Source of the DNA: Ruania zhangjianzhongii
GTDB lineage: Bacteria; Actinomycetota; Actinomycetes; Actinomycetales; Beutenbergiaceae
NCBI RefSeq assembly: GCF_008000995.1
Contig: NZ_CP042828.1
Coordinates: forward strand, 2,966,882-3,030,881
Direction of reading: 5' to 3'
Length of the DNA stretch: 64,000 nt
Of this stretch, positions 1-64,000 are shown piece after piece; within the stretch, counting starts at the first letter, position 1, and every line of letters starts with the position of its first letter. Made by a program: the position numbers and the translations under genes. The notes below the pieces were generated by a model that had not been told where the DNA came from, made no database searches, and saw nothing but the letters and a program-made list of their open reading frames with translations.

Positions 1-943
1 GGACGAACGCACCGAACGGCACCAGCTTGGTGACCTTACCCGGGACGACCTGACCGATGGCGTGGGTGCGGGCGAAGGCCTGCCACGGGTCTTCCTGGGT
101 GGCCTTCAGCGAGAGGGAGACCCGCTCGCGGTCGAAGTCCACGTCGAGCACCTCGACGGTGACCTCCTGGCCCACCTCGACGATCTCGTTCGGGTGGTCG
201 ATGTGCTTCCAGGACAGCTCGGAGACGTGCACCAGACCGTCGACACCGCCGAGGTCCACGAACGCACCGAAGTTGACGATCGAGGAGACCACACCGGGAC
301 GCACCTGGCCCTTCTGCAGGGTCTGCAGGAAGGTGGAGCGCACCTCGGACTGGGTCTGCTCCAGCCAGGCGCGGCGGGACAGCACCACGTTGTTGCGGTT
401 CTTGTCCAGCTCGATGATCTTGGCCTCGAGCTCCTGGCCGATGTAGGGCTGGAGGTCGCGGACGCGACGCATCTCCACCAGCGAGGCGGGCAGGAAGCCA
501 CGCAGGCCGATGTCGAGGATCAGGCCGCCCTTGACGACCTCGATGACGGTGCCGGTGACGACGCCGTCCTCTTCCTTGATCTTCTCGATGGTGCCCCAGG
601 CGCGCTCGTACTGGGCGCGCTTCTTGGACAGCAGCAGGCGACCCTCCTTGTCCTCCTTCTGGAGGACGAGAGCCTCGACTTGGTCTCCCACGGTGACGAC
701 CTCGTCCGGGTCGACGTCGTGCTTGATGGAGAGCTCGCGGGAAAGAATGACGCCTTCGGTCTTGTAACCGATGTCGAGGAGAACCTCGTCACGGTCGACC
801 TTGACGACCGTGCCCTCGACGATGTCACCGTCATTGAAGTACTTGATGGTCGCGTCGATGGCTGCGAGGAATTCCTCTTCCGAGCCGATGTCGTTGATCG
901 CGACCTGCGGGACGTTCGTCGGGGCCGGGCTAGTGATAGTCAT
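1..943 (-). CDS. rpsA: 30S ribosomal protein S1 (C-terminus outside window)
   Basis: This is the N-terminal 314 residues of ribosomal protein S1, which binds mRNA on the 30S subunit during initiation. The reading frame starts at the ATG at 943 (MTITSPAPTNVPQVAIND) and stays open to the window edge, so the stop lies outside. Successive S1/OB-fold units are visible, with phrases such as GDIVEGTVVKVDRDEVLLDI, GLRGFLPASLVE and VSSIVNFGAFVDLGGVDGLV followed by HVSELSW. This frame reads as S1 throughout; the open frames on the opposite strand are shadows. A candidate promoter lies about 175 bases upstream. The start is the only ATG that gives the usual short acidic lead into the first S1 domain. 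Confidence 0.97.
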   Translation of the reverse strand, partial: MTITSPAPTNVPQVAINDIGSEEEFLAAIDATIKYFNDGDIVEGTVVKVDRDEVLLDIGYKTEGVILSRELSIKHDVDPDEVVTVGDQVEALVLQKEDKEGRLLLSKKRAQYERAWGTIEKIKEEDGVVTGTVIEVVKGGLILDIGLRGFLPASLVEMRRVRDLQPYIGQELEAKIIELDKNRNNVVLSRRAWLEQTQSEVRSTFLQTLQKGQVRPGVVSSIVNFGAFVDLGGVDGLVHVSELSWKHIDHPNEIVEVGQEVTVEVLDVDFDRERVSLSLKATQEDPWQAFARTHAIGQVVPGKVTKLVPFGAFV

Positions 944-1116
944 ACGGTGTTGGACTCCGTTGCGGACATGGATAGAAGGGACTGACGGACAGGCACGCGC
1001 AACGCCGACGGACCATTGCAGCAGCAGGCACCGGATCCGCGTCGGCTTCAGCCGCACCGAACCGCTACACCTTGCCGCCACCGTCTGGGCACAGGAGCGC
1101 ACGAGTAACCGCATCT

Positions 1117-1146
1117 ACCCTACCGCGCCCGGAGAGTAGATCACAA
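1117..1146 (-). promoter_or_regulatory. candidate promoter for rpsA
   Basis: On the minus strand TTGTGA (1146-1141) is followed after 18 bases by TAGGGT (1122-1117). This matches a loose vegetative -35/-10 pair and faces rpsA, leaving a leader of roughly 165 nt. It is a pattern match only. The facing plus-strand methyltransferase starts about 100 bases away. Confidence 0.35.
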
Positions 1147-1244
1147 TGCGGACGCCTGGATCGCTGTGGGATCCCTCACCCCGTCGGAGCGCGGGTGATA
1201 CTGGCCCGATGCAGGAGCGCGATGACGCCGGCCGGAGTGAGCCC

Positions 1245-2045
1245 ATGGCCGAGGCCGGCTACCGGGAGGTGGACGGTCAGCAGGCGGCTGAGGCGACGAT
1301 CAGCTGGTGGAGCCGGAGCGCGGCGGAGTACCTCGCCGAGCATGGCCAGTTCCTCGGTCCGGCGGACTTCTGCTGGTGCCCGGAGGGGCTCCGGGAGTCC
1401 GAGGCCCAGCTGCTCGGCGACCTGGGCGAGCTGCGCACGGCGCGGGTGCTCGAGGTCGGCGCCGGAGCGGCCCAGTGCTCGCGCTGGCTGCGCGACCAAG
1501 GTGTCGATGTGCTGGCCAGTGAACCGGCCGCGGGAATGGTGACCGCCGCCGCAGAGCTGGACACTGCCACCGGCGTGAGCGTGCCGATGGTGCAGGCCGA
1601 TGCCCGGGCGCTGCCGCTGGCCGGCGACAGCGTGGATGTGGCGTTCACCGCGTTCGGGGCGATCAGCTTCGTGCCCGACCCGGCGCAGGTCCATGCCGAG
1701 GTGGCGCGAGTGCTGCGACCGGGCGGACGGTGGGTGTTCTCGGTGACGCACCCGCTGCGGTGGGCGTTCCCGGACGATGCGACCGTGACCGGGCTGACCG
1801 CGAACCGCTCCTACTTCGACCGGCGCCCCTACGTGGAGTCCGACAGTGCCGGCCGCCCGCTGTACGCGGAGTATCACCGCACGCTCGGTGACCACGTGGC
1901 CGACGTCGTCGGCGCCGGCTTCACCATCACGGACCTGATCGAGCCGGAGTGGCCGGTCGGGAACAACAACGTCTGGGGCGGCTGGGGTCCGGAGCGCGGC
2001 GCGTTCCTGCCGGGAACGCTGATCGTGCGCACCGAGCTGCGCTGA
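1245..2045 (+). CDS. class I SAM-dependent methyltransferase
   Basis: A 266-residue class I methyltransferase. The SAM-binding motif I is visible as VLEVGAGAAQCSRWL, followed by an acidic loop (VLASEPAAGM), then VQADARALPLAGDSVDVAF and the post-motif LRPGGRWVFSVTHPLRW. The substrate cannot be read from the sequence. I chose the ATG at 1245 because GGAG stands 7 bases upstream; in-frame ATGs at 1209 and 1146 have no comparable ribosome site. The gene is divergent from rpsA and convergent with polA, with only 24 bases between the two stops. It appears to be a single-gene unit. The family resembles UbiE/COQ5-type enzymes, but that does not establish a quinone substrate. Confidence 0.85.
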   Translation: MAEAGYREVDGQQAAEATISWWSRSAAEYLAEHGQFLGPADFCWCPEGLRESEAQLLGDLGELRTARVLEVGAGAAQCSRWLRDQGVDVLASEPAAGMVTAAAELDTATGVSVPMVQADARALPLAGDSVDVAFTAFGAISFVPDPAQVHAEVARVLRPGGRWVFSVTHPLRWAFPDDATVTGLTANRSYFDRRPYVESDSAGRPLYAEYHRTLGDHVADVVGAGFTITDLIEPEWPVGNNNVWGGWGPERGAFLPGTLIVRTELR

Positions 2046-2069
2046 ACCTCCCGGGGCGCTGCTGGGCGG

Positions 2070-4745
2070 TCAGTGGCCGGCGTCGCGCCAGTTGGTGCCG
2101 GTGCCCACCGAGACGTCCAACGGCACGGCCAGCTCGGCCGCACTGCCCATCTGCTCGCGCAGCACCTGCTCGACGGCCTCGGCCTCCCCGGCGGTGACCT
2201 CCACCACCAGCTCGTCGTGCACCTGCAGCAACAGCCGGGAACGCAGCTGCTGTGCGGTCAGCTCTCGGTCCACCCCGATCATCGCCAGCTTGATGATGTC
2301 CGCGGCGCTGCCCTGGATCGGGGCGTTCAGCGCCATCCGCTCGGCCATGTCGCGCCGCTGGCGGTTGTCGCTGTTCAGGTCCGGCAAGTACCGGCGGCGG
2401 CCGAGGATCGTCTCGGTGTACCCGGACTTGCGGGCTTCCTCCACCACAGAGGCGAGGTAGTCCCGCACTCCCCCGAACCGGACGAAGTACTCCTCCATCA
2501 GGGACCGGGCCTCGGCGGTCTCGATCTTCAGCTGCCGGGACAGACCGAACGCGCTCAGCCCGTAGGCGAGCCCGTAGCTCATCGCCTTGATCTTCGAGCG
2601 CATCGCAGCAGTGACCTCCTCCGGGGCCACGTCGAACACCCGGGAGCCGACGAACGAGTGCAGGTCCTCACCGGAGCGGAAGGCTTCGATCAGCCCCTCG
2701 TCACCGGACAGGTGCGCCATGATCCGCATCTCGATCTGGGAGTAGTCGGCGGTGAGCAGCTGCTCGTACCCGTCGCCGACGACGAACGCGGCCCGGATCC
2801 GCATCCCCTCCTCGGTGCGGATCGGGATGTTCTGCAGGTTCGGGTCCGCTGAGGACAGCCGTCCGGTCGCCGCGATCGTCTGGGAGTAGGTGGTGTGGAT
2901 GCGCTGGTCCGGTGCGACCGTGCGGAGCAGGCCCTCGACCGTCTGCCGCAGCCGGATCTGGTCCCGGTGGGTGAGCAGGTGCTCCAGGAACGGGTGCTCC
3001 GTCTTGACGAACAGGTCCGCCAACGCGTCCGCGTCGGTGGTGTACCCGGTCTTGGTCTTGCGGGTCTTCGGCATCTCCAGGTCGGTGAAGAGCACCTCCT
3101 GCAGCTGCTTCGGTGAGGACAGGTTCACCTCCCGGCCGATCACGGCGTAGGCCTGCTCGGCGGCCGAGCGCACCGCCGCGTCGAACTGCTGCTCCAGCTC
3201 GCGCAGGTAGTCGGTATCGGCAGCGATCCCGGCCTTCTCCATCCCGGCGAGCACACCGGCGACCGGCAGCTCCAGATCGGTCAGTAGGTCGGCAGCGTGC
3301 CGCTCGTCGAGCTGTTCGCGCAGGGCGGTGGTCAGCTCGAGCACCGCGGCGGCCCGGATCGCTCCGAGCTCGGCCTCCCCCGGGCCGTCCAGCACCAGCA
3401 TCTGCTGGCCGCCGGTGTCGGTCTCGGTGCGCAGCTCCCGTCCGATGAACCGCACGGAGAGGTCGGCGAGGCTGTAGGAGCGTTGGTCCGGGTGGCACAG
3501 GTAGGCGGCGATCGCGGTGTCGAAGGCGACGCCGTCCAGTGCGAGCCCGCGCCCGTCCAGGGCGTGCCAGGCACCTTTCGCCTCGTGCAGGACCTTGATC
3601 GCCAGCGGGTCGGCCAGCCACGCGGCCAGAGCGTGCTCGTCCTCGGGCGCGATGTCGGTGAGGTCGACGCTGAGCACCGCTCCGCCGTCAGCAGCCAGCG
3701 CCAGCGCCCACGCGTCTCCACCACCCTGAGTGGCGGTGCCGGTCACGTCCAGGCCGATCTGGGCGCCGGCGTGGGCGTCCAGCCACGGCTGCGCACCGCC
3801 GGCGGCGAGGGTGGTGATGTCCAGGTCGAAGGCGGCGGCGTCGGCCGCTTCGGTGTCCTGGGGGTCCATCGCGAACAGCCGCTCGCGCAGCACCCGGAAC
3901 TCCAGAGCGTCGAAGACCTGGTGCACGAGCTCGCGCTCGTACGGGCGACGGGCCAGGTCCTCCAGGGTGACCGGCAGCGTCATATCGGTGACCAGCCGGT
4001 TCAGCTGCCGGTTCAGCAGCACCTGGTCCAGGTGCTCACGCAGTGAGGCACCTGCCTTCCCGGCGATCGAGGGGGCGTCGGCGACGATGCCCTCCAGGCC
4101 GCCGTGCGCGTGGATCCACTTGGCCGCAGTCTTCGGGCCGACGCCCGGCACTCCAGGCAGGTTGTCGCTGCTCTCCCCCACGAGTGCGGCCAGGTCGCTG
4201 TACTGCTGGGGCCCGACGCCGTACTTGTCAGTGATCGCGTCCGGCGTCATCCGGCTCAGCTCGGAGACACCCTTGCGCGGGTAGAGCACGGTGACCGCTT
4301 CGTCCACCAGCTGGAAGGTGTCCCGGTCCCCGGAGCAGACCAGCACCTCGAACCCGTCGGAGCGCCCGCTGGCGGCGAGGGTGGCGAGGATGTCGTCGGC
4401 CTCGAAGCCCTCTTGGCCGAGGGTCGTGATCCCGAGGGCGGCGAGCACCTCTTCGATCAGCGGGATCTGCCCGCGAAACTCTTCCGGCGTCTCCTCCCGG
4501 GTGCCCTTGTAGTCGGCGTAGGTCTCCTTCCGGAACGTCTGGCTGGAGACGTCGAAGGCGACCGCCACGTGGGTGGGGTCCTCGTCGCGGAGCAGGTTGA
4601 TCAGCATCGAGGTGAACCCGTACACCGCATTGGTGGTCTGCCCGGTGGTCGTGGAGAAATTCTCCGCGGGCAGGGCGAAGAACGCCCGGTAGGCCATCGA
4701 GTGGCCGTCGATGATCAGGAGCCGAGGTCGCGCTGTATCGGTCAC
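2070..4745 (-). CDS. polA: DNA polymerase I
   Basis: DNA polymerase I of 891 residues, which fills gaps and removes primers. The N-terminal 5'-3' exonuclease domain (about 1-290) begins LLIIDGHSMAYRAFFALP and contains the helix-hairpin region GVPGVGPKTAAKW. The middle 3'-5' exonuclease-like domain looks inactive: where a DxE metal site is expected it reads IGLDVTGTATQ. The polymerase domain carries motif A (LLTADYSQIEMRIMAHLSGD), motif B (RSKIKAMSYGLAYGLSAFGL) and motif C (LLLQVHDELVVEV). The open frame runs further upstream, but a GTG at 4745 (VTDTARPRLL) fits the family start and leaves 19 bases to the divergent thioesterase gene. A degenerate proofreading domain is common in actinobacterial PolA. 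Confidence 0.97.
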   Translation of the reverse strand: MTDTARPRLLIIDGHSMAYRAFFALPAENFSTTTGQTTNAVYGFTSMLINLLRDEDPTHVAVAFDVSSQTFRKETYADYKGTREETPEEFRGQIPLIEEVLAALGITTLGQEGFEADDILATLAASGRSDGFEVLVCSGDRDTFQLVDEAVTVLYPRKGVSELSRMTPDAITDKYGVGPQQYSDLAALVGESSDNLPGVPGVGPKTAAKWIHAHGGLEGIVADAPSIAGKAGASLREHLDQVLLNRQLNRLVTDMTLPVTLEDLARRPYERELVHQVFDALEFRVLRERLFAMDPQDTEAADAAAFDLDITTLAAGGAQPWLDAHAGAQIGLDVTGTATQGGGDAWALALAADGGAVLSVDLTDIAPEDEHALAAWLADPLAIKVLHEAKGAWHALDGRGLALDGVAFDTAIAAYLCHPDQRSYSLADLSVRFIGRELRTETDTGGQQMLVLDGPGEAELGAIRAAAVLELTTALREQLDERHAADLLTDLELPVAGVLAGMEKAGIAADTDYLRELEQQFDAAVRSAAEQAYAVIGREVNLSSPKQLQEVLFTDLEMPKTRKTKTGYTTDADALADLFVKTEHPFLEHLLTHRDQIRLRQTVEGLLRTVAPDQRIHTTYSQTIAATGRLSSADPNLQNIPIRTEEGMRIRAAFVVGDGYEQLLTADYSQIEMRIMAHLSGDEGLIEAFRSGEDLHSFVGSRVFDVAPEEVTAAMRSKIKAMSYGLAYGLSAFGLSRQLKIETAEARSLMEEYFVRFGGVRDYLASVVEEARKSGYTETILGRRRYLPDLNSDNRQRRDMAERMALNAPIQGSAADIIKLAMIGVDRELTAQQLRSRLLLQVHDELVVEVTAGEAEAVEQVLREQMGSAAELAVPLDVSVGTGTNWRDAGH

Positions 4746-4764
4746 AGGTGACAGCCTAGGTGCC

Positions 4765-5187
4765 ATGACCGACATTCCTGAGCCAGACGTGGCCCTGCCG
4801 TTCCCTGCCGAGCTGATGCGGGACACTCTCCCCGACCGGATGGGCATCGAGATCCTGGAGATCTCCGCGCAGCGGGCGGTGGGCAGGATGCCGGTGGCGG
4901 GGAACACCCAGCCCGCCGGACTGCTGCACGGCGGCGCGTCGGCGGCCCTGGCCGAGACCCTGGCCTCGCTCGCCGGCACGGTCCAGGCGGGTCCGGGCCG
5001 GATCGCCGTGGGGATGGATCTGAATGCCACTCACCACCGGTCGGCCCAAGAAGGGTGGGTGACCGGGACGGCCACAGCGTTGCACCTGGGGCGTCGGACC
5101 GCCGCCTACGAGATCGTGGTGGAGGACGAGTCCGGGCGCCGGCTGTGCACGTCCCGGTTGACCTGCATGCTGGTGGACTCGCGCTGA
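4765..5187 (+). CDS. hotdog-fold acyl-CoA thioesterase (MenI/YdiI-like)
   Basis: A 140-residue single hotdog-domain thioesterase of the PaaI/YdiI type. The hallmark helix reads GLLHGGASAALAETLASLAG; the Glu in LAET is the likely catalytic residue by analogy with YdiI. The strand ending SRLTCMLVD is also family-typical. YdiI/MenI members hydrolyse 1,4-dihydroxy-2-naphthoyl-CoA in menaquinone synthesis, a plausible but unproven role here. The start at 4765 (MTDIPEPDVALPF) is the ATG nearest the conserved region; the open frame extends upstream across the polA start. The last 82 bases overlap the 3' end of the opposite-strand GNAT gene, so both strands are coding there. Confidence 0.88.
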   Translation: MTDIPEPDVALPFPAELMRDTLPDRMGIEILEISAQRAVGRMPVAGNTQPAGLLHGGASAALAETLASLAGTVQAGPGRIAVGMDLNATHHRSAQEGWVTGTATALHLGRRTAAYEIVVEDESGRRLCTSRLTCMLVDSR

Positions 5188-5816
5188 GAGACCCGTTCGG
5201 CGAGCCGGCTGAGGTCCACCCCGCCGGGGGGTGTCTCCGGAAGGCCGCGGCTGCGGCGGCGGCGGGCGATCAGCTCATCGAGGGCGCGCGGACGGCGCTC
5301 GCGCACCCCAGCACTGGCCAGGTCCAGTCGGCGCAGCAGCGACGCCGTCTCGGCGACCCGGCGCGACCCGGCCGGGGAGAAGCCCAGGCCGGAGAGGAAC
5401 CGCTGCTCGCTGCGTGCACCGGTGAGCGGCATCGTCACCACGCGTTCGGCGTTCTGCCGGGCAGCAGCCAGGGCCACCTCGTGCACCATCAGCCGCCCGG
5501 CACCGCGGCGGCGGCGCGCCTGCGCCACGTACATCGCCTCGAGCTGGACGTAGCTGACGTCGGAGAACAGGTTCGGCGGCACCACCTGAGCGAGCGCGAA
5601 GCCCACCACGCGGTCCTCGCTCTCGGCGATCACCGGGGTGCTGCCAGGCATGCCGTACCAGGTGCGAAGCTGCTCCGCGAGCGTGTCGCTCGCGGGGGCA
5701 ACGAACTGCGGGCCGAGCGGTGAGTCCGCCCGAGCCGCCTGGATCACCGGCACTACGGCGTCCAGATCGTCCTCAGTGGCCGGGCGCGCCGTCATCGCAC
5801 TACGCACAGCCGACAC
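5106..5816 (-). CDS. GNAT-family N-acetyltransferase
   Basis: A 236-residue GNAT acetyltransferase. The acetyl-CoA binding stretch reads LEAMYVAQARRRRGAGRLMV, the Q/RxxGxG/A type of motif A. About 65 residues of basic, low-complexity C-terminal tail follow the domain, and this tail lies over the 3' end of the thioesterase gene. The acceptor substrate is unknown. I chose the GTG at 5816 (VSAVRSAMTARPATEDDL) because GGAGG stands 6 bases before it; the ATG at 5795 lacks a ribosome site. The gene stands between pdtaR and the thioesterase and is probably transcribed alone. Confidence 0.85.
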   Translation of the reverse strand: MSAVRSAMTARPATEDDLDAVVPVIQAARADSPLGPQFVAPASDTLAEQLRTWYGMPGSTPVIAESEDRVVGFALAQVVPPNLFSDVSYVQLEAMYVAQARRRRGAGRLMVHEVALAAARQNAERVVTMPLTGARSEQRFLSGLGFSPAGSRRVAETASLLRRLDLASAGVRERRPRALDELIARRRRSRGLPETPPGGVDLSRLAERVSQRESTSMQVNRDVHSRRPDSSSTTIS

Positions 5817-5886
5817 GGCGCACCTCCACGAAATCGATCCTGCCCACCATACGCCCGCTGTCCAGACCGGACGCCTGACGTCGCTA

Positions 5887-6573
5887 CTACTTGGAGCCGA
5901 CCTGGTCGATGACCGCGTCGGCCACCTCACGCATGGTCAGGCGGCGGTCCATCGAGGTCTTCTGGATCCACCGGAACGCCTCCGGCTCGGTCAGACCCAT
6001 CTTGGTCATCAGCAGGCCCTTGGCCCGGTCTACTCGCTTCCGGGTCTCGAACCGGTCGGCCAGGTCGGCCACCTCGGACTCCAGGGCGGCGATCTCGGTG
6101 TGCCGGGAGAGCGCGATCTCCAGGGCGGGGAGCAGGTCCGCCGGGGTGAACGGCTTGACCACGTAGGCCATCGCACCGGCGTCCCGGGCTCGCTCCACCA
6201 GCTCGGTCTGGGAGAAGGCGGTGAGCAGCACCACCGGCGCGATGCGGTCCTTGGTGATGCGCTCCGCGGCGGAGATCCCGTCCAACACCGGCATCTTCAC
6301 GTCCATCACCACGATGTCCGGCTCAAGCTCGGTCGCCAGCTTGACCGCGGTCTCACCGTCACCGGCCTCACCGACGACCTCGTACCCGGCCTCCGCCAGC
6401 GTCTCGACCACGTCGAGGCGGATCAGTGCCTCGTCCTCGGCCACCACCACTCGGCGGGTACGTCCCGGCTTGGCCTTGGTCGGCTCCTGCGCGGTCGGCA
6501 TCTGCAGGTCGAGCAGGCTCGAGTCAGTGCTGTTCGTCTCCGGCGCATCGCCGGTGTTCTCGTCCGTGGTCAC
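5887..6573 (-). CDS. ANTAR-domain response regulator (PdtaR-like)
   Basis: A 228-residue two-domain response regulator. After about 40 variable residues comes a receiver domain (VVVAEDEALIRLDVVETLAE ... DIVVMDVKMPVLDGISAAE ... VVLLTAFSQ ... AYVVKPFTPADL). The Asp in VVMDVKMP is the expected phosphate acceptor. A C-terminal ANTAR domain follows (KRVDRAKGLLMTKMGLTEPE, then AFRWIQKTSMDRRLTMREVA). ANTAR proteins bind paired hairpins in nascent RNA and prevent termination; in mycobacteria PdtaR pairs with the kinase PdtaS, which is not in this window. The GTG at 6573 (VTTDENTGDAPET) is the best start because the longer open frame runs into the tRNA gene upstream. Confidence 0.93.
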   Translation of the reverse strand: MTTDENTGDAPETNSTDSSLLDLQMPTAQEPTKAKPGRTRRVVVAEDEALIRLDVVETLAEAGYEVVGEAGDGETAVKLATELEPDIVVMDVKMPVLDGISAAERITKDRIAPVVLLTAFSQTELVERARDAGAMAYVVKPFTPADLLPALEIALSRHTEIAALESEVADLADRFETRKRVDRAKGLLMTKMGLTEPEAFRWIQKTSMDRRLTMREVADAVIDQVGSK

Positions 6574-6693
6574 GGTGTCTGATCCTAATCCCCTGGGCGT
6601 CGTCGTGGGGCATGCGCGACGGCGCAACTTTCCGAATGTGCCTAGTGTCACCACCCGCAGGTGGTCGCAGGCGGCGTCGCCGTCGGCCTGCTG

Positions 6694-6775
6694 TGCCCCG
6701 CCCCGGACTCGAACCGGGACGCCCGAGGGCAGCCGGTTTTGAGCCGACCGCGTCTGCCAATTCCGCCAGCGGGGC
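6694..6775 (-). tRNA. tRNA-Leu (anticodon CAA)
   Basis: Read on the minus strand, the acceptor arms GCCCCGC and GCGGGGC pair fully. The D arm is GCG...CGC. The anticodon stem GTCGG/CCGGC closes the loop CTCAAAA, giving anticodon CAA (reads UUG). A long variable arm and the T arm CCCGG-TTCGAGT-CCGGG follow. The long variable arm makes it a class II leucine tRNA. The discriminator base is A and CCA is not encoded. Confidence 0.96.
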
Positions 6776-6813
6776 GCGCCGCTGTGCACACCCATGGCGC
6801 CCACAGCGGGTCC

Positions 6814-6819
6814 ATCCTA
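6814..6819 (-). promoter_or_regulatory. candidate -10 element for tRNA-Leu(CAA)
   Basis: TAGGAT on the minus strand sits 38 bases before the mature tRNA 5' end, so transcription would start about 30 bases upstream of the tRNA. No convincing -35 hexamer is visible 17-18 bases further up. This is a pattern match only. Confidence 0.3.
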
Positions 6820-6870
6820 ACGTGCGGCCGCGGTGGCACAGACCCCACCGCGTTCCACTGCCCCTCGGTG

Positions 6871-8106
6871 TCAGTAGGTCACCGGGTCACGTTCGATCGG
6901 ACAGGTCATACAGTGTCCGCCGCCACGGCCCCGGCTCAGCTCACCGCCGCGGATCTCCAGCACCTCGATGCCGGCGGCGCGCAAGCTCGCGTTCGTGGCC
7001 GTGTTCCGGTCGTAGGTCATCACCAGGCCAGGTTCCAGGGCGACGGCGTTGTTCCCGCTGTCCCACTGCTGGCGCTCGGAGTCGTAGTCGTCCCCGCCGG
7101 TGGCGATCACCCGCAGCTCACTCAGCCCCAGCGCGGCGGCGACCTCGGAGACGAACGTGCCCCGCCCGGCGTCGCGGACCTGCACGCCGGGCGCCTTGTC
7201 GCTCGGGAAGAGGTTGATGGTATGGATCCCGTCCACGATCGCCGGGTAGAGGGTGACGGCATCGACGTCGGCGAACGTGAAGACCGTGTCCAGGTGCATC
7301 GCCGCCCGCAGCTGCGGCATCCCGGCCACCACCACCTGCTCGGCGGCGCCCGCGTCGAAGAGCGACTTGGCCACCTGGGTGATCGCCTGCCGGGAGGTCC
7401 GCTCCCCCATCCCCATCAGCACGACGCCGTTGCCCACCGGCATCACATCGCCACCTTCCAGCGTGGCTTGGCCCCAGTCCTGCTCCGGATCACCCCACCA
7501 GATCCGGGCGGAGGCGAATCGCGGGTGGAAGGAGTAGATCGCCTTCATCAGCAGCGTCTCGTCCCGCCGAGCCGGCCAGTACAGCGGGTTCAGGGTGAGC
7601 CCGGAGTACAACCAGCTGGTGGTGTCCCGGGTGTAGAGCATGTTCGGCAGTGGCGGCAGCAGGTACTCCCGAGCTCCGGCCGATTCACGTGCCAACGCCA
7701 GGTACGGCGGCCGGTACTCGCCGGGCAGATCAGAGGTGGCCAGGCCCCCGACGAGCATCTCGGCCAGCCGCGCCGGGCTCAGCGACTGCAGGAACGCCGT
7801 CGTGGCCTCGACCAGGCCCAGACCCACCTTGTTCGCGGTGACCTTCCGGGCGAGCACCCACTCCCGGGCTGCTGGCACAGCCAGCGTCTCGGTGAGCAGG
7901 TCGGCCAGCTCGAGCACCTCCACGCCCTGAGAACGCATCGTCGCCACGAAATCGGCATGATCGCGCTGTGCGCTCTCCACCCAGAGCACTTCATCGAAGA
8001 GCAGATCGTCGGCGGTGGACGGGGTCAGCCGGCGGTGTGCCAGGCCGGGTGCACACACGATGACGCTGCGCAGCCGGCCGACCTCGGAGTGCACGCCCAG
8101 TGCCAT
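6871..8106 (-). CDS. arcA: arginine deiminase
   Basis: Arginine deiminase (411 residues, normal length) converts arginine to citrulline and ammonia. Family signatures are clear: the N-terminal [35 protein letters not shown], the acidic [34 protein letters not shown], and the C-terminal [14 protein letters not shown], whose first Cys (about 399) is the expected nucleophile. The ATG at 8106 shares one base with the TGA of the preceding lipoprotein gene (TGATG), so translation is probably coupled. No ornithine carbamoyltransferase, carbamate kinase or ArcD antiporter is nearby, so this is not a complete ADI operon. It may serve acid stress, nitrogen release or arginine control. Confidence 0.95.
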
Positions 8107-8828
8107 CAGCCCACGCTCACGCTGTCCACCAGCGGCTCGCAGGCCGGTTCGATCACCTCGCGCGCGGACTCGTCGGTCCACTGGCAGTAGGCGTGCAGCA
8201 GCTGGGTCTCGGAGAACAGCCAGTACCCGACGTAGCGGTACTCGGCCAGGCCGATGCGCTGGGTGACGGCGGGCATCCCGGCTACCTCGGTCATCTCCGC
8301 CTCGTCCAGCGGCTCGGCGCCGATCTGCTCCCGGTACCGGCCGAGCTGTTCCTCCACGGCGTCCAGCGGGACGCGGCCGCAGGAGTCGGCAAGACCCTCC
8401 CAGTCCAGTCCGGTGTACACGACGACGTTCAGCACGTTCAGCGTCGGCAGCTCCGGGTCGGTGGGGACGGCGTACCAGGTGGTGTCGATCGTCTCGACCG
8501 GGTTGTCCTCGACGTAGGAGAAGCTCTCCTCGAATCCGTCCGGCAGCGACCAGGTCGCCGTGGTCAGGTCGACGTCGGCGAGCTGCAGCTCGTCGTCGGC
8601 AGGCCGGTCCTGCCCACACTCCAGCAGCTGCGGCGGCACGGTGGGACGGTCACCGGAGGCGTCCGGTCCGCCGGCCTCGCTACTGCCGTCGGTCGAACCA
8701 GGCGGCGGAGTCTCCTCGTCGCCGCCGAAGGCGCCGCAGCCGGTGAGTGCCAGTACGACGGTCACCGCGCTGGCCCACGCCACCGAGCGGGCGCGCCGGC
8801 CACACCAGCCCCCTGCGCGTGTGGTCAT
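8106..8828 (-). CDS. predicted lipoprotein, paralogue 1 of 3
   Basis: A 240-residue exported lipoprotein of unrecognised family. The signal peptide ends in the lipobox LTGC (Cys about residue 31), followed by an acidic, Pro/Ser-rich linker of about 35 residues. The folded part starts at PPQLLECG. It shares with the next two genes upstream a set of anchors: an ECG Cys, W..PDGF, a CG motif (DSCGRVPL), G(M/L)PAVTQ, CQWT, and a final AC near the end. The four conserved cysteines suggest two disulfides in a surface domain. The TGA overlaps the arcA start by one base. Function is unknown; domains of the DUF3558/LpqN sort are a possible comparison. Confidence 0.8.
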
Positions 8829-8910
8829 CTCCCGGTCCTCCTCGTCACCGTGGCCGCCGGTGGCGGTTCCTGCGTCATGCTAAGCCATCTCGTTGGGCGG
8901 ATTCAGTCCC

Positions 8911-9627
8911 TTACCCGACCTGTACGGTGCCCACCAGCTGCGAGCAGGCGGACTCGATCTCACTCCGCACGCTCTCCTGGGTCCACTGGCAGCCGATGAA
9001 CAACAGCTCGCTCTGGGAGAACAGCCAGTAGCCGCGGAAGTCGTAGCTCTCGATGCTCATCGCCTGGGTCACCGCAGGCAGGCCACCCACCTCGATCAGC
9101 TCCGCTTCGTCAAGGGGATCGGCGCCGAGCAGTCCCTGATACTCACCGACCCGTTCCAGCATCGCCTCCAGCGGCACCCGGCCGCACTCCTCGGCGAGCT
9201 CGCCCCAGTCCAGTCCGGTGTAGCCGAGCACGCCGACCAGGTCGAGGGTGTCGTATCCGCCGGCCGAGGGCACGTAGGTGTGCAGGAAGGACAGCTCTTC
9301 GTAGTCGAGGTCGTCGTAGTAGCCGTCGGCCGAGTAGTAGCCGTCCGGGGTTCCCCAGGTGGCATCGGTCGCCACGCGGGCGTCGCTGAGCTCGACCTGC
9401 TCGCCGCCTTCGGCGTCCGCGTCGTCGCCGGGTTTGGCGTTCGGGTCACCGCACTCCAACAGCTGCGGTGGGATGGTGCGGTCCTCCGGCGGCACGGCAC
9501 CCGGCGTGCTCGGCGGCCCGTCCGAGGGGACATCGGGGGCATCGTCGGAGCCGATCAGCGAACAGCCGCTCAGCCCGACCAGCAGCGCTGCCGCCGCCCC
9601 CAGTGCCACTGCTCCCCTGCTCCGCAC
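8911..9627 (-). CDS. predicted lipoprotein, paralogue 2 of 3
   Basis: A 238-residue lipoprotein closely related to the gene downstream. The signal peptide is followed by lipobox LSGC (Cys about 22). After a Pro/acidic linker come the shared anchors [51 protein letters not shown] and CQWTQES, then AC near the C-terminus. An inserted Tyr/Asp-rich stretch (YYSADGYYDDLDYEE) is specific to this copy. The GTG start at 9627 has GGAGG 8 bases upstream. It is separated by 82 bases from paralogue 1 and by 120 bases from paralogue 3. I do not recognise a function. Confidence 0.8.
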   Translation of the reverse strand: MRSRGAVALGAAAALLVGLSGCSLIGSDDAPDVPSDGPPSTPGAVPPEDRTIPPQLLECGDPNAKPGDDADAEGGEQVELSDARVATDATWGTPDGYYSADGYYDDLDYEELSFLHTYVPSAGGYDTLDLVGVLGYTGLDWGELAEECGRVPLEAMLERVGEYQGLLGADPLDEAELIEVGGLPAVTQAMSIESYDFRGYWLFSQSELLFIGCQWTQESVRSEIESACSQLVGTVQVG

Positions 9628-9747
9628 GAGGTTCCTCCCGCTGATCCGTCTCGACCGCTCCGGCTCTCGGTGGCGGTGCTGGCAACCTACCCGCTGGGCG
9701 GGCGTCCGGGCGCCTTGCGGACCGGGGAGAAGTCCCCGTCGAACGGC

Positions 9748-10434
9748 TCAGCCGCCGGAGACCGAGGTGAGCAGTTCCTCGCATCCGGCGCCGATGACGT
9801 CCTGCTGACCGGTCCACTGGCAGGAGATCATCATCAGCTCACCGGACCCGATGAGGATGGTGGAGTCCACGATGAAGTCCCGTCCCTGGTATCGCTCGCG
9901 CTCGCTGACCGCGGGCACGCCGGCCACCTCGGTCCACTGCACTGCGGTGGCGGTGACACCCGCCTCCTCGTGCCACTGCGCCAGATACGCATCCACCTGC
10001 TTGCGGTCGACCTCACCGCAGTCGTCGGTCAGCTCGGCCGGCACCTGCGGGTAGTGCACCACGACCAACACCTCCACCCCGGTGCCAGGCTGCTGCGGCA
10101 CGAGGTAGGTGGCGGAGTAGTCCGGTTCCAGCGGCGCGATCTGGGTCAGGCCACCGGCATCCTCGAACCCGTCCGGGGTGGTCCAGGTCAGGTCCGCGAG
10201 CGCGGGAGCCGCCTCCTGGTCACCGCACTCTCGCAGTTGCGGCGGGACCGTCCCCGGTGGTGCAGCCGGTCCATCCGCAGCGCTGGGCGGCGGGCCGGAC
10301 CCGGAGGGATCGACCGGCTCCCCGCTGCCGCCAGGTCCGGTGCTGGTGCACCCGGCGCAGAGCAGCGCCACCGCCACGGCAACGGACCTACACAGCCGCA
10401 CCCCCGCCGTCGACCGCGGACCAGAAGAGGTCAC
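9748..10434 (-). CDS. predicted lipoprotein, paralogue 3 of 3 (most divergent)
   Basis: A 228-residue lipoprotein with lipobox CAGC (Cys about 29) and a Gly/Pro/Ser-rich linker. Its domain keeps the family anchors PPQLRECG, W..PDGF, DDCGEV, AGVPAVSER and CQWTGQQ and a late GC cysteine, but differs from paralogues 1 and 2 in between, so it is the oldest branch. Its GTG start overlaps the pyruvate kinase stop as GTGA, which suggests translational coupling to pyk. Function is unknown. Confidence 0.78.
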   Translation of the reverse strand: MTSSGPRSTAGVRLCRSVAVAVALLCAGCTSTGPGGSGEPVDPSGSGPPPSAADGPAAPPGTVPPQLRECGDQEAAPALADLTWTTPDGFEDAGGLTQIAPLEPDYSATYLVPQQPGTGVEVLVVVHYPQVPAELTDDCGEVDRKQVDAYLAQWHEEAGVTATAVQWTEVAGVPAVSERERYQGRDFIVDSTILIGSGELMMISCQWTGQQDVIGAGCEELLTSVSGG

Positions 10435-11861
10435 CGGTCCGGGTAGCCCAGCTCCTCACCGACCGTGTGCACCCGGATCGAGTTGGTGGAGCCGGACACG
10501 CCGGGCGGCATCCCGGCGACCACGACGACCGTGTCACCTTCGGAGCCGTGGCCGGAGCCCTTCAGCACCACGTCCACCTGGTTGATCATGTCGTCGGTGT
10601 GCTGCACCTGCGGCACGGTGAAGGTCTGGATGCCCCAGCTGAGCGCGAGCTGGTTGCGGACCCCCGGCACCGGGGTGAAGGCGAGCAGCGGGATTGCCGA
10701 CCGCAGCCGGGACATCCGCCGGGCGGAGTCTCCGGACTGGGTGAAGCAGGTCAGGTACTTCACGCCGAGGGTCTCCCCGATCTGGGCGGCTGCCTTGGTA
10801 ATCACCCCACCGCGGGTGTGCGGGGTGGCGCGCAGCTTGGCGATCCGCTCCAGGCCGTGCTCCTCGGTGTTCTCGATGATCCGGGCCATCGTGCGCACGC
10901 ACTCGATCGGGTACTCACCCACGCTGGTCTCACCGGAGAGCATCACCGCGTCAGCACCGTCCAGCACGGCGTTCGCGCAGTCCGAGGCTTCCGCACGGGT
11001 GGGCCGCGGTGCGCTGATCATCGATTCCAGCACCTGGGTGGCCACGATCACCGGTTTGGCGTTGCGCAGACACATCTCGGTGGCGCGCTTCTGCACCATC
11101 GGCACCTGCTCCAGCGGGAGCTCCACGCCCAGGTCGCCGCGAGCGACCATGATGCCGTCGAAGGCGTCGACGATCTCGGCGAGGTTCTCCACCGCCTGCG
11201 GCTTCTCGATCTTCGCGATCACCGGGACCGTGATGCCCTCCTCGGCCATGATCGCGGCGACGTCGTCGTAGTCGGCCGCCGAACGGACGAAGGAGAGCGC
11301 GATGAAATCGGCACCCTGGTGCAGTCCCCAGCGCAGGTCCTCGGTGTCCTTGCCGGACAGGGCCGGGACGTTCACCGCCACCCCCGGCAGGTTCAGCCCC
11401 TTGTTGTTCGAGACCGGTCCGGGCACCTCCACCCGGGTAGTCACCCGCGGGCCGGTCACGTCGACGACCCGTACCGCCACCCGGCCGTCGTCGATGAGGA
11501 TGGCATCACCGGGCTTCACGTCCCCCGGCAGCCCCTTGAACGTGGTCGACACCAGCTCCTTCGTGCCGGGGACGTCTTCCGTGGTGATCGTGAACGTGTC
11601 CCCTTCGGCCAGCTCGTGCTTGCCCTCGACGAACCGGCCGAGCCGGATCTTCGGGCCCTGCAGGTCGACCAGGATCGCGACCGCACGCCCGGAGGCCTCA
11701 GCAGCCTCCCGGACCCTTGTGATCACCCTGGCATGGTCGTCGGCATTGCCGTGGCTGCGGTTGATCCGCGCTACGTCCATCCCGGCGTCGACCAACGCCT
11801 GGACCATTTCAGGGGACTCGGTGGCGGGCCCCAACGTGCACACAATCTTGGCTCTACGCAT
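10431..11861 (-). CDS. pyk: pyruvate kinase
   Basis: Pyruvate kinase (476 residues) makes pyruvate and ATP from phosphoenolpyruvate. The start MRRAKIVCTLGPA and the substrate-loop Arg in DVARINRSHG are visible, as is the catalytic segment VIAKIEKPQAVENLAE with GIMVARGDLGVELP. The K+/Mg2+ region ends in MLSGETSVGEYP. Actinobacterial enzymes often have NRSHG where E. coli has NFSHG. The ATG at 11861 is chosen over an upstream extension because it matches the family N-terminus. It lies 44 bases after gltD, and its stop overlaps the start of a lipoprotein gene. Confidence 0.97.
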   Translation of the reverse strand: MRRAKIVCTLGPATESPEMVQALVDAGMDVARINRSHGNADDHARVITRVREAAEASGRAVAILVDLQGPKIRLGRFVEGKHELAEGDTFTITTEDVPGTKELVSTTFKGLPGDVKPGDAILIDDGRVAVRVVDVTGPRVTTRVEVPGPVSNNKGLNLPGVAVNVPALSGKDTEDLRWGLHQGADFIALSFVRSAADYDDVAAIMAEEGITVPVIAKIEKPQAVENLAEIVDAFDGIMVARGDLGVELPLEQVPMVQKRATEMCLRNAKPVIVATQVLESMISAPRPTRAEASDCANAVLDGADAVMLSGETSVGEYPIECVRTMARIIENTEEHGLERIAKLRATPHTRGGVITKAAAQIGETLGVKYLTCFTQSGDSARRMSRLRSAIPLLAFTPVPGVRNQLALSWGIQTFTVPQVQHTDDMINQVDVVLKGSGHGSEGDTVVVVAGMPPGVSGSTNSIRVHTVGEELGYPDR

Positions 11862-11905
11862 ACCCCGAACCCTATGCCCTCGGGGCGGGCGCTCGTACCG
11901 CCCGG

Positions 11906-13364
11906 TCATACCGTGAGCGAGGCCGTGTCGGAGGCGATCGGCGCCGGCAGGTCGCTGCTGCCGCGCAAGTAGGTATCCACTGCTGCGGCCGCTGACCGAC
12001 CCTCGGCGATCGCCCAGACGATCAGCGATTGTCCGCGCCCAGCGTCACCAGCGACGAACACCCGCTCCTGGGTGGTACCGAAGCTCTCGGTGCGCATGAT
12101 CCGGCCGCGTTCGTCCACCTGCAGACCGAGCTGGTCCACCAGTCCCTCGGCGGGCACGCCGGTGAAACCCATCGCAAGCAGCACCAGCTGGGCCGGGATC
12201 AGCTGCTCGGTGCCCGGCACCTGCTCAAGCCTGCCGTCGGTGAAGGTCACCTCCACCACCCGCAGGTGGCTGACGTTTCCCCGGTCGTCGCCGACGAACT
12301 CCACAGTGGAGGTGGCGTAGACCCGCTCGCCGCCCTCTTCGTGCGCGGAGGAGACCCGGTAGAGCATCGGGTAGGTCGGCCACGGCTGACCGGGAGGACG
12401 TTCCTCGGTGGGCCGGGGCATGATCTCCAGCTGGATCACATTCTTTGCGCCCTGGCGTAGTGCGGTGCCGAGGCAGTCCGCCCCGGTGTCGCCGCCGCCG
12501 ATGATCACCACGTCCTTGCCCGCAGCGGTGACCTGCCCCGGGACGTACTCGCCGTGGCAGGCCCGGTTGGACTGCGGCAAGTAGTCCATCGCCTGGTGGA
12601 TCCCGGCCAGCTCCCGACCGGGCACCGGCAGCTCTCGGCGCACCGTGGCACCCACAGCCAGCACCACGGCGTCGTAGCGCTCCAGCAGGTCGTTGCCGGT
12701 CAAGGCATCGGAGCCCACAGCCACTCCGGGGCGGAACCGGGTGCCCTCGGCCTCCATCTGCTCCAGCCGCCGGTCCAGGTGCTGCTTCTCCATCTTGAAC
12801 TCCGGGATGCCGTAGCGCAGCAGCCCGCCGACCTTGTCGTCCCGCTCGTAGACGGCCACGGTGTGCCCGGTCCGGGTGAGCTGCTGGGCAGCGGCCAGCC
12901 CAGCCGGTCCGGAACCGATCACGGCGACCGTGTGCCCGGTCAACCGGTCCGGAATCTGCGGGGCGACCAGACCACGGGCGAAGGCTTCGTCGATGATCGA
13001 CTGTTCGATGTTCTTGATCGTCACCGCGGGCTGGTTGATGCCGAGCACGCAGGCGGTCTCGCACGGTGCGGGGCACAGCCGGCCGGTGAAGTCCGGGAAA
13101 TTGTTCGTCGCGTGCAATCGGTCGATGGCCTCCTGCCAGCGGCCGGTGCGGGTGAGGTCGTTCCACTCCGGGATCAGGTTGCCCAGCGGGCAGCCGTTGT
13201 GGCAGAACGGGATCCCGCAGTCCATGCACCGTCCGGCCTGGCGAGTCAGGGCGGCGGCGTCCTCCTCCCGGCGGGCATACACCTCTTTCCAGTCCAGCAG
13301 CCGGACCGGGACCGGCCGGCGGGCGGGCAGTTCACGGTCGCGTACGTTCAAGAATCCACGTGGG

Positions 13365-13372
<8 letters not shown>
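11906..13372 (-). CDS. gltD: glutamate synthase [NADPH] small subunit
   Basis: The small (beta) subunit of glutamate synthase, 488 residues, passes electrons from NADPH to GltB. The N-terminal iron-sulfur domain has the cysteine set [14 protein letters not shown] and a later CPAPCETAC. Two dinucleotide-binding folds follow: [17 protein letters not shown] for FAD and [13 protein letters not shown] for NADPH. The C-terminal FAD contact [18 protein letters not shown] is typical. Its ATG lies inside the end of gltB (8-base overlap), so the two subunits are translated together. Confidence 0.98.
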
Positions 13373-17948
<4,576 letters not shown>

Positions 17949-18256
17949 CCGATCATCCTCACGGCCGCGGATCTGACATCCTCCGGCAAATTTTCATTGA
18001 CTCATTTGGGACATCGTCGACCCACTGGCGACACCATTTTACCTACCCATGGGGTCCCATGTGCCTAGAGCCATGTAAATTTTATGTTACGTGGAAGTGC
18101 GCAGCGTCCGGTGGTGGGGCCGGACTGGCACGGGTGGGCGCGCTGCGGAGCGCTGGCTCCATCGTGAGTGGCCAGAATCCGTTGCTCAGATCGCGCGCCG
18201 ACAACGGAAATTGGCCAGTCAGCGGGCCGCTCTCCCATCACCTGCGGTCGGCTGGC
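17949..18256. other. intergenic region upstream of gltB
   Basis: This 308-base stretch between the lgt stop and the gltB start holds no gene. Its gltB-proximal half is unusually AT-rich for this genome, with TAAAAT near 18037-18042 on the minus strand as a possible -10 box and a GTAA-N8-TTAC palindrome further up. The half next to lgt is ordinary GC-rich sequence. Confidence 0.6.
18075..18090. promoter_or_regulatory. AT-rich GTAA-N8-TTAC dyad, possible operator
   Basis: GTAAATTTTATGTTAC lies 127 bases upstream of gltB. The outer four bases are perfectly inverted. On the minus strand it reads GTAAC-N6-TTTAC, which keeps the first half (GTnAC) of the actinobacterial GlnR box but not its GAAAC half. 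A nitrogen regulator is a reasonable guess because gltBD is a usual nitrogen target. This is not established. Confidence 0.3.
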
Positions 18257-19381
18257 CTACCGTCCGGTGGTGGTGTCTGCTTCGTCTGCGCCACTCTCGG
18301 GCTCGCCGGAATCGTCGGCCACGTCCTTGGCGTTGCCGGACGCGACAACCTTCTCCCCGGAGTCGGCTGTGTTCCCAGCGTCCTTGTCCGCGTCCTTGTC
18401 CGCGTCCTTGTCCGCGTCCTCGTCCGAGTCCTCGGCGCCCTCGTCCTCAGTGTCCGCCGGACTGTCGGCGCTCGCGCCGCTCTCGCCGTCGAAGTCGGAA
18501 TCCTCGTCCTCCGGCTCGCGGCCCGGCAGCCACGCCGAGGCCTCCCGCTCCGGGTACCGCTTGGACAGCACGATGAAGATCGCCAGGGACACCACGCAGA
18601 CCAGGATCGAGGTCCACACGTTCAACCGGAGACCGAGCACCTGCTCCGCCTCATCGATCCGGAGCATCTCGATCCAGCCACGGCCGACGGTGTAGCAGAA
18701 CACGTACAGCCAGAACACCCGACCGTGACCGAGACGGAACTTGCGGTCGATCAGAATGATCAGGACCGCCATCACCACGTTCCACACCAGCTCGTACAGG
18801 AACGTGGGGTGGAACAAGGTGCCGTCCGGGTAGTCCATCCCCTGGGCGGCGAGCACCCCGGGATCGATCTGCAGCCCCCACGGCAGCGTGGTGGGTGAGC
18901 CGAACAGCTCCTGGTTGAAGTAGTTACCCAGCCGCCCGATCGCCTGGGCGATCAGCACCCCTGGGGCCATCGCATCAGCGACGGTGGACAGCCGCAGCCC
19001 GCGCCGGCGCATGTAGATCCATACCCCGAGGGCACCGGCCGGGATCGCACCCCAGATCCCCAGCCCGCCGTTCCAGATCGCGAACGCGTTCCAGGGATTG
19101 CCGTCCGGGCCGAAGTAGGCGTCCGGGGAGGAGAAGACGTGGTAGATCCGCGCACCGATGATGCCCAGCGGCACCGCCCAGAAGATCGCATCCAGGATCG
19201 CGCCCTCGGGGCCGCCGCGGGCGCGGTAGCGGCGCACGGAGATGATCGCGGCCACCACGATCCCGGCAAGGATCGCGAACGCGTAGGCACGCAGCGGGAT
19301 CGGTCCGAGGTGCCACACGCCCTGAGCGGGACTGGGGATACCGTCCGCGATCAGCGGCAGCATCGCCGGGTCCGCGATCAC
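18257..19381 (-). CDS. lgt: prolipoprotein diacylglyceryl transferase
   Basis: Lgt (374 residues) attaches diacylglycerol to the lipobox cysteine of prolipoproteins in the cytoplasmic membrane. The membrane core has the family motifs LRAYAFAILAGIVVAAI, GARIYHVFSS and the signature AIGRLGNYFNQELFG with LPWGLQID. About 85 residues of strongly acidic, Ala/Asp/Ser-rich tail follow the last membrane segment, including a DADK repeat; such tails are variable in actinobacterial Lgt. The GTG start overlaps the trpA stop as GTGA, so it is probably coupled to the trp genes. The lipoproteins in this window are likely substrates. Confidence 0.96.
   Translation of the reverse strand: MIADPAMLPLIADGIPSPAQGVWHLGPIPLRAYAFAILAGIVVAAIISVRRYRARGGPEGAILDAIFWAVPLGIIGARIYHVFSSPDAYFGPDGNPWNAFAIWNGGLGIWGAIPAGALGVWIYMRRRGLRLSTVADAMAPGVLIAQAIGRLGNYFNQELFGSPTTLPWGLQIDPGVLAAQGMDYPDGTLFHPTFLYELVWNVVMAVLIILIDRKFRLGHGRVFWLYVFCYTVGRGWIEMLRIDEAEQVLGLRLNVWTSILVCVVSLAIFIVLSKRYPEREASAWLPGREPEDEDSDFDGESGASADSPADTEDEGAEDSDEDADKDADKDADKDAGNTADSGEKVVASGNAKDVADDSGEPESGADEADTTTGR
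18380..18427 (-). repeat. 12-base tandem repeat encoding DADK in the Lgt tail
   Basis: Three identical copies of gtccttgtccgc and a fourth copy with two changes encode a Asp-Ala-Asp-Lys ladder in the cytoplasmic tail of Lgt. Copy number is likely to vary between strains. Confidence 0.9.
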
Positions 19382-20229
19382 GCGCGCCTCTCCTCGGCCG
19401 GGTGTGGCGCCGCAGCACGCACACCGGCAGCCAGCTCGGCCACCTTCTCCCGTAGCGCGGCCAGCCCCGCCTCGCGATCCGCACCCGCATCGATCAAGGT
19501 GCGCACCAGCGCGGAACCGACGATCACGCCGTCGGCATAGCCGGCCACCTGCGCAGCCTGCTCCCCGGTGGAGACCCCCAACCCCACGCACACCCGCTCG
19601 CCGCCGGCAGCGCGGGTGGCCGCGACCAGGCCCTCCGCCTTGGCACCCACAGTCGCCCGGGTCCCGGTCACCCCCATCGTGGAGGCGGCGTAGACGAAGC
19701 CACGGCAGGCGGCGGCGGTCAGATGGAGGCGCTCGGTGGTGGAGCTCGGTGCGACCAGGAAGACCTTGTCCAGGTCGTGGGCGTCGGCAGCCGCGATCCA
19801 CTCCCCCGCCTCGTCCGGGATCAGGTCCGGGGTGATCAGCCCGGCACCGCCGGCGGCAGCCAGGTCTGCGGCGAACCGGGCCACGCCGTAGCGCAGCACC
19901 GGGTTGTAGTAGGTCATCACCAGCGTGGGTGCGCCGGTGGCCGCGACTTCGCGCACCGCACGCAGCACATCCGTGATCCGGGTGCCGCCGTCGAGGGCCG
20001 CCTGCGCTGCTTCCTGGATCACCACCCCGTCCATCCCGGGATCGGAGTACGGCAGCCCCAGCTCCACGATGTCCGCACCGGCTGCCACCGCAGCCTGCGC
20101 GGCGGCGATCGAGCCATCCACGTCCGGGTAGCCGACCGGCAGGTAGACGACCAGTGCGGCGCGCCCCTGGGCGCGGGCGGCGTCGAGCGCGGCGGCGGTG
20201 CCGCGAGTGATCTCCGTGCGCGCGGTCAT
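19378..20229 (-). CDS. trpA: tryptophan synthase alpha chain
   Basis: TrpA (283 residues) cleaves indole-3-glycerol phosphate to indole and glyceraldehyde 3-phosphate. The barrel motifs are [20 protein letters not shown], holding the catalytic Glu and Asp, then [24 protein letters not shown] and the phosphate-binding [10 protein letters not shown]. The ATG at 20229 overlaps the trpB stop (ATGA) and the stop overlaps the lgt start (GTGA). Confidence 0.97.
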
Positions 20230-21488
20230 TCTCCAGCCCTCTCGTCCTCGTCCACGAGCGAGAACCACTCGGCCGCGGTGGACACGTCCTTGTCGCCACG
20301 GCCGGACAGGTTGACCAGCAGCACCGTCTGCGCCGGGTCGGCCCCTCCGGCAACGAGTTCCTCGCCCAGACGGAGCGCCCCGGCCAGGGCGTGCGCCGAC
20401 TCGATCGCGGGGATGATCCCTTCGGTACGGCAGAGCAGCTCGAACGCAGACATCGCCTCCGCGTCGGTGACCGGCACGTACTCGGCCCGCCCGATCGAGG
20501 CTAGCCAGGAGTGTTCGGGTCCGACCCCGGGGTAGTCCAGACCGGCCGAGATGGAGTGCGACTCCACCGTCTGGCCATCCTCGTCCTGGAGCACCATGGT
20601 CTTCGCACCGTGCAGCACCCCGGGGTCACCGGCGGTGATGGTCGCCGCGTGCCGGCCGGTGGCCACGCCGTCGCCCGCTGCCTCGCAGCCGATCAGCCGC
20701 ACCTCGGCGTCGTCGAGGAAGGCGTGGAACAGGCCGATGGCGTTCGACCCGCCGCCCACACAGGCGACCGCGGCATCGGGCAGCCGACCGATACGCTCCA
20801 GGAGCTGGCCGCGGGCCTCCTCGCCGATGATCTTCTGCAGGTCGCGCACCATCGCCGGGAACGGATGCGGACCGGCGACGGTACCGAAGATGTAGTTGGT
20901 GGTCTCCACGTTGGCCACCCAGTCCCGGAAGGCCTCGTTGATGGCGTCCTTCAGGGTGCGCGACCCGGTGCTGACCGGCACCACCTCGGCGCCGAGGAGC
21001 CGCATCCGGGCCACGTTCAGGGCCTGCCGGCGGGTGTCCTCCTCGCCCATGTAGATCGTGCAGTCCAGCCCGAACAGTGCCGCAGCGGTCGCGGTGGCCA
21101 CCCCGTGCTGGCCGGCACCGGTCTCGGCGATCACTCGGGTCTTGCCCACGAGCTGGGTGAGCAGCGCCTGACCGAGCACATTGTTGATCTTGTGCGATCC
21201 GGTGTGGTTCAGGTCCTCGCGCTTGAGGAAGATCCGGACACCGCCGGCGTGCGCAGCGAACTGCGGTACCTCGGTGATCGGGCTCGGCCGGCCGGTGTAG
21301 TCGCGGTGCAGCGCGGCGAGTCGGCTGGTGAACTCCGGGTCGCCCTTCGCTTTCTCCCAGGCGGCGGACAGGTCGTCCAACGCTGCGATCAGGGCTTCCG
21401 GCACGAATCGGCCGCCGAAGTCTCCGAAGTACGGGCCAGCGACCTCTCGCAGGGTGCGTGCGGCCTCCGAGCCCGCCTCCATACTCAT
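20226..21488 (-). CDS. trpB: tryptophan synthase beta chain
   Basis: TrpB (420 residues) joins indole and serine using PLP. The PLP lysine is Lys100 in [13 protein letters not shown]. The serine/PLP phosphate loops read [20 protein letters not shown] and [15 protein letters not shown]. The ATG at 21488 has GAGGAG 5 bases upstream; an earlier in-frame start has none. Its end overlaps trpA by four bases. A 94-base spacer separates it from trpC; no trpF is present, as usual in actinobacteria, where PriA performs that step. Confidence 0.98.
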
Positions 21489-21582
21489 CGGCACTCCTCG
21501 TTCGCTGCCCGCTGTGGCTCCTCGCTCCGGCACCCTGGACCCGCAGCGGCTACCCGGCTGCCTCCGCGGGGGCTCCTGGCGC

Positions 21583-22398
21583 TCATCGGGCCCGCACCGC
21601 GCGCAGTGCCGGGTGCGCGCCCGCCGCCACCAGGTCGGCCACGGCAGTGCGGGGTTCGCCCTGGGTCACCAGCGCCTCCCCGACCAGCACGGCGTCGGCG
21701 CCGGCACGGGCGTACTCGAGCACATCGTGCGGGCCGCGCACCCCGGACTCGGCCACTCGGGTGATCCCGGCGGGCACTCGCGGGGCGAGATCGGCGAACA
21801 CGCCGCGGTGCACCTGCAGCGTGTGCAGGTCCCGGGCGTTGATGCCGAGCAGGCGGGCACCGGCGTCCACTCCGCGGGAGACCTCCTCCGCGGTGTGCGC
21901 CTCGACCAGAGCGGTCATCCCGAGGGAGTGCACGCGTTCCACCAGTGAGGTGAGCACCGTCTGCTCCAGTGCGGCCACGATCAGCAGCACGATGTCGGCG
22001 CCGTAGGCACGGGCCTCCCACACCTGGTAGGGGCTGACCACGAAGTCCTTGCGCAGCACCGGGATATCCACCCGGGCGCGCACGTCCGCCAGATCACCCA
22101 GGGAGCCACCGAAGCGCCGTGCCTCGGTGAGCACACTGATCGCACTGGCTCCACCGGCCTCATAGTCGGCCGCGAGCCCGGCCGGGTCGGCGATCTCGGC
22201 GAGCGCCCCCTTGGACGGACTGGAGCGCTTCACCTCCGCGATCACCGTGACCGCGTCGTCCTGACGGAGCACATCGATGGCGTTCTTGGCCGACGGCACC
22301 GCCTCGGCGCGGCGCTTCAGTTCCGCCAGGGGCACTGACGCTTCCCGCGTGGCCAGGTCTTCCCGGACCCCGCGGACGATGTCTTCCAGTACGGTCAC
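21583..22398 (-). CDS. trpC: indole-3-glycerol phosphate synthase
   Basis: TrpC (271 residues) closes the indole ring. Motifs include [15 protein letters not shown] with the catalytic Lys, [34 protein letters not shown] and [12 protein letters not shown]. The GTG at 22398 ([15 protein letters not shown]) matches the family N-terminus; further upstream residues do not. It is followed by trpB and trpA and preceded by a DUF4190 membrane protein gene. Confidence 0.97.
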
Positions 22399-22498
22399 GA
22401 TCCGCCTCTCCGCTTCGCTCGGCCTCCATCGTAGGCCGTTCGAGGCAGTGACCGAGCACACGGCCCCCTGGTGAGCAGCACGCAGGTCTGCGCAGGCG

Positions 22499-23137
22499 TC
22501 AGAACTGGCTGAGGCTGCCCGGCACGAGGAGTATCGCGAGGACGGTGATCAGCAGGCTGGAGGCACCGATAATGATGCCGGCCAGCGCCATCCCGCCGTT
22601 GTTCGCCCGCCCCTCACTGACCGCCTTGCGACCCATCACACCGGTGATGATCGCCGCGATCGAGATGCCCTGGGAGAGCACCGGAACGAAGCAGAGCACG
22701 ATCGCCGCGATGCCCAGGCCGAGCGACCAGCCACCGGCACCATTCTGGTAGCCCATCAGTGGCGGATATCCGCCGTAACCACCGGTCCCGTACCCGCCGG
22801 GGGGACCGTAGGCGCCGGGGGGTTGGTAGCTCTGCTGCCCGCCGCCGTAAGGGTCGGCGTACTGCCCGCCCGACGACGGAGCCACCTGGGCAGGGCCGGT
22901 GTAGGGGCCCTGGTCGGTTCCGCCATACGGGGACGGGGCAGCGCCGCCGTAGGGGCCAGGGCTACCGAAAGGAGTGGTCGGTCCAGCCTCACCGTACGGA
23001 TTGGCCGGCCCCGGCTCACCGTACGGATGGGTCGATGGCTCACCGTAGGGGTTGGTCGCCCCCGAGTCACCGTAGGGATTGTTCGGTCCGGAGGAACCAC
23101 CGTACGGGTCGGAGAACGGGCCGCCGGTGTTACTCAT
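22499..23137 (-). CDS. DUF4190-type membrane protein with Pro/Gly/Tyr-rich N-terminus
   Basis: A 212-residue membrane protein. The first 125 residues are low complexity, with repeated PYG and NPYGE/NPYGDSG motifs. The C-terminal 80 residues hold two membrane helices typical of DUF4190 ([17 protein letters not shown] and [20 protein letters not shown]), with GRKAVSEG between. The ATG at 23137 has GGAG 8 bases before it. It sits inside the trp block; such small membrane proteins are frequent there in actinobacteria, but the role is unknown. Confidence 0.85.
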
Positions 23138-23206
23138 GCAGACCACTCCGGCCGCGGCGGCGCCAGCTGTCCCTCGTGCGCATCTCGTCTGCCCCCTCGT
23201 GGTCTC

Positions 23207-23623
23207 TCATCCCGGTCCCAGGTAGCCGTGCAGTACTGGAATGTTACGTGCGACGCCGAAAAGTACCAACGCCGCCGCAACCGTGGCGAACAACCAGGCC
23301 GGCGGGTTCCGCGGTGGCACGTTGCGCCAGGAACGCCAGAGCCACCGCGCCCAGAGCAGGCCGAGCACCGGCAGGGCGACGGTGAGCATCGGGTTCATCG
23401 CCCAGGCTCCAGCCAGATCGCCGGTGGCCAGCGAGGAGACGGTACGCAGCCCTCCGCAGGTCGGACAGTAGTAGCCGGTCAGGGCGAGCAACGGGCAGAG
23501 CACCGGCCCACCGTGACCAGGGTTCCACCACACCACCAGTGCGGTACCGGCCGCGAGAACGGCACCGATCAGCACGGGGCCGAGCCGGTCCCGGCGCACT
23601 GCTCGGGCCGGCGCTGGTCTCAC
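23207..23623 (-). CDS. DUF2752-family membrane protein
   Basis: A 138-residue membrane protein. The family core reads CPLLALTGYYCPTCGGLR, with a CPxCGG pair next to the membrane, followed by a conserved AMNP and two further helices. The cysteines suggest a metal or redox site, which is not proved. The GTG start overlaps the stop of the gene upstream (GTGA). It is part of a chain of four small membrane proteins between trpE and trpC. Confidence 0.88.
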   Translation of the reverse strand: MRPAPARAVRRDRLGPVLIGAVLAAGTALVVWWNPGHGGPVLCPLLALTGYYCPTCGGLRTVSSLATGDLAGAWAMNPMLTVALPVLGLLWARWLWRSWRNVPPRNPPAWLFATVAAALVLFGVARNIPVLHGYLGPG

Positions 23624-23907
23624 TCCTGCGCCCGCACCCGCTGTACCTGTCCATAGCCGGCAGCGCGCAGGACGATGCTGGCGATCACACCGACGACGGC
23701 CACGGCGATACCGGCGTAGATCAACGGCATCGACGGCAGGATGAATCCGATGGCCACGATGAGCGCCCCCAGCGCTCCGCCGGCGAATAGGGTCCAACCG
23801 GCTCCGGTGCGGCCGTGGTTGGCGGGCGGAGGGCCCACCGGCAGCGTGTCGGCGGAGTAGTGGCCACCGGCCACGGAGTCCACCGCGTGTGAGTTCACAT
23901 CGGTCAT
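23620..23907 (-). CDS. HGxxPAAW-family small membrane protein
   Basis: A 95-residue protein with the actinobacterial motif HGRTGAGW (HGxxPAAW family) just before the first of two helices (TLFAGGALGALIVAIGFIL and LIYAGIAVAVVGVIASIVL). Members of this family commonly lie next to Trp-operon genes. Function is unknown. I chose the ATG at 23907 (MTDVNSHAVDS) after a purine-rich stretch; a GTG 18 bases upstream is possible. Confidence 0.85.
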   Translation of the reverse strand: MTDVNSHAVDSVAGGHYSADTLPVGPPPANHGRTGAGWTLFAGGALGALIVAIGFILPSMPLIYAGIAVAVVGVIASIVLRAAGYGQVQRVRAQE

Positions 23908-23949
23908 CGAGATCTCGCCCTTCACCAGCAGTATCGACCTGGCTCCAGA

Positions 23950-24546
23950 CTACCGGTCCTCGGGCTCGCTCGGGTCTTCGCCACGGCTGAGTGCATCCCA
24001 GTCGGAGATGTGCTGGCGGGTACCGCCCGGCGCCGGGCGCGGGTCACGTTCGTACCGCTGACCGACGCGGGTCCAGGCGCCCATCACCCACGGCAGCACC
24101 GCACCGAGCACGGTCAGCACAGCTGCGATCACCAGCGTCACTACCGGCCAGGCGTACAGCTGCACGGGCCCGTCCAGCTCCGAGACCGGGGAGAGCTCAC
24201 CGGCGGCGGCCCGCAGAGCCGACTCCGGTGCCCGGATGAAGAGGATGGTCGTGACCCCGGCGAGCACACCGCACAACGCCACGGCCAGGGCCGCGACCAC
24301 GCGGGCGATCCGCCCAGCCAGGCCGATCGCAAGCCCTGCCGCCAGGATCACCAGGGCCGTACTCGGCACTACCGGTTCCGCCTCGGTGCCATTCACCTCG
24401 GCGGCTCCGATCGCGTCCAGGCTCAGCGCCACCGGTACCGTCGCCCAGGGCGGCAGTGCGCTGAGCAGCAGCAGCGCCCCGCCGGCGAGCACTGCGAGCA
24501 CGGCCTTGGCCCGGGAGAGCCGCGGCCTCGTGGCGTCCTGGCTCAT
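23950..24546 (-). CDS. Trp biosynthesis-associated membrane protein (TIGR02234-like)
   Basis: A 198-residue membrane protein with four predicted helices, of the type found after trpE in actinobacteria (TIGR02234/Trp_oprn_chp). The pattern LSALPPWATV after the first helix and the two central helices fit that family. The ATG overlaps the trpE stop as ATGA, so translation is coupled. Its biochemical role is not known; tryptophan or precursor transport has been considered for the family without proof. Confidence 0.85.
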   Translation of the reverse strand: MSQDATRPRLSRAKAVLAVLAGGALLLLSALPPWATVPVALSLDAIGAAEVNGTEAEPVVPSTALVILAAGLAIGLAGRIARVVAALAVALCGVLAGVTTILFIRAPESALRAAAGELSPVSELDGPVQLYAWPVVTLVIAAVLTVLGAVLPWVMGAWTRVGQRYERDPRPAPGGTRQHISDWDALSRGEDPSEPEDR

Positions 24547-26099
24547 CCCAGGTCGTCCAGGCTGGCCGCCCGCTGCACAGCCCGTACCGCTGCGGCCGCC
24601 TTGTTCCGGCTCTCCCAGTACTCGGCCTCCGGATCGGAGTCGGCCACCAGCCCGCCGCCGGCCTGCACGCTGGCCCGTCCGCCGGAGATCACCGCGGTCC
24701 GGATCGCGATCGCCATGTCCAGGTCACCGTCGAGGTCGAAGTAGCCCACCGTGCCGCCGTAGATGCCGCGCCGGGCCGGCTCCAGCTCGTCGATCAGCTC
24801 GATCGCTCGTGACTTGGGAGCACCGGAGAGCGTGCCCGCTGGGAACGTGGCGGTGAGTACGTCCACTGCGGAAGCATCCGGGCGTACCGTGCCGGTCACC
24901 GTGGAGGACATGTGCATGATGTGACTGAACCGCTTCACCGCCATGAACTCCACCACAGCGACCGTTCCCGGCTCGCACACCCGGCCCAGATCGTTGCGGG
25001 CCAGATCCACCAGCATCAGGTGCTCGGCGCGTTCCTTCGGGTCGGCGAGCATCTCTGCCGCCGCGGCAGTGTCCTCGGCGGGGGTGGCCCCGCGGGGACG
25101 GGATCCGGCGATCGGGTAGCTCTGCGCTGCCCGGCCGGTGACCTTCACCAGAGTCTCCGGCGAGGAGCCGACCACGTGGAAGTCGCCGCCATCGGCATCG
25201 GGCAGGTGCAGGAAGTACATGTACGGGCTCGGGTTGATGGTGCGCAGCACCCGGTACACGTCCAGCGGATCGGCAGGGCTGTCCAGGTCCAGCCGCTGCG
25301 AGAGCACCACCTGGAACACGTCGCCGTCGCGGATCGCCTGCTTGGCAGTGGCGACACCGGCGGTGAAGTCCTCCCGGGCCGTGCGGAAGGATAGCTCCGG
25401 CTCGCTCGCCTCGCCCTGCACCAGCGGGTAGGAGCGGGTCGGGGCGAGCAGGTCGGCCTGCATCGCGTCCAGCCGCGCGAGGGCGTCTGCGTGCGCCTCG
25501 TCGACGCGCTGGTCGGTGTCGTCGGAGTTGATCGCGTTGGCGATCAGCCACACGTCCCCGGTGTGGTGGTCGATCGCGGCCATGTCCCCCACCAGGCACA
25601 GGCTCACCGTGGGCACTTCGGACTCGGTGACCGCGCGCCGGGGCAGCGTCGGCTCCCAGTGATGGACGATGTCCCAGCCCAGCGAGCCGACCAGACCACC
25701 GGTCAGCGGCGGCAGATGATCCAGACTGGGCGTGTGCAGGGCGGCCAGGGTGCCGCGGAGCACGTCCAGCACATCACCGTCGGTGGGCACCGAGACCGGC
25801 ACGTCGCCGCTCCAGTGCGCCTGCCCGTCGCGTTCGGTGAGGATCGCCCGGGCGGAGACACCGATGAAGGACCACCTGGACCAGACGCCGTCGGTGGCGG
25901 ACTCGAGGATGAACGTCCCCGGCCGCCCGGAGGAGAGCTGACGGTACAGACCAACGGGAGTGACGTCGTCGGCGAGGAGCCGGCGTACCACCGGGATCAC
26001 CCGGCGATGCGTGGCCAGCTGCCGGAACTCGCCCAGGTTCGGCCAGGTCTGCCCCCAGGGCAGGCCGGTCGGGTGGTCCGGAGCGGGTCCCGCGGTCAT
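24543..26099 (-). CDS. trpE: anthranilate synthase component I
   Basis: TrpE (518 residues) converts chorismate to anthranilate with a glutamine amidotransferase partner that is not in this window. The N-terminal domain has the tryptophan-sensing segment FILESATDG (LLES type). The catalytic domain has [22 protein letters not shown]-type [24 protein letters not shown], and the C-terminal [20 protein letters not shown] followed by [19 protein letters not shown]. The start overlaps the hisI stop as ATGA. Feedback inhibition by tryptophan is expected from the conserved LES motif. Confidence 0.97.
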
Positions 26100-26470
26100 G
26101 AGCTCTCCAGGTCGGTCCGCGCGGGCAGCTCGCCGCCGGCGCGGAAGCAGGTGCGCGCACCGGTGTGGCAGGCCGGACCGACCTGGTGCACCCGCACCAG
26201 CAACGCATCGCCGTCACAGTCGATCGCCACCGAGCGCACGTACTGCACGTTCCCGGAGGTGTCCCCCTTGCGCCAGTACTCCTGCCGGGACCGGGACCAG
26301 TAGGTCGCTCTGCCTTCGGTGAGGGTGCGGTGCAGCGCTTCGTCGTCCATCCAGGCGACCATCAGCACCTCCTCGTTCGCCTCGTCCTGCACCACAGCGC
26401 AGACGAGTCCATCGGCGTTGCGGGCCAGGCGGGCGGCGATCTCGGGATCCAGGGGGGAGTTCTCAGGCAC
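26096..26470 (-). CDS. hisI: phosphoribosyl-AMP cyclohydrolase
   Basis: HisI (124 residues) opens the ring of phosphoribosyl-AMP in histidine synthesis. The sequence has the family signature [19 protein letters not shown], the metal-binding DCDGDALL, and the zinc cysteines in CHTGARTC. The GTG at 26470 ([15 protein letters not shown]) is preceded by AGGA and matches the domain start; an in-frame ATG 24 bases upstream is an alternative. This is the single-function actinobacterial form without a HisE domain. Confidence 0.95.
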
Positions 26471-26509
26471 ATGACGATCCTGCCATGTCCGCACCCGGGT
26501 ACCGTCGCC

Positions 26510-28288
26510 TCAGTCGCTGGCGGACACCCAGGACGCGTGCAGCCGCCCGTAGACGCCACCCGCGGCGACCAGCTCGGCGTGTGGACCGAGCTGCACGATC
26601 CGGCCGGCGTCGACCACCACCACCAGGTCCGCGGCCTCCGCGGTGGACAGCCGGTGCGCGATCGCCACGCTGGTCCGGCCAGCGGTCAGGTGGATGAGCG
26701 CGGTCGAGATCCGCTGTTCGGTCGCCGGGTCGACGGCGGAGGTCGCCTCGTCCAGGACCAGCACGTCCGCATCGGCCAGGTAGGCGCGAGCGATCGCCAC
26801 CAGCTGCCGTTCTCCGGCGGACAGGGACTCCCCCCGCTGCCCAACGTCGGTACGCACCCCGTCCGGCATGGTCGCCAGCCAGGGGCCAAGGCCAAGGTCT
26901 CGCAGTGCCCGCTCGATCTCCTCCTCGCTCAGCCCCGGCCGGCCGTAGCCGACGTTGCCGGCGATGGTGCCGTTGAACAAGAAGCCTTCCTGCGGCACCA
27001 CGACGATACGCTCGTGCAGGTCGGCGAGGGTGAGCTGGTGCAGATCCACTCCCGAGAGCCGCACCGTGCCGGAGTCGGGGTCCATCAGCCGGGTAAGCAG
27101 CTTGGCGATCGTGGTCTTCCCCGAGCCGGTCTCCCCCACGATCGCTACCCGCGCGCCGGGCGGAATGGTCAGGGTGACGTCCCGGAGCACCGGCGGCCCG
27201 CCCGGGTAGGCGTAGTTCACCTCGGCCAGCTCCAGTCCGGCCGGGCCGCGGGGGCCGGGGCTTGCCGGGTTCTCCGGATCGGCCACGTCCAGCGGGGTGT
27301 GCACGATCCCGATCACCCGCCGCCAGCCGGCTACCGCGTTCTGCATCTCGTTCAGCACCTCGGTGGCGGACTGCACCGGGCCGGTGAACAGCTGCACCAG
27401 GAACAGGAAGCCGAGCAGCTGGCCGACGGTCAGAGAACCGCCGATGCCGAGCATCGTGCCGATCAGCACCACCGCGCCCAGTGCCAGACCGGAGAGCAGC
27501 ACGCCGGAGGAAAAAGCGAGGGAGGCGAACGTCTGGGCCCGGACGGCGGCATTGCGGTGCGCGCTGATCGCTTCGTCCAGCCGCTCCTGGGTGCGCTGCT
27601 CGGCGCCGTAGGAACGGATCGTCTGGGCACCGACCACCGCCTCGGATATCCGGGCGAGCATGGTGCCCACCCGGGTACGCACGGCAGCGTAGGCGACGTT
27701 CAGGGCCCGCTGGGCGCGGGGTGCGAGCACGATCATCGGGGCGTAGGCCAGCCACACCACGAGGGTGAGCTGCCAGGAATAGAAGGCCATCGCGATAGTG
27801 GCGGCGGCGATCTGCAGCGTGGAGAGCACCAGCTGCATCCCACCCCACTGCACGAACATCGAGATCGTGTCCACATCGCTGGTCACCCGGGAGACCAGCG
27901 CGCCGCGGCGTTCGCTGTTCTGGGTGAGCGTGGACAGATCGTGCACGTGCCGGAACGCCCGCACCCGCAGCTGGGCCAGACCGGCCTCGGCTGCCTGGAA
28001 CAGCCGGACGTTCACCCAGCTGGTGCAGGCTGCCGTGACCAGCAGACCCACGGCGCACACGGCCGCGAGCTGGAGCACCAGGGACACGTTCACCCCGGTC
28101 TCGGCCAGCAGCCCGCGGTCGGTGGTGATCTGCACCGCGAACGGCACGATCAGCTTGCCGGTGGTGGCCAGTACCGCCAGGGCCAGGGTGACGCCCAGTC
28201 CGCGGCGCATCGCCGGGGACAGCCGCAGCCCCTCCCGAAGGGTGCCGAACACCCCGAGAGTCGAGGTGTCGGTGATCTGGGTGCTCAC
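26510..28288 (-). CDS. ABC exporter half-transporter, canonical ATPase site
   Basis: A 592-residue fused membrane-ATPase half-transporter. Six predicted helices occupy about residues 30-310. The nucleotide domain has Walker A GETGSGKTT, Q-loop VVPQEGFLF, signature LSAGERQL, Walker B VLVLDEATSAVD with the catalytic Glu, and the H-loop AIAHRLST. It starts at a GTG that overlaps the stop of the partner gene (GTGA), so the two half-transporters should form a heterodimer in the cytoplasmic membrane. Substrate is unknown; multidrug-type exporters are the closest family. Confidence 0.92.
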   Translation of the reverse strand: MSTQITDTSTLGVFGTLREGLRLSPAMRRGLGVTLALAVLATTGKLIVPFAVQITTDRGLLAETGVNVSLVLQLAAVCAVGLLVTAACTSWVNVRLFQAAEAGLAQLRVRAFRHVHDLSTLTQNSERRGALVSRVTSDVDTISMFVQWGGMQLVLSTLQIAAATIAMAFYSWQLTLVVWLAYAPMIVLAPRAQRALNVAYAAVRTRVGTMLARISEAVVGAQTIRSYGAEQRTQERLDEAISAHRNAAVRAQTFASLAFSSGVLLSGLALGAVVLIGTMLGIGGSLTVGQLLGFLFLVQLFTGPVQSATEVLNEMQNAVAGWRRVIGIVHTPLDVADPENPASPGPRGPAGLELAEVNYAYPGGPPVLRDVTLTIPPGARVAIVGETGSGKTTIAKLLTRLMDPDSGTVRLSGVDLHQLTLADLHERIVVVPQEGFLFNGTIAGNVGYGRPGLSEEEIERALRDLGLGPWLATMPDGVRTDVGQRGESLSAGERQLVAIARAYLADADVLVLDEATSAVDPATEQRISTALIHLTAGRTSVAIAHRLSTAEAADLVVVVDAGRIVQLGPHAELVAAGGVYGRLHASWVSASD

Positions 28289-30138
28289 CGGACCTCCTGC
28301 TCGTCTTGAGCCTGGCGCTGGCGCCGGTAGGTGGTGACCAGGCGGCGGTAGCCGGCGTCCCGGGCGAGCAGGTCGGTGTGCGGCCCGTGGTCGATCACCC
28401 GGCCGCCATCCAGGTGCAGCACGGAATCGGCGAGCATGATGGTGGCACTGCGGTAGGCGACCAGCACCACGGTCACGCCGCCGGCGTAGCGGCGCAGCCG
28501 GGCGAGGATGTCCTGCTCGACCACCGGGTCGACCGCGGAGGTGGCGTCGTCCATGATCAGCAGCCGTGGTCGGCGGATCAGGGCCCGGGCGATCGCCAGC
28601 CGCTGGCGCTGACCACCGGAGAGGGAGGTGCCCCGTTCACCGACGACCGTGTCCGCACCGTGCGGGAGTGCGTTCACGAAGTCGTCGGCACGGGCGGTGC
28701 GCAGCGCTTCTGCCACCTCCTCGGTGCTGTACGGCTCACCGGTGGCCCGATTGCGCTGCCCGAGGGTGACGTTCTCGGTGATCGTGTCCTCGAAGACGAA
28801 GGCGTTCTGCGCCACCAGGGCGATCGCAGCGGTGCGGTCTGCCGACCGTACCGACGGCGCAGCCAGGCCGTCGTAGCGCACCTCGCCGGCGCTGGGGTCC
28901 TGCAGGCGGGCGAGCAGGTCCACCAGGGTGGACTTACCGGAGCCGGTGGGCCCGACCACGGCGAGCGTCCGGCCGGCGGGCACCTCCAGGCTCACCTGGT
29001 GCAGCAGGGCCCGGTCGGGGTTGCCGAGCAGCCCGGGCACGCTCACGCTCACCCGGTCGGCCGCCAGGTGCAGTCCGCCGGTGGCGCCGAGCGTGGCGTC
29101 GCCCTCACTGAGGTAGCCGCGGGCGTCGATCACCCGGGAGATGCGCTCGTGCCCCACGAGGGAGCGGGGCAGGTCACCGAGGACGAAACCGATCGCCCGG
29201 ATCGGGAAGGTCATCACCGTGAGCAGATAGGCGGTGGTGACCACATCACCGGTACCGATGAGGCCATCGGCCGCCCGGACCGTGCCGACCGCCAGGACCA
29301 CCAGCGTGGCCAGGGCCGGCAACAGGTCGATCACCGGGTCGAACACGCTGCGGATCTTTCCGACGGCCACGTTCGACGCCCGCAGGTCCTCGGCGGCGGC
29401 CTCGAACCGGGCCTCCTCGAGCGACTCGGTGCCCAGCGACTTGACCACGGCAGCGGCCTCGAAGCTCTCGTGCGCGACGTCCGAGGTGTGCGCGCGTTCG
29501 TGCTGCACCCGGGTGATCGCCGGGGACATGTACCGGCGATACACGGCGTTGGCCACCAGCACCATCGGCAGCACGCTCACCCCCACCAGACCGAGAACCG
29601 GGTCGGCGGCGAGCATCGCTGCTGAGGCCACCAGCAGCATCGCCACCACGCCGAGCGCGAACGGCAGCGGAGTGAACACGAACCCGGCGGACTCGGCGTC
29701 GGCGTTCGCATTCGAGAGCAGCTGCCCGGTGGGGTGGCGCCGGTGCCAGGACATCGGCAGTCGCAGGTACTGGCGGGTGACTCGGCGGCGGTGCCCGGCC
29801 TGGACATCGAACGAGCCCATCCCGGCGAACACGCGGCGTCCGGCCACTCCGACGGCGGTGAGCACACCGATCCCGAGCAGGCCGAGCCCGGCCAGCCAGA
29901 TCGCCGATGCGGCCACCCCGCTACCGTCGATCGCGGGCACCACCACCCGGTCGGTGATCCGACCGAGCACCCAGCCCTGCGCCACCATGGCGAGGCCGTA
30001 GAGCACCGAGGCGCTGATCGCGATCGCGAAGGTGCGCGGCTGCGAGCGCAGCCCGCGTCCGATCAGCAGCAGCGAACGACGCAGCGCGCCGCCGGGCAGG
30101 GCATACCGCTGCGCTGGGCGCGCGGAGGCGGTGGGCAT
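28285..30138 (-). CDS. ABC exporter half-transporter, degenerate ATPase site
   Basis: A 617-residue partner of the downstream half-transporter. Membrane domain about 30-330. The nucleotide domain keeps Walker A GPTGSGKST and signature LSGGQRQ. Two catalytic positions are altered: Walker B ends in MDDATSAVD (Asp for the catalytic Glu) and the H-loop reads LVAYRSAT (Tyr for His). Such asymmetry is established for heterodimeric exporters (TM287/288, BmrCD type), with one hydrolysing and one regulatory site. The ATG at 30138 (MPTASARPAQ) is chosen; the adjoining GTG at 30141 has GGGAG nearer the ideal distance and is equally possible. Confidence 0.92.
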   Translation of the reverse strand: MPTASARPAQRYALPGGALRRSLLLIGRGLRSQPRTFAIAISASVLYGLAMVAQGWVLGRITDRVVVPAIDGSGVAASAIWLAGLGLLGIGVLTAVGVAGRRVFAGMGSFDVQAGHRRRVTRQYLRLPMSWHRRHPTGQLLSNANADAESAGFVFTPLPFALGVVAMLLVASAAMLAADPVLGLVGVSVLPMVLVANAVYRRYMSPAITRVQHERAHTSDVAHESFEAAAVVKSLGTESLEEARFEAAAEDLRASNVAVGKIRSVFDPVIDLLPALATLVVLAVGTVRAADGLIGTGDVVTTAYLLTVMTFPIRAIGFVLGDLPRSLVGHERISRVIDARGYLSEGDATLGATGGLHLAADRVSVSVPGLLGNPDRALLHQVSLEVPAGRTLAVVGPTGSGKSTLVDLLARLQDPSAGEVRYDGLAAPSVRSADRTAAIALVAQNAFVFEDTITENVTLGQRNRATGEPYSTEEVAEALRTARADDFVNALPHGADTVVGERGTSLSGGQRQRLAIARALIRRPRLLIMDDATSAVDPVVEQDILARLRRYAGGVTVVLVAYRSATIMLADSVLHLDGGRVIDHGPHTDLLARDAGYRRLVTTYRRQRQAQDEQEVR

Positions 30139-30282
30139 CACGAGGTGGGCTCCCTGGGCACCGGATGGCTGGCGCGTCCCCCGCACCGGTGACCGGGTGG
30201 CGGCAGTGGACGACTGTCCGCCATCCTTCCACACCGCACGGCCGATCCTCGAGCCAGCGATCCGTGTGCAAGGGTGAGCAGC

Positions 30283-30915
30283 ATGTGGGCACAGGTGGAA
30301 CAACAGGCACTGGCCACGACGCTGCTGCAGGCAGGTCCCGAGCAGGACACGCTCTGTGCCGGGTGGCGCACCCGGCACCTGGCAGCACACCTGTACCTGA
30401 GGGCGCACCAGCCGTGGCGGCTGCTCGGCCTGCCCAGCAGCGACGGTCTGGACGAGCTCGCCGAGGAGTGCCGGGACGTGCTGCGCTACGAACAGGTCGT
30501 CGAGCAGTTTCTGCAGCGGCCCGCCTGGCCGTGGCGGCTGGGTCAGCTAGGCGGGATGAACGATCTGGGCAACCTGGTGGAGTACGTGGTGCACCACGAG
30601 GACGTGCGCCGCGCCGGCGACGACCCGGCTCCGCCGCGGACCCTGCCGCCGGAGCTGAACGCGGCGATCTGGGCCAGGTTCGCGCCGATGTCGGCGGGCT
30701 TCTACCTCCCGGCACCGGTCGGCGTCCTGCTGACCGTGCCCGGAAGTCCGCGGATGCAGCGGCGGGCCCGGCCCGGGGCCGATCCGGTGCGAGTGGTCGG
30801 ACCGCCGGTGGAACAGGCGCTGTACGCGATGGGCCGGCGCGGCCAGGCGCAGGTGCAGCTGCGTGGCAGCACCATGCAGGTGCAGCGCTTGGCGGACTGG
30901 CTCAGCGCACGCTGA
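30283..30915 (+). CDS. TIGR03085-family / mycothiol-dependent isomerase-like protein
   Basis: A 210-residue protein of the DinB-like maleylpyruvate isomerase superfamily, closest to TIGR03085. The N-terminal [17 protein letters not shown] contains the early helix with metal-site His residues, and [15 protein letters not shown] holds the second pair (HHED). Relatives use mycothiol, consistent with mshC in this window; activity is not proved. The start ATG at 30283 is preferred over a GTG at 30274. Its 3' end overlaps the convergent hisF gene by 14 bases. It is divergent from the ABC exporter pair. Confidence 0.8.
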
Positions 30916-31672
30916 ACCCGGCGGCGGCCAGCGCGTCCTTGACCTGACGGATGGTCAGCGTGGCGAAGTGAAACACACTGGCGGCGAGCAGTGCATCCGC
31001 GCCCGCCTGCGCGGCCTGGACGAAGTGCTCGGCGGTTCCGGCGCCACCCGAGGCGATCAGCGGCACGTGCACCTGGGCGCGCACGTCGGCGAGCATCTCC
31101 AGGTCGAACCCCGCAGTGGTGCCGTCGGCGTCGATGGAGTTCAGCAGGATCTCGCCCACACCGAGATCCTCGGCGCGGCGTACCCACTCCAGTGCGTCCA
31201 GACCTGTGCCCCGGCGACCCCCGTGGGTGGTGACCTCGTACCCGGACGCTGTCGCTGCGCCGTCGCGCGTGCGCCGGGCGTCCACGGACAGCACGAGTAC
31301 CTGGGAGCCGAACCGTGCCGCGATCTCGGCGATCAGCTCGGGCCGCGCGATCGCGGCGGTGTTCACCCCCACCTTGTCCGCTCCGGCGCGCAGCAGAGCG
31401 TCCACATCGGCAACGCTGCGCACTCCCCCGCCCACGGTCAGCGGGACGAACACCTGCTCGGCAGTGGCCGAGACCACTTCGATCGTGGTGGCCCGCCCGT
31501 CACTGGAGGCGCTGACGTCCAGGAAGGTGACCTCGTCGGCGCCGTCGGCGTCGTACCGGCGGGCCAGCTCGACCGGGTCGCCGGCGTCGCGCAGGTTCTC
31601 GAAGTTGACGCCTTTGACCACGCGGCCAGCGTCCACGTCCAGGCACGGGATCACCCGCAGCGCCACGGTCAT
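30902..31672 (-). CDS. hisF: imidazole glycerol phosphate synthase, cyclase subunit
   Basis: HisF (256 residues) uses ammonia from HisH to make imidazole glycerol phosphate and AICAR. It begins with [18 protein letters not shown], where Asp12 is the expected catalytic residue, and has [32 protein letters not shown] with the second catalytic Asp, and the late phosphate site [12 protein letters not shown]. The ATG overlaps the stop of the FKBP gene (ATGA). The matching hisH is not in the window. Confidence 0.97.
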
Positions 31673-32556
31673 GAGCCGGCCCCTTCGGTGCCGTCCATCG
31701 CGGAGACGGCGAGTACGTCGATCACATAGACGAGGGTATCGTCCCCGAAGGCCTGCTCCGGCGGCACCACCAGCATGATCTGGGAGCCGACCCGGGCATC
31801 CACCAGTCCGTTCTGCCACCCTTCGATCAGACCGGTGAAGGCGATCGTGGTCGGCCCCTGTCCGGGGGTCCAGGTGGACTCCACCACTTCACCGTCGGAC
31901 CAGCCGACCGCCGTGTAGCGCACGGTGACCGCCATTCCGGAGCGGACCTGGGCGCCGTCGCCCCGGCGCAGCGGGACGATCTCGAGATCGCTCGGCGGGT
32001 CGTGGTCCGGGATGGTCACCGTGGGTCCACCGGAATCGGCCACGGTGACTTCTGGGGCGTCCTCCGGCGGATCGACCGGTTCGCCCCAGGCGCGGGTATG
32101 CATGATGTCGTAGACCAGCACTACCGGTTCCGGCCGCTCGGCGGTACCGAGCTCGACCCGGAGCAGGCGGGTGCCTTCGGTGCTGCCGAGGAGATCTTCG
32201 TACAACGGTCCGGCATCGTCCTCGGTGATCCGGGTGGTCTGTGGCTGAGAGCCGAAGTTGTCCTCGATCACCTCGCCGGTGCTCGCGTCCACAGCCAGGT
32301 AGGAGAGCAGCGCTACGTCATCCTCGGCGAGGGCGGGGCCCTCTCCCTCGAGAACGGTGGCGGTGCTGGTCTCGGTGACGTCCAGCGGCGCCGGAAAGCT
32401 CACCTGCGGCAGTGCACCGAACTCCCCACCCACGGTGACCTGTTCGATCGCGGTGGGGTCGTCGTCGTCGGAACTGCACGCGCCCAGCCCCAGCAGCAGG
32501 GCGAGGAGCAGGACCAGGCCGTGCAGCGGGCGGGGAGATGTCAGGGTGGGACGCAC
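31669..32556 (-). CDS. FKBP-type peptidyl-prolyl isomerase lipoprotein
   Basis: A 295-residue exported protein with lipobox GLGAC and an Asp-rich segment after the Cys. Two FKBP-like domains follow. The first (about 80-165) is weakly conserved. The second (about 205-285) keeps [39 protein letters not shown] and VVPPEQAFG, so it is probably the active isomerase. It resembles FKBP lipoproteins encoded next to pafA in other actinobacteria. The GTG at 32556 gives a clean signal peptide; a GTG at 32580 is an alternative. Its stop overlaps the hisF start. Confidence 0.88.
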
Positions 32557-32597
32557 GGGCAGAGATCTTACGTGGCCCACCTTGACGACTGTTCCAC

Positions 32598-33998
32598 TCA
32601 GGTGCCCAGGTGGGCCAGCATCGGGTCCGCTGGTCCGCCCATCGACGCGATCAGCGCGTCCACGCGTTCGTCCTCCGACCGGAACGGGTCCTTGCAGAGC
32701 ACGGTGCGGCCGGCGTTGTCATTCAGCTTCAGGTGGACCCAGTCCACGGTGTAGTCGCGGCGGCGGGCGGTAGCGGCCTGCACGAACTCCCCGCGCAGCT
32801 TCGCCCGGGTGCTCTGTGGTGGGGTGCTGATGGCTTCTTCGACCTGCTCGTCGGTGACGACCCGGGTGGCGAGGCCGCGTGCGGTGAGCTTGGACATCAA
32901 CCCGTGACGGGCGGAGATGTCGTGGTAGGCGAGGTCGAGCCGGAGCGCCCGCGGGTCAGCCAGCGGGAGGTCGTGCGCCGCGGTGTACCGGTCCAGCAGT
33001 CGCTTCTTGATCGCCCAGTCCAGATCGCGTTCGACCAGGGAGTGCTCACCGGTGCGCACCGCACGCAGGCCGCGGTCCCACAGTTCCAGGACCCGGTCAT
33101 CGTGCCGGCTGCCTTCTCGGGCCCCGGCGAGGAAGTCGCGGGCGCGGTCCAGGTAGATCTGCTGGATCTCCACAGCGGTCCGCCGCGCTCCGCTGGCCAT
33201 CGCCACAGCAGTGCTGCCGGTGATGTCGTGGGAGATCTCTCGGATCGCACGGACCGGGTTCTCCAGGGTGAGCTCGGGGAAGACATGCCCGGCTTCGAGC
33301 ATGCGCAAGATGATGTCGGTCATCCCCACCTTGAGCAGGGTGGTGGTCTCCGACATCGAGGAGTCGCCGGAGATCACGTGCAGGCGCCGGTACAGGTCAG
33401 CGTCGGCGTGTGGCTCGTCGCGGGTGTTGATGATCGGGCGGGACCGGGTGGTGGCCGAGCTGGTGGCCTCCCACAGGTGGTCGGCGCGCTGGCTGAAGCA
33501 GTACACCGGTCCACGGGAAGTGACCAGCACGTGCCCGGCGCCGGTGAGCACCTGCCGGGTGATCAGGAACGGGACGAGCACGTCCGAGACGCGGGTGAAG
33601 TCGCCGCGCCGGCGGATCAGGTAGTTCTCGTGGCAGCCGTAGGAGTTCCCGGCCGAGTCCAGGTTGTTCTTGAACAGGTGGATCCGCCCGGCGATGCCAT
33701 CGGCGTCCAGGCGTTCCTGGGCATCGGCGACCAAGCCGTCGAGAATGTGCATCCCGGCCTGGTCGTGCGCGACCAGCTGGGCGAGGTCATCACACTCGGC
33801 GGTCGCGTACTCCGGGTGCGAGCCGACGTCGAGGTACAGCCGGGAACCGTTACCGAGGAAGACGTTCGAGGACCGCCCCCAAGCCACCACTTTGCGGAAC
33901 AGGTAGCGGGCCGTCTCCTCCGGGGTGAGACCGCGGCCCTCGTCGGCGGCACAGGTGAGGCCGAACTCGGTCTCCAGACCGAAGATCCGGCGGATCAC
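32598..33998 (-). CDS. pafA: Pup--protein ligase
   Basis: PafA (466 residues) activates the C-terminal Glu of Pup with ATP and joins it to lysines of target proteins. It belongs to the glutamine synthetase-like carboxylate-amine ligase fold. The start [16 protein letters not shown] has the Mg-ATP Glu, and [17 protein letters not shown] contains the conserved Asp57. [20 protein letters not shown] and [15 protein letters not shown] are further hallmarks. It lacks the insertion present in Dop. The GTG start overlaps the prcA stop as GTGA. Orientation and spacing place it in one operon with pup, prcB and prcA. Confidence 0.97.
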
Positions 33999-34855
33999 TG
34001 CTGGTCCGGGCTGGGCGGTGGGTCCTGGGGACTGGGTGCGTCCGGGCTGGGTGCGTCCGGACTGGGCTCGTCCGCGCGGGAGGCAGCCGGGCTGGCTGCG
34101 TCAGCTGCGGGAGGGTCGGCAGATTCATCCGCGGCCGGGGCAGCCTCGGTGTCCACTGGTGCAGGAGCCTCGGCGAGCAGCTGGGTGAGCCGCTGCGCCG
34201 TCAACCTCCGGAAGGTGCGCCGTGGCCGGGTGCGGTCCAGGACGGCGGCCTCGAGATTGTTGGTCCGGATGGTGCGGGCGTTCTCCCCGGAGCCGGCGAG
34301 TACCCGCACCGCCAGAGCGAGCACCTGAGGCAGACTCAGCCCGGGCTGCCACTCGGCGCGGACCCGGTCGGAGAGCTGCTCGGCTGCTCCCCCCATCACC
34401 ACGAACCCGGGCTCGTCGGCCACGGATCCGTCATAGGACAGTCGGTAGAGCTGGTCGGCGCTCTGATCTGCGCCCACCTCCGCGACCGCGAGCTCCACCT
34501 CGAGCGGCTTGGCCTCTGTGGTGAACACCGCGCCGAGAGTCTGGGCGTAGGCGTTCGCCAGGCCCCGGGCGTTCACGTCGTCGCGGTCGTAGGAGTAGCC
34601 GCGCAGATCGGCATAGCGCACCCCGGCCACCCGCAGATTCTCGAACTCGTTGTACTTGCCCACGGCGGCGAAGCCGATCCGGTCGTAGATCTCGCTGATC
34701 TTGTGCAGCGCACCGGAGGGGTTCTCGGTGACGAACGCGATTCCGTCGTCGTAGCCGAGCACCACCACGGAGCGGCCCCGGGCGATACCTTTGCGCGCGA
34801 AGTCCGCCCGGTCCTTCATCAGCTGCTCGGGCGAGACGTAGAACGGCTGGGTCAT
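33995..34855 (-). CDS. prcA: proteasome alpha subunit
   Basis: PrcA (286 residues) forms the outer, non-catalytic rings of the 20S proteasome and gates entry. The N-terminal [20 protein letters not shown] is typical of the gate segment. The core has [40 protein letters not shown] and [15 protein letters not shown]. After the fold is a Pro/Asp/Ala/Ser-rich C-terminal tail of about 55 residues, longer than in mycobacteria and ending in PSPDQQ. Whether it presents an Mpa-interaction site is unclear. Overlapping ATGA/GTGA junctions join it to prcB and pafA. Confidence 0.97.
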
Positions 34856-35676
34856 CGTTCGCGGCTCCTTTCCGGCAGGGCGTCGATCTCGGCCACCATG
34901 GCGGCCAGCTGCTCATCCGGGATGCGCTGCTGACCGGTGGTGTCCACCCGCACCACGATCGGGTAGATGCCGCGGCGGGCGTCCGGTCCGCCGGTGGCGG
35001 AGTCATCGTCCGCGGCATCCATCAGGGCGTGCAGCGCGACTCGCACTGCGCCGTCGCCATCGAGGTCCGGATGCCAGAGCTTCTTCAGCGAGCCTCTGGC
35101 GTACACGGATCCGGAACCGATGCTGTGGTGGTCGTGCTCGTCGTAACGACCCCCGACGACGTCGTAGGAGAAGATCCTGCCGGTGTCCTCGCGCTGGTCG
35201 TACCCGCCGAAGATCGGCATCGCGACCAGGCCTTGCAGCGCCATCGGGAGGTTGCCACGCACCATCGACCCGAGCCGGTTCGCCTTGCCCTCGAGGGAGA
35301 GCAGCGTGCCCTCGATCTTCTCGTAGTGCTCCAGCTCGAGCTGGAAGAGCCGGACCAGCTCGACAGCTATTCCGGCGGTACCGGCAATGCCGATCACGGA
35401 GAGCTCGTCAGCGGGGAACACTTTCTCCATCTGCCGGTGGGCGATGCTGGAGCCCATCGTGGCGCGCCGGTCCCCGGCCATCACCATGCCGCCAGAGTAG
35501 GTGAGCGTGACGATCGTGGTGGCGTGCGGAGCGGTGACCGGCGTCTGCGGAGCCGGGCCGGCACCGGGCAGGAGCTCCGGGGCGTAGGAGCGCAGGAAGT
35601 CCACGAAGGACGAGCTGCCCGGGCTGGTGAATGCTGCCGGCAACCGGGCCGGGTAGCGCGCGCCGGTCATGCTCAT
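34852..35676 (-). CDS. prcB: proteasome beta subunit
   Basis: PrcB (274 residues) is the threonine protease of the proteasome core. A 52-residue propeptide ends at APHA, and Thr53 in [11 protein letters not shown] is the expected nucleophile after self-cleavage. The mature domain has [40 protein letters not shown] and [16 protein letters not shown]. In the usual sequence a Gly precedes the Thr; here it is Ala, which could alter maturation. The ATG overlaps the pup stop as ATGA and its own TGA overlaps prcA. Confidence 0.97.
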
Positions 35677-35864
35677 TGCCCGCCCTTCTGCACGAACCCG
35701 CGCACGAAGCTCTCGGCGTTGGTCTCCAGCACATCGTCGATCTCGTCCAGCAGCGAATCCACCTCGGCGTCCTGGCTCTGCGGTGCGGCCGCGGCCGGTG
35801 GCGGCGCCGGCTCATCCTCCGGCTTCGGATCGTGATGGCGCTGCTCGAACTGTCGGGGCGACAT
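35673..35864 (-). CDS. pup: prokaryotic ubiquitin-like protein Pup
   Basis: Pup (63 residues) is the small disordered tag attached to proteins for proteasomal degradation. The C-terminal half has the Mpa-binding helix [20 protein letters not shown] followed by [10 protein letters not shown]. The protein ends GGQ, so Dop must deamidate the last Gln to Glu before ligation. The N-terminal half is rich in Pro, Ala, Gln and acidic residues, as usual. A strong ribosome site GGAGGAGG stands just upstream of the ATG. Confidence 0.97.
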
Positions 35865-35899
35865 GGGTCCTCCTCCCGCGCTGGGTCCTCCGTCCGATC

Positions 35900-37552
35900 C
35901 TACGGTGTCGCGTCGGTCGGTGGGGCCGCAGCGGAAGCTGGTGCGGGCCGCTCACCTGGCTGCGGCTCCGCGGTCAGCTCGGCCAGCAACGCGCCGGCGT
36001 CCGCGCTGCGGTCGAGCAGTTCACCGACGTGCGCCCGGGTGCCGCGCCACGGGTCCGGTGTGGGCACCCGTTGCAGACTCTCCGACTCGGCCACGTCGAA
36101 GACCACGGCGTCCCAGTTCGCGGCGGCCACCTGCGGGCCGTACCGGCGGATCGCCTCACCGCGGAAGTACGCGCGGGTGTCGCTCGGCGCCTGGGCCAAC
36201 GCGCGCTCCACCTCCGCGTGCTCGACCAGCGTTTCCACTGCGCCGGCCGTCTCGAGGCGGGAGTAGACGCTCCGCTCGGGACGCAGGTCGGACCACTGCA
36301 GGTCGAGTGCCGCCAGCCGTGGCGAGTCCCAGTCCAGCCCGTGCCGGCGGCGCATCCCCTCGAGGACGCGGAGCTTGGCGACCCACTCCACCTCCCGCGC
36401 GGCGGACTGCACGTCGCTATCGAGCCGCTCGAGCACCTCCGCCCAGCGGCGGAGCAGGTTCTCGGTGGCCGGGTCCGCCTGCCCGCTCGCGGCTACTTCG
36501 CGGGTGATCACGTCACAGTAGACGCGCTGGATCTCCAGGGCGGTCATCGTTCGACCGTCATCGAGGTCCAGCGGTGTGCTCAGGGTCAGGTCCCGGCTGA
36601 CCTCACGGGCGGCGGCTACCGGGTCAGCCAGGCGCAGCGCACTGAGCTCCAGCCCGACCCGGCCCTGCTCGAGCAGCCACAGCAGCGCCGCCGTGGTGCC
36701 GAGCTTGAGGTAGGTGGAGACGTGCACGAGGTTGGCATCGCCCACAATCACGTGCAGACGCCGGTATCGGGAGGGTTCGGCGTGCGGCTCGTCCCGGGTG
36801 TTGATGATCGGCCGGCGGAGCGTGGTCTCCAGGCCTACCTCGGCCTCGATGAAGTCGGCCCGTTGGGAGATCTGGTAGCCCGGCAGCTCACCGCGTTGGC
36901 CCAGCCCTACCCGGCCGGCCCCGCAGAAGATCGGCCGAGTCACCAGGAACGGGGTGAGGAAGGTGATGATCTCGTCGAAGGCGACGTCCCGGTCCACCAG
37001 GTAGTTCTCGTGCGTTCCATAGCTGGCGCCCTTGCCGTCGGTGTTGTTCTTGTACGGGACCACCTCGGGCATCCCCGGCAGCTGTGCGAGCAGGCGGGAG
37101 GACCGCAGCAGCACCTCGTCCCCGGCCCGGTCCCAGAGCACACCGTCGAGCGGATTGGTCACCTCGGGTCCGGAGTACTCCGGGTGCGCGTGATCCACGT
37201 AATAGCGTGCCCCGTTCGGCAGGATCACGTTCGCGACGGTGCTCGGCTCGGGCTGCGGTGCGGGCCGCCGACGGGTGGTGATCCGGTGCGGGTCCCCCTC
37301 GGGCGCGGGGGCGAGCGGGTTGTCGGTGAGCAAGCTCGGGTCGGCCGCGGAGCGGTCCAAGCGCCAGCCGCGGGCATCGCGGAGCGGGTCCTCGTCCTGG
37401 TAGTCCCACTTCGCCCGGGAGGTGTTGCCGAGCGCCTCGGTGGCATAGGCGGTGACCAGTTGCGCCGACATCAGCATCGGGTTCGCGTTCGGCAGCCCGA
37501 CGCCGAGGATTCCGTACTCGGTCTCGATGCCCATGATCCGTCGCACGCTCAT
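35900..37552 (-). CDS. dop: Pup deamidase/depupylase
   Basis: Dop (550 residues) deamidates Pup and removes it from substrates. It is homologous to PafA but keeps the Dop-specific loop after MGIETEYGILGVGLPNANPM (KWDYQDEDPLRDARGWRLDR). RYYVDHAHPEYSGPE contains the expected nucleophile-position Asp, and NNTDGKGASYGTHENYLVDR and [20 protein letters not shown] are shared with PafA. It starts at 37552. The intergenic region upstream holds several repeats, so its promoter must lie among or between them. It is followed by pup after 35 bases. Confidence 0.97.
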   Translation of the reverse strand: MSVRRIMGIETEYGILGVGLPNANPMLMSAQLVTAYATEALGNTSRAKWDYQDEDPLRDARGWRLDRSAADPSLLTDNPLAPAPEGDPHRITTRRRPAPQPEPSTVANVILPNGARYYVDHAHPEYSGPEVTNPLDGVLWDRAGDEVLLRSSRLLAQLPGMPEVVPYKNNTDGKGASYGTHENYLVDRDVAFDEIITFLTPFLVTRPIFCGAGRVGLGQRGELPGYQISQRADFIEAEVGLETTLRRPIINTRDEPHAEPSRYRRLHVIVGDANLVHVSTYLKLGTTAALLWLLEQGRVGLELSALRLADPVAAAREVSRDLTLSTPLDLDDGRTMTALEIQRVYCDVITREVAASGQADPATENLLRRWAEVLERLDSDVQSAAREVEWVAKLRVLEGMRRRHGLDWDSPRLAALDLQWSDLRPERSVYSRLETAGAVETLVEHAEVERALAQAPSDTRAYFRGEAIRRYGPQVAAANWDAVVFDVAESESLQRVPTPDPWRGTRAHVGELLDRSADAGALLAELTAEPQPGERPAPASAAAPPTDATP

Positions 37553-37601
37553 GGCTCCAGCCTAGGCCGGGCCCCACCCCCACTGGCGTTGAATCCATTC
37601 A

Positions 37602-37664
37602 TTCGTTACCCGGTCCGCTCGGTCGTGCACCCGGGTATCGAGCCCCTGCACTCGGTAACGACCG
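37602..37664. repeat. imperfect palindromic intergenic element, copy A
   Basis: The ends CGTTACC (37604-37610) and GGTAACG (37654-37660) are inverted repeats. The sequence of this copy, read in reverse complement, aligns along its length with the element at 38774-38838 and less closely with that at 49324-49386. It lies in the shared upstream region of dop and the nuclease-like gene. Confidence 0.6.
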
Positions 37665-37752
37665 CCCCGCGGCGGGTATCACCCGGCCCCCGCGGCGGGT
37701 ATCGACCGGGCCCCCGCGGCGGGTATCGACCGGGCCCCTACAACGGGTACCG
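37661..37752. repeat. 24-base tandem repeat upstream of dop
   Basis: Nearly four head-to-tail units of 24 bases, each containing cccgcggcgggtatcgaccg or a close variant. Units occupy about 37661-37680 (short), 37681-37704, 37705-37728 and 37729-37752. Each contains the short inverted segment CCCGCGGCGGG and ends in GGGTATCG or GGGTACCG. It is 109 bases before the dop start and about 80 before the divergent gene. Confidence 0.85.
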
Positions 37753-37831
37753 CCCGGGCGCGGTGACACGTTCTCCACAACCCCCCGCGCCGTCGATACT
37801 CTCCCCTCGGAAACCCGCCAGGCTAGCTCGC

Positions 37832-38752
37832 ATGGACGAACGAACAGCCGGAGCCATGGTGTACCTGAGCAGCGACCTGGATCGCGGAAGCCTGGAACGC
37901 GCGGTGCGCGACGGGTCGCTCGAGCGAATCCGCCGCGGAGTGTATGGGCGAAGGATCGACACCGAGGACCGCTACGCCCGTGAACGCATCCGCGCGCGCC
38001 AGCACATGAATGCGCTCGCTCGCCAGCTTTCCGGTCCGTTCTGGTTCAGCCACTCCAGTGCGGCGGTGCTGCACAATCTCCCGCTGCTCCGGCCGCTAGC
38101 CAGCACGCACCTGACCCAGGCCCAGCGCCCGTCAGGGCGGGCTGACCCCACGATCACCCGACACACCCGACCCGTAAGTACTGGTGACACCGCGGTCGTG
38201 GACGCACTACCGGTCACCTCACTGCTGCGGACTGCCCTCGACTGCGCCATGACCATGCCTGATCTCGACGCCCTGGCTGTGCTCGACCGCGCGCTGGCGA
38301 CATCGGGACTTTCCGAGGGGATCGCGGACCGGCTGGCCACGCTGCAGGGCACGACCGGTAGCGCACGGGCTCGCTGGTGCCTTGATCGTGCCGACGCTCG
38401 CGCCGAGTCGCCGGGCGAGACAGGCACGCGATTCACTCTGCTGCGCCATGGCCTGCGGGTACCCGCGTTGCAGATCCCGGTGCACACACGGCGCGGGAAG
38501 TATCGCATCGACCTTGGCTGGCCGGAACTGAAGATCGGGATCGAGTTCGACGGCAAGATCAAGTACACGAGGATGGCGAAGGGTGACCCGGCCGAGATCG
38601 TCTTCCAGGAGAAGCGTCGTCAAGACGACCTTGAACGCGAGGGCTGGGTAATCATCCGGGTGGTGTGGGCCGACCTCTACCGGCCGGGCGAGTTCATCGC
38701 CGAGGTGCACCTGCGGTTGGACGAGCGCACCAGCGGACTGTTCGTCGCCTGA
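37832..38752 (+). CDS. AbiEi-like N-terminus with DUF559/PD-(D/E)XK nuclease-like C-terminus
   Basis: A 306-residue protein. The N-terminal part resembles the AbiEi antitoxin winged-helix domain (SLERAVRDGSLERIRRGVYG). The C-terminal 110 residues look like a DUF559/Vsr-type nuclease fold: an Asp in YRIDLGWPELKIGIEFDGK and a following KRRQDDLEREGWVIIRV fit a PD-(D/E)XK core. No partner toxin is adjacent. It stands alone on the plus strand between the mpa-like and dop genes, flanked by intergenic repeats. Many actinobacteria carry solitary proteins of this design; function is unknown. The ATG at 37832 (MDERTAGAMV) is the only sensible start. Confidence 0.78.
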   Translation: MDERTAGAMVYLSSDLDRGSLERAVRDGSLERIRRGVYGRRIDTEDRYARERIRARQHMNALARQLSGPFWFSHSSAAVLHNLPLLRPLASTHLTQAQRPSGRADPTITRHTRPVSTGDTAVVDALPVTSLLRTALDCAMTMPDLDALAVLDRALATSGLSEGIADRLATLQGTTGSARARWCLDRADARAESPGETGTRFTLLRHGLRVPALQIPVHTRRGKYRIDLGWPELKIGIEFDGKIKYTRMAKGDPAEIVFQEKRRQDDLEREGWVIIRVVWADLYRPGEFIAEVHLRLDERTSGLFVA

Positions 38753-38773
38753 CCCGTCCGCTCCCACGCAGAC

Positions 38774-38838
38774 GGTTCGTCACCCGGCGCGATGGCTCGA
38801 TACCCGCGCGCACGACCGAACGCACGGAGTAACGAGTG
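38774..38838. repeat. imperfect palindromic intergenic element, copy B
   Basis: It shares with copy A in inverted orientation the words GGCTCGATACCCG, GCACGACCGA and GTAACGA, in the same order and spacing. It lies between the convergent ends of the nuclease-like gene and the proteasomal ATPase gene. Confidence 0.6.
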
Positions 38839-38906
38839 CATCGATTCAGCGACGGTGGGGTGGCAGCGACGGTGGGTGGGGGCGACGGTGGGGTGGGGGC
38901 GGCGGG

Positions 38907-40544
38907 TCAGAGGTACTGGCCGGTGGGGTTGATGTTCTCGATCGTCCGGCCCGGCTGCGCGGTGCCCTTGTCCTGCACGATGGTGCGGATGAACACGATC
39001 CGCTCCCCCTTTTTCCCGGACACGCGCGCCCAGTCGTCGGGGTTGGTGGTGTTCGGCAGGTCCTCGTTCTCCTTGAACTCGGCCACACAGGCGTCGAGCA
39101 GGTGCTCCACCCGGATCCCGCGCACCCCGGTGGCGAGCAGATCCTTGATCGCCTGCTTCTTCGCCCGGTCCACGATGTTCTGCACCATCGCCCCGGAGTT
39201 GAAGTCCTTGAAGTAGAGGACCTCCTTGTCGCCGCTGGCGTAGGTGACCTCGAGGAACTGGTTCTCCTCGTCCTCGGCGTACATCCGCCCGACCACCTGC
39301 TCGATCATCGCGTCCACGGCGGTCTGCGCATGGTCGTGGTGCTCGGCCAGATCGTCCGGGTGGATCGGCAACTCGGCGGTCAGGTACTTGGTGAAGATGT
39401 CCCGGGCGGCCTCGGCGTCCGGGCGCTCGATCTTGATCTTCACGTCCAACCGTCCCGGTCGCAGGATCGCCGGGTCGATCATGTCCTCGCGGTTCGACGC
39501 CCCGATCACGATCACGTTCTCCAGCCGCTCCACGCCGTCGATCTCGGCGAGTAGCTGCGGCACGATCGTGGTCTCCACATCCGAGGACACCCCGGTGCCG
39601 CGAGTACGGAAGAGGGACTCCATCTCGTCGAAGAACACCACCACCGGCACCCCCTGGGAGGCCTTCTCCCGCGCCCGGGAGAAGATCAGCCGGATATGCC
39701 GCTCGGTCTCCCCGACGTACTTGTTCAACAGCTCGGGCCCCTTGACGTTCAGGAAGTAGCTGCGCACCGGCGTCTGCGCCCCGGTGGACTGCGCGGCGGT
39801 CTCGGCCAACGAGGTGGCCACCGCCTTGGCGATCAGCGTCTTCCCGCAGCCGGGCGGACCGTACAGCAGCAGTCCCTTCGGCGGCTTCAAGCCATGCTCG
39901 CGGAACAGGTCCGGGTGCAGGAACGGTAGCTCCACCGCATCACGGATCTGCTCGATCTGCGCGGACAGTCCGCCGATATCGGTATAGGCCACATCGGGGA
40001 CCTCTTCGAGCATCAGGTCCTCGACCTCGGCCCGCGGGATGTGCTCGAACGCGAACGCGGTCCGCGAGTCCACGGTGAGCGCGTCCCCGACCCGCACCGT
40101 CGTCTCCAGCAGTGGGCCCGCCAGGCGCACCACCCGTTCGTCCTCACCGCGGCCGAGCACCAGCACCCGGCCGGGGTCGAGCACCTCCTTGACCGTGACC
40201 AGCTCACCGACCGGCTCGTACCCACCGGCGGCCACCACCGTCATCGCTTCGTTGAGCTGGACCTCCTGGCCCGGGCGTAGCCCTTCGACGGCCACGCTGG
40301 GCGCCGCTCCCACGCGCATCTTCCGGCCAGAGGAGAGCACATCGAGCGTACGGTCGCCCCGGTCGGCGAGGAACAGCGCGTAGCTGGCCGGTGGTTTGCT
40401 CATCTCCTCGAGCTGGGTGCGCATCTCCACCAGCTGGGAGCGCGCCGTGGTCAGCGCGGTGACCAGCCGCTCATTCTTGGCGGCCAGCTCGATCGCCTGG
40501 TTCTGTAGGTCGCGCTCGCGCGCAGACCCGTGATTCTCGACCAT
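38907..40544 (-). CDS. arc: proteasome-associated AAA ATPase (Mpa/ARC)
   Basis: The 545-residue AAA ATPase unfolds pupylated proteins and passes them to the core. The N-terminal coiled coil (about 5-50, [20 protein letters not shown]) binds Pup, then two OB domains follow. The AAA domain has Walker A GPPGCGKT, Walker [13 protein letters not shown] and sensor [12 protein letters not shown]. It ends NINPTGQYL, the QYL motif that docks into PrcA. It is also called mpa. It is separated from dop by the plus-strand nuclease-like gene, and is preceded by trmI after 37 bases. Confidence 0.97.
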
Positions 40545-40581
40545 CTAGAGCTCCCTCCGGGCGCGTGGCTTCTACTGTAGG

Positions 40582-41763
40582 TCAGCCCTGCGCGTCGGCG
40601 TCGTCCGGTCCGCTGTGTGAACCCTCACGTAGTGCTCGGTTGGCCTCGAAGGAGCGTCGCAGCTTGCGCAGCTTCTTGTCCGAGACGGTGCGCTCGCCCA
40701 GGTCGGCGGCCAGGTCCGCCTCGCCGAACTCCGGTGCCTCCTCCGCATACGCTCCGGGGGCAGGCCGGCGACGGCGGAGGGGCGCTTTGGTCTCCGGCGC
40801 CATCCTCCGTGTGGTCACCAGGAAGCCGGTGTGAGCGATCATCCGGTGCTCGGGCCGCACCGCCAGCCCCTCGAGGTGCCAGCCCCGGATCATCGATTCC
40901 CAGGCCTGCGGTTCGGTAAACCGGCCGTCGGCCTTGGCGTCCTCGGTGAATCGGGACAGCTGGGTGGCAGTGGCCACGTAGGCCACCAGCACCCCACCGG
41001 GGGTGAGGGCAGTAGCAGCGGCGTCCAGGTTCTCCCAGGGCGCCAGCATGTCCAGCACGATCCGGTCCACCGTCCCGGGCTGGCGCAGGTGCGTGATCAC
41101 CTCGGCGAAGTCACCCACCTGCAGCTCCCAGGCGGGGTGCTGGCCACCGAAGAAGTCGGTGACGTTGCCCCGGGCGATCTCGGCGAAGTCCTCCCGCCGC
41201 TCGATGGACAGCAGGTTTCCGCCTTCACCCACGGCGCGAAGCAGGGACAGGGTCAGCGCACCGGACCCGACCCCGGCCTCCACCACCCGTGCGCCGGGAT
41301 AGATGTCAGCCATGGTGACGATCTGGGCAGCGTCCTTGGGATAGATCACCGCGGCGCCGCGCGGCATGGACAGCACATAGTCGGAGAGCAGCGGCCGGAG
41401 GGCGAGGTATTCGATCCCGGCGGTGGTGGCCACCACAGTGCCCTCGGGGGCCCCGATCAGTTCGTCGTGGCCGAAGGAACCGCGGTGGGTGTGGAACACC
41501 TTCCCGGGCTGCAACGTGAGCGTGGTCAGCCGCCCCTTGGGGTCGGTGAGCTGGACCTTGTCACCGGGCCGCAACGGGCCGCGACGCATCGCGGCACCAA
41601 TCGCTCCGGCAGCGGTTTCAGTTCCGGCCGACTCGATCGAGCCGGAAGCTCTCCCGTCTCGGTCATCGCTGAAAACCGTCGGTCCGGAAGTGGTCTCGGG
41701 TCCGTCGTTATCGTGGGTGGTCACGACCGGGCAGTGTACGTGCCCGCGAGCGCCGACACCCAC
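40582..41763 (-). CDS. trmI: tRNA (adenine-N1)-methyltransferase TrmI
   Basis: TrmI methylates adenine 58 in the T loop of tRNA. The conserved region begins about residue 60 (RRGPLRPGDKVQLTDPKGR), and the SAM motif I is VVEAGVGSGALTLSLLRAVG. The catalytic-region phrase VDRIVLDMLAPWENLD follows. The predicted 393 residues are longer than the mycobacterial enzyme because both ends are extended: a Thr/Gly-rich lead and a basic/acidic C-terminal tail. The GTG at 41763 has GAGGA 9 bases upstream; a GTG at 41724 or an ATG at 41589 could also be used. It is standard in the Pup locus. Confidence 0.93.
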   Translation of the reverse strand: MGVGARGHVHCPVVTTHDNDGPETTSGPTVFSDDRDGRASGSIESAGTETAAGAIGAAMRRGPLRPGDKVQLTDPKGRLTTLTLQPGKVFHTHRGSFGHDELIGAPEGTVVATTAGIEYLALRPLLSDYVLSMPRGAAVIYPKDAAQIVTMADIYPGARVVEAGVGSGALTLSLLRAVGEGGNLLSIERREDFAEIARGNVTDFFGGQHPAWELQVGDFAEVITHLRQPGTVDRIVLDMLAPWENLDAAATALTPGGVLVAYVATATQLSRFTEDAKADGRFTEPQAWESMIRGWHLEGLAVRPEHRMIAHTGFLVTTRRMAPETKAPLRRRRPAPGAYAEEAPEFGEADLAADLGERTVSDKKLRKLRRSFEANRALREGSHSGPDDADAQG

Positions 41764-41775
41764 GCCCGCACGTCC

Positions 41776-42912
41776 TCAGCCGCGCCCGGTACCACCGAGA
41801 TGGCGCACCACCTCGGCCACCGGCACCACGCCGAGCGGACCCTGTGCCGGGTCCACCAGCACCACCACAGAGGCGCCGGCCTGCGCCGCCCGTGCCACCC
41901 GGGCCACCGCCGCGGGGCCCTGGAACACGGTGACCACCGCCACCGGTGGCAGCGCAGTGGCCACCGCGGTCACCGTGGTGCTCGCCCGAGCAGCTGGTGG
42001 CACCGCGCGCCACGCCTCGGCGGAGACGAGCGCCACCGGTCGTGACTGGGCGGTCACCACCACCGTTGTGGCGCCGCCCGCGGCCGCAGTGTCCAGATCG
42101 GCCACTGTGGCTGAGGCGTCCACGCCGATCACCGGTGACGCCATCGCGAGCAGGTCCAGCCCACGCGCCCCCATCTGCGCCTTGGCGTGGCGGACCGAGG
42201 CGTGGGCACCGTTCCAGAGCACCGCCCCCACCACGACCGCCCAGATCGCGGTGGTGAGCGAGGGACGGTGCCCGGCCAGCAGCGGCTGCCCGAGGCTGAC
42301 CACCACCACGGTGATCGCGAGTACCTGACCGGCCCGCCCGGCCACCAGCATGCCGCGCAACCGGTCCTTTCCCGCGGCCCAGATCGCCGCTTCGAGGAGC
42401 TTGCCGCCGTCCATCGGCAACGCCGGCAGCAGGTTGAACACGGCCACGAAGGCATTCGTGTAGGTGAAGGCGAGCACGGCGAGCGCCGGCAATCCGTCGG
42501 TCACCATCCCGGCGGCCCACCCGATCCCAGCGAGCAGCACGTTGGCCGCTGGACCGGCCACGGACACGATCGCCGAGTCCGCCGGTGTACGCAGGCCACT
42601 GCCGAACGAGGTGTGTCCGCCCCAGAGGGTGATCACATACTCCCGCGCCCGGATTCCGCGGGCCCGCGCCGCCAACCCGTGGGCAAGCTCGTGGGCGAGC
42701 ACGGACACGAACAGCAACGCGGGCACGGTCAGCGCCCACAGGTAGGCCTCGATGCCCAACCGGAGGTTGCGCTGCAGCCAGGGCCCGATCACCGCGACCA
42801 GCACCACGGAGATCAGCAGCCACCCCGCGGTGACCACCACCGGGGCGCCGGCGAGCGTGCCGATGCGCCACCCGCGGGTGCGGGCTGGTTCAGCCGGCCG
42901 GGAGGAGGTCAT
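41776..42912 (-). CDS. site-2 protease family (M50) with CBS-like domain
   Basis: A 378-residue M50 intramembrane metalloprotease. The metal-binding HELAH is residues 74-78 in VSVLAHELAHGLAAR, and the second ligand set NLLPALPMDGG is intact. Membrane helices fill the first 230 residues. The remaining 140 look like a pair of CBS domains (ASPVIGVDASATVADLD ... GVVPVAEVVRHL). Family members cleave membrane proteins, often anti-sigma factors; the substrate here is unknown. The ATG at 42912 has GGAG 6 bases upstream. Its first 23 bases overlap the HAD gene. It precedes trmI by 12 bases. Confidence 0.93.
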   Translation of the reverse strand: MTSSRPAEPARTRGWRIGTLAGAPVVVTAGWLLISVVLVAVIGPWLQRNLRLGIEAYLWALTVPALLFVSVLAHELAHGLAARARGIRAREYVITLWGGHTSFGSGLRTPADSAIVSVAGPAANVLLAGIGWAAGMVTDGLPALAVLAFTYTNAFVAVFNLLPALPMDGGKLLEAAIWAAGKDRLRGMLVAGRAGQVLAITVVVVSLGQPLLAGHRPSLTTAIWAVVVGAVLWNGAHASVRHAKAQMGARGLDLLAMASPVIGVDASATVADLDTAAAGGATTVVVTAQSRPVALVSAEAWRAVPPAARASTTVTAVATALPPVAVVTVFQGPAAVARVARAAQAGASVVVLVDPAQGPLGVVPVAEVVRHLGGTGRG

Positions 42913-43621
42913 AGACAACTCCAGCGGCGATGCGGCGCAGGTCCGCCACGTCCACCTGGTCCAGGCTGGCCAGCCGGCTCCGGCCCTGCGCCGCGGGCAC
43001 CGGTACCTTCGCCTGGACGGCGAGCACCCGGGTACCGGCCGCAGTGGCCGAGGCGACTCCGGGTAGGGAGTCCTCGATGGCGACGCAGCGCGCCGGATCC
43101 ACCCCGAGCGCGGCTGCGGCCCGCAGGTACGGTTCCGGATGCGGTTTGCCCTGGTCCACCTCGTCCCCGGTGACCACGACGTCGAAGGTGCCGGTCTCGA
43201 TCCCGGCCAGCACCACGTTCGTCAGCGGCCGCCAGGACATCGTCACCAGCGCACAGGGCACACCGGCCGCGCGCACCGCCTGGAGCAGCTCGCGCGCCCC
43301 CGGTCGCCAGGGCGCGCCGTCAGCGGCGATCTGTGCCACCACCCGACGCATCAGCTCGTGCACGATCTCCTCGACCGTGCCCCGGATCCCGGCCCGGCGC
43401 TGCAGTTCACCGGCGGAGGCCTCCAGGGACATCCCGATCAGGTCCACGGCGAGGCTTTCGTCCCAGCTCCCGCCGTGCTCGGCGGACAGTGCGACCTCCG
43501 CTGCCATCCAGTACGGCTCAGTGTCCACCAGCGTGCCGTCCATGTCCCAGAGCACCGCCGCGGGTAGGTCGGTCTCAGCCGGCTGCGGGTCGGTCAGAAC
43601 CCGGTCGTCAGGGTGGGGCAA
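42890..43621 (-). CDS. HAD-superfamily phosphatase (beta-phosphoglucomutase-like)
   Basis: A 243-residue HAD hydrolase. Motif I is LWDMDGTLVDTEPYW with the two catalytic Asp residues, motif II LVTMSW, motif III with Lys in DQGKPHPEPYLRAA, and motif IV IEDSLPGVASA. A cap domain lies between motifs I and II. This subgroup includes sugar-phosphate phosphatases and phosphoglucomutases; the substrate is unknown. It uses a TTG start at 43621 with GGAG 6 bases before it. It overlaps the M50 protease gene by 23 bases. Confidence 0.9.
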   Translation of the reverse strand: MPHPDDRVLTDPQPAETDLPAAVLWDMDGTLVDTEPYWMAAEVALSAEHGGSWDESLAVDLIGMSLEASAGELQRRAGIRGTVEEIVHELMRRVVAQIAADGAPWRPGARELLQAVRAAGVPCALVTMSWRPLTNVVLAGIETGTFDVVVTGDEVDQGKPHPEPYLRAAAALGVDPARCVAIEDSLPGVASATAAGTRVLAVQAKVPVPAAQGRSRLASLDQVDVADLRRIAAGVVYDLLPAG

Positions 43622-43788
43622 CGCATTCTCCAGGGCTGGCAGTGGGAACAGGCGGGTACCGCCAGGCTATCGGCACCCACGCCTACCCCCAGCCATCCCA
43701 CACCTGGCACCGCCGGCGGTGCAGCCCGGTGAGCACCACGGCCGTAGGCCCCGCACCACCGTGTAAGCATCGTGCAAGTGGGCGTCCC

Positions 43789-43794
43789 TAGCCT
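43789..43794 (+). promoter_or_regulatory. candidate -10 for a leaderless flavoenzyme transcript
   Basis: TAGCCT is 8 bases from the ATG at 43803, so a transcript starting about 7 bases after it would begin at or within a base or two of the start codon. No clear -35 is seen. Leaderless starts are common in actinobacteria. Confidence 0.3.
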
Positions 43795-43802
43795 CGGATC
43801 GC

Positions 43803-45170
43803 ATGACTGAGACGACCACCCGCACCGATATCGTCACCACGCTACGCACCTCGCTCACCTGCCCGGTGCACGGCCCGCAGGATCCGGACTGGGAAACAGT
43901 CCGCCGCGGCTGGAACCTGTACGTCGACCAGCAACCGGACGCGATCGTCGAACCGGCGACTGTGGCCGACGTGCAGCAAGCGGTGCGCCTGGCCGCATCG
44001 TTGGACGTGCCGGTAACGGCACAGAGCAACGGCCACGGCGCCACCGAGGCGATGAGCGGCACGGTGATGATCCGCGCGCACCGGCTGCGCGACCTGACCA
44101 TCGACAGCGAGAACCGACGCGCGCGCGTCGGAGCCGGGGTGAAGTGGACGCACCTGGTCCAGGCGCTGGCCGGATCCGGGCTCACCGGCACCCCGGGAAG
44201 CACTGACGATCTCACCGTGGTGGGCTATCACCTCGGTGGCGGGCTGCCCTGGTTCGGCCGCGCCTACGGCCCCGCCGCCCGGTGGGTGCGGGCCTGGCAG
44301 GTGGTTCGTGCCGACGGGTCGCTGGCCGAGGTGAGCGCGCAGAGCGACCCGGAGCTGTTCTGGGCCCTCGGCGGCGGAGGCGGCGGGCTGGGCATCGTCA
44401 CCGCCGTGGAGATCGAGCTGCTGCCTGCGCCGCAGCTCACCGGCGGCCAGCTGATGTGGCCGGCCGAGCGTGCTGCCGAAGTGCTGCACGCGTTCGCCGA
44501 GGCGACCACCACCGCTCCCCCGGAGCTGACCCTGTGGCTCTGGCTGATCACCTTCCCACCCACCGAGCCGTTCCCGCCGGAGCTGCACGGCCGCTCGATG
44601 ATGAACCTGAACGTCACCCACCTGGGCGATCCGGCCGCCGCCGAACGCCTGCTCGCCCCGCTGCGGGCCGTGCCCGGTCTGGAGGTGGACACGGTCGCGC
44701 CGTTGCCGATCAGCGAACTGTCCACAGTGGCGAACGAACCCACCGAACCGCTGCCGGTGATGGACTGGTCCCACTTCGTGGCCGATCTGGACCCGGACTT
44801 CCAACGCGGTCTGCTCGAGGTGAACACCCCGAGCCAGGACACGGCGATGATCGCCTGCATCCGCCACCTCGGTGGTGCGTTGCGGGACGACTCGCCCACC
44901 GCCGTCGAGCCGATCACCGAGGGATACCTGCTGTTCGGATTTGCTCTGGCCGCCACCCCCGCCGACGAGCAGCGTATCCACGCGCACTGGCGTGTCCTGG
45001 AGGACCGGCTGGGTGCGCACCTGAGCGAACGCACCCACCTGAACATGCTCGGCCCGGACCCGGATCTGGCCCGCGCGCTCACCCCGGAAACGCGGCAGCG
45101 CTTGCGCCAGATCAAGGCCGCCGAGGATCCGCACGGGGTGTTCCGCAGCCACCGGCCGATCCTGGCGTGA
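43803..45170 (+). CDS. FAD-binding oxidoreductase (BBE-type)
   Basis: A 455-residue flavoenzyme of the PCMH/VAO family. The FAD domain shows PDAIVEPATVADVQQAVRLA, then the His-containing SNGHGATEAMSG, which is the likely covalent FAD-histidine region, and GYHLGGGLPWFGRAYG. A C-terminal BBE-like segment ends in DPHGVFRSHRPI. The substrate is unknown; relatives oxidise sugars, alkaloids or aromatic compounds. No Cys is seen at the usual second covalent site in the GYHLGGG region, so the cofactor may be singly linked. It is transcribed alone, divergently from the HAD gene. Confidence 0.88.
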   Translation: MTETTTRTDIVTTLRTSLTCPVHGPQDPDWETVRRGWNLYVDQQPDAIVEPATVADVQQAVRLAASLDVPVTAQSNGHGATEAMSGTVMIRAHRLRDLTIDSENRRARVGAGVKWTHLVQALAGSGLTGTPGSTDDLTVVGYHLGGGLPWFGRAYGPAARWVRAWQVVRADGSLAEVSAQSDPELFWALGGGGGGLGIVTAVEIELLPAPQLTGGQLMWPAERAAEVLHAFAEATTTAPPELTLWLWLITFPPTEPFPPELHGRSMMNLNVTHLGDPAAAERLLAPLRAVPGLEVDTVAPLPISELSTVANEPTEPLPVMDWSHFVADLDPDFQRGLLEVNTPSQDTAMIACIRHLGGALRDDSPTAVEPITEGYLLFGFALAATPADEQRIHAHWRVLEDRLGAHLSERTHLNMLGPDPDLARALTPETRQRLRQIKAAEDPHGVFRSHRPILA

Positions 45171-45243
45171 GCGGCTCTGCCGGGTCCCGGTCGGCGGCGC
45201 AGGCCGCCGCCGGTGGCCGGCGCACCTCCCGTAGGCTAGTGCG

Positions 45244-46128
45244 GTGAGTACATCCCCGCGCCATCGTGGCCTCGCTCCGGAGGACGGAAGCCAGGACACG
45301 GCACAGATTCCTCCCGCTATGGTGATCGCCGCGTTCGAGGGCTGGAACGATGCCGGTTCCTCGGCGAGCTCCGCAGTGGAGCAGATCGCCACCGAGTGGG
45401 ATGCCCGCGAGGTGAAGAGCCTGGACGTGGACACGTTCCACGACTTCCAGGTGAACCGGCCGGTGATCTCCACCGACACCGACGGCAATCGGACCCTCAG
45501 CTGGCCGGCGACCACGGTCTCGGTGACCGCCTCACCGAATCGCGGCCGCCGGGTGGTGCTGGTGCAGGGGGTGGAGCCGTCGATGCGCTGGCGAGAGTAC
45601 TGCCGGCAGGTGCTGGACGTCGTGGAGGAGCTCGGTGCCTCCACGCTGGTGTGCGTGGGGGCACTGCTCGCCGACGTTCCGCACACCCGGCCCATCCCGG
45701 TGCAGACCAGCAGTGACGATCCCCGGGTGCAGGCCCTGCTGGACGTGGAGGCCAGCGAGTACGAGGGGCCGACAGGGATCACCGGGGTACTCACCCACCT
45801 GGCCTCCGAACGCGGCCTGCATGCACTGAACGTGTGGGCGGCGGTGCCGCACTACGTCGCCCAGCCGCCCTCGCCGAAGGCTACGCTGGCGCTGCTCACG
45901 GCGCTGGAGGAACTGCTCGGTGAGCCGGTCCCGATGGGTGAGCTGTCCGAGGACGCCAAGGCCTGGCAGGACGGGGTAGACGAGCTGGCGAACGAGGATC
46001 CGGAGGTCGCCGAGTACGTCCGGCAGCTGGAGCAGGCCAAGGACACGGTGGAGCTACCCGAGGCCAGTGGGGACGCGATCGCGCGCGAGTTCGAGAAGTA
46101 CCTGCGCCGCCGCGACTCCGGGCACTGA
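45244..46128 (+). CDS. PAC2-family (proteasome assembly chaperone-like) protein
   Basis: A 294-residue PAC2-family protein. The N-terminal motif MVIAAFEGWNDAGSSASSAV and the following DFQVNRPV and VLVQGVEPSMRWREYCRQVL are characteristic. The eukaryotic and archaeal relatives assist proteasome assembly; whether bacterial members do so is not established, but they occur close to Pup-proteasome genes, as here. The GTG start at 45244 is 73 bases after the flavoenzyme stop. It is convergent with mshC, with 21 bases between the stops. Confidence 0.9.
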   Translation: MSTSPRHRGLAPEDGSQDTAQIPPAMVIAAFEGWNDAGSSASSAVEQIATEWDAREVKSLDVDTFHDFQVNRPVISTDTDGNRTLSWPATTVSVTASPNRGRRVVLVQGVEPSMRWREYCRQVLDVVEELGASTLVCVGALLADVPHTRPIPVQTSSDDPRVQALLDVEASEYEGPTGITGVLTHLASERGLHALNVWAAVPHYVAQPPSPKATLALLTALEELLGEPVPMGELSEDAKAWQDGVDELANEDPEVAEYVRQLEQAKDTVELPEASGDAIAREFEKYLRRRDSGH

Positions 46129-46149
46129 CCGCGAACGGCTCTCACCCGG

Positions 46150-47415
46150 TCAGGTCAGCTCGATCCCGAGCAGGGCGTCGATAGCGGTGATCACCTCGGC
46201 GGCGAGCGGCCCACGTGCGGCCGCCCGGTCCACCACCTCCAGGCATGCGGCGGTGTCCAGGTTATTCGCGAGCGCTTCGCGCATCTCCTGCACGACGGCG
46301 GAGCCCGGCGTGGTCTGCGCCGCTGCGGCGGGCGGGGAGGTCTCCTGGGCGTGTGCGCCGCCGGTCGCTGCCGTGGCATCGACCGCGGCGCGCCACCGGC
46401 CGAGCCGCCGGCCGGCTTCGTCCAGCTCGGCGTCGGTGTACTCCCACGACTCGCTGTAGTGGTGCGCGAGCAGCACCATGCGGATCGCCCGCACATCCAC
46501 CCCGTCGGCGAGCAGGCCGGAGACGAACACCAGGTTGCCCAGCGACTTGCTCATCTTGGTGCCCTGGTAGGCGACCAGACCGGTGTGCAGGTAGCCCCGG
46601 ATCGGCTCCTCGTCACCCGGGTGCAGGAAGCGCAGGTGGCTGGTGCCCATCTCGTGGTGCGGGAAGATCAGGTCCGCCCCGCCCCCCTCCACGGTGACCG
46701 GGAGCCCGAGGTAGTGCTCAGCCAGCGCCCCGCACTCGATGTGCCATCCGGGCCGGCCCGGACCGAGGCTGGCGCCGTCCCACCACGGTTCCCCGGCGCG
46801 GCGGCCACGCCAGAGCAGCGGGTCCAGCGGGTCCTTCTTCCCCTCGCGCTCGGGGTCCCCACCACGTTCGGCGAAGAACCGGGACATCGTCTCCGGATCG
46901 AGGTTCGAGACCGACCCGAAGCGGGAGTCGGCGCCCAGGTCGGCGTAGACATCCTGGTCCACCCGGTAGGCGGCGCCGGCGGCGACCAGTCGCTCCACTG
47001 CGGAGACCACCAGGTCGGTCGACTCGACCACGCCGATGTAGTGCTCCGGCGGGAGGACCCGCAGCGCCTGCATGTCGGTGCGGAACAGCTGCACCTGGTC
47101 GGCGGCGAGCTCGCGCCAGTCCACCCCGGTCTGCTCGGCCCGCTCCAGGAGCGGATCGTCCACATCGGTGACGTTCTGCACGTAGCGCACCTCCAGCCCG
47201 GCGTCTCGCCACACCCGGTTCAGGGTGTCGAAGGCCACATAGGTGAACGCGTGACCCAGATGGGTGGAGTCGTACGGGGTGATACCGCACACGTAGAGGT
47301 GAGCAGCGCCAGCGACGACTGGATCGAACCTCCGGCCGGTGGCGGTGTCCTGCAGCTGCGGCCGAAGGCCGGTCTCGGTCAGGACAGGGAGATGAGGATG
47401 AGGCCAGGAGTGCAC
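46150..47415 (-). CDS. mshC: cysteine:1D-myo-inosityl 2-amino-2-deoxy-alpha-D-glucopyranoside ligase
   Basis: MshC (421 residues) joins cysteine to GlcN-Ins in mycothiol synthesis, through a cysteinyl-AMP intermediate. It is a cysteinyl-tRNA synthetase relative, with the HIGH-equivalent YVCGITPYDSTHLGHA and the zinc Cys in this motif, and the KMSKS motif TKMSKSLGN. ECGALAEHYLG and DLIFPHHEMGTSH form the cysteine and zinc site. It lacks the tRNA anticodon-binding domain of full-size CysRS. It is encoded just upstream of the uppP stop, on the same strand, and probably in one operon with it. Confidence 0.96.
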   Translation of the reverse strand: MHSWPHPHLPVLTETGLRPQLQDTATGRRFDPVVAGAAHLYVCGITPYDSTHLGHAFTYVAFDTLNRVWRDAGLEVRYVQNVTDVDDPLLERAEQTGVDWRELAADQVQLFRTDMQALRVLPPEHYIGVVESTDLVVSAVERLVAAGAAYRVDQDVYADLGADSRFGSVSNLDPETMSRFFAERGGDPEREGKKDPLDPLLWRGRRAGEPWWDGASLGPGRPGWHIECGALAEHYLGLPVTVEGGGADLIFPHHEMGTSHLRFLHPGDEEPIRGYLHTGLVAYQGTKMSKSLGNLVFVSGLLADGVDVRAIRMVLLAHHYSESWEYTDAELDEAGRRLGRWRAAVDATAATGGAHAQETSPPAAAAQTTPGSAVVQEMREALANNLDTAACLEVVDRAAARGPLAAEVITAIDALLGIELT

Positions 47416-47424
47416 TCGATCAGA

Positions 47425-48276
47425 CTAACCGGCCGGAGGGGGCATCACGCTCAGCGCCCCGGCGAGCAGCAGGATCACCACCACCACTGCCAGACCGATC
47501 CGGTAGTACACGAACGGCTTGTAGGAGTAGGTGGAGACGATTTTCAGGAAAGCGATGATCACCACATAGCCGACGACGAAGGCGACCACTGTGGCCAGCA
47601 GAGTCGGCACGAAGCCCACCTGCCCGGCGGTACCGCCGCTCTTCACCAGCTGGTAGAACCCGGAGCCAAGCACCGCCGGGATCGCCAGCAGGAAGGAGTA
47701 CCGGGCGGCGGCCTCGCGGGTGTAACCCATCAGCAGACCGGCGGTGATGGTGCCGCCGGAGCGGGAGACGCCCGGAACCAGGGCGAGGGACTGGGCGAAG
47801 CCGTAGAACCAGGCGTGCTTCCAGGTCAGCTGGGTCAGGGTCCGGGTCTTGGTGCCGCGCACGTCCGCGATGCCGAGGATCACGCCGAACACGGCGAGTA
47901 GCAGTGCGGTCAGGTACAGGTTGCGCAGCGCGTTCTCGATCTGGTCCTGGAAGAGTAGTCCGAGCACCACGATCGGGATGGAGCCGAAGATCACGAACCA
48001 GCCCATCCGGGCGTCCGGGTCGGAGGTCGGCATCTGCTTCTTCCACGGCCCGATCGGCAACGATTTCGCCCAGTGGGAGATGATCCGGGCGATATCTCGC
48101 CGGAAGTAGAGCACCACGGCCGCTTCGGTGCCGATCTGCGTGATCGCGGTGAACGCGGCACCGGGGTCGGAACTCATCAGGTCGCCGACGATGCGCAGGT
48201 GCGCGCTCGAGGAGATGGGGAGGAACTCGGTCAACCCCTGTACCAGGCCCAGGATGAGGGCTTCCCACAACGTCAC
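47425..48276 (-). CDS. uppP: undecaprenyl-diphosphatase
   Basis: UppP (283 residues) recycles the lipid carrier for cell-wall synthesis. The membrane protein has the family signatures [18 protein letters not shown] with the catalytic Glu/Ser region and [19 protein letters not shown] with the catalytic Arg. Eight membrane helices are expected. I use the GTG at 48276; a TTG at 48285 is in frame but has a weaker match to relatives. It is followed by mshC after 9 bases. Confidence 0.96.
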
Positions 48277-48318
48277 GGGGTCCAAGAGTAAACGCCGCGG
48301 ACCGGTAACCTCGCACCT

Positions 48319-49275
48319 ATGGATTCACGGCGTGTGGGCGACAGCGGTCTTCGCGTGTCGTCGGTGGGGCTGGGCACGATGACCTGGGGCCGCGATACCG
48401 ACGCCGGTGACGCGGCCGACCAGCTCCGCGAGTTCCTGGACGCCGGGGGCACGCTGCTGGACACCGCCGCCACCTACTCCGACGGCGCGGCCGAAGAGGT
48501 GATCGGCGAGCTGCTGGTCGATCAGGTGCACCGCCAGGACGTGGTGCTGTGCTCGAAGGCGGGCGTACGGGACGGCCGGGTGGATGCCTCCCGCGGGGCG
48601 CTGCTCGATGCGCTGGACGCCTCCCTGTCGCGGCTCGGTACCGATCACCTGGATCTGTGGCTGGTGCAGGCGCCCGACCCGCGCACCCCGCTGGCGGAGA
48701 CCCTCTGGACGATGCAGCACGCCGTCGCGACCGGCCGCACCCGGTACGTGGGGCTGGCCAACCACCCGGCGTGGCAGCTCGCGCATGCCGCTACGGTGCT
48801 CGCCGGCGGCGCCGGGCCGTCTCTGGCGGCCGCCCAGATGGAGTACTCGTTGTTGCAGCGAGGTATCGAGCGGGAGGTCCAGCCCGCTGCGGAGGCGCTC
48901 GGCGTCGGCGTGCTGGCATGGTCGGCGCTGGGTCGCGGGGTGCTCACCGGGAAGTATCGCCGTGCGGTGCCGGCCGACTCCCGGGCCGCATCGCCGCACC
49001 TGCGCGGGTTCGTGGAGCCGTATCTGAACGACCGGGCGCGCTCGGTGGTGGAGGCGGTGGCCACTGCGGCCGATGGGTTGGGCCGGGCACCGGTGGAGGT
49101 GGCGCTGGCCTGGACCCGGGATGCACCAGGCGTGGCCAGTGCGATCATCGGTGCCCGCAGCCCCGCGCAGCTGCGCGGGGCGCTGGCGGCAGACGACCTG
49201 GAGCTGCCGGACCAGATCCGCACCGTGCTGGACGAGGTCACCGAGCCCGAGTTCGGCTACCCCGAACGTCGCTGA
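48319..49275 (+). CDS. aldo/keto reductase
   Basis: A 318-residue AKR-barrel protein that probably uses NADPH to reduce carbonyl compounds. The Asp/Tyr pair is in [19 protein letters not shown] and the Lys in VVLCSKAGV. The fourth tetrad residue, usually His in the pattern LxxxHxPD, is Gln here (DLWLVQAPD). NADP binding is suggested by [14 protein letters not shown] near the end. The substitution occurs also in some relatives and may alter the reaction type. It is divergent from uppP with about 42 bases between. Confidence 0.9.
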
Positions 49276-49323
49276 CCCGGCCCGGTTGAATCCAGCCCGC
49301 CCCAGCCCGAGTGAGTCCAGTCA

Positions 49324-49386
49324 CGCGATACCCGGCGCGCTGGGTCGTGCTCCCCGGGCACGACCGAGCACAGGAAGTATCGACTG
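49324..49386. repeat. imperfect palindromic intergenic element, copy C
   Basis: It shares with copies A and B the words CGATACCCGGCGCG, GCACGACCGA and a GTATCGACT-like end. It also has its own inverted pair GGTCGTGC/GCACGACC around CCCCGG. It lies between the convergent ends of the aldo/keto reductase gene and the small acidic gene. Confidence 0.55.
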
Positions 49387-49416
49387 CGTCCGGCCACGGG
49401 TGGGAGCGTCAGAGCG

Positions 49417-49728
49417 TCAGAGGCGCGCTTCGCCCTCGTCCGTGGGGGTGTCGGACTCGAGGTTGTCGTCCTCGAGGGCATCGTCGTCCAGGTCGTCGAA
49501 GTCGAAGTCCTCGTCGCCCTCGTCATCGCCGTCGTAGACCACCAGGGGCGTGTCCACGCCGTACTCCTCGTAGACGGCCTCGTCATAGTTCTCGAACGCC
49601 TCGGCGAGACCGTCGGCTGTGGCCAGTACGACCGGGGCTTCGTCATCCTGGACGGACTCGACCGCCTCCAGGTGCTGCTCGAAGGCCTCGATCAATCGGT
49701 CCAGCGCGGCACGCGGGTCGGTAGCCAT
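49417..49728 (-). CDS. small acidic protein of unknown function
   Basis: A 103-residue protein. The first 55 residues appear helical (DPRAALDRLIEAFEQHLEAV), then comes YEEYGVDTPLVVYDG, and the C-terminal third is almost all Asp and Glu. Similar actinobacterial proteins are often annotated as primosomal or hypothetical; I see no primase feature. The ATG at 49728 is the conserved start; the open frame continues upstream without similarity. Confidence 0.75.
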   Translation of the reverse strand: MATDPRAALDRLIEAFEQHLEAVESVQDDEAPVVLATADGLAEAFENYDEAVYEEYGVDTPLVVYDGDDEGDEDFDFDDLDDDALEDDNLESDTPTDEGEARL

Positions 49729-49843
49729 ACCGTGACCGTAGCACCCGGACCTCACGGTGGGGAGAGGCATTTTCCCGCCGCCTCGTGCCACCACACCGGC
49801 GCTTGTGTTCGACGCACTCGGGTGCGCTGGCTATCGTGCTGCC

Positions 49844-50062
49844 ATGCCGTCTTCCACCGCACCGGTAGCCGCCTCCCAGGCAGCGTACGAGTTCCGAGTG
49901 CTGACCCTTCCGGCGACCACCGCGCGCAACGAACTCCGACAGCTCCTCACCGACGAGGCCGAGTACGGCCGGTGGGAGTTGGCGCGGCACCGGATCTACC
50001 TGGGTGGCGCCCGCAAGGTGTGGCTGCGCCGCAAGATCATCCGCGTGCGCAGCACGCTCTGA
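49844..50062 (+). CDS. DUF5703 family protein
   Basis: A 72-residue basic protein of the DUF5703 family, with the characteristic YEFRVLTLPATTARNELRQL and EYGRWELARHRIYLGGARK followed by RRKIIRVR. The function of the family is unknown. The ATG at 49844 gives the family length; the longer open frame upstream is not conserved. Its stop codon lies at the start of a small tandem duplication. Confidence 0.85.
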   Translation: MPSSTAPVAASQAAYEFRVLTLPATTARNELRQLLTDEAEYGRWELARHRIYLGGARKVWLRRKIIRVRSTL

Positions 50063-50134
50063 ACCACCCAGTGCGCAGCACGCTCTGAACCCAGTGCGAG
50101 CTCGCGCCTCACCTCCCGGCGCGCCTCACCTCCC
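50045..50134. repeat. two short tandem duplications between convergent genes
   Basis: gtgcgcagcacgctctgaac at 50045-50064, which holds the DUF5703 stop, is repeated at 50071-50090. A second pair, gcgcctcacctccc, is at 50104-50117 and 50120-50133. These look like replication-slippage copies in the short region before the M20 peptidase stop. Confidence 0.85.
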
Positions 50135-50149
50135 CGTGCGCCGCAGGGC

Positions 50150-51478
50150 TCAGCAGCTGCGCAGGAACTTCTCCAGCACCCGGACCCCGAACTGCACCGA
50201 GGCCACCGGCACTCGCTCGTCCACGCCGTGGAACATCCCGGCGAAGTCCAGGTCCGGCGGCAGCTGCAGCGGCGCGAACCCGTAGCCGGTGATGCCCAGC
50301 CGGGCCAAGGACTTGTTGTCGGTACCGCCGGAGAGCATGTACGGCAGCACCACAGCACCCGGGTCCTCGGCGTCCAGTGCCGCCACCATTCGGTCCACCA
50401 GCTCGCCACCGAAGGGCACCTCGAGGGCGATGTTGCGCTGGACGTCCTCCAGCCGGATCCCGGGCCCGGCCAGCTCGCGGATCATGTTCACGGTCTGCTC
50501 TTCCTCACCGGGCAGGAACCGGACGTCCACCACGGCCTCGGCCACCGACGGCACCACGTTCGCCTTGTACCCGGCGTCCAGCTGGGTGGGGTTGGAGTTC
50601 GCGGCCAGGGTGGCGCTGACGAACTTGCTCGCCGAGCCGATCGAGCCGGCCAGTGCCTCGATCGAGGCCCGGTCGCCGGCGTCGTACCCGGTGCCGGTGA
50701 GCTCGGCGACCCCGTCGAGCAGGGCCCGCACAGTCGGTGAGAGGCTCAGCGGCCAGGCGTGCCGGCCGATCCTGGCGACCGCCTCGGCCAGGTGGGTGAC
50801 GGCGTTGTCGGAACTGATCTGCGACCCGTGCCCAGCAGTGCCGTCGGCGATCAGGCGCAACCACGCGATGCCCTTCTCCGCGGTCTGCAGCAGATAGGCA
50901 CGGCGGCCGTTCACCTCCACCGAGTACCCGCCCACCTCGCTGATCGCCTCGGTCGCCCCCTCGAACAGCTCGGGCTTCTTCTCCACGGCGTATCCGGCGC
51001 CGTAGGTACCGCCGTGCTCCTCGTCGGCGAAGAACGCGATCACCAGGTCCCGTGGCGGCTGCCAGCCGGTGCGCTTCATGTCCCGGACCACGGCGAGGAT
51101 CATCGCGTCCATGTCCTTCATGTCCACGGCGCCCCGGCCCCAGATCATGCCGTCCATCTCTTCGCCGCCGAACGGGTCCATCTTCCACTCGGAGGCCTGA
51201 GCGGGGACTACGTCCAGGTGCCCGTGCACCACCAGTGCGTCCCGGTCCGGATCGGCTCCCGGGATGCGCAGCACCACGCTGGCGCGCCGGTCGGCCGACT
51301 CGAAGTAGGTCGGGTCGTAGCCGACCTCGGTGAGCAGCTCCATCACGTACTCGGCGGCAGCCCGCTCCCCCGGTCCCGACCCGTCGCCGTAGTTGGAGGA
51401 GTCGATCCGGATGAGGTTCCGGCAGATCGCTACTGCATCGAGCTCGGCGGCGGTGGGTGTGCGGTTCTCGTCGGTCAT
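50150..51478 (-). CDS. M20-family metallopeptidase
   Basis: A 442-residue M20/M25/M40 peptidase with two zinc ions. The metal ligands lie in VVHGHLDVVP, GRGAVDMKDMDAM and FFADEEHGG, with the catalytic Glu in the EE pair, and the late His in SGGTDNK... MFHGVDERVPV. A dimerisation domain interrupts the catalytic domain. The substrate could be a dipeptide or an N-acyl amino acid. The ATG overlaps the stop of the M3 peptidase gene (ATGA), so both peptidases are made together and may act in sequence on small peptides. Confidence 0.93.
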   Translation of the reverse strand: MTDENRTPTAAELDAVAICRNLIRIDSSNYGDGSGPGERAAAEYVMELLTEVGYDPTYFESADRRASVVLRIPGADPDRDALVVHGHLDVVPAQASEWKMDPFGGEEMDGMIWGRGAVDMKDMDAMILAVVRDMKRTGWQPPRDLVIAFFADEEHGGTYGAGYAVEKKPELFEGATEAISEVGGYSVEVNGRRAYLLQTAEKGIAWLRLIADGTAGHGSQISSDNAVTHLAEAVARIGRHAWPLSLSPTVRALLDGVAELTGTGYDAGDRASIEALAGSIGSASKFVSATLAANSNPTQLDAGYKANVVPSVAEAVVDVRFLPGEEEQTVNMIRELAGPGIRLEDVQRNIALEVPFGGELVDRMVAALDAEDPGAVVLPYMLSGGTDNKSLARLGITGYGFAPLQLPPDLDFAGMFHGVDERVPVASVQFGVRVLEKFLRSC

Positions 51479-53553
51479 GAATCCAGTCCTAGGCGCTTGA
51501 GAAGGGGGTCGATCACGGCGTCGCGACCACGCAGGTCACGATACGAGGCGAGCGGGTCACGGGTGTGCCCGCGGGCGAGCAGGGCGGCACGGAACCGGCG
51601 TCCGGCGGCCCGGTTCAGACCGCCGTCGTCGTTCTGGGCGGCCTCCTGGCGGAACCACTCGACGGTATCGGCGTCCAGCACCTCGCTCCAGATGTAGGAG
51701 TAGTAGCCGGCGTCGTAGCCCCCGCCGAAGATGTGGTTGAAGTAGGTGGATCGGTACCGCGGTGGTACCAGCGGGTAGTCCAGGCCGATCGCAGCGAGCG
51801 CGTCGGACTCGAAGCCGGTGACTGCCTCGGCCCGGGTGGGCACCTGCTCGGGGGTGAGCTGGTGCCAGGCCTGGTCGAGCATCGCCGCCGCGAGGTACTC
51901 GGTGGTACCGAAGCCTTGTCCGTAGGCCTGAGAGGTGCGCAGCTTCTCCACGGTGTCGGCGGGTAGCGACTCGCCGGTGCGGTGGTGCCGGGCGAAGCTG
52001 GCGAGCACCTCCGGGTGCCACGCCCACATCTCGTTCACCTGCGAGGGGTACTCGACGAAGTCGCGCGGCACGTTGGTTCCGGACACGGACGGGTAGCGGC
52101 ACTCCGCGAACAGACCGTGCAAGGCATGCCCGAACTCGTGGAACGCGGTGATCACCTCGTCCCAGGTGAGCAGAGTGGGCTGACCGTCCGCCGGCCGGGC
52201 GATGTTCAGGTTGTTCACCACCACCGGCGCGTGCCCGAGCAGCCCCGAAGCGTCCACCAGGTTGTGCATCCAGGCGCCGCCGCGCTTGCCCTCGCGGGCG
52301 TAGTAGTCGCCGACGAACAGCCCCAGGCCGGTGCCGTCGTGATCGAAGACCTCCCAGACCCGCACTCCCTCGGCATACCCGGCCAGGTCCTTGTTCTCGG
52401 TGAAGGTCAGGCCGTAGAGCCGGCCGGCGGCGTAGAAGACGCCGTCGTGGATGACCCGGTCGAGCTCCAGGTAGGGGCGTAGCGCCGCGTCGTCGACGGC
52501 GTAGCGCTCCCGCCGTACCCGGTCGGCATAGTAGGGCCAGTCCCAGGCGGCCAGCTGCGCCCCCGGTTCGTCGGCGGCCAGTGCCTCGGCCAGCTCGGCA
52601 CCCTCGGCACGGGCATTGCGCACCGCGGGACCGGCCAGGCGGGCGAGCATGGCGTTGATCGCCTCGGTGCTCTTCGCCGTCCCGTCCTCGGCGACGTAGG
52701 CGCCGTGATGGGCGTATCCCAGCAGCTGGGCCCGCTCGGCACGCTTGCCGGCCAGTGCTACCAGGGTCGCGCGGGTGTCGGAGTGGGGGTGCACCCCGGT
52801 GCCGCGGGTGGCCGACGCGGTGAACACCTGCTCGCGCAGCCGCCGGTCCGCGGCCTGACTGACGATCGCCTGATCGGTGGGCAGGTCGAGGGTGACCAGG
52901 TGCCCGTCGAGGCCCCGGTCGGTGGCCGCCTGCGCGAGCGCGGAGACCGCGTCCTCGGCCAGTCCGGCGAGCAGCTCGGGGTCGGTGAGGTGCACAGCAG
53001 CCGACTCCAACCCAGCCACCACCTGCTGGGCAAACTGGGTCTCGAGTGTGGTGATCTCACCGTTCAACCCGCGCAGGATCGCCTTCTCGTTCTCGCCGAG
53101 GCGGATCCCGGCGCGGATGAAGCCGGTGAGGTACCGGTGCAGCACCCACGCGGTCTCCGGATCGTCTACGCCGGAGGCCTGCACCTCTTCGAGCCGGTCG
53201 TAGAGGCGTTCGTCCAGCCAGAAGGCGTCCTGGTGCGCGGCCAGCACCGGCGCATACTCCGACTCAATCTCCCGGAGCTCGTCCGTTCCGGCCGAGCTGA
53301 CCAGCGTGCCGAACACGGCTTCGACCCGTTGTAGCAGCTGTCCGGAGCGCTCCACCGCATCCAGGGTGTTCGCCACGGTGGGGGCGGCGGGGTCGGTGGC
53401 GATCGCCGCCCACTCGGCGCGCTGCTGGGCGAGTCCAACGTCAAGCGCCGGGCGGATGTGCTCGGTGCGGACAGCCACGAAGTCCGGCAGTCCGTACGGC
53501 AGGATCCAGGCGCGGGAGAACGGGTTCTCGGCGGCGAGTGAAGAGGCGGTCAT
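51475..53553 (-). CDS. M3-family oligopeptidase (Dcp/OpdA-like)
   Basis: A 692-residue M3 metallopeptidase. The zinc motif HEFGH is residues 472-476, with the further ligand Glu in the following EYPSQVNEMW segment. The family's N-terminal alpha-helical part is present, and FNHIFGGGYDAGYYSYIWSE is the substrate-binding tail. No signal peptide is seen, so it is cytoplasmic. It degrades short peptides in relatives, in line with release of peptides by the proteasome. Start ATG 53553. Its TGA overlaps the M20 peptidase start. Upstream on the other strand lies a small RNA. Confidence 0.94.
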   Translation of the reverse strand: MTASSLAAENPFSRAWILPYGLPDFVAVRTEHIRPALDVGLAQQRAEWAAIATDPAAPTVANTLDAVERSGQLLQRVEAVFGTLVSSAGTDELREIESEYAPVLAAHQDAFWLDERLYDRLEEVQASGVDDPETAWVLHRYLTGFIRAGIRLGENEKAILRGLNGEITTLETQFAQQVVAGLESAAVHLTDPELLAGLAEDAVSALAQAATDRGLDGHLVTLDLPTDQAIVSQAADRRLREQVFTASATRGTGVHPHSDTRATLVALAGKRAERAQLLGYAHHGAYVAEDGTAKSTEAINAMLARLAGPAVRNARAEGAELAEALAADEPGAQLAAWDWPYYADRVRRERYAVDDAALRPYLELDRVIHDGVFYAAGRLYGLTFTENKDLAGYAEGVRVWEVFDHDGTGLGLFVGDYYAREGKRGGAWMHNLVDASGLLGHAPVVVNNLNIARPADGQPTLLTWDEVITAFHEFGHALHGLFAECRYPSVSGTNVPRDFVEYPSQVNEMWAWHPEVLASFARHHRTGESLPADTVEKLRTSQAYGQGFGTTEYLAAAMLDQAWHQLTPEQVPTRAEAVTGFESDALAAIGLDYPLVPPRYRSTYFNHIFGGGYDAGYYSYIWSEVLDADTVEWFRQEAAQNDDGGLNRAAGRRFRAALLARGHTRDPLASYRDLRGRDAVIDPLLKRLGLDS

Positions 53554-53614
53554 GACTCATTCATACCCGAAATTCGTCCGTCCCCACCCGGTACCCGCAA
53601 GCACTGCAATGTTG

Positions 53615-53620
53615 TACAGT
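53615..53620 (+). promoter_or_regulatory. -10 element for small RNA
   Basis: TACAGT preceded by TTG, with a purine start about 7 bases later. The -35 region (about 53592-53597) is not a close match to TTGACA. Confidence 0.4.
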
Positions 53621-53626
53621 TTGAAG

Positions 53627-53762
53627 CACGCCGGGATCAGTCCCCGTCCCCCTCGGAGGCGTAGAAGTCCCGGCTAGCAGCGACGGTCGAACGGCCCCCC
53701 TCTGAACGGCCGATCGCGCGGCGGCCCCGATTGCGTTCATCGCGTCGGGGCCGCTTCCTTTT
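53627..53762 (+). ncRNA. 6C-type small RNA (candidate)
   Basis: Two stem-loops with C-rich loops are followed by a strong terminator. Stem 1 is acgcc (53628-53632) with ggcgt (53658-53662), enclosing runs of four and five C. Stem 2 is cggtc (53684-53688) with ggccg (53708-53712), enclosing six C (53695-53700). The terminator hairpin is at 53721-53754. This arrangement matches the established 6C RNA class of actinobacteria, which has two hairpins whose loops carry six or more C. 6C RNAs act in trans on GC-rich mRNAs in mycobacteria. No protein is encoded here. The run of five C rather than six in the first loop is the main reservation. Confidence 0.6.
53721..53762 (+). terminator. intrinsic terminator of the small RNA
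   Basis: A 10-bp perfect stem, GCGGCCCCGA with TCGGGGCCGC and a 14-base loop, followed by TTCCTTTT. The T-rich tail on the plus strand fixes its direction. Confidence 0.9.
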
Positions 53763-53836
53763 CGCCGGAAGTCGCCAGTGTCGCTGCCCAACGGCGGTGC
53801 CGTGGACCACGGCGGATCGGCCCGCTCACCGGTCAG

Positions 53837-54310
53837 TCAGAGGCCGCCGGCGTAGCCGTGCTGACGCCACGCCTCGTAGACGGCGATCGCTGCCGAGTTG
53901 GACAGGTTCAGCGAACGCACCGCGGGTCGCATCGGGATCCGCACCTGTGCGGTGATCGCTGGGTCGGCCAGCACGTCCTCGGGCAGCCCGGTCGGTTCGG
54001 TGCCGAACAGCAGGGCATCGCCCTCGGCGTAGGAGATATCGCCGAAGTGGCGCTCGGTATGGGTGGTGAAGGCGTAGATCCGCCCACTGCCGTGGGTCTG
54101 CAGATGGTCGACGGCGCAGGGCCAGTCGGGATGGACCCGCACGTGGGCAAGGTCGTGGTAGTCCAGGCCGGCACGGCGCAGCTTGGCATCGCTCATCTCG
54201 AATCCGAGGGGTTCGACCAGGTGCAGCGTGGCACCGGTCACCGCGGCCATCCGGATGGCGTTTCCGGTGTTCGGCGGGATGACCGGCTCGTGAAAGACGA
54301 TGTGGAACAC
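53837..54310 (-). CDS. trmL: tRNA 2'-O-methyltransferase (TrmL/SpoU family)
   Basis: A 157-residue SPOUT-fold enzyme of the TrmL type, which methylates the ribose of the wobble base of tRNA-Leu in E. coli. Motifs are NTGNAIRMAAVTGATLHLVE with GF, LLFGTEPTGLPEDVL and RIPMRPAVRSLNLSNSAAIA. The protein has the usual small size. GTG start at 54310. Two tRNA-Leu genes are in this window, although neither needs to be the substrate. Confidence 0.92.
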   Translation of the reverse strand: MFHIVFHEPVIPPNTGNAIRMAAVTGATLHLVEPLGFEMSDAKLRRAGLDYHDLAHVRVHPDWPCAVDHLQTHGSGRIYAFTTHTERHFGDISYAEGDALLFGTEPTGLPEDVLADPAITAQVRIPMRPAVRSLNLSNSAAIAVYEAWRQHGYAGGL

Positions 54311-54345
54311 CAGCGCAGAGTACTCCGACGGCTACGCTGAGCCCG

Positions 54346-54716
54346 ATGGAGCAGTTGTCGCTGGACCGCCTGAGAGCACTGGAGCACCGAGGCTGGACGC
54401 GCTCTGTGCCTCGACCGGAGGCGAGTTCTACGGCGAGCTGATGACCGCCGATGGGCTGATGGTGCTGGTCAACGGGATGGCACTCGACCGCGATCAGGTG
54501 GTCGCGAGCTTGGACGGTGCCCCCGCCTGGGACGGCTACCAGCTCACCGAGGTCCGGCGCATCGACCTGGGCGATCACGCTGCCGCCCTGACCTATCGAG
54601 CCACAGCGCACCGCGCCGGCGAAGAGCCGTTCGTCGCGCTGATGTCCAGCACCTACCGGCTCCTCGACGGCGCGCCCCGCCTCGCGCTGTACCAACAGAC
54701 CACCGCGACGCACTGA
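54346..54716 (+). pseudogene. NTF2-like (DUF4440-type) protein, one-base frameshift
   Basis: Frame 1 from the ATG at 54346 reads MEQLSLDRLRALEHRGW and then runs out to a stop near 54440. From 54396 frame 3 reads DALCASTGGEFYGELMTADG and continues to the stop at 54716 (ALYQQTTATH). Joined at TGG they give one continuous protein of the small NTF2-like family (LEHRGW.ALC....FYG.LMT.DGLMVL... ending LYQQT), which I recall from actinobacteria. The join needs one more G in ggctgg(g)acgc. The upstream extension of frame 3 (from 54300) overlaps trmL and does not resemble the family. Either a sequencing error or a recent real inactivation is possible. Confidence 0.72.
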
Positions 54717-54869
54717 CGCTCCGGCGAGCGATCGCCGTCGGCGCGGTGGTGAAGACTGTGAAGATCTTGTGTGCCCTTTGCACCCACTGGTCGATCGGAT
54801 AGCGCTATGTTGCTTCGGGTGTCCCGATTGTCCCCGGGGCCATTCCCGACTCGATGAGGAGACCCCTTG

Positions 54870-57707
54870 ATGCGTCGACCACCGTCGCCGGACCGCGTGC
54901 GGCCGCGTAGAGCCGTTGCCTGCGGAGGCATCGCCGCGCTGGCGTTGTCCACGCTCGTCCCCCTGTCCGGAGCATCCGCCGATGAGGTGAGCGATCTGGG
55001 CACCGCCTCTGATTACGGTGCCTCGTCCAGTGCGACCGGACTGCAGGCTGAGTCCTCCGCCACCGGTGCCTGGTTCGTCCAGACCGGCGGAACGCCCACC
55101 GTCCAGGGAGGATCGCCGTCGGTGAACACCCGCAGCGCCGATGCCGCTGTGGACGAGGCCGAGGACCTGGGACTGGACGTCGAGGTCCGGGAGACCTACT
55201 CCCAGCTGTGGACAGGGTTCTCCGCGGAGATGTCCGACCATGACGCTGCCGTGCTCGCCGAGGCCGACTCGGTGCAGGCGGTGTTCCCGGTGATGACCGT
55301 CGCCCTGCCCCCGGATACGGCATCTGCCGAGACCCCCGAGATGGTCAGCGCACTGGCGATGACAGGTGCGGACATCGTGCAGAGCGAGCTCGGATTCACC
55401 GGTGAGGGCATCCGGGTGGGCATCCTGGACACCGGGGTGGACTACGACCACCCGGACCTGGGCGGGGCCGGGGACGGGACCTCGTTCCCGACCGAACGAG
55501 TCACCCACGGGCACGACTTCGTGGGCGATGACTACAACGCCGACAGTTCCAGCCCCGACTATCAGCCGGTGCCGCACCCGGACGACGACCCGGACGACTG
55601 CTACGGGCACGGCACCCATGTGGCCGGTATCGTCGGCGCGAGCGGCGACCCGGCCCAGGACGAGGTCCGCGGGGTCGCACCCGGGGTGACCTTCGGCGCC
55701 TATCGTGTGTTCGGCTGCGGTGGCTCCACCGACACCGACATCATGCTCGCCGCGATGGAGATGTCGCTGGCCGACGGGATGGACGTGCTGAACATGTCCG
55801 TCGGTGCCGGCTTCGCCTCCTGGCCGCAATACCCCACCGCCGTGGCCAGTGACAACCTGACCGCCGCCGGGATGGTCGTGGTCGCCTCGATCGGGAACGA
55901 CGGCGAGCTGGGCACCTGGTCCGCTGGTGCACCGGGGGTGAGCAACTCCGCGATCGGCGTGGCCTCCTTCGACAACACCGCGTTCACCACCAACGTGTTC
56001 GCCACCAGCCCGGACGGCGCCACCTACCCCTACACCACGGCTTCCGGTTCACCGGTGATCCCGACCAGTGGCGGCGCTCCGCTGGCGGTTCCCGCGGCAG
56101 GTGAGGAGGAAGCCTGTGCGCCGCTGACCGGTGACTTCACCGACCAGATCGTGGTGGCCTTCCGCGGCACGTGTCCGTTCTACGACAAGGCCTTTAACGC
56201 GCAGGAAGCCGGTGCTGCCGGTGTCGTGCTCGCCAATAACGTGCCCGGACTGATCAACCCGACCGTGGAGGGCGAGCCGGCGATCACCATCCCGGTCGCC
56301 TCGGTCTCGTTGGAGTCCGGTACGGCGCTCGTGGCAGCGATCGAGGCCGGTGAGGCGACCGACCTGGAGTGGACCGACGAGCTCTCCTCCGAGCCGAGCC
56401 CGACCGGTGGCCTGATCTCCAGCTTCAGCTCCTACGGCATGACTGCCGACCTGCAGCTGAAGCCGGACCTGGGTGCTCCTGGCGGCCAGATCTGGTCCAC
56501 CATCCCGCTGGAGAACGGCGGGTACGGTTCGATGTCCGGCACCTCGATGTCCTCTCCGCATGTGGCCGGTGCTGCTGCGCTCATGCTCGAGGCGCGGGAC
56601 GTGACTCCTGCGCAGGTCAAGGACCTGATGCGGAATACCGCCGACCCGGCGCTGTGGGCGCTGTCCCCCGACCTCGGGTTGCTCGGCCCGGCGTTCCGCC
56701 AGGGTGCGGGCCTGCTGGACATCGACGACGCGATCCTGGCCGCCACCTCGGTCACCCCCAGTGGGCTGAGCCTGGGTGAGAGTGAGGCGGGGCCGGTCAC
56801 CGAGACGCTCACCGTGGACAACGCCGGCGACCAGCCGGTCACCTACGCGGTCAGCTACGAGGATGCGGTGGCCACCGGCGGCGACCCGGACAACCCGAGC
56901 TTCTTCTCTGCGCCGAGCACAGTCGAGGCGCCGGAGACGGTCTCGGTCGGGGCCGGTGAGAGTACGTCGTTCGACGTGACGATCTCCCCGAACGCGGACC
57001 TGGAGCTGTCCCAGTACGGCGGCTACGTGGTGCTCACTCCCGAGGAGGGTGAACCGGTGCGGATCCCGTACGCGGGCTTTGCCGGCGACTACCAGTCACT
57101 GCCGCTGATGACCGACATCGGCGCTGGGCTGCCCACGCTCGGCTCGCTGGCCGAGTGCGAGCGGTTCATCGGTGTGGACTGTGTGATGGGTGGTTCCTAC
57201 AACCTGGAGCCCGAGGGCACCACGTACACCATGAAGGACGGCGATGTGCCGACCATGCTGGTGCACCTCGAGCACCCGGCACAGTCGCTGGAGCTGACCG
57301 TCTACGCCTCGAACGGCGGTGAGCGTGGGGCGCAGTTCGGCCCGACCGCCACGTTCCTGGCCGAGGACTACCTGGGCCGTCACCCCGGTGACCAGTCGTT
57401 CCAGCCCTACACCTGGGACGGGCGGTTGGACTCCGGTTCGGCGCACGGTCAACGCAGCTCGGACTGGCGGGTGCCGGACGGTGACTACATCGTGGAGATC
57501 ACCGCAGTGTCCGCGCTCGGTGATGCGGCCAACGCCGACGAGTCGCAGACGGTGTACACCTCGGAGTTCACCATCGACCGGAACGACAACGGCAACCCCT
57601 GGTGGGAGACGGCGATCCAGATGCTCGCCGTCCCGTTCCACCTGTGGGACGACGTGTTCTGCGCCATCACCGGCGTGTGCGGGCCCGGGCACGGCGGTGG
57701 TCGCTGA
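54870..57707 (+). CDS. secreted S8 subtilisin-like serine protease
   Basis: A 945-residue exported protease. A signal peptide (about 1-38, AVACGGIAALALSTLVPLSG) and a prodomain lead to the catalytic domain. The triad is Asp187 in GILDTGVDYDHPDLG, His247 in GHGTHVAGIVGA, and Ser559 in GTSMSSPHVAGAAA. A PA domain is inserted between His and Ser (PFYDKAFNAQEAGAAGVVLA). C-terminal Fn3-like domains follow. No LPxTG or membrane tail is visible. The ATG at 54870 has GAGGAG 8 bases upstream. It resembles the Vpr/lactocepin group. It ends before a strong palindromic terminator. Confidence 0.95.
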   Translation: MRRPPSPDRVRPRRAVACGGIAALALSTLVPLSGASADEVSDLGTASDYGASSSATGLQAESSATGAWFVQTGGTPTVQGGSPSVNTRSADAAVDEAEDLGLDVEVRETYSQLWTGFSAEMSDHDAAVLAEADSVQAVFPVMTVALPPDTASAETPEMVSALAMTGADIVQSELGFTGEGIRVGILDTGVDYDHPDLGGAGDGTSFPTERVTHGHDFVGDDYNADSSSPDYQPVPHPDDDPDDCYGHGTHVAGIVGASGDPAQDEVRGVAPGVTFGAYRVFGCGGSTDTDIMLAAMEMSLADGMDVLNMSVGAGFASWPQYPTAVASDNLTAAGMVVVASIGNDGELGTWSAGAPGVSNSAIGVASFDNTAFTTNVFATSPDGATYPYTTASGSPVIPTSGGAPLAVPAAGEEEACAPLTGDFTDQIVVAFRGTCPFYDKAFNAQEAGAAGVVLANNVPGLINPTVEGEPAITIPVASVSLESGTALVAAIEAGEATDLEWTDELSSEPSPTGGLISSFSSYGMTADLQLKPDLGAPGGQIWSTIPLENGGYGSMSGTSMSSPHVAGAAALMLEARDVTPAQVKDLMRNTADPALWALSPDLGLLGPAFRQGAGLLDIDDAILAATSVTPSGLSLGESEAGPVTETLTVDNAGDQPVTYAVSYEDAVATGGDPDNPSFFSAPSTVEAPETVSVGAGESTSFDVTISPNADLELSQYGGYVVLTPEEGEPVRIPYAGFAGDYQSLPLMTDIGAGLPTLGSLAECERFIGVDCVMGGSYNLEPEGTTYTMKDGDVPTMLVHLEHPAQSLELTVYASNGGERGAQFGPTATFLAEDYLGRHPGDQSFQPYTWDGRLDSGSAHGQRSSDWRVPDGDYIVEITAVSALGDAANADESQTVYTSEFTIDRNDNGNPWWETAIQMLAVPFHLWDDVFCAITGVCGPGHGGGR

Positions 57708-57753
57708 GACCGGGTCGCTGAGACCACACGGCTGACCGCCTGACGGTCACCCG

Positions 57754-57793
57754 CGGGCCGTGGTCCGCACCGATCGGTGCGGACCACGGCCCG
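57754..57793. terminator. 40-base perfect palindrome, bidirectional terminator
   Basis: CGGGCCGTGGTCCGCACCGA followed directly by its reverse complement; the two arms are perfectly matched over 20 bp with no spacer. It lies in the 120 bases between the convergent protease gene and the DUF2510-scramblase gene and can stop transcription in both directions. No T run follows, as is usual in actinobacteria. Confidence 0.8.
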
Positions 57794-57827
57794 GGTGCTC
57801 TCTCCGCCAGGTGAGTGCGCGGTGGGT

Positions 57828-58796
57828 TCAGAGCACGCTGAAGGACAGCTCCATCAGGATGGCGGAGAGCAGGGTCAGCTGCGCCAGTGGCGGGTGACCG
57901 ACCGGCTGCGGCCGGTTCAGCACGAACCGCAACTGGTCCCGGGTCTGGTCGGTCACGGCTTCGACCGCCTTCTGCCCGAGCCACTGGCCAGCGCTGGTCA
58001 CCGGACGCGTCCGATTCGCTTCTTGCTGGTTGAGCTGGATGTCGTAGGACCCATGCTTGTCCAGCCGGGCCAGCACCGTACCGTTCGGTGCCTCCACATC
58101 GAAGTGCTTGGCGCGCGCTCCATCGGCCCGGATCGTACCGACGGGGCCGTCCTGGGCATCGACGAACTCGAAGCGCGCAGCGCCGAACACGTTCGCCTGC
58201 TTACCGGTGAAGAGCAGCTCGCCGGCCGGCCCCGTGACGGTGAAGCTGGACTTGATCGGCTTGTAGTGTGCCACCCGGGCGATCAGCCGGCCGGTGGCCG
58301 GATCACCCACCTGCATCGTGGTGGTGCGTTGCTTGCGGGTGAGCTCGTCGATGGAGTCGTTCTCGATGTCCTGCTCCGGCTTGGCCTCCTCGATCGAGTC
58401 GACCACCACGTGGCCCGACGGCGTCGCGTACTGGAGCTGCACCGTCTCACCATGGTCGAACCGCAGGAGGGAGAGGGACGGTTCGCGGAACGGATCGCTG
58501 GTCGCGGAACCGCCTTGTGCTGCCGGTTGCGCGGGCGCGGTGGGTGCGGCCGCCGCGTTCGATTGCCCCGGGTGACCCTGGCCCCCGTACCCCGGCTGCC
58601 CCTGGAACCCCTGCTGCTGTCCCTGGCCCCCGTGGCCCTGGTACCCCTGCTGCTCCTGCTGCTGCGGTGCCTGCGGGAGCGGGTCCACTCCGGTCCCCTG
58701 CGGCCCGGCGACATGCTCGGTCCAGAGCCGGCCGTCCCAGTAGCGGAACTGGTGACGTCGGGCCGGATCTGCATACCAGCCGGGTGAAGGAGTCAT
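57828..58796 (-). CDS. DUF2510 and phospholipid scramblase-like protein
   Basis: A 322-residue protein with an N-terminal DUF2510 motif (GWYADPARRHQFRYWDGRLW, then TEHVAG), a Gln/Gly-rich linker of about 65 residues, and a C-terminal scramblase/LURP1-like domain (FTVTGPAGELLFTGKQANVF, then FDVEAPNGTVLARLDKHGSY). The domain pair is common in actinobacteria. The scramblase name reflects a fold; lipid transport has not been shown. The very C-terminal hydrophobic segment LLSAILMELSFSVL may associate with membranes. Confidence 0.88.
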   Translation of the reverse strand: MTPSPGWYADPARRHQFRYWDGRLWTEHVAGPQGTGVDPLPQAPQQQEQQGYQGHGGQGQQQGFQGQPGYGGQGHPGQSNAAAAPTAPAQPAAQGGSATSDPFREPSLSLLRFDHGETVQLQYATPSGHVVVDSIEEAKPEQDIENDSIDELTRKQRTTTMQVGDPATGRLIARVAHYKPIKSSFTVTGPAGELLFTGKQANVFGAARFEFVDAQDGPVGTIRADGARAKHFDVEAPNGTVLARLDKHGSYDIQLNQQEANRTRPVTSAGQWLGQKAVEAVTDQTRDQLRFVLNRPQPVGHPPLAQLTLLSAILMELSFSVL

Positions 58797-58973
58797 CCCG
58801 TCAACGTAGTGGGCGCGAGGGTCGTTGTCAGTGGGGACTTCTCCCTCTGTGCAGGGGTCGAGCCACCGCGCTCCACAGTGTCCTGGACCACGCTCGCAGG
58901 TACGGAACGAGCCGCTGTGCGTGGTATGTTTACCGACGTTGCGGGCGGCCGTGAGGCTTCCCGCTGCACCCTT

Positions 58974-59059
58974 GTCCGGGTGGCGGAATTGGCAGACGCG
59001 CTAGCTTGAGGTGCTAGTGCCCTTTATCGGGCGTGGGGGTTCAAGTCCCCCCTCGGACA
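58974..59059 (+). tRNA. tRNA-Leu (anticodon GAG)
   Basis: Acceptor GTCCGGG pairs with CTCGGAC (one G-T pair). The anticodon stem CTAGC/GCTAG closes loop TTGAGGT, giving anticodon GAG (reads CUC/CUU). The long variable arm TGCCCTTTATCGGGCGT and T arm GGGGG-TTCAAGT-CCCCC confirm a class II leucine tRNA. CCA is not encoded. Its 3' end is one boundary of the integrated element. Confidence 0.97.
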
Positions 59060-59063
59060 CCGA
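59030..59063 (+). repeat. attL: tRNA-Leu 3' end repeat
   Basis: This 34-base segment covers the T arm and 3' acceptor of tRNA-Leu(GAG) plus four bases beyond. It recurs at 62977-63009 with one C missing, in the same orientation. Confidence 0.85.
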
Positions 59064-59258
59064 ACGACGAAGGCGTCGAGACCATCGGGTAGTGGCTCCC
59101 CCACCACCCAGACACGATCGCTGTGTGTGCGGCGGTTCTCGTCGAGACGCACACTCAGCGAGTTCCACTGGCCGGGGCACAGTTCCTCCCCTGCGGGGTC
59201 GTCGCACCGGTGCAATGACGGCGTGCCGGTCACGGTGACGAGGCCGACGGCCAATGAC

Positions 59259-59293
59259 GAGCCCCCGCCACCGGAGATCGGTGACGGGGGCTC
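59259..59293. terminator. inverted repeat after the surface-protein gene
   Basis: GAGCCCCCGCCACCG and CGGTGACGGGGGCTC are 15-base arms with one mismatch around a five-base loop. It follows the stop of the minus-strand surface-protein gene by 43 bases. No T run follows. Confidence 0.75.
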
Positions 59294-59336
59294 GGTGCGG
59301 CCTCCTGGGCGCTGTCTCACCCTGGAGGTCGGGACA

Positions 59337-62051
59337 TCAGCTCAGGCTGCGCCGCCGTGTGAGGATGACGATAGCGCCTGCTCCCAGGAGCAGGAGCGAG
59401 AGCGTCGCCAGGTTCCCGGCGTCCGAACCCGTCTCCGGGAGGCTTCCGCCGGCGGGACCGGTGGTGTCAACCGCCGTCACCTGGAACATGGCCGACACCT
59501 GGTCGCCCTGCGCGGTGCTCGTCGCGACACCCTCGTGCGAGCCCACCTCGAAGTCGCTAGGAACCGTGAAGGTCCAGCTGACCACGCCGTCCGCATCCGC
59601 CGCCTGAGCGGTGAGCACTATCGGCGTCGAGTGGATCGTCGCGGAGACCATCTCACCCGGGTCGAAGCCCGAGGCGGAGAGGGTCTGCTGTTCACCCTGC
59701 TCGACCGTGTCGAGCTGGAACGACGCCGCCAGCGTGCGCGGCTCCTCCGGCTCGGGGTCCACCGGACCGGGGTCCACCGGACCGGGGTCCACCGGACCGG
59801 GGTCCACCGGACCGGGGTCCACCGGACCGGGGTCCACCGGACCGGGGTCCTCCGGACCCTCGACGATGGCGAGCGGGGTCGTCGCCTCCTGGCCCGTCTC
59901 CTCGTCGACGGCGACGATCGTGTAGCCGTCTCCGACCGCAGCGTCGGCCGGCACGTCCAGCACCGCCTCGAACGTGCCGTCAGCTCCCGCCGGGACCGTC
60001 ACGGGCTCACCGAGCACGTTGCCCTCGGCGTCGGCGAGGTGCAGGGTCACCATGCCGTCCGGTGTGAAGTCCGCACCGGTGACCGTCGTGGTCGCACCCC
60101 CCTCAGCGACCTCGGACGGGTCGGCGGTGATCGACGGCGTGATGGCGGTGAGCACCGTCAGCGGGGCCTGCGCCGGGGTACCCGTCGCGTTGTCGGTCCC
60201 GATGACCGTGTACTCGCCTGGGAGCGTGTCCATCTGGACGATCGCCGGCAGCGCGAAGCTCCCGGCCTCATCGGAGTTGACCACCACGGCACCACCCACG
60301 AGGTTGCCGTCGGCGTCGAAGAGTTCCACCGCCACCGTGCTGTCCGGTGTGTAGCCGGAGCCGACGATCTCGAGGGCGTCACCCGGGAAGACCTCGGAGG
60401 GGTCCACCTCGAGTACCGGGACGATCTCGGCCACGGCGCAGGCGTCCACGCGGACACCCGAGTTCCCCAGGCCGACACGACCCTCGACGCCCGTGAGCAG
60501 CAAGCTCAGTGCCGACACCTCGACCGAGGCGAGGACCTCGGTACCGTCGGACGTCGTGCACGTCGCCATCTCCTGGTGGTTCACCTGCAGGGAGAGGAGG
60601 TCGGTAAGCCCGGTGAACACCGGGGCCAGCCCCTCATCGATCGTCTGCGTGACCAACCCGGTCAAGATGTCGGTGATCAGCAACTCGTACACCGCGGTGC
60701 CCTCGTCACTGATGAGGAAGTCGTAAACCGTGCTGAAGATCGCGGCCACCTGGGGCCCGGCACTGTCGATAGAATTGGCGAGAGTCGAGCACAAGGCGGG
60801 CGCCGTCGGCCCCGAACAGTCGGTCTCGGCCGGCGGGAAGTTCCCAGCCGCCCCATCCCCCAGGCTGATCGGACCCCAGTCGACGTCGATGACGTCGCCG
60901 GGAAGCGGTCCCTGCTGGGACCACTCACAGGTGACGGTCACCGCGTGCACGGACGCCGCGACAGCCGCCGACATGAGCGCTGTCGCTTCCTCCATGATCT
61001 CTTCCACGCCCTCGGCGACCAGCGGGTACGTGGATTCGTCGATGAGTTCGGTGTTCGGCGCCAGACCGTTCAGGCCCGCGTCGTCACCGCCGGCCCACGG
61101 ATCGCTCCCGTCCACCAGGTGCTCGAGGTGGATCTCGACGGACCCCGTCGCGAAGTCGATGGTCACCAGCTGGTCCGCCGAGGTGATCGGTGCCCCCACC
61201 ACCGCGTCCACGATGTCGCCCTGCATGTTCGAGTCGACGCTGCATTCGGGTGCCGAAACACTGCCATTTCCAAGAGCCGCATCGAGTGCGTCCGTGTCAA
61301 AGGTCTGGGCGGTCAGGTCCTCGATGGTCGTGTCGACCTGACCGCCCAGATCGGAGATCTGCGCGGCGGCGTCCTCGATGAGCGGCGAGTGCGCGAAGAG
61401 CGACGCGTCCCCGGCGATGTACTGCCCGGGGCCGGTGCCCCCGCCATCCGGGTCGAGGAAGACACCATCCTCGGCGATCACCTCGGAGCCCATCGCTCCA
61501 AGTTCGAGATCGAGCTCGTCGACGGCGAGGCCGCTCAGCCCGCCGAGGCCGAGCGCGTCGGAGAACGACAGCAGGTCGATCGTCGTCGTGCCCCAGTCGG
61601 CCTCGGCGCTGTCCAGCGAAAGGCCGCCGTCCGGCCCGAGCAGGCCCGACGCCGCGTGCCCGTCCAGCGGCGAGGACGCCTCGCTGATGCTCGACAGCGC
61701 ACCGAGCTGACCGAAGTCCGCGAACTGGTCGATCGGGATCTCGAGGTCACCGAACGACAGGAGCTGGCCGCCGAGCAGGCTGACGTCCAGGGCTGCCTCG
61801 TTCGGGCCCGGGTTGGTCGGGAAGCCCGCTTCCGACTCCGCCGCGCCGAGGAGCTCCTGCTCCATCGTCGAGGACATGAGCACGCTCGCGCCGGCCTCGG
61901 CAGGGTCGTCCGGATAGTCGTCGAGTACCGCGGCGGCTGGGCCGCTCAGACCGGCGACGCCAAGTGCGGCGCCGACAGTGATCGCGACGGGGCGAAGCCA
62001 CCTGGCACGCCGTCGCTGCCGGTGTGGTGGTGGAGACAATTGCGTTCGCAT
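59337..62051 (-). CDS. LPETG-anchored surface protein (choice-of-anchor G-like)
   Basis: A 904-residue exported wall protein. A long signal peptide ends about residue 43 (LGVAGLSGPAAAVLDD). The N-terminal 520 residues form a large domain rich in Leu, Asp and Gly resembling choice-of-anchor G proteins (AALDVSLLGGQLLSFGDLEI). Two Ig-like repeats follow (VLEVDPSEVFPGDALEIVGS and ITADPSEVAEGGATTTVTG). A DPGPV linker leads to a last Ig-like domain. The end has the sortase signal SLPETGSDAG, a hydrophobic helix and RRRS. The adhesin-like role is inferred. GAGGAG lies about 12 bases before the ATG. It is the only cargo gene of the island. Confidence 0.9.
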   Translation of the reverse strand: MRTQLSPPPHRQRRRARWLRPVAITVGAALGVAGLSGPAAAVLDDYPDDPAEAGASVLMSSTMEQELLGAAESEAGFPTNPGPNEAALDVSLLGGQLLSFGDLEIPIDQFADFGQLGALSSISEASSPLDGHAASGLLGPDGGLSLDSAEADWGTTTIDLLSFSDALGLGGLSGLAVDELDLELGAMGSEVIAEDGVFLDPDGGGTGPGQYIAGDASLFAHSPLIEDAAAQISDLGGQVDTTIEDLTAQTFDTDALDAALGNGSVSAPECSVDSNMQGDIVDAVVGAPITSADQLVTIDFATGSVEIHLEHLVDGSDPWAGGDDAGLNGLAPNTELIDESTYPLVAEGVEEIMEEATALMSAAVAASVHAVTVTCEWSQQGPLPGDVIDVDWGPISLGDGAAGNFPPAETDCSGPTAPALCSTLANSIDSAGPQVAAIFSTVYDFLISDEGTAVYELLITDILTGLVTQTIDEGLAPVFTGLTDLLSLQVNHQEMATCTTSDGTEVLASVEVSALSLLLTGVEGRVGLGNSGVRVDACAVAEIVPVLEVDPSEVFPGDALEIVGSGYTPDSTVAVELFDADGNLVGGAVVVNSDEAGSFALPAIVQMDTLPGEYTVIGTDNATGTPAQAPLTVLTAITPSITADPSEVAEGGATTTVTGADFTPDGMVTLHLADAEGNVLGEPVTVPAGADGTFEAVLDVPADAAVGDGYTIVAVDEETGQEATTPLAIVEGPEDPGPVDPGPVDPGPVDPGPVDPGPVDPGPVDPEPEEPRTLAASFQLDTVEQGEQQTLSASGFDPGEMVSATIHSTPIVLTAQAADADGVVSWTFTVPSDFEVGSHEGVATSTAQGDQVSAMFQVTAVDTTGPAGGSLPETGSDAGNLATLSLLLLGAGAIVILTRRRSLS
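59754..59858 (-). repeat. 15-base tandem repeat encoding DPGPV
   Basis: Six identical copies and one variant of ggggtccaccggacc encode six DPGPV units and a degenerate one. They form a stiff Pro-rich spacer between the Ig-like domains of the surface protein. Confidence 0.93.
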
Positions 62052-62127
62052 CAAAGAAGGTCACTCCTCACGGGCGCGCCGCGCTCGCGGCGACAGGGAT
62101 GTTCCTGGGAAAGGCCACATCGGCCCG

Positions 62128-62244
62128 TTAGTCAGCGACCCCCGATCCGATCGACCGCGGTGAAGTCGCCGAGGATCGTCTGAGTCGCCGCGCGAAACGG
62201 CCGCCGTTGCTGGGTTGACCGGTGGCCTTGCGACGGGCAGTCAT
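62128..62244 (-). pseudogene. remnant of a small mobile-element ORF
   Basis: A 38-residue reading frame MTARRKATGQPSNGGRFA followed by Arg/Ser-rich nonsense and a TAA. The first 18 residues resemble the start of small proteins found on actinobacterial mobile elements (KKATGQ.NGGQFA). It begins with ATGA overlapping the stop of the ORF upstream. The rest of the coding region has been lost. Confidence 0.45.
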
Positions 62245-62405
62245 CTGCGCACCCCTAGTGCGATGTCGGCGACTTCGCGGACGCGACCGCCGGTGTCGAC
62301 GGCGCGCTGCACCGCGCCCACGCCAGAGACGTACATCGTCGGGCCGGCTCCGCTGAGGTCGACGAGCACCCGTCCCTCTTCGAGTGTGCTGGCGCCGTCA
62401 ACCAT
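62241..62405 (-). pseudogene. small ORF, probably a truncated mobile-element gene
   Basis: A 54-residue frame, MVDGASTLEEGRVLVDLSGA then GPTMYVSGVGAVQRAVDTGG and VREVADIALGVR. It reads in frame for at least 60 bases further upstream (TYTYTLGHDKLLG) into the broken integrase region, so its true start is lost. I do not recognise a family. It is followed with an ATGA overlap by another small remnant. Confidence 0.4.
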
Positions 62406-62596
62406 TCCCAGCAACTTATCGTGTCCAAGCGTATAAGTATAGGTCGTGCGCCGGTCCGGATCGCTGACGCCACGACATGGCTGTCTGGGTCGTTCGGATC
62501 GATGGGCTCGTACCAGCGGATCTGGTAGAGGGTGCGTCCGGCTGCATCCTGGTATTTGGTGACCGACCCGCGACCGTTTTCACGCTTGCGTTTCAT
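62255..62596 (-). pseudogene. truncated tyrosine integrase (N-terminus only)
   Basis: The first 40 residues (MKRKRENGRGSVTKYQDAAG, then RTLYQIRWYEPIDPNDPD) match the start of actinobacterial tyrosine integrases with an AP2-like arm-binding domain. After about residue 40 the frame is unrelated, Ser/Arg-rich sequence, and neither the core-binding nor the catalytic domain (Arg...HxxR...Tyr) is present. The breakpoint lies near 62473. The ATG overlaps the stop of the excisionase-like gene. Confidence 0.75.
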
Positions 62597-62811
62597 ACGA
62601 CGTCATTGAGCATGAGAATGTCGAGGACATGCCTGCGTGGGGTGAGCTTGCGGTCTCCAAACTCGACGTACTGAATCTGTCCTTCGTCCATCGCCGCGTA
62701 GACCGTTCGACGGTCGACGCCGAGGACGGCCGCAACCTCTCGAGCGGTGAGGGTCCCCTTCGCGGCGGCGACGAGCTCGGGCACGCTCTGGGCCTGGTCG
62801 TTGGTAGTCAT
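62593..62811 (-). CDS. excisionase-like helix-turn-helix protein
   Basis: A 72-residue HTH_17/excisionase-type protein: LTAREVAAVLGVDRRTVYAA followed by MDEGQIQYVEFGDRKLTPRR. It looks intact. Such proteins bind att arms and steer integrase toward excision. The ATG at 62811 is chosen because the longer frame runs across the att repeat. It is directly upstream of the broken integrase (ATGA overlap). Confidence 0.85.
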   Translation of the reverse strand: MTTNDQAQSVPELVAAAKGTLTAREVAAVLGVDRRTVYAAMDEGQIQYVEFGDRKLTPRRHVLDILMLNDVV

Positions 62812-62890
62812 GCCCGGGGTGTGTGCGGGTGGCCGGCGCTTTGACCCGGATGGTGCCGAACTTCCCTGTTCTACTGGCCACCCCTTGGGT

Positions 62891-62910
62891 GGGACCACAA
62901 ATGGGACCAC
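62891..62910. repeat. gggaccac direct repeat, possible Int/Xis arm sites
   Basis: gggaccac occurs at 62891-62898 and 62903-62910, a 12-base period, about 70 bases from attR. Short direct repeats next to att cores are typical of arm-type binding sites; no direct support here. Confidence 0.35.
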
Positions 62911-62976
62911 GGGGGGGTCGGAGACGGTCCGAGGATGTTGGAATCGTTGAGATTCCGGCACTCGGGCGACCCGTTC

Positions 62977-63009
62977 GGCGTGGGGGTTCAAGTCCCCCTC
63001 GGACACCGA
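62977..63009 (+). repeat. attR: second copy of the tRNA-Leu 3' end
   Basis: 33 bases identical to the tRNA-Leu(GAG) 3' end except that a run of six C is five C. The upstream tRNA half is absent, so it is not a tRNA gene. It marks the far end of the island. Confidence 0.85.
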
Positions 63010-63032
63010 TGTGATGTCTCGCGACATCGTGA

Positions 63033-63065
63033 ACGGCTGAACCCCGGTTGTGGGGGTTCAGCCGT
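63033..63065 (+). terminator. 13-bp hairpin, likely original tRNA-Leu terminator
   Basis: ACGGCTGAACCCC and GGGGTTCAGCCGT pair perfectly around a seven-base loop and are followed by TTTGTGG. It stands 24 bases beyond attR. This is where the tRNA's own terminator would be if the island were removed. Confidence 0.7.
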
Positions 63066-63269
63066 TTGTGGTTGGTCGTCGTGGGTGGCGTCGAGGCTGT
63101 GTTCGGTGAGGATCTCGCAGGCCGGCGACCGTGACACGCCCGAAGCGGATCGACGAGTCGGGTCCTTCCTTCCGGCCAGCAACACTCATAGTTCACCCCT
63201 CCGACTCGGCAAGTTCAAGCGCGCTCGGTATCGTCGCCTGGGCCACCCACCCCGCAGGACTGGAGAACC
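63066..63269. other. intergenic region before the GDPD gene
   Basis: About 200 bases with no recognisable gene, repeat or RNA structure. A weak purine-rich ribosome site is seen at the end. Confidence 0.5.
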
Positions 63270-64000
63270 ATGAAGGTCTATGCCCACCGCGGCGCCTCGA
63301 TCGAGCTGCCCGAGAACACCCTCGCCGCGTTCGCACGCGCGATCGAGATCGGTGCGGAAGGAATCGAGCTCGACACCTACCGGGCCAAAGATGGCACCGC
63401 CGTCGTGATCCACGACGACACCCTGGACCGGACGACCAGTGCGAGCGGTCCAGTCAAGGAGCGCACCGCCGTCGAACTCGGCGAAATCGACGCCGGCAAC
63501 GGCGAGAAGGTCCCTTCTCTTCAGGAGGTGCTAGCGCTGGCCGCCGGCAGGGTGCGGGTGAACATCGAGATCAAGGACCCCGAAGCGGTCGACGCGGTCA
63601 TCGAGACGGTCGCGAAGTTCGACAACCTCGACTGGTTCGCTTCTGGCGCACACTGGGATGCGCTCACCGACCTCCGCGAGCGCGTCGGCGCCGAGGTGTT
63701 CCCGCTGTCGCTGGGCATCGCCGAGAACGGCGCGAAGCTGATCGAGCGCTACCGTGACCAGCTCACCGACGACCAGGCCGCGAACGTCAAGACGTACGCG
63801 AGCGACTGGACTGTGGCACTTGAGCGAGCGCTGGCGATCGGCGCGTCCGGGCTGTCGATCTATGAGGTCGGCCTGACGTCCGAGATCATCGCGGCTATCC
63901 ACGCCGCCGGGCTCGAGGTCTGGGTCTGGACGATCAACGACCCTGCCCGTGCGCTGGAGATCGCAGCGATGGGGGCAGATGCCGTCTGCACCGATGCACC
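63270..64000 (+). CDS. glycerophosphodiester phosphodiesterase (C-terminus outside window)
   Basis: The first 243 residues of a GDPD-family phosphodiesterase, which hydrolyses glycerophosphodiesters to glycerol 3-phosphate and an alcohol. It begins MKVYAHRGASIELPENTLAA with the catalytic HRG, followed by AIEIGAEGIELDTYRAKDGT and VVIHDDTLDRTT, which hold the metal and second His ligands (HRG...ELD...HDDTLDRTT). VNIEIKDPEAVDA and VWVWTINDPARALEIAAMGA, then DAVCTD, are also typical. No signal peptide, so it is cytoplasmic. GGAG stands 4 bases before the ATG. Confidence 0.95.
   Translation, partial: MKVYAHRGASIELPENTLAAFARAIEIGAEGIELDTYRAKDGTAVVIHDDTLDRTTSASGPVKERTAVELGEIDAGNGEKVPSLQEVLALAAGRVRVNIEIKDPEAVDAVIETVAKFDNLDWFASGAHWDALTDLRERVGAEVFPLSLGIAENGAKLIERYRDQLTDDQAANVKTYASDWTVALERALAIGASGLSIYEVGLTSEIIAAIHAAGLEVWVWTINDPARALEIAAMGADAVCTDA

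Follow-up and report, generated by a model that had tools for sequence, protein, structure and literature searches.

A decayed element of the tyrosine-integrase type is located at tRNA-Leu(GAG) in the window (the whole stretch of 64,000 nucleotides that was analysed), and it is likely that this element carried, as cargo from outside the family, a surface protein gene that has been kept in the host. The insertion at tRNA-Leu(GAG) and the later decay are well supported. The formation and decay of such an island is a known, ordinary kind of event, which is caught here in a clear state.

The integration target is the tRNA-Leu(GAG) gene on the forward strand at 58974..59061, detected by ARAGORN and by Rfam (RF00005, 51.1 bits). 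It is identical at 88 of 88 nucleotides in two congeners, G002 and G004. The 3' end of the gene forms the attL core (59030-59063), and a second copy of this 3' end, with one C missing, is seen on the same strand at 62977..63009 (attR), at a distance of 3.95 kb. BLAST of the host genome with the tRNA detects the gene itself, another tRNA-Leu gene (81%), and the attR copy (97% over 32 bases). The attR copy has a local alignment score of 29. Six shuffles of the same 18 kb gave no more than 14, and therefore the repeat is not due to chance. ARAGORN also reports tRNA-Arg(CCG) at 62926-63007, which is a false call on the copied 3' end; Rfam at gathering scores sees nothing beyond tRNA-Leu between 58000 and 64000. 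Copies of the tRNA 3' end are also found in two other genomes, 27 bases long on another contig in G295, and 22 bases long and 259 kb away in G267.

Between the two copies, beside attR, an intact excisionase-like gene (recombination directionality factor, xis) of 72 aa is encoded on the reverse strand at 62593..62811. It matches TIGR01764 (excise) with 31.0 bits, above the cut-off of 28.8. It has one weak match in the phage collection, to a Microcystis phage, and none in the plasmid and viral-contig collections. The integrase gene (int) starts in an ATGA overlap at 62596 and is preserved for about 39-42 N-terminal codons (62480..62596, reverse strand), as recognized by pairwise tblastn and blastp with the integrases of G164 (Actinotalea caeni) and G274. 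Residues 1-42 match the integrase remnant of Actinotalea caeni at 52%, and residues 3-39 match a full tyrosine recombinase of 413 aa at 46%. The likeness is pairwise only, and the frame of 113 codons matches nothing in any profile library. Because the likeness ends after about 40 residues and the frame continues, int was truncated at a junction rather than by a stop codon. The xis gene and the int remnant match full xis-int pairs in other genomes.

The remaining parts of the island are few. A remnant ORF on the reverse strand at 62241..62477 overlaps a short next frame by ATGA at its end. Among 396 genomes it is seen in the host genome alone, and a search of the other 395 gave no homologue. 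The direct repeat GGGACCACAAATGGGACCAC at 62891..62910, a probable arm site of the integrase, is the sole full match of this pattern between 58900 and 63300, and the left arm repeat is absent. The GC3 is 0.77 for xis and 0.73 for int, and 0.87 for the surface gene, the last being like that of the neighbouring genes. Profile scans of the four island ORFs show no transfer (FtsK-like) or replication genes, which may have been deleted. The sequence-only reading had described a tRNA 3' end repeated about 3.9 kb downstream minus one base, an intact excisionase-like gene, an integrase cut off after about 40 residues, remnant ORFs, and one complete wall-anchored protein gene, and all of these are confirmed.

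A related relic is present in Actinotalea caeni JCM 30447 (G164, locus L109). It resides at the same tRNA-Leu(GAG) in the same orientation, with overlapping xis and int (xis is 49% identical to that of the window), a broken int, and arm-type repeats at both ends, where the pattern GGGACCACAAATGGGACCAC is seen at 6189 and 15564 of the locus. The inner left end of the window element (59062..59090, no strand assigned) is recognized by its likeness to that of Actinotalea caeni, with a score of 17, where shuffles reach 9 at most and the highest score among the other 22 genomes is 13. The relic of Actinotalea caeni differs in having 9.6 kb between its att sites, and nothing in it matches the surface gene. 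It contains metE-like, Lsr2-like, and transposase-like frames, named from translations and not from profiles, and its int seems to be broken by an insertion sequence, likewise named from translations.

Comparison with other genomes shows that a tyrosine-integrase element entered by recombination at the 3' end of tRNA-Leu(GAG), restored the tRNA on its left side, and pushed the native downstream hairpin 3.9 kb away. The element was ordered, from right to left, as attR, arm site, xis, and int, and later lost most of int, its arm sites on the left, and almost every other gene. As most of int is lost, including its catalytic domain, the element can presumably no longer move by its own integrase. 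An element that is not dead, with xis and att sites still good enough for it to be excised like a satellite by an integrase acting in trans, is very unlikely: xis and the arm repeats on the attR side are kept, and the AICE Faln1739 is reported to excise despite its truncated int (PMC3218068), but the window lacks the left arm repeat and the attR core has lost one base. Membership in the AICEs of the pSAM2 type cannot be claimed, since the island is without any transfer or replication gene. The duplicated tRNA 3' end, terminal xis-int module, cargo gene, and displaced native flank are shared with tRNA-integrated tyrosine-recombinase islands and their relics, from which the window island differs in that about 40 codons of Int and one probable cargo gene are left. 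The features by which such islands are recognized are seen here as a repeat at the far end, an empty site, and an integrase represented by its N-terminal remnant only.

The empty site is found in two halves. A hairpin on the forward strand at 63011..63075 (z -5.1) is probably the native terminator of the tRNA, parted from it by the insert. In two other genera, G082 and G257, this hairpin comes immediately after the tRNA (58 of 67 and 47 of 62 columns identical, respectively). In the congener G004, the tRNA is followed by 194 bp and then the GDPD-like gene, with no island. This gene, named after the sequence-only reading, constitutes the chromosomal right flank of the island (63270..63998, forward strand) and is truncated where the window stops. 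From 63172 on, homology with G004 is seen again, and the GDPD-like proteins are 88% identical. The expected relative, with tRNA, hairpin, and GDPD gene together and no insert, is thus represented by its parts, and none of the genomes examined has the whole. No alignment with G004 is obtained for 63008-63171, and in none of the seven other congeners is the hairpin found within 150 bp downstream of the tRNA; therefore, the right flank may itself be of outside origin. It is scarcely credible that the second tRNA 3' end arose by chance or by decay of a tRNA gene, with no insertion and with loss of the genes in the relatives. G004 alone could be explained by deletion, but the score of the attR copy lies far above the shuffles, and xis and the int N-terminus directly adjoin the copy. 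The matching layout in Actinotalea caeni and the hairpin directly after the tRNA in G082 and G257 contradict such an origin. The surface gene is seen at this site in none of seven congeners; the same genes in all relatives here would have spoken against the insertion.

The probable cargo is an intact gene for a choice-of-anchor-G surface protein of 904 aa with an LPETG wall anchor (59337..62051, reverse strand). It matches NF033766 (choice_anch_G) with 123.8 bits (cut-off 45). Its C-terminus contains the LPXTG motif, a hydrophobic stretch, and a basic tail; the anchor scores 18.7 bits for TIGR01167 (cut-off 15.9) and 13.7 for Pfam PF00746, below the cut-off of 20. An inverted repeat 3' of the gene (59258..59294, reverse strand) forms a hairpin that is probably its terminator (-40.4 kcal/mol and z -5.3 for 59250-59305). 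The N-terminal 540 residues were modelled with moderate confidence (mean pLDDT 69.7), and the predicted fold has no Foldseek match in the PDB at E <= 0.001. The host genome contains a sortase gene, and seven of the nine anchor matches read in it, including the island protein, have LPxTG or LAxTG.

The nearest relative of the surface protein belongs to another family, with 65% identity and 100/100 support for the joining in the tree. Within the family of the host, eight copies were detected, one of them in the host genome itself, and these are 30-33% identical. The alignment and tree contain 16 rows out of 64 listed places: the window protein, two congeners for the distant group, and the 13 relatives closest to the window protein, not counting G079. 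The latter was omitted because two frames share its homologue between them. The window protein shares the N-terminal 540 residues, Ig-like repeats, and the sortase anchor with other NF033766 proteins, and is shorter than its nearest relative (904 vs. 1496 aa), with fewer repeats. A copper-amine-oxidase-like gene comes next after the surface homologue in 12 of 13 testable loci, whereas this partner is absent beside the window gene. None of the papers searched mentions choice-of-anchor G, or a copper amine oxidase in connection with LPXTG, an operon, and a surface protein.

The origin of the surface gene was expected to be revealed by homologues inside intact tRNA-Leu elements. This expectation failed: no related integrase or xis is seen near the surface homologues in the stretches examined at 14 loci. 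The same integrase query matches five of five element loci, one being its own source; the xis query matches just two of them and is therefore a weaker probe. A tRNA gene is near the homologue at only one of the 14 loci (L156, tRNA-Leu(CAG), about 4 kb away), and the protein has no match in plasmid, phage, and viral collections. Because of the absence of related integrases at these loci, we infer the cargo step from the position of the gene between the att copies and from the placement of its nearest relative in another family. The small element probably brought the surface gene in and then decayed. Of the proposal that a mobile element delivered an adhesin-like protein and then decayed, insertion and decay stand on the two halves of the empty site and the relic; delivery is the most plausible route for a gene between att sites, and "adhesin-like" is a guess from the architecture. 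Expression of the gene, and anchoring of its product by the host sortase, may explain why it has been kept.

It is also conceivable, if unlikely, that the island is real and the surface gene entered an already decayed element separately, by recombination in the flanks. The interval from tRNA-Leu(GAG) to the aldo-keto reductase gene would then be variable, with surface genes coming and going. G002 and G001 have unrelated anchored surface genes after the same tRNA with no att copy scoring above shuffles, surface homologues are located outside elements, and the seven congeners likewise lack, at this place, the DUF2510 gene that the window has to the left of the tRNA. Against this, the surface gene lies strictly between the left end (59062-59090) and the int remnant, and no recombination border is visible. 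A decayed att copy 150 bp after the tRNA in G001 is plausible by eye and was rejected (score 12, against up to 16 in shuffles). In G096, a copy of the tRNA 3' end at +5053 scores 19, against at most 15 in shuffles, with no xis or int at E <= 0.01; that it is a decayed relic is probable but unproven.

Cargo delivery by the decayed element is the preferred reading, and it provides a clear case in which a surface protein gene can become fixed after its element decays. The empty site is seen in both its halves, another genus has a related relic at the same tRNA, and the protein most similar to the surface protein comes from a different family. Unrelated anchored surface genes are present at tRNA-Leu(GAG) in three of eight species of the genus, two of the three genes lying within the 5 kb limit, and this is a lead only. 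Hotspots with surface genes are among the subjects of PMC3556495. It is rather unlikely that the stretch after this tRNA in the genus is a locus of surface-protein exchange, where successive short-lived elements, or recombination of their remains, swap unrelated wall-anchored proteins at a fixed address. If the pattern of unrelated anchored proteins at one tRNA is repeated in more genomes, it would suggest that these actinobacteria vary their surface at a fixed address.

The tRNA-Leu(GAG) gene is located at 58974–59061. Its 3' end with two further bases (59030–59063) is seen again at 62977–63009 with one C missing, as the sequence-only reading had noted. In a BLAST search of the whole genome, the tRNA matches only itself, another tRNA-Leu gene (81%) and this second copy. 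The second copy scores 29; in six shuffled versions of this 18 kb, no score exceeds 14. The tRNA-Arg(CCG) reported by ARAGORN at 62926–63007 consists of the 3'-end copy and chance sequence, and is an annotation trap.

To the left of the tRNA, synteny is seen in all seven congeners. To the right, the ~3.9-kb island between the two copies is found in none of them, so the relatives do not all carry the same genes at this site, the case that the sequence-only reading had set against insertion. The DNA here is common to G003 and G006, and differs among the other congeners. In the congener G004, the GDPD gene, which lies to the right of the island, starts 194 bp after the tRNA (protein 88% identical) with no island trace between them, and the alignment of the window with G004 resumes only from 63172. 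A hairpin occupies the 65 bp immediately right of the second copy. The same hairpin directly follows tRNA-Leu(GAG) in G082 (58/67 alignment columns identical) and G257 (47/62), which belong to other genera of the family. When the 150 bp that follow the tRNA are compared across 24 genomes, G082 and G257 reach scores of 47 and 31, against a maximum of 17 for the other 21 relatives. Because of this position in G082 and G257, the hairpin is most likely the native downstream flank of the tRNA, displaced by 3.9 kb. The expected empty site, with tRNA, hairpin and GDPD gene in succession, is thus seen in two halves, the GDPD gene in G004 and the hairpin in G082 and G257. In the other seven congeners the hairpin was not found in the 150 bp that follow the tRNA; loss, displacement by other inserts and flank import are all possible explanations.

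Two neighboring differences were also observed. Immediately left of the tRNA, the DUF2510 gene (57828–58796) is a second lineage-specific gene, since the seven congeners lack a counterpart at this position. Just right of the window (L070:6942–12880), ~6 kb of extra genes between the GDPD gene and an aldo-keto reductase gene are absent in G004.

Between the copies, from right to left, are an arm-type repeat (62891–62910), an excisionase-like gene, xis (62811–62593), an integrase (int) remnant, a remnant ORF without homologue (62477–62241) and a surface gene (62051–59337). The earlier description of these genes agrees with the analysis: xis is intact (TIGR01764 above cut-off), int is recognizable for about 40 residues in pairwise comparison, and the surface gene is an intact choice-of-anchor-G protein gene (904 aa, LPETG anchor). 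The start of int overlaps xis by ATGA, and a strong hairpin follows the surface gene. GC3 of the surface gene is 0.87, like neighboring genes, while xis (0.77) and int (0.73) are lower.

Across a sample of 297 genomes from the order, xis has its best relative outside the own genome in Actinotalea caeni JCM 30447 (49%). This xis begins ~9.2 kb downstream of tRNA-Leu(GAG), next to a repeat of the tRNA 3' end (31/32), and its orientation and its overlap with int are as in the island. The A. caeni element has the repeat GGAGCCACNNATGGAGCCAC at both ends, whereas the window retains GGGACCACAAATGGGACCAC at the right end only. Its int is broken after ~107 residues, beside reading frames that look transposase-like from reading only. 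With 2.8–18 kb searched in each of 24 family genomes, a clear second copy of the tRNA 3' end is seen in two and a weak one in G096; in G267 an integrase-like gene, 28% identical to the integrase of G274, directly follows the tRNA. These facts indicate that the tRNA-Leu(GAG) site is a recurrent target. More distant xis-int pairs are located at tRNA-Leu(CAA) in both G274 and G232; another is near tRNA-Leu(CAG) in G076.

In G096 (locus L191), a probable decayed attachment site copy lies 5.05 kb after the tRNA; the interval holds a regulator-like gene and a protein that looks secreted, both judged by reading. A hairpin follows this copy and, by eye, resembles the one immediately downstream of the tRNA in the congener G001. 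In G295, another family member, 27 bases of the tRNA-Leu 3' end recur on a separate contig (C420:1461–1487, locus L197), possibly as another attachment site.

The first 540 residues of the surface protein have matches in 40 of 396 sampled genomes of the order. G284, of another family, holds by far the strongest (65%); next are matches of 38–49% in other families, and then a distant group (26–33%) spread over many families. All eight copies in the own family, one of them in the own genome, fall in the distant group (30–33%). A tree of 16 rows joins the surface protein to G284 with support of 100/100; despite a program warning about long branches, the join is safe, since the two share 66% identity and the other rows reach at most 39%. 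Compared codon by codon, these two genes differ at positions 1, 2 and 3 in 26, 19 and 38% of cases, a pattern consistent with selection to maintain the gene.

Of the 14 loci with the nearest homologues (L148–L161, spanning several families; e.g., L148:4133–5563), 12 encode a copper amine oxidase domain protein 120–361 bp downstream of the surface gene, in the same orientation. Two of these partners were scanned and match PF01179 at E 2e-32 and better. L156 ends at a contig end, which makes the count 12 of 13 testable loci, with L154 the exception. No partner match was seen in the distant-group loci examined, many of which spanned only 1.5 kb on either side. The surface gene stands alone here, since there is no partner match in the window and none to PF01179 at E ≤ 0.001 in the eight genomes of the genus. 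Either decay at the left end removed the partner or the gene was captured alone. A limited literature search for such a gene pair found none.

LPXTG-type genes follow tRNA-Leu(GAG) in three of eight congeners: the choice-of-anchor-G gene here (anchor 0.3 kb from the tRNA), a CshA/DUF7927 gene in G001 (3.8 kb; L073:1060–4742) and a VWA/FctA/DUF7927 gene in G002 (7.1 kb; L072:1017–8054). The latter two are unrelated, and each is broken into two ORFs, possibly by decay or sequencing error, or as two genes in G002. The listed anchor matches that score above cut-off number 7 to 29 per genome; from these counts, the chance of at least three of eight genomes with an anchor gene within 8 kb is ~0.002, and that of at least two within 5 kb, where only two qualify, is ~0.012. 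The recurrence is a lead only, because the pattern was noticed after the fact, the distance limits were set once the data had been seen, the counts cover only the matches listed, down to near the cut-off, and congeners are not independent.

The sequence-only reading proposed that a mobile element delivered an adhesin-like protein and then decayed. A related integrase or xis was found at none of the 14 surface homologue loci within the stretch examined at each, so an origin inside intact tRNA-Leu elements is not borne out. Insertion and decay of the element are shown by the genome comparison. A binding role of the surface protein is putative, being what is usually presumed for proteins of this type. 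The island is a known kind of event in a new instance, and the surface gene was likely the cargo delivered by the element.
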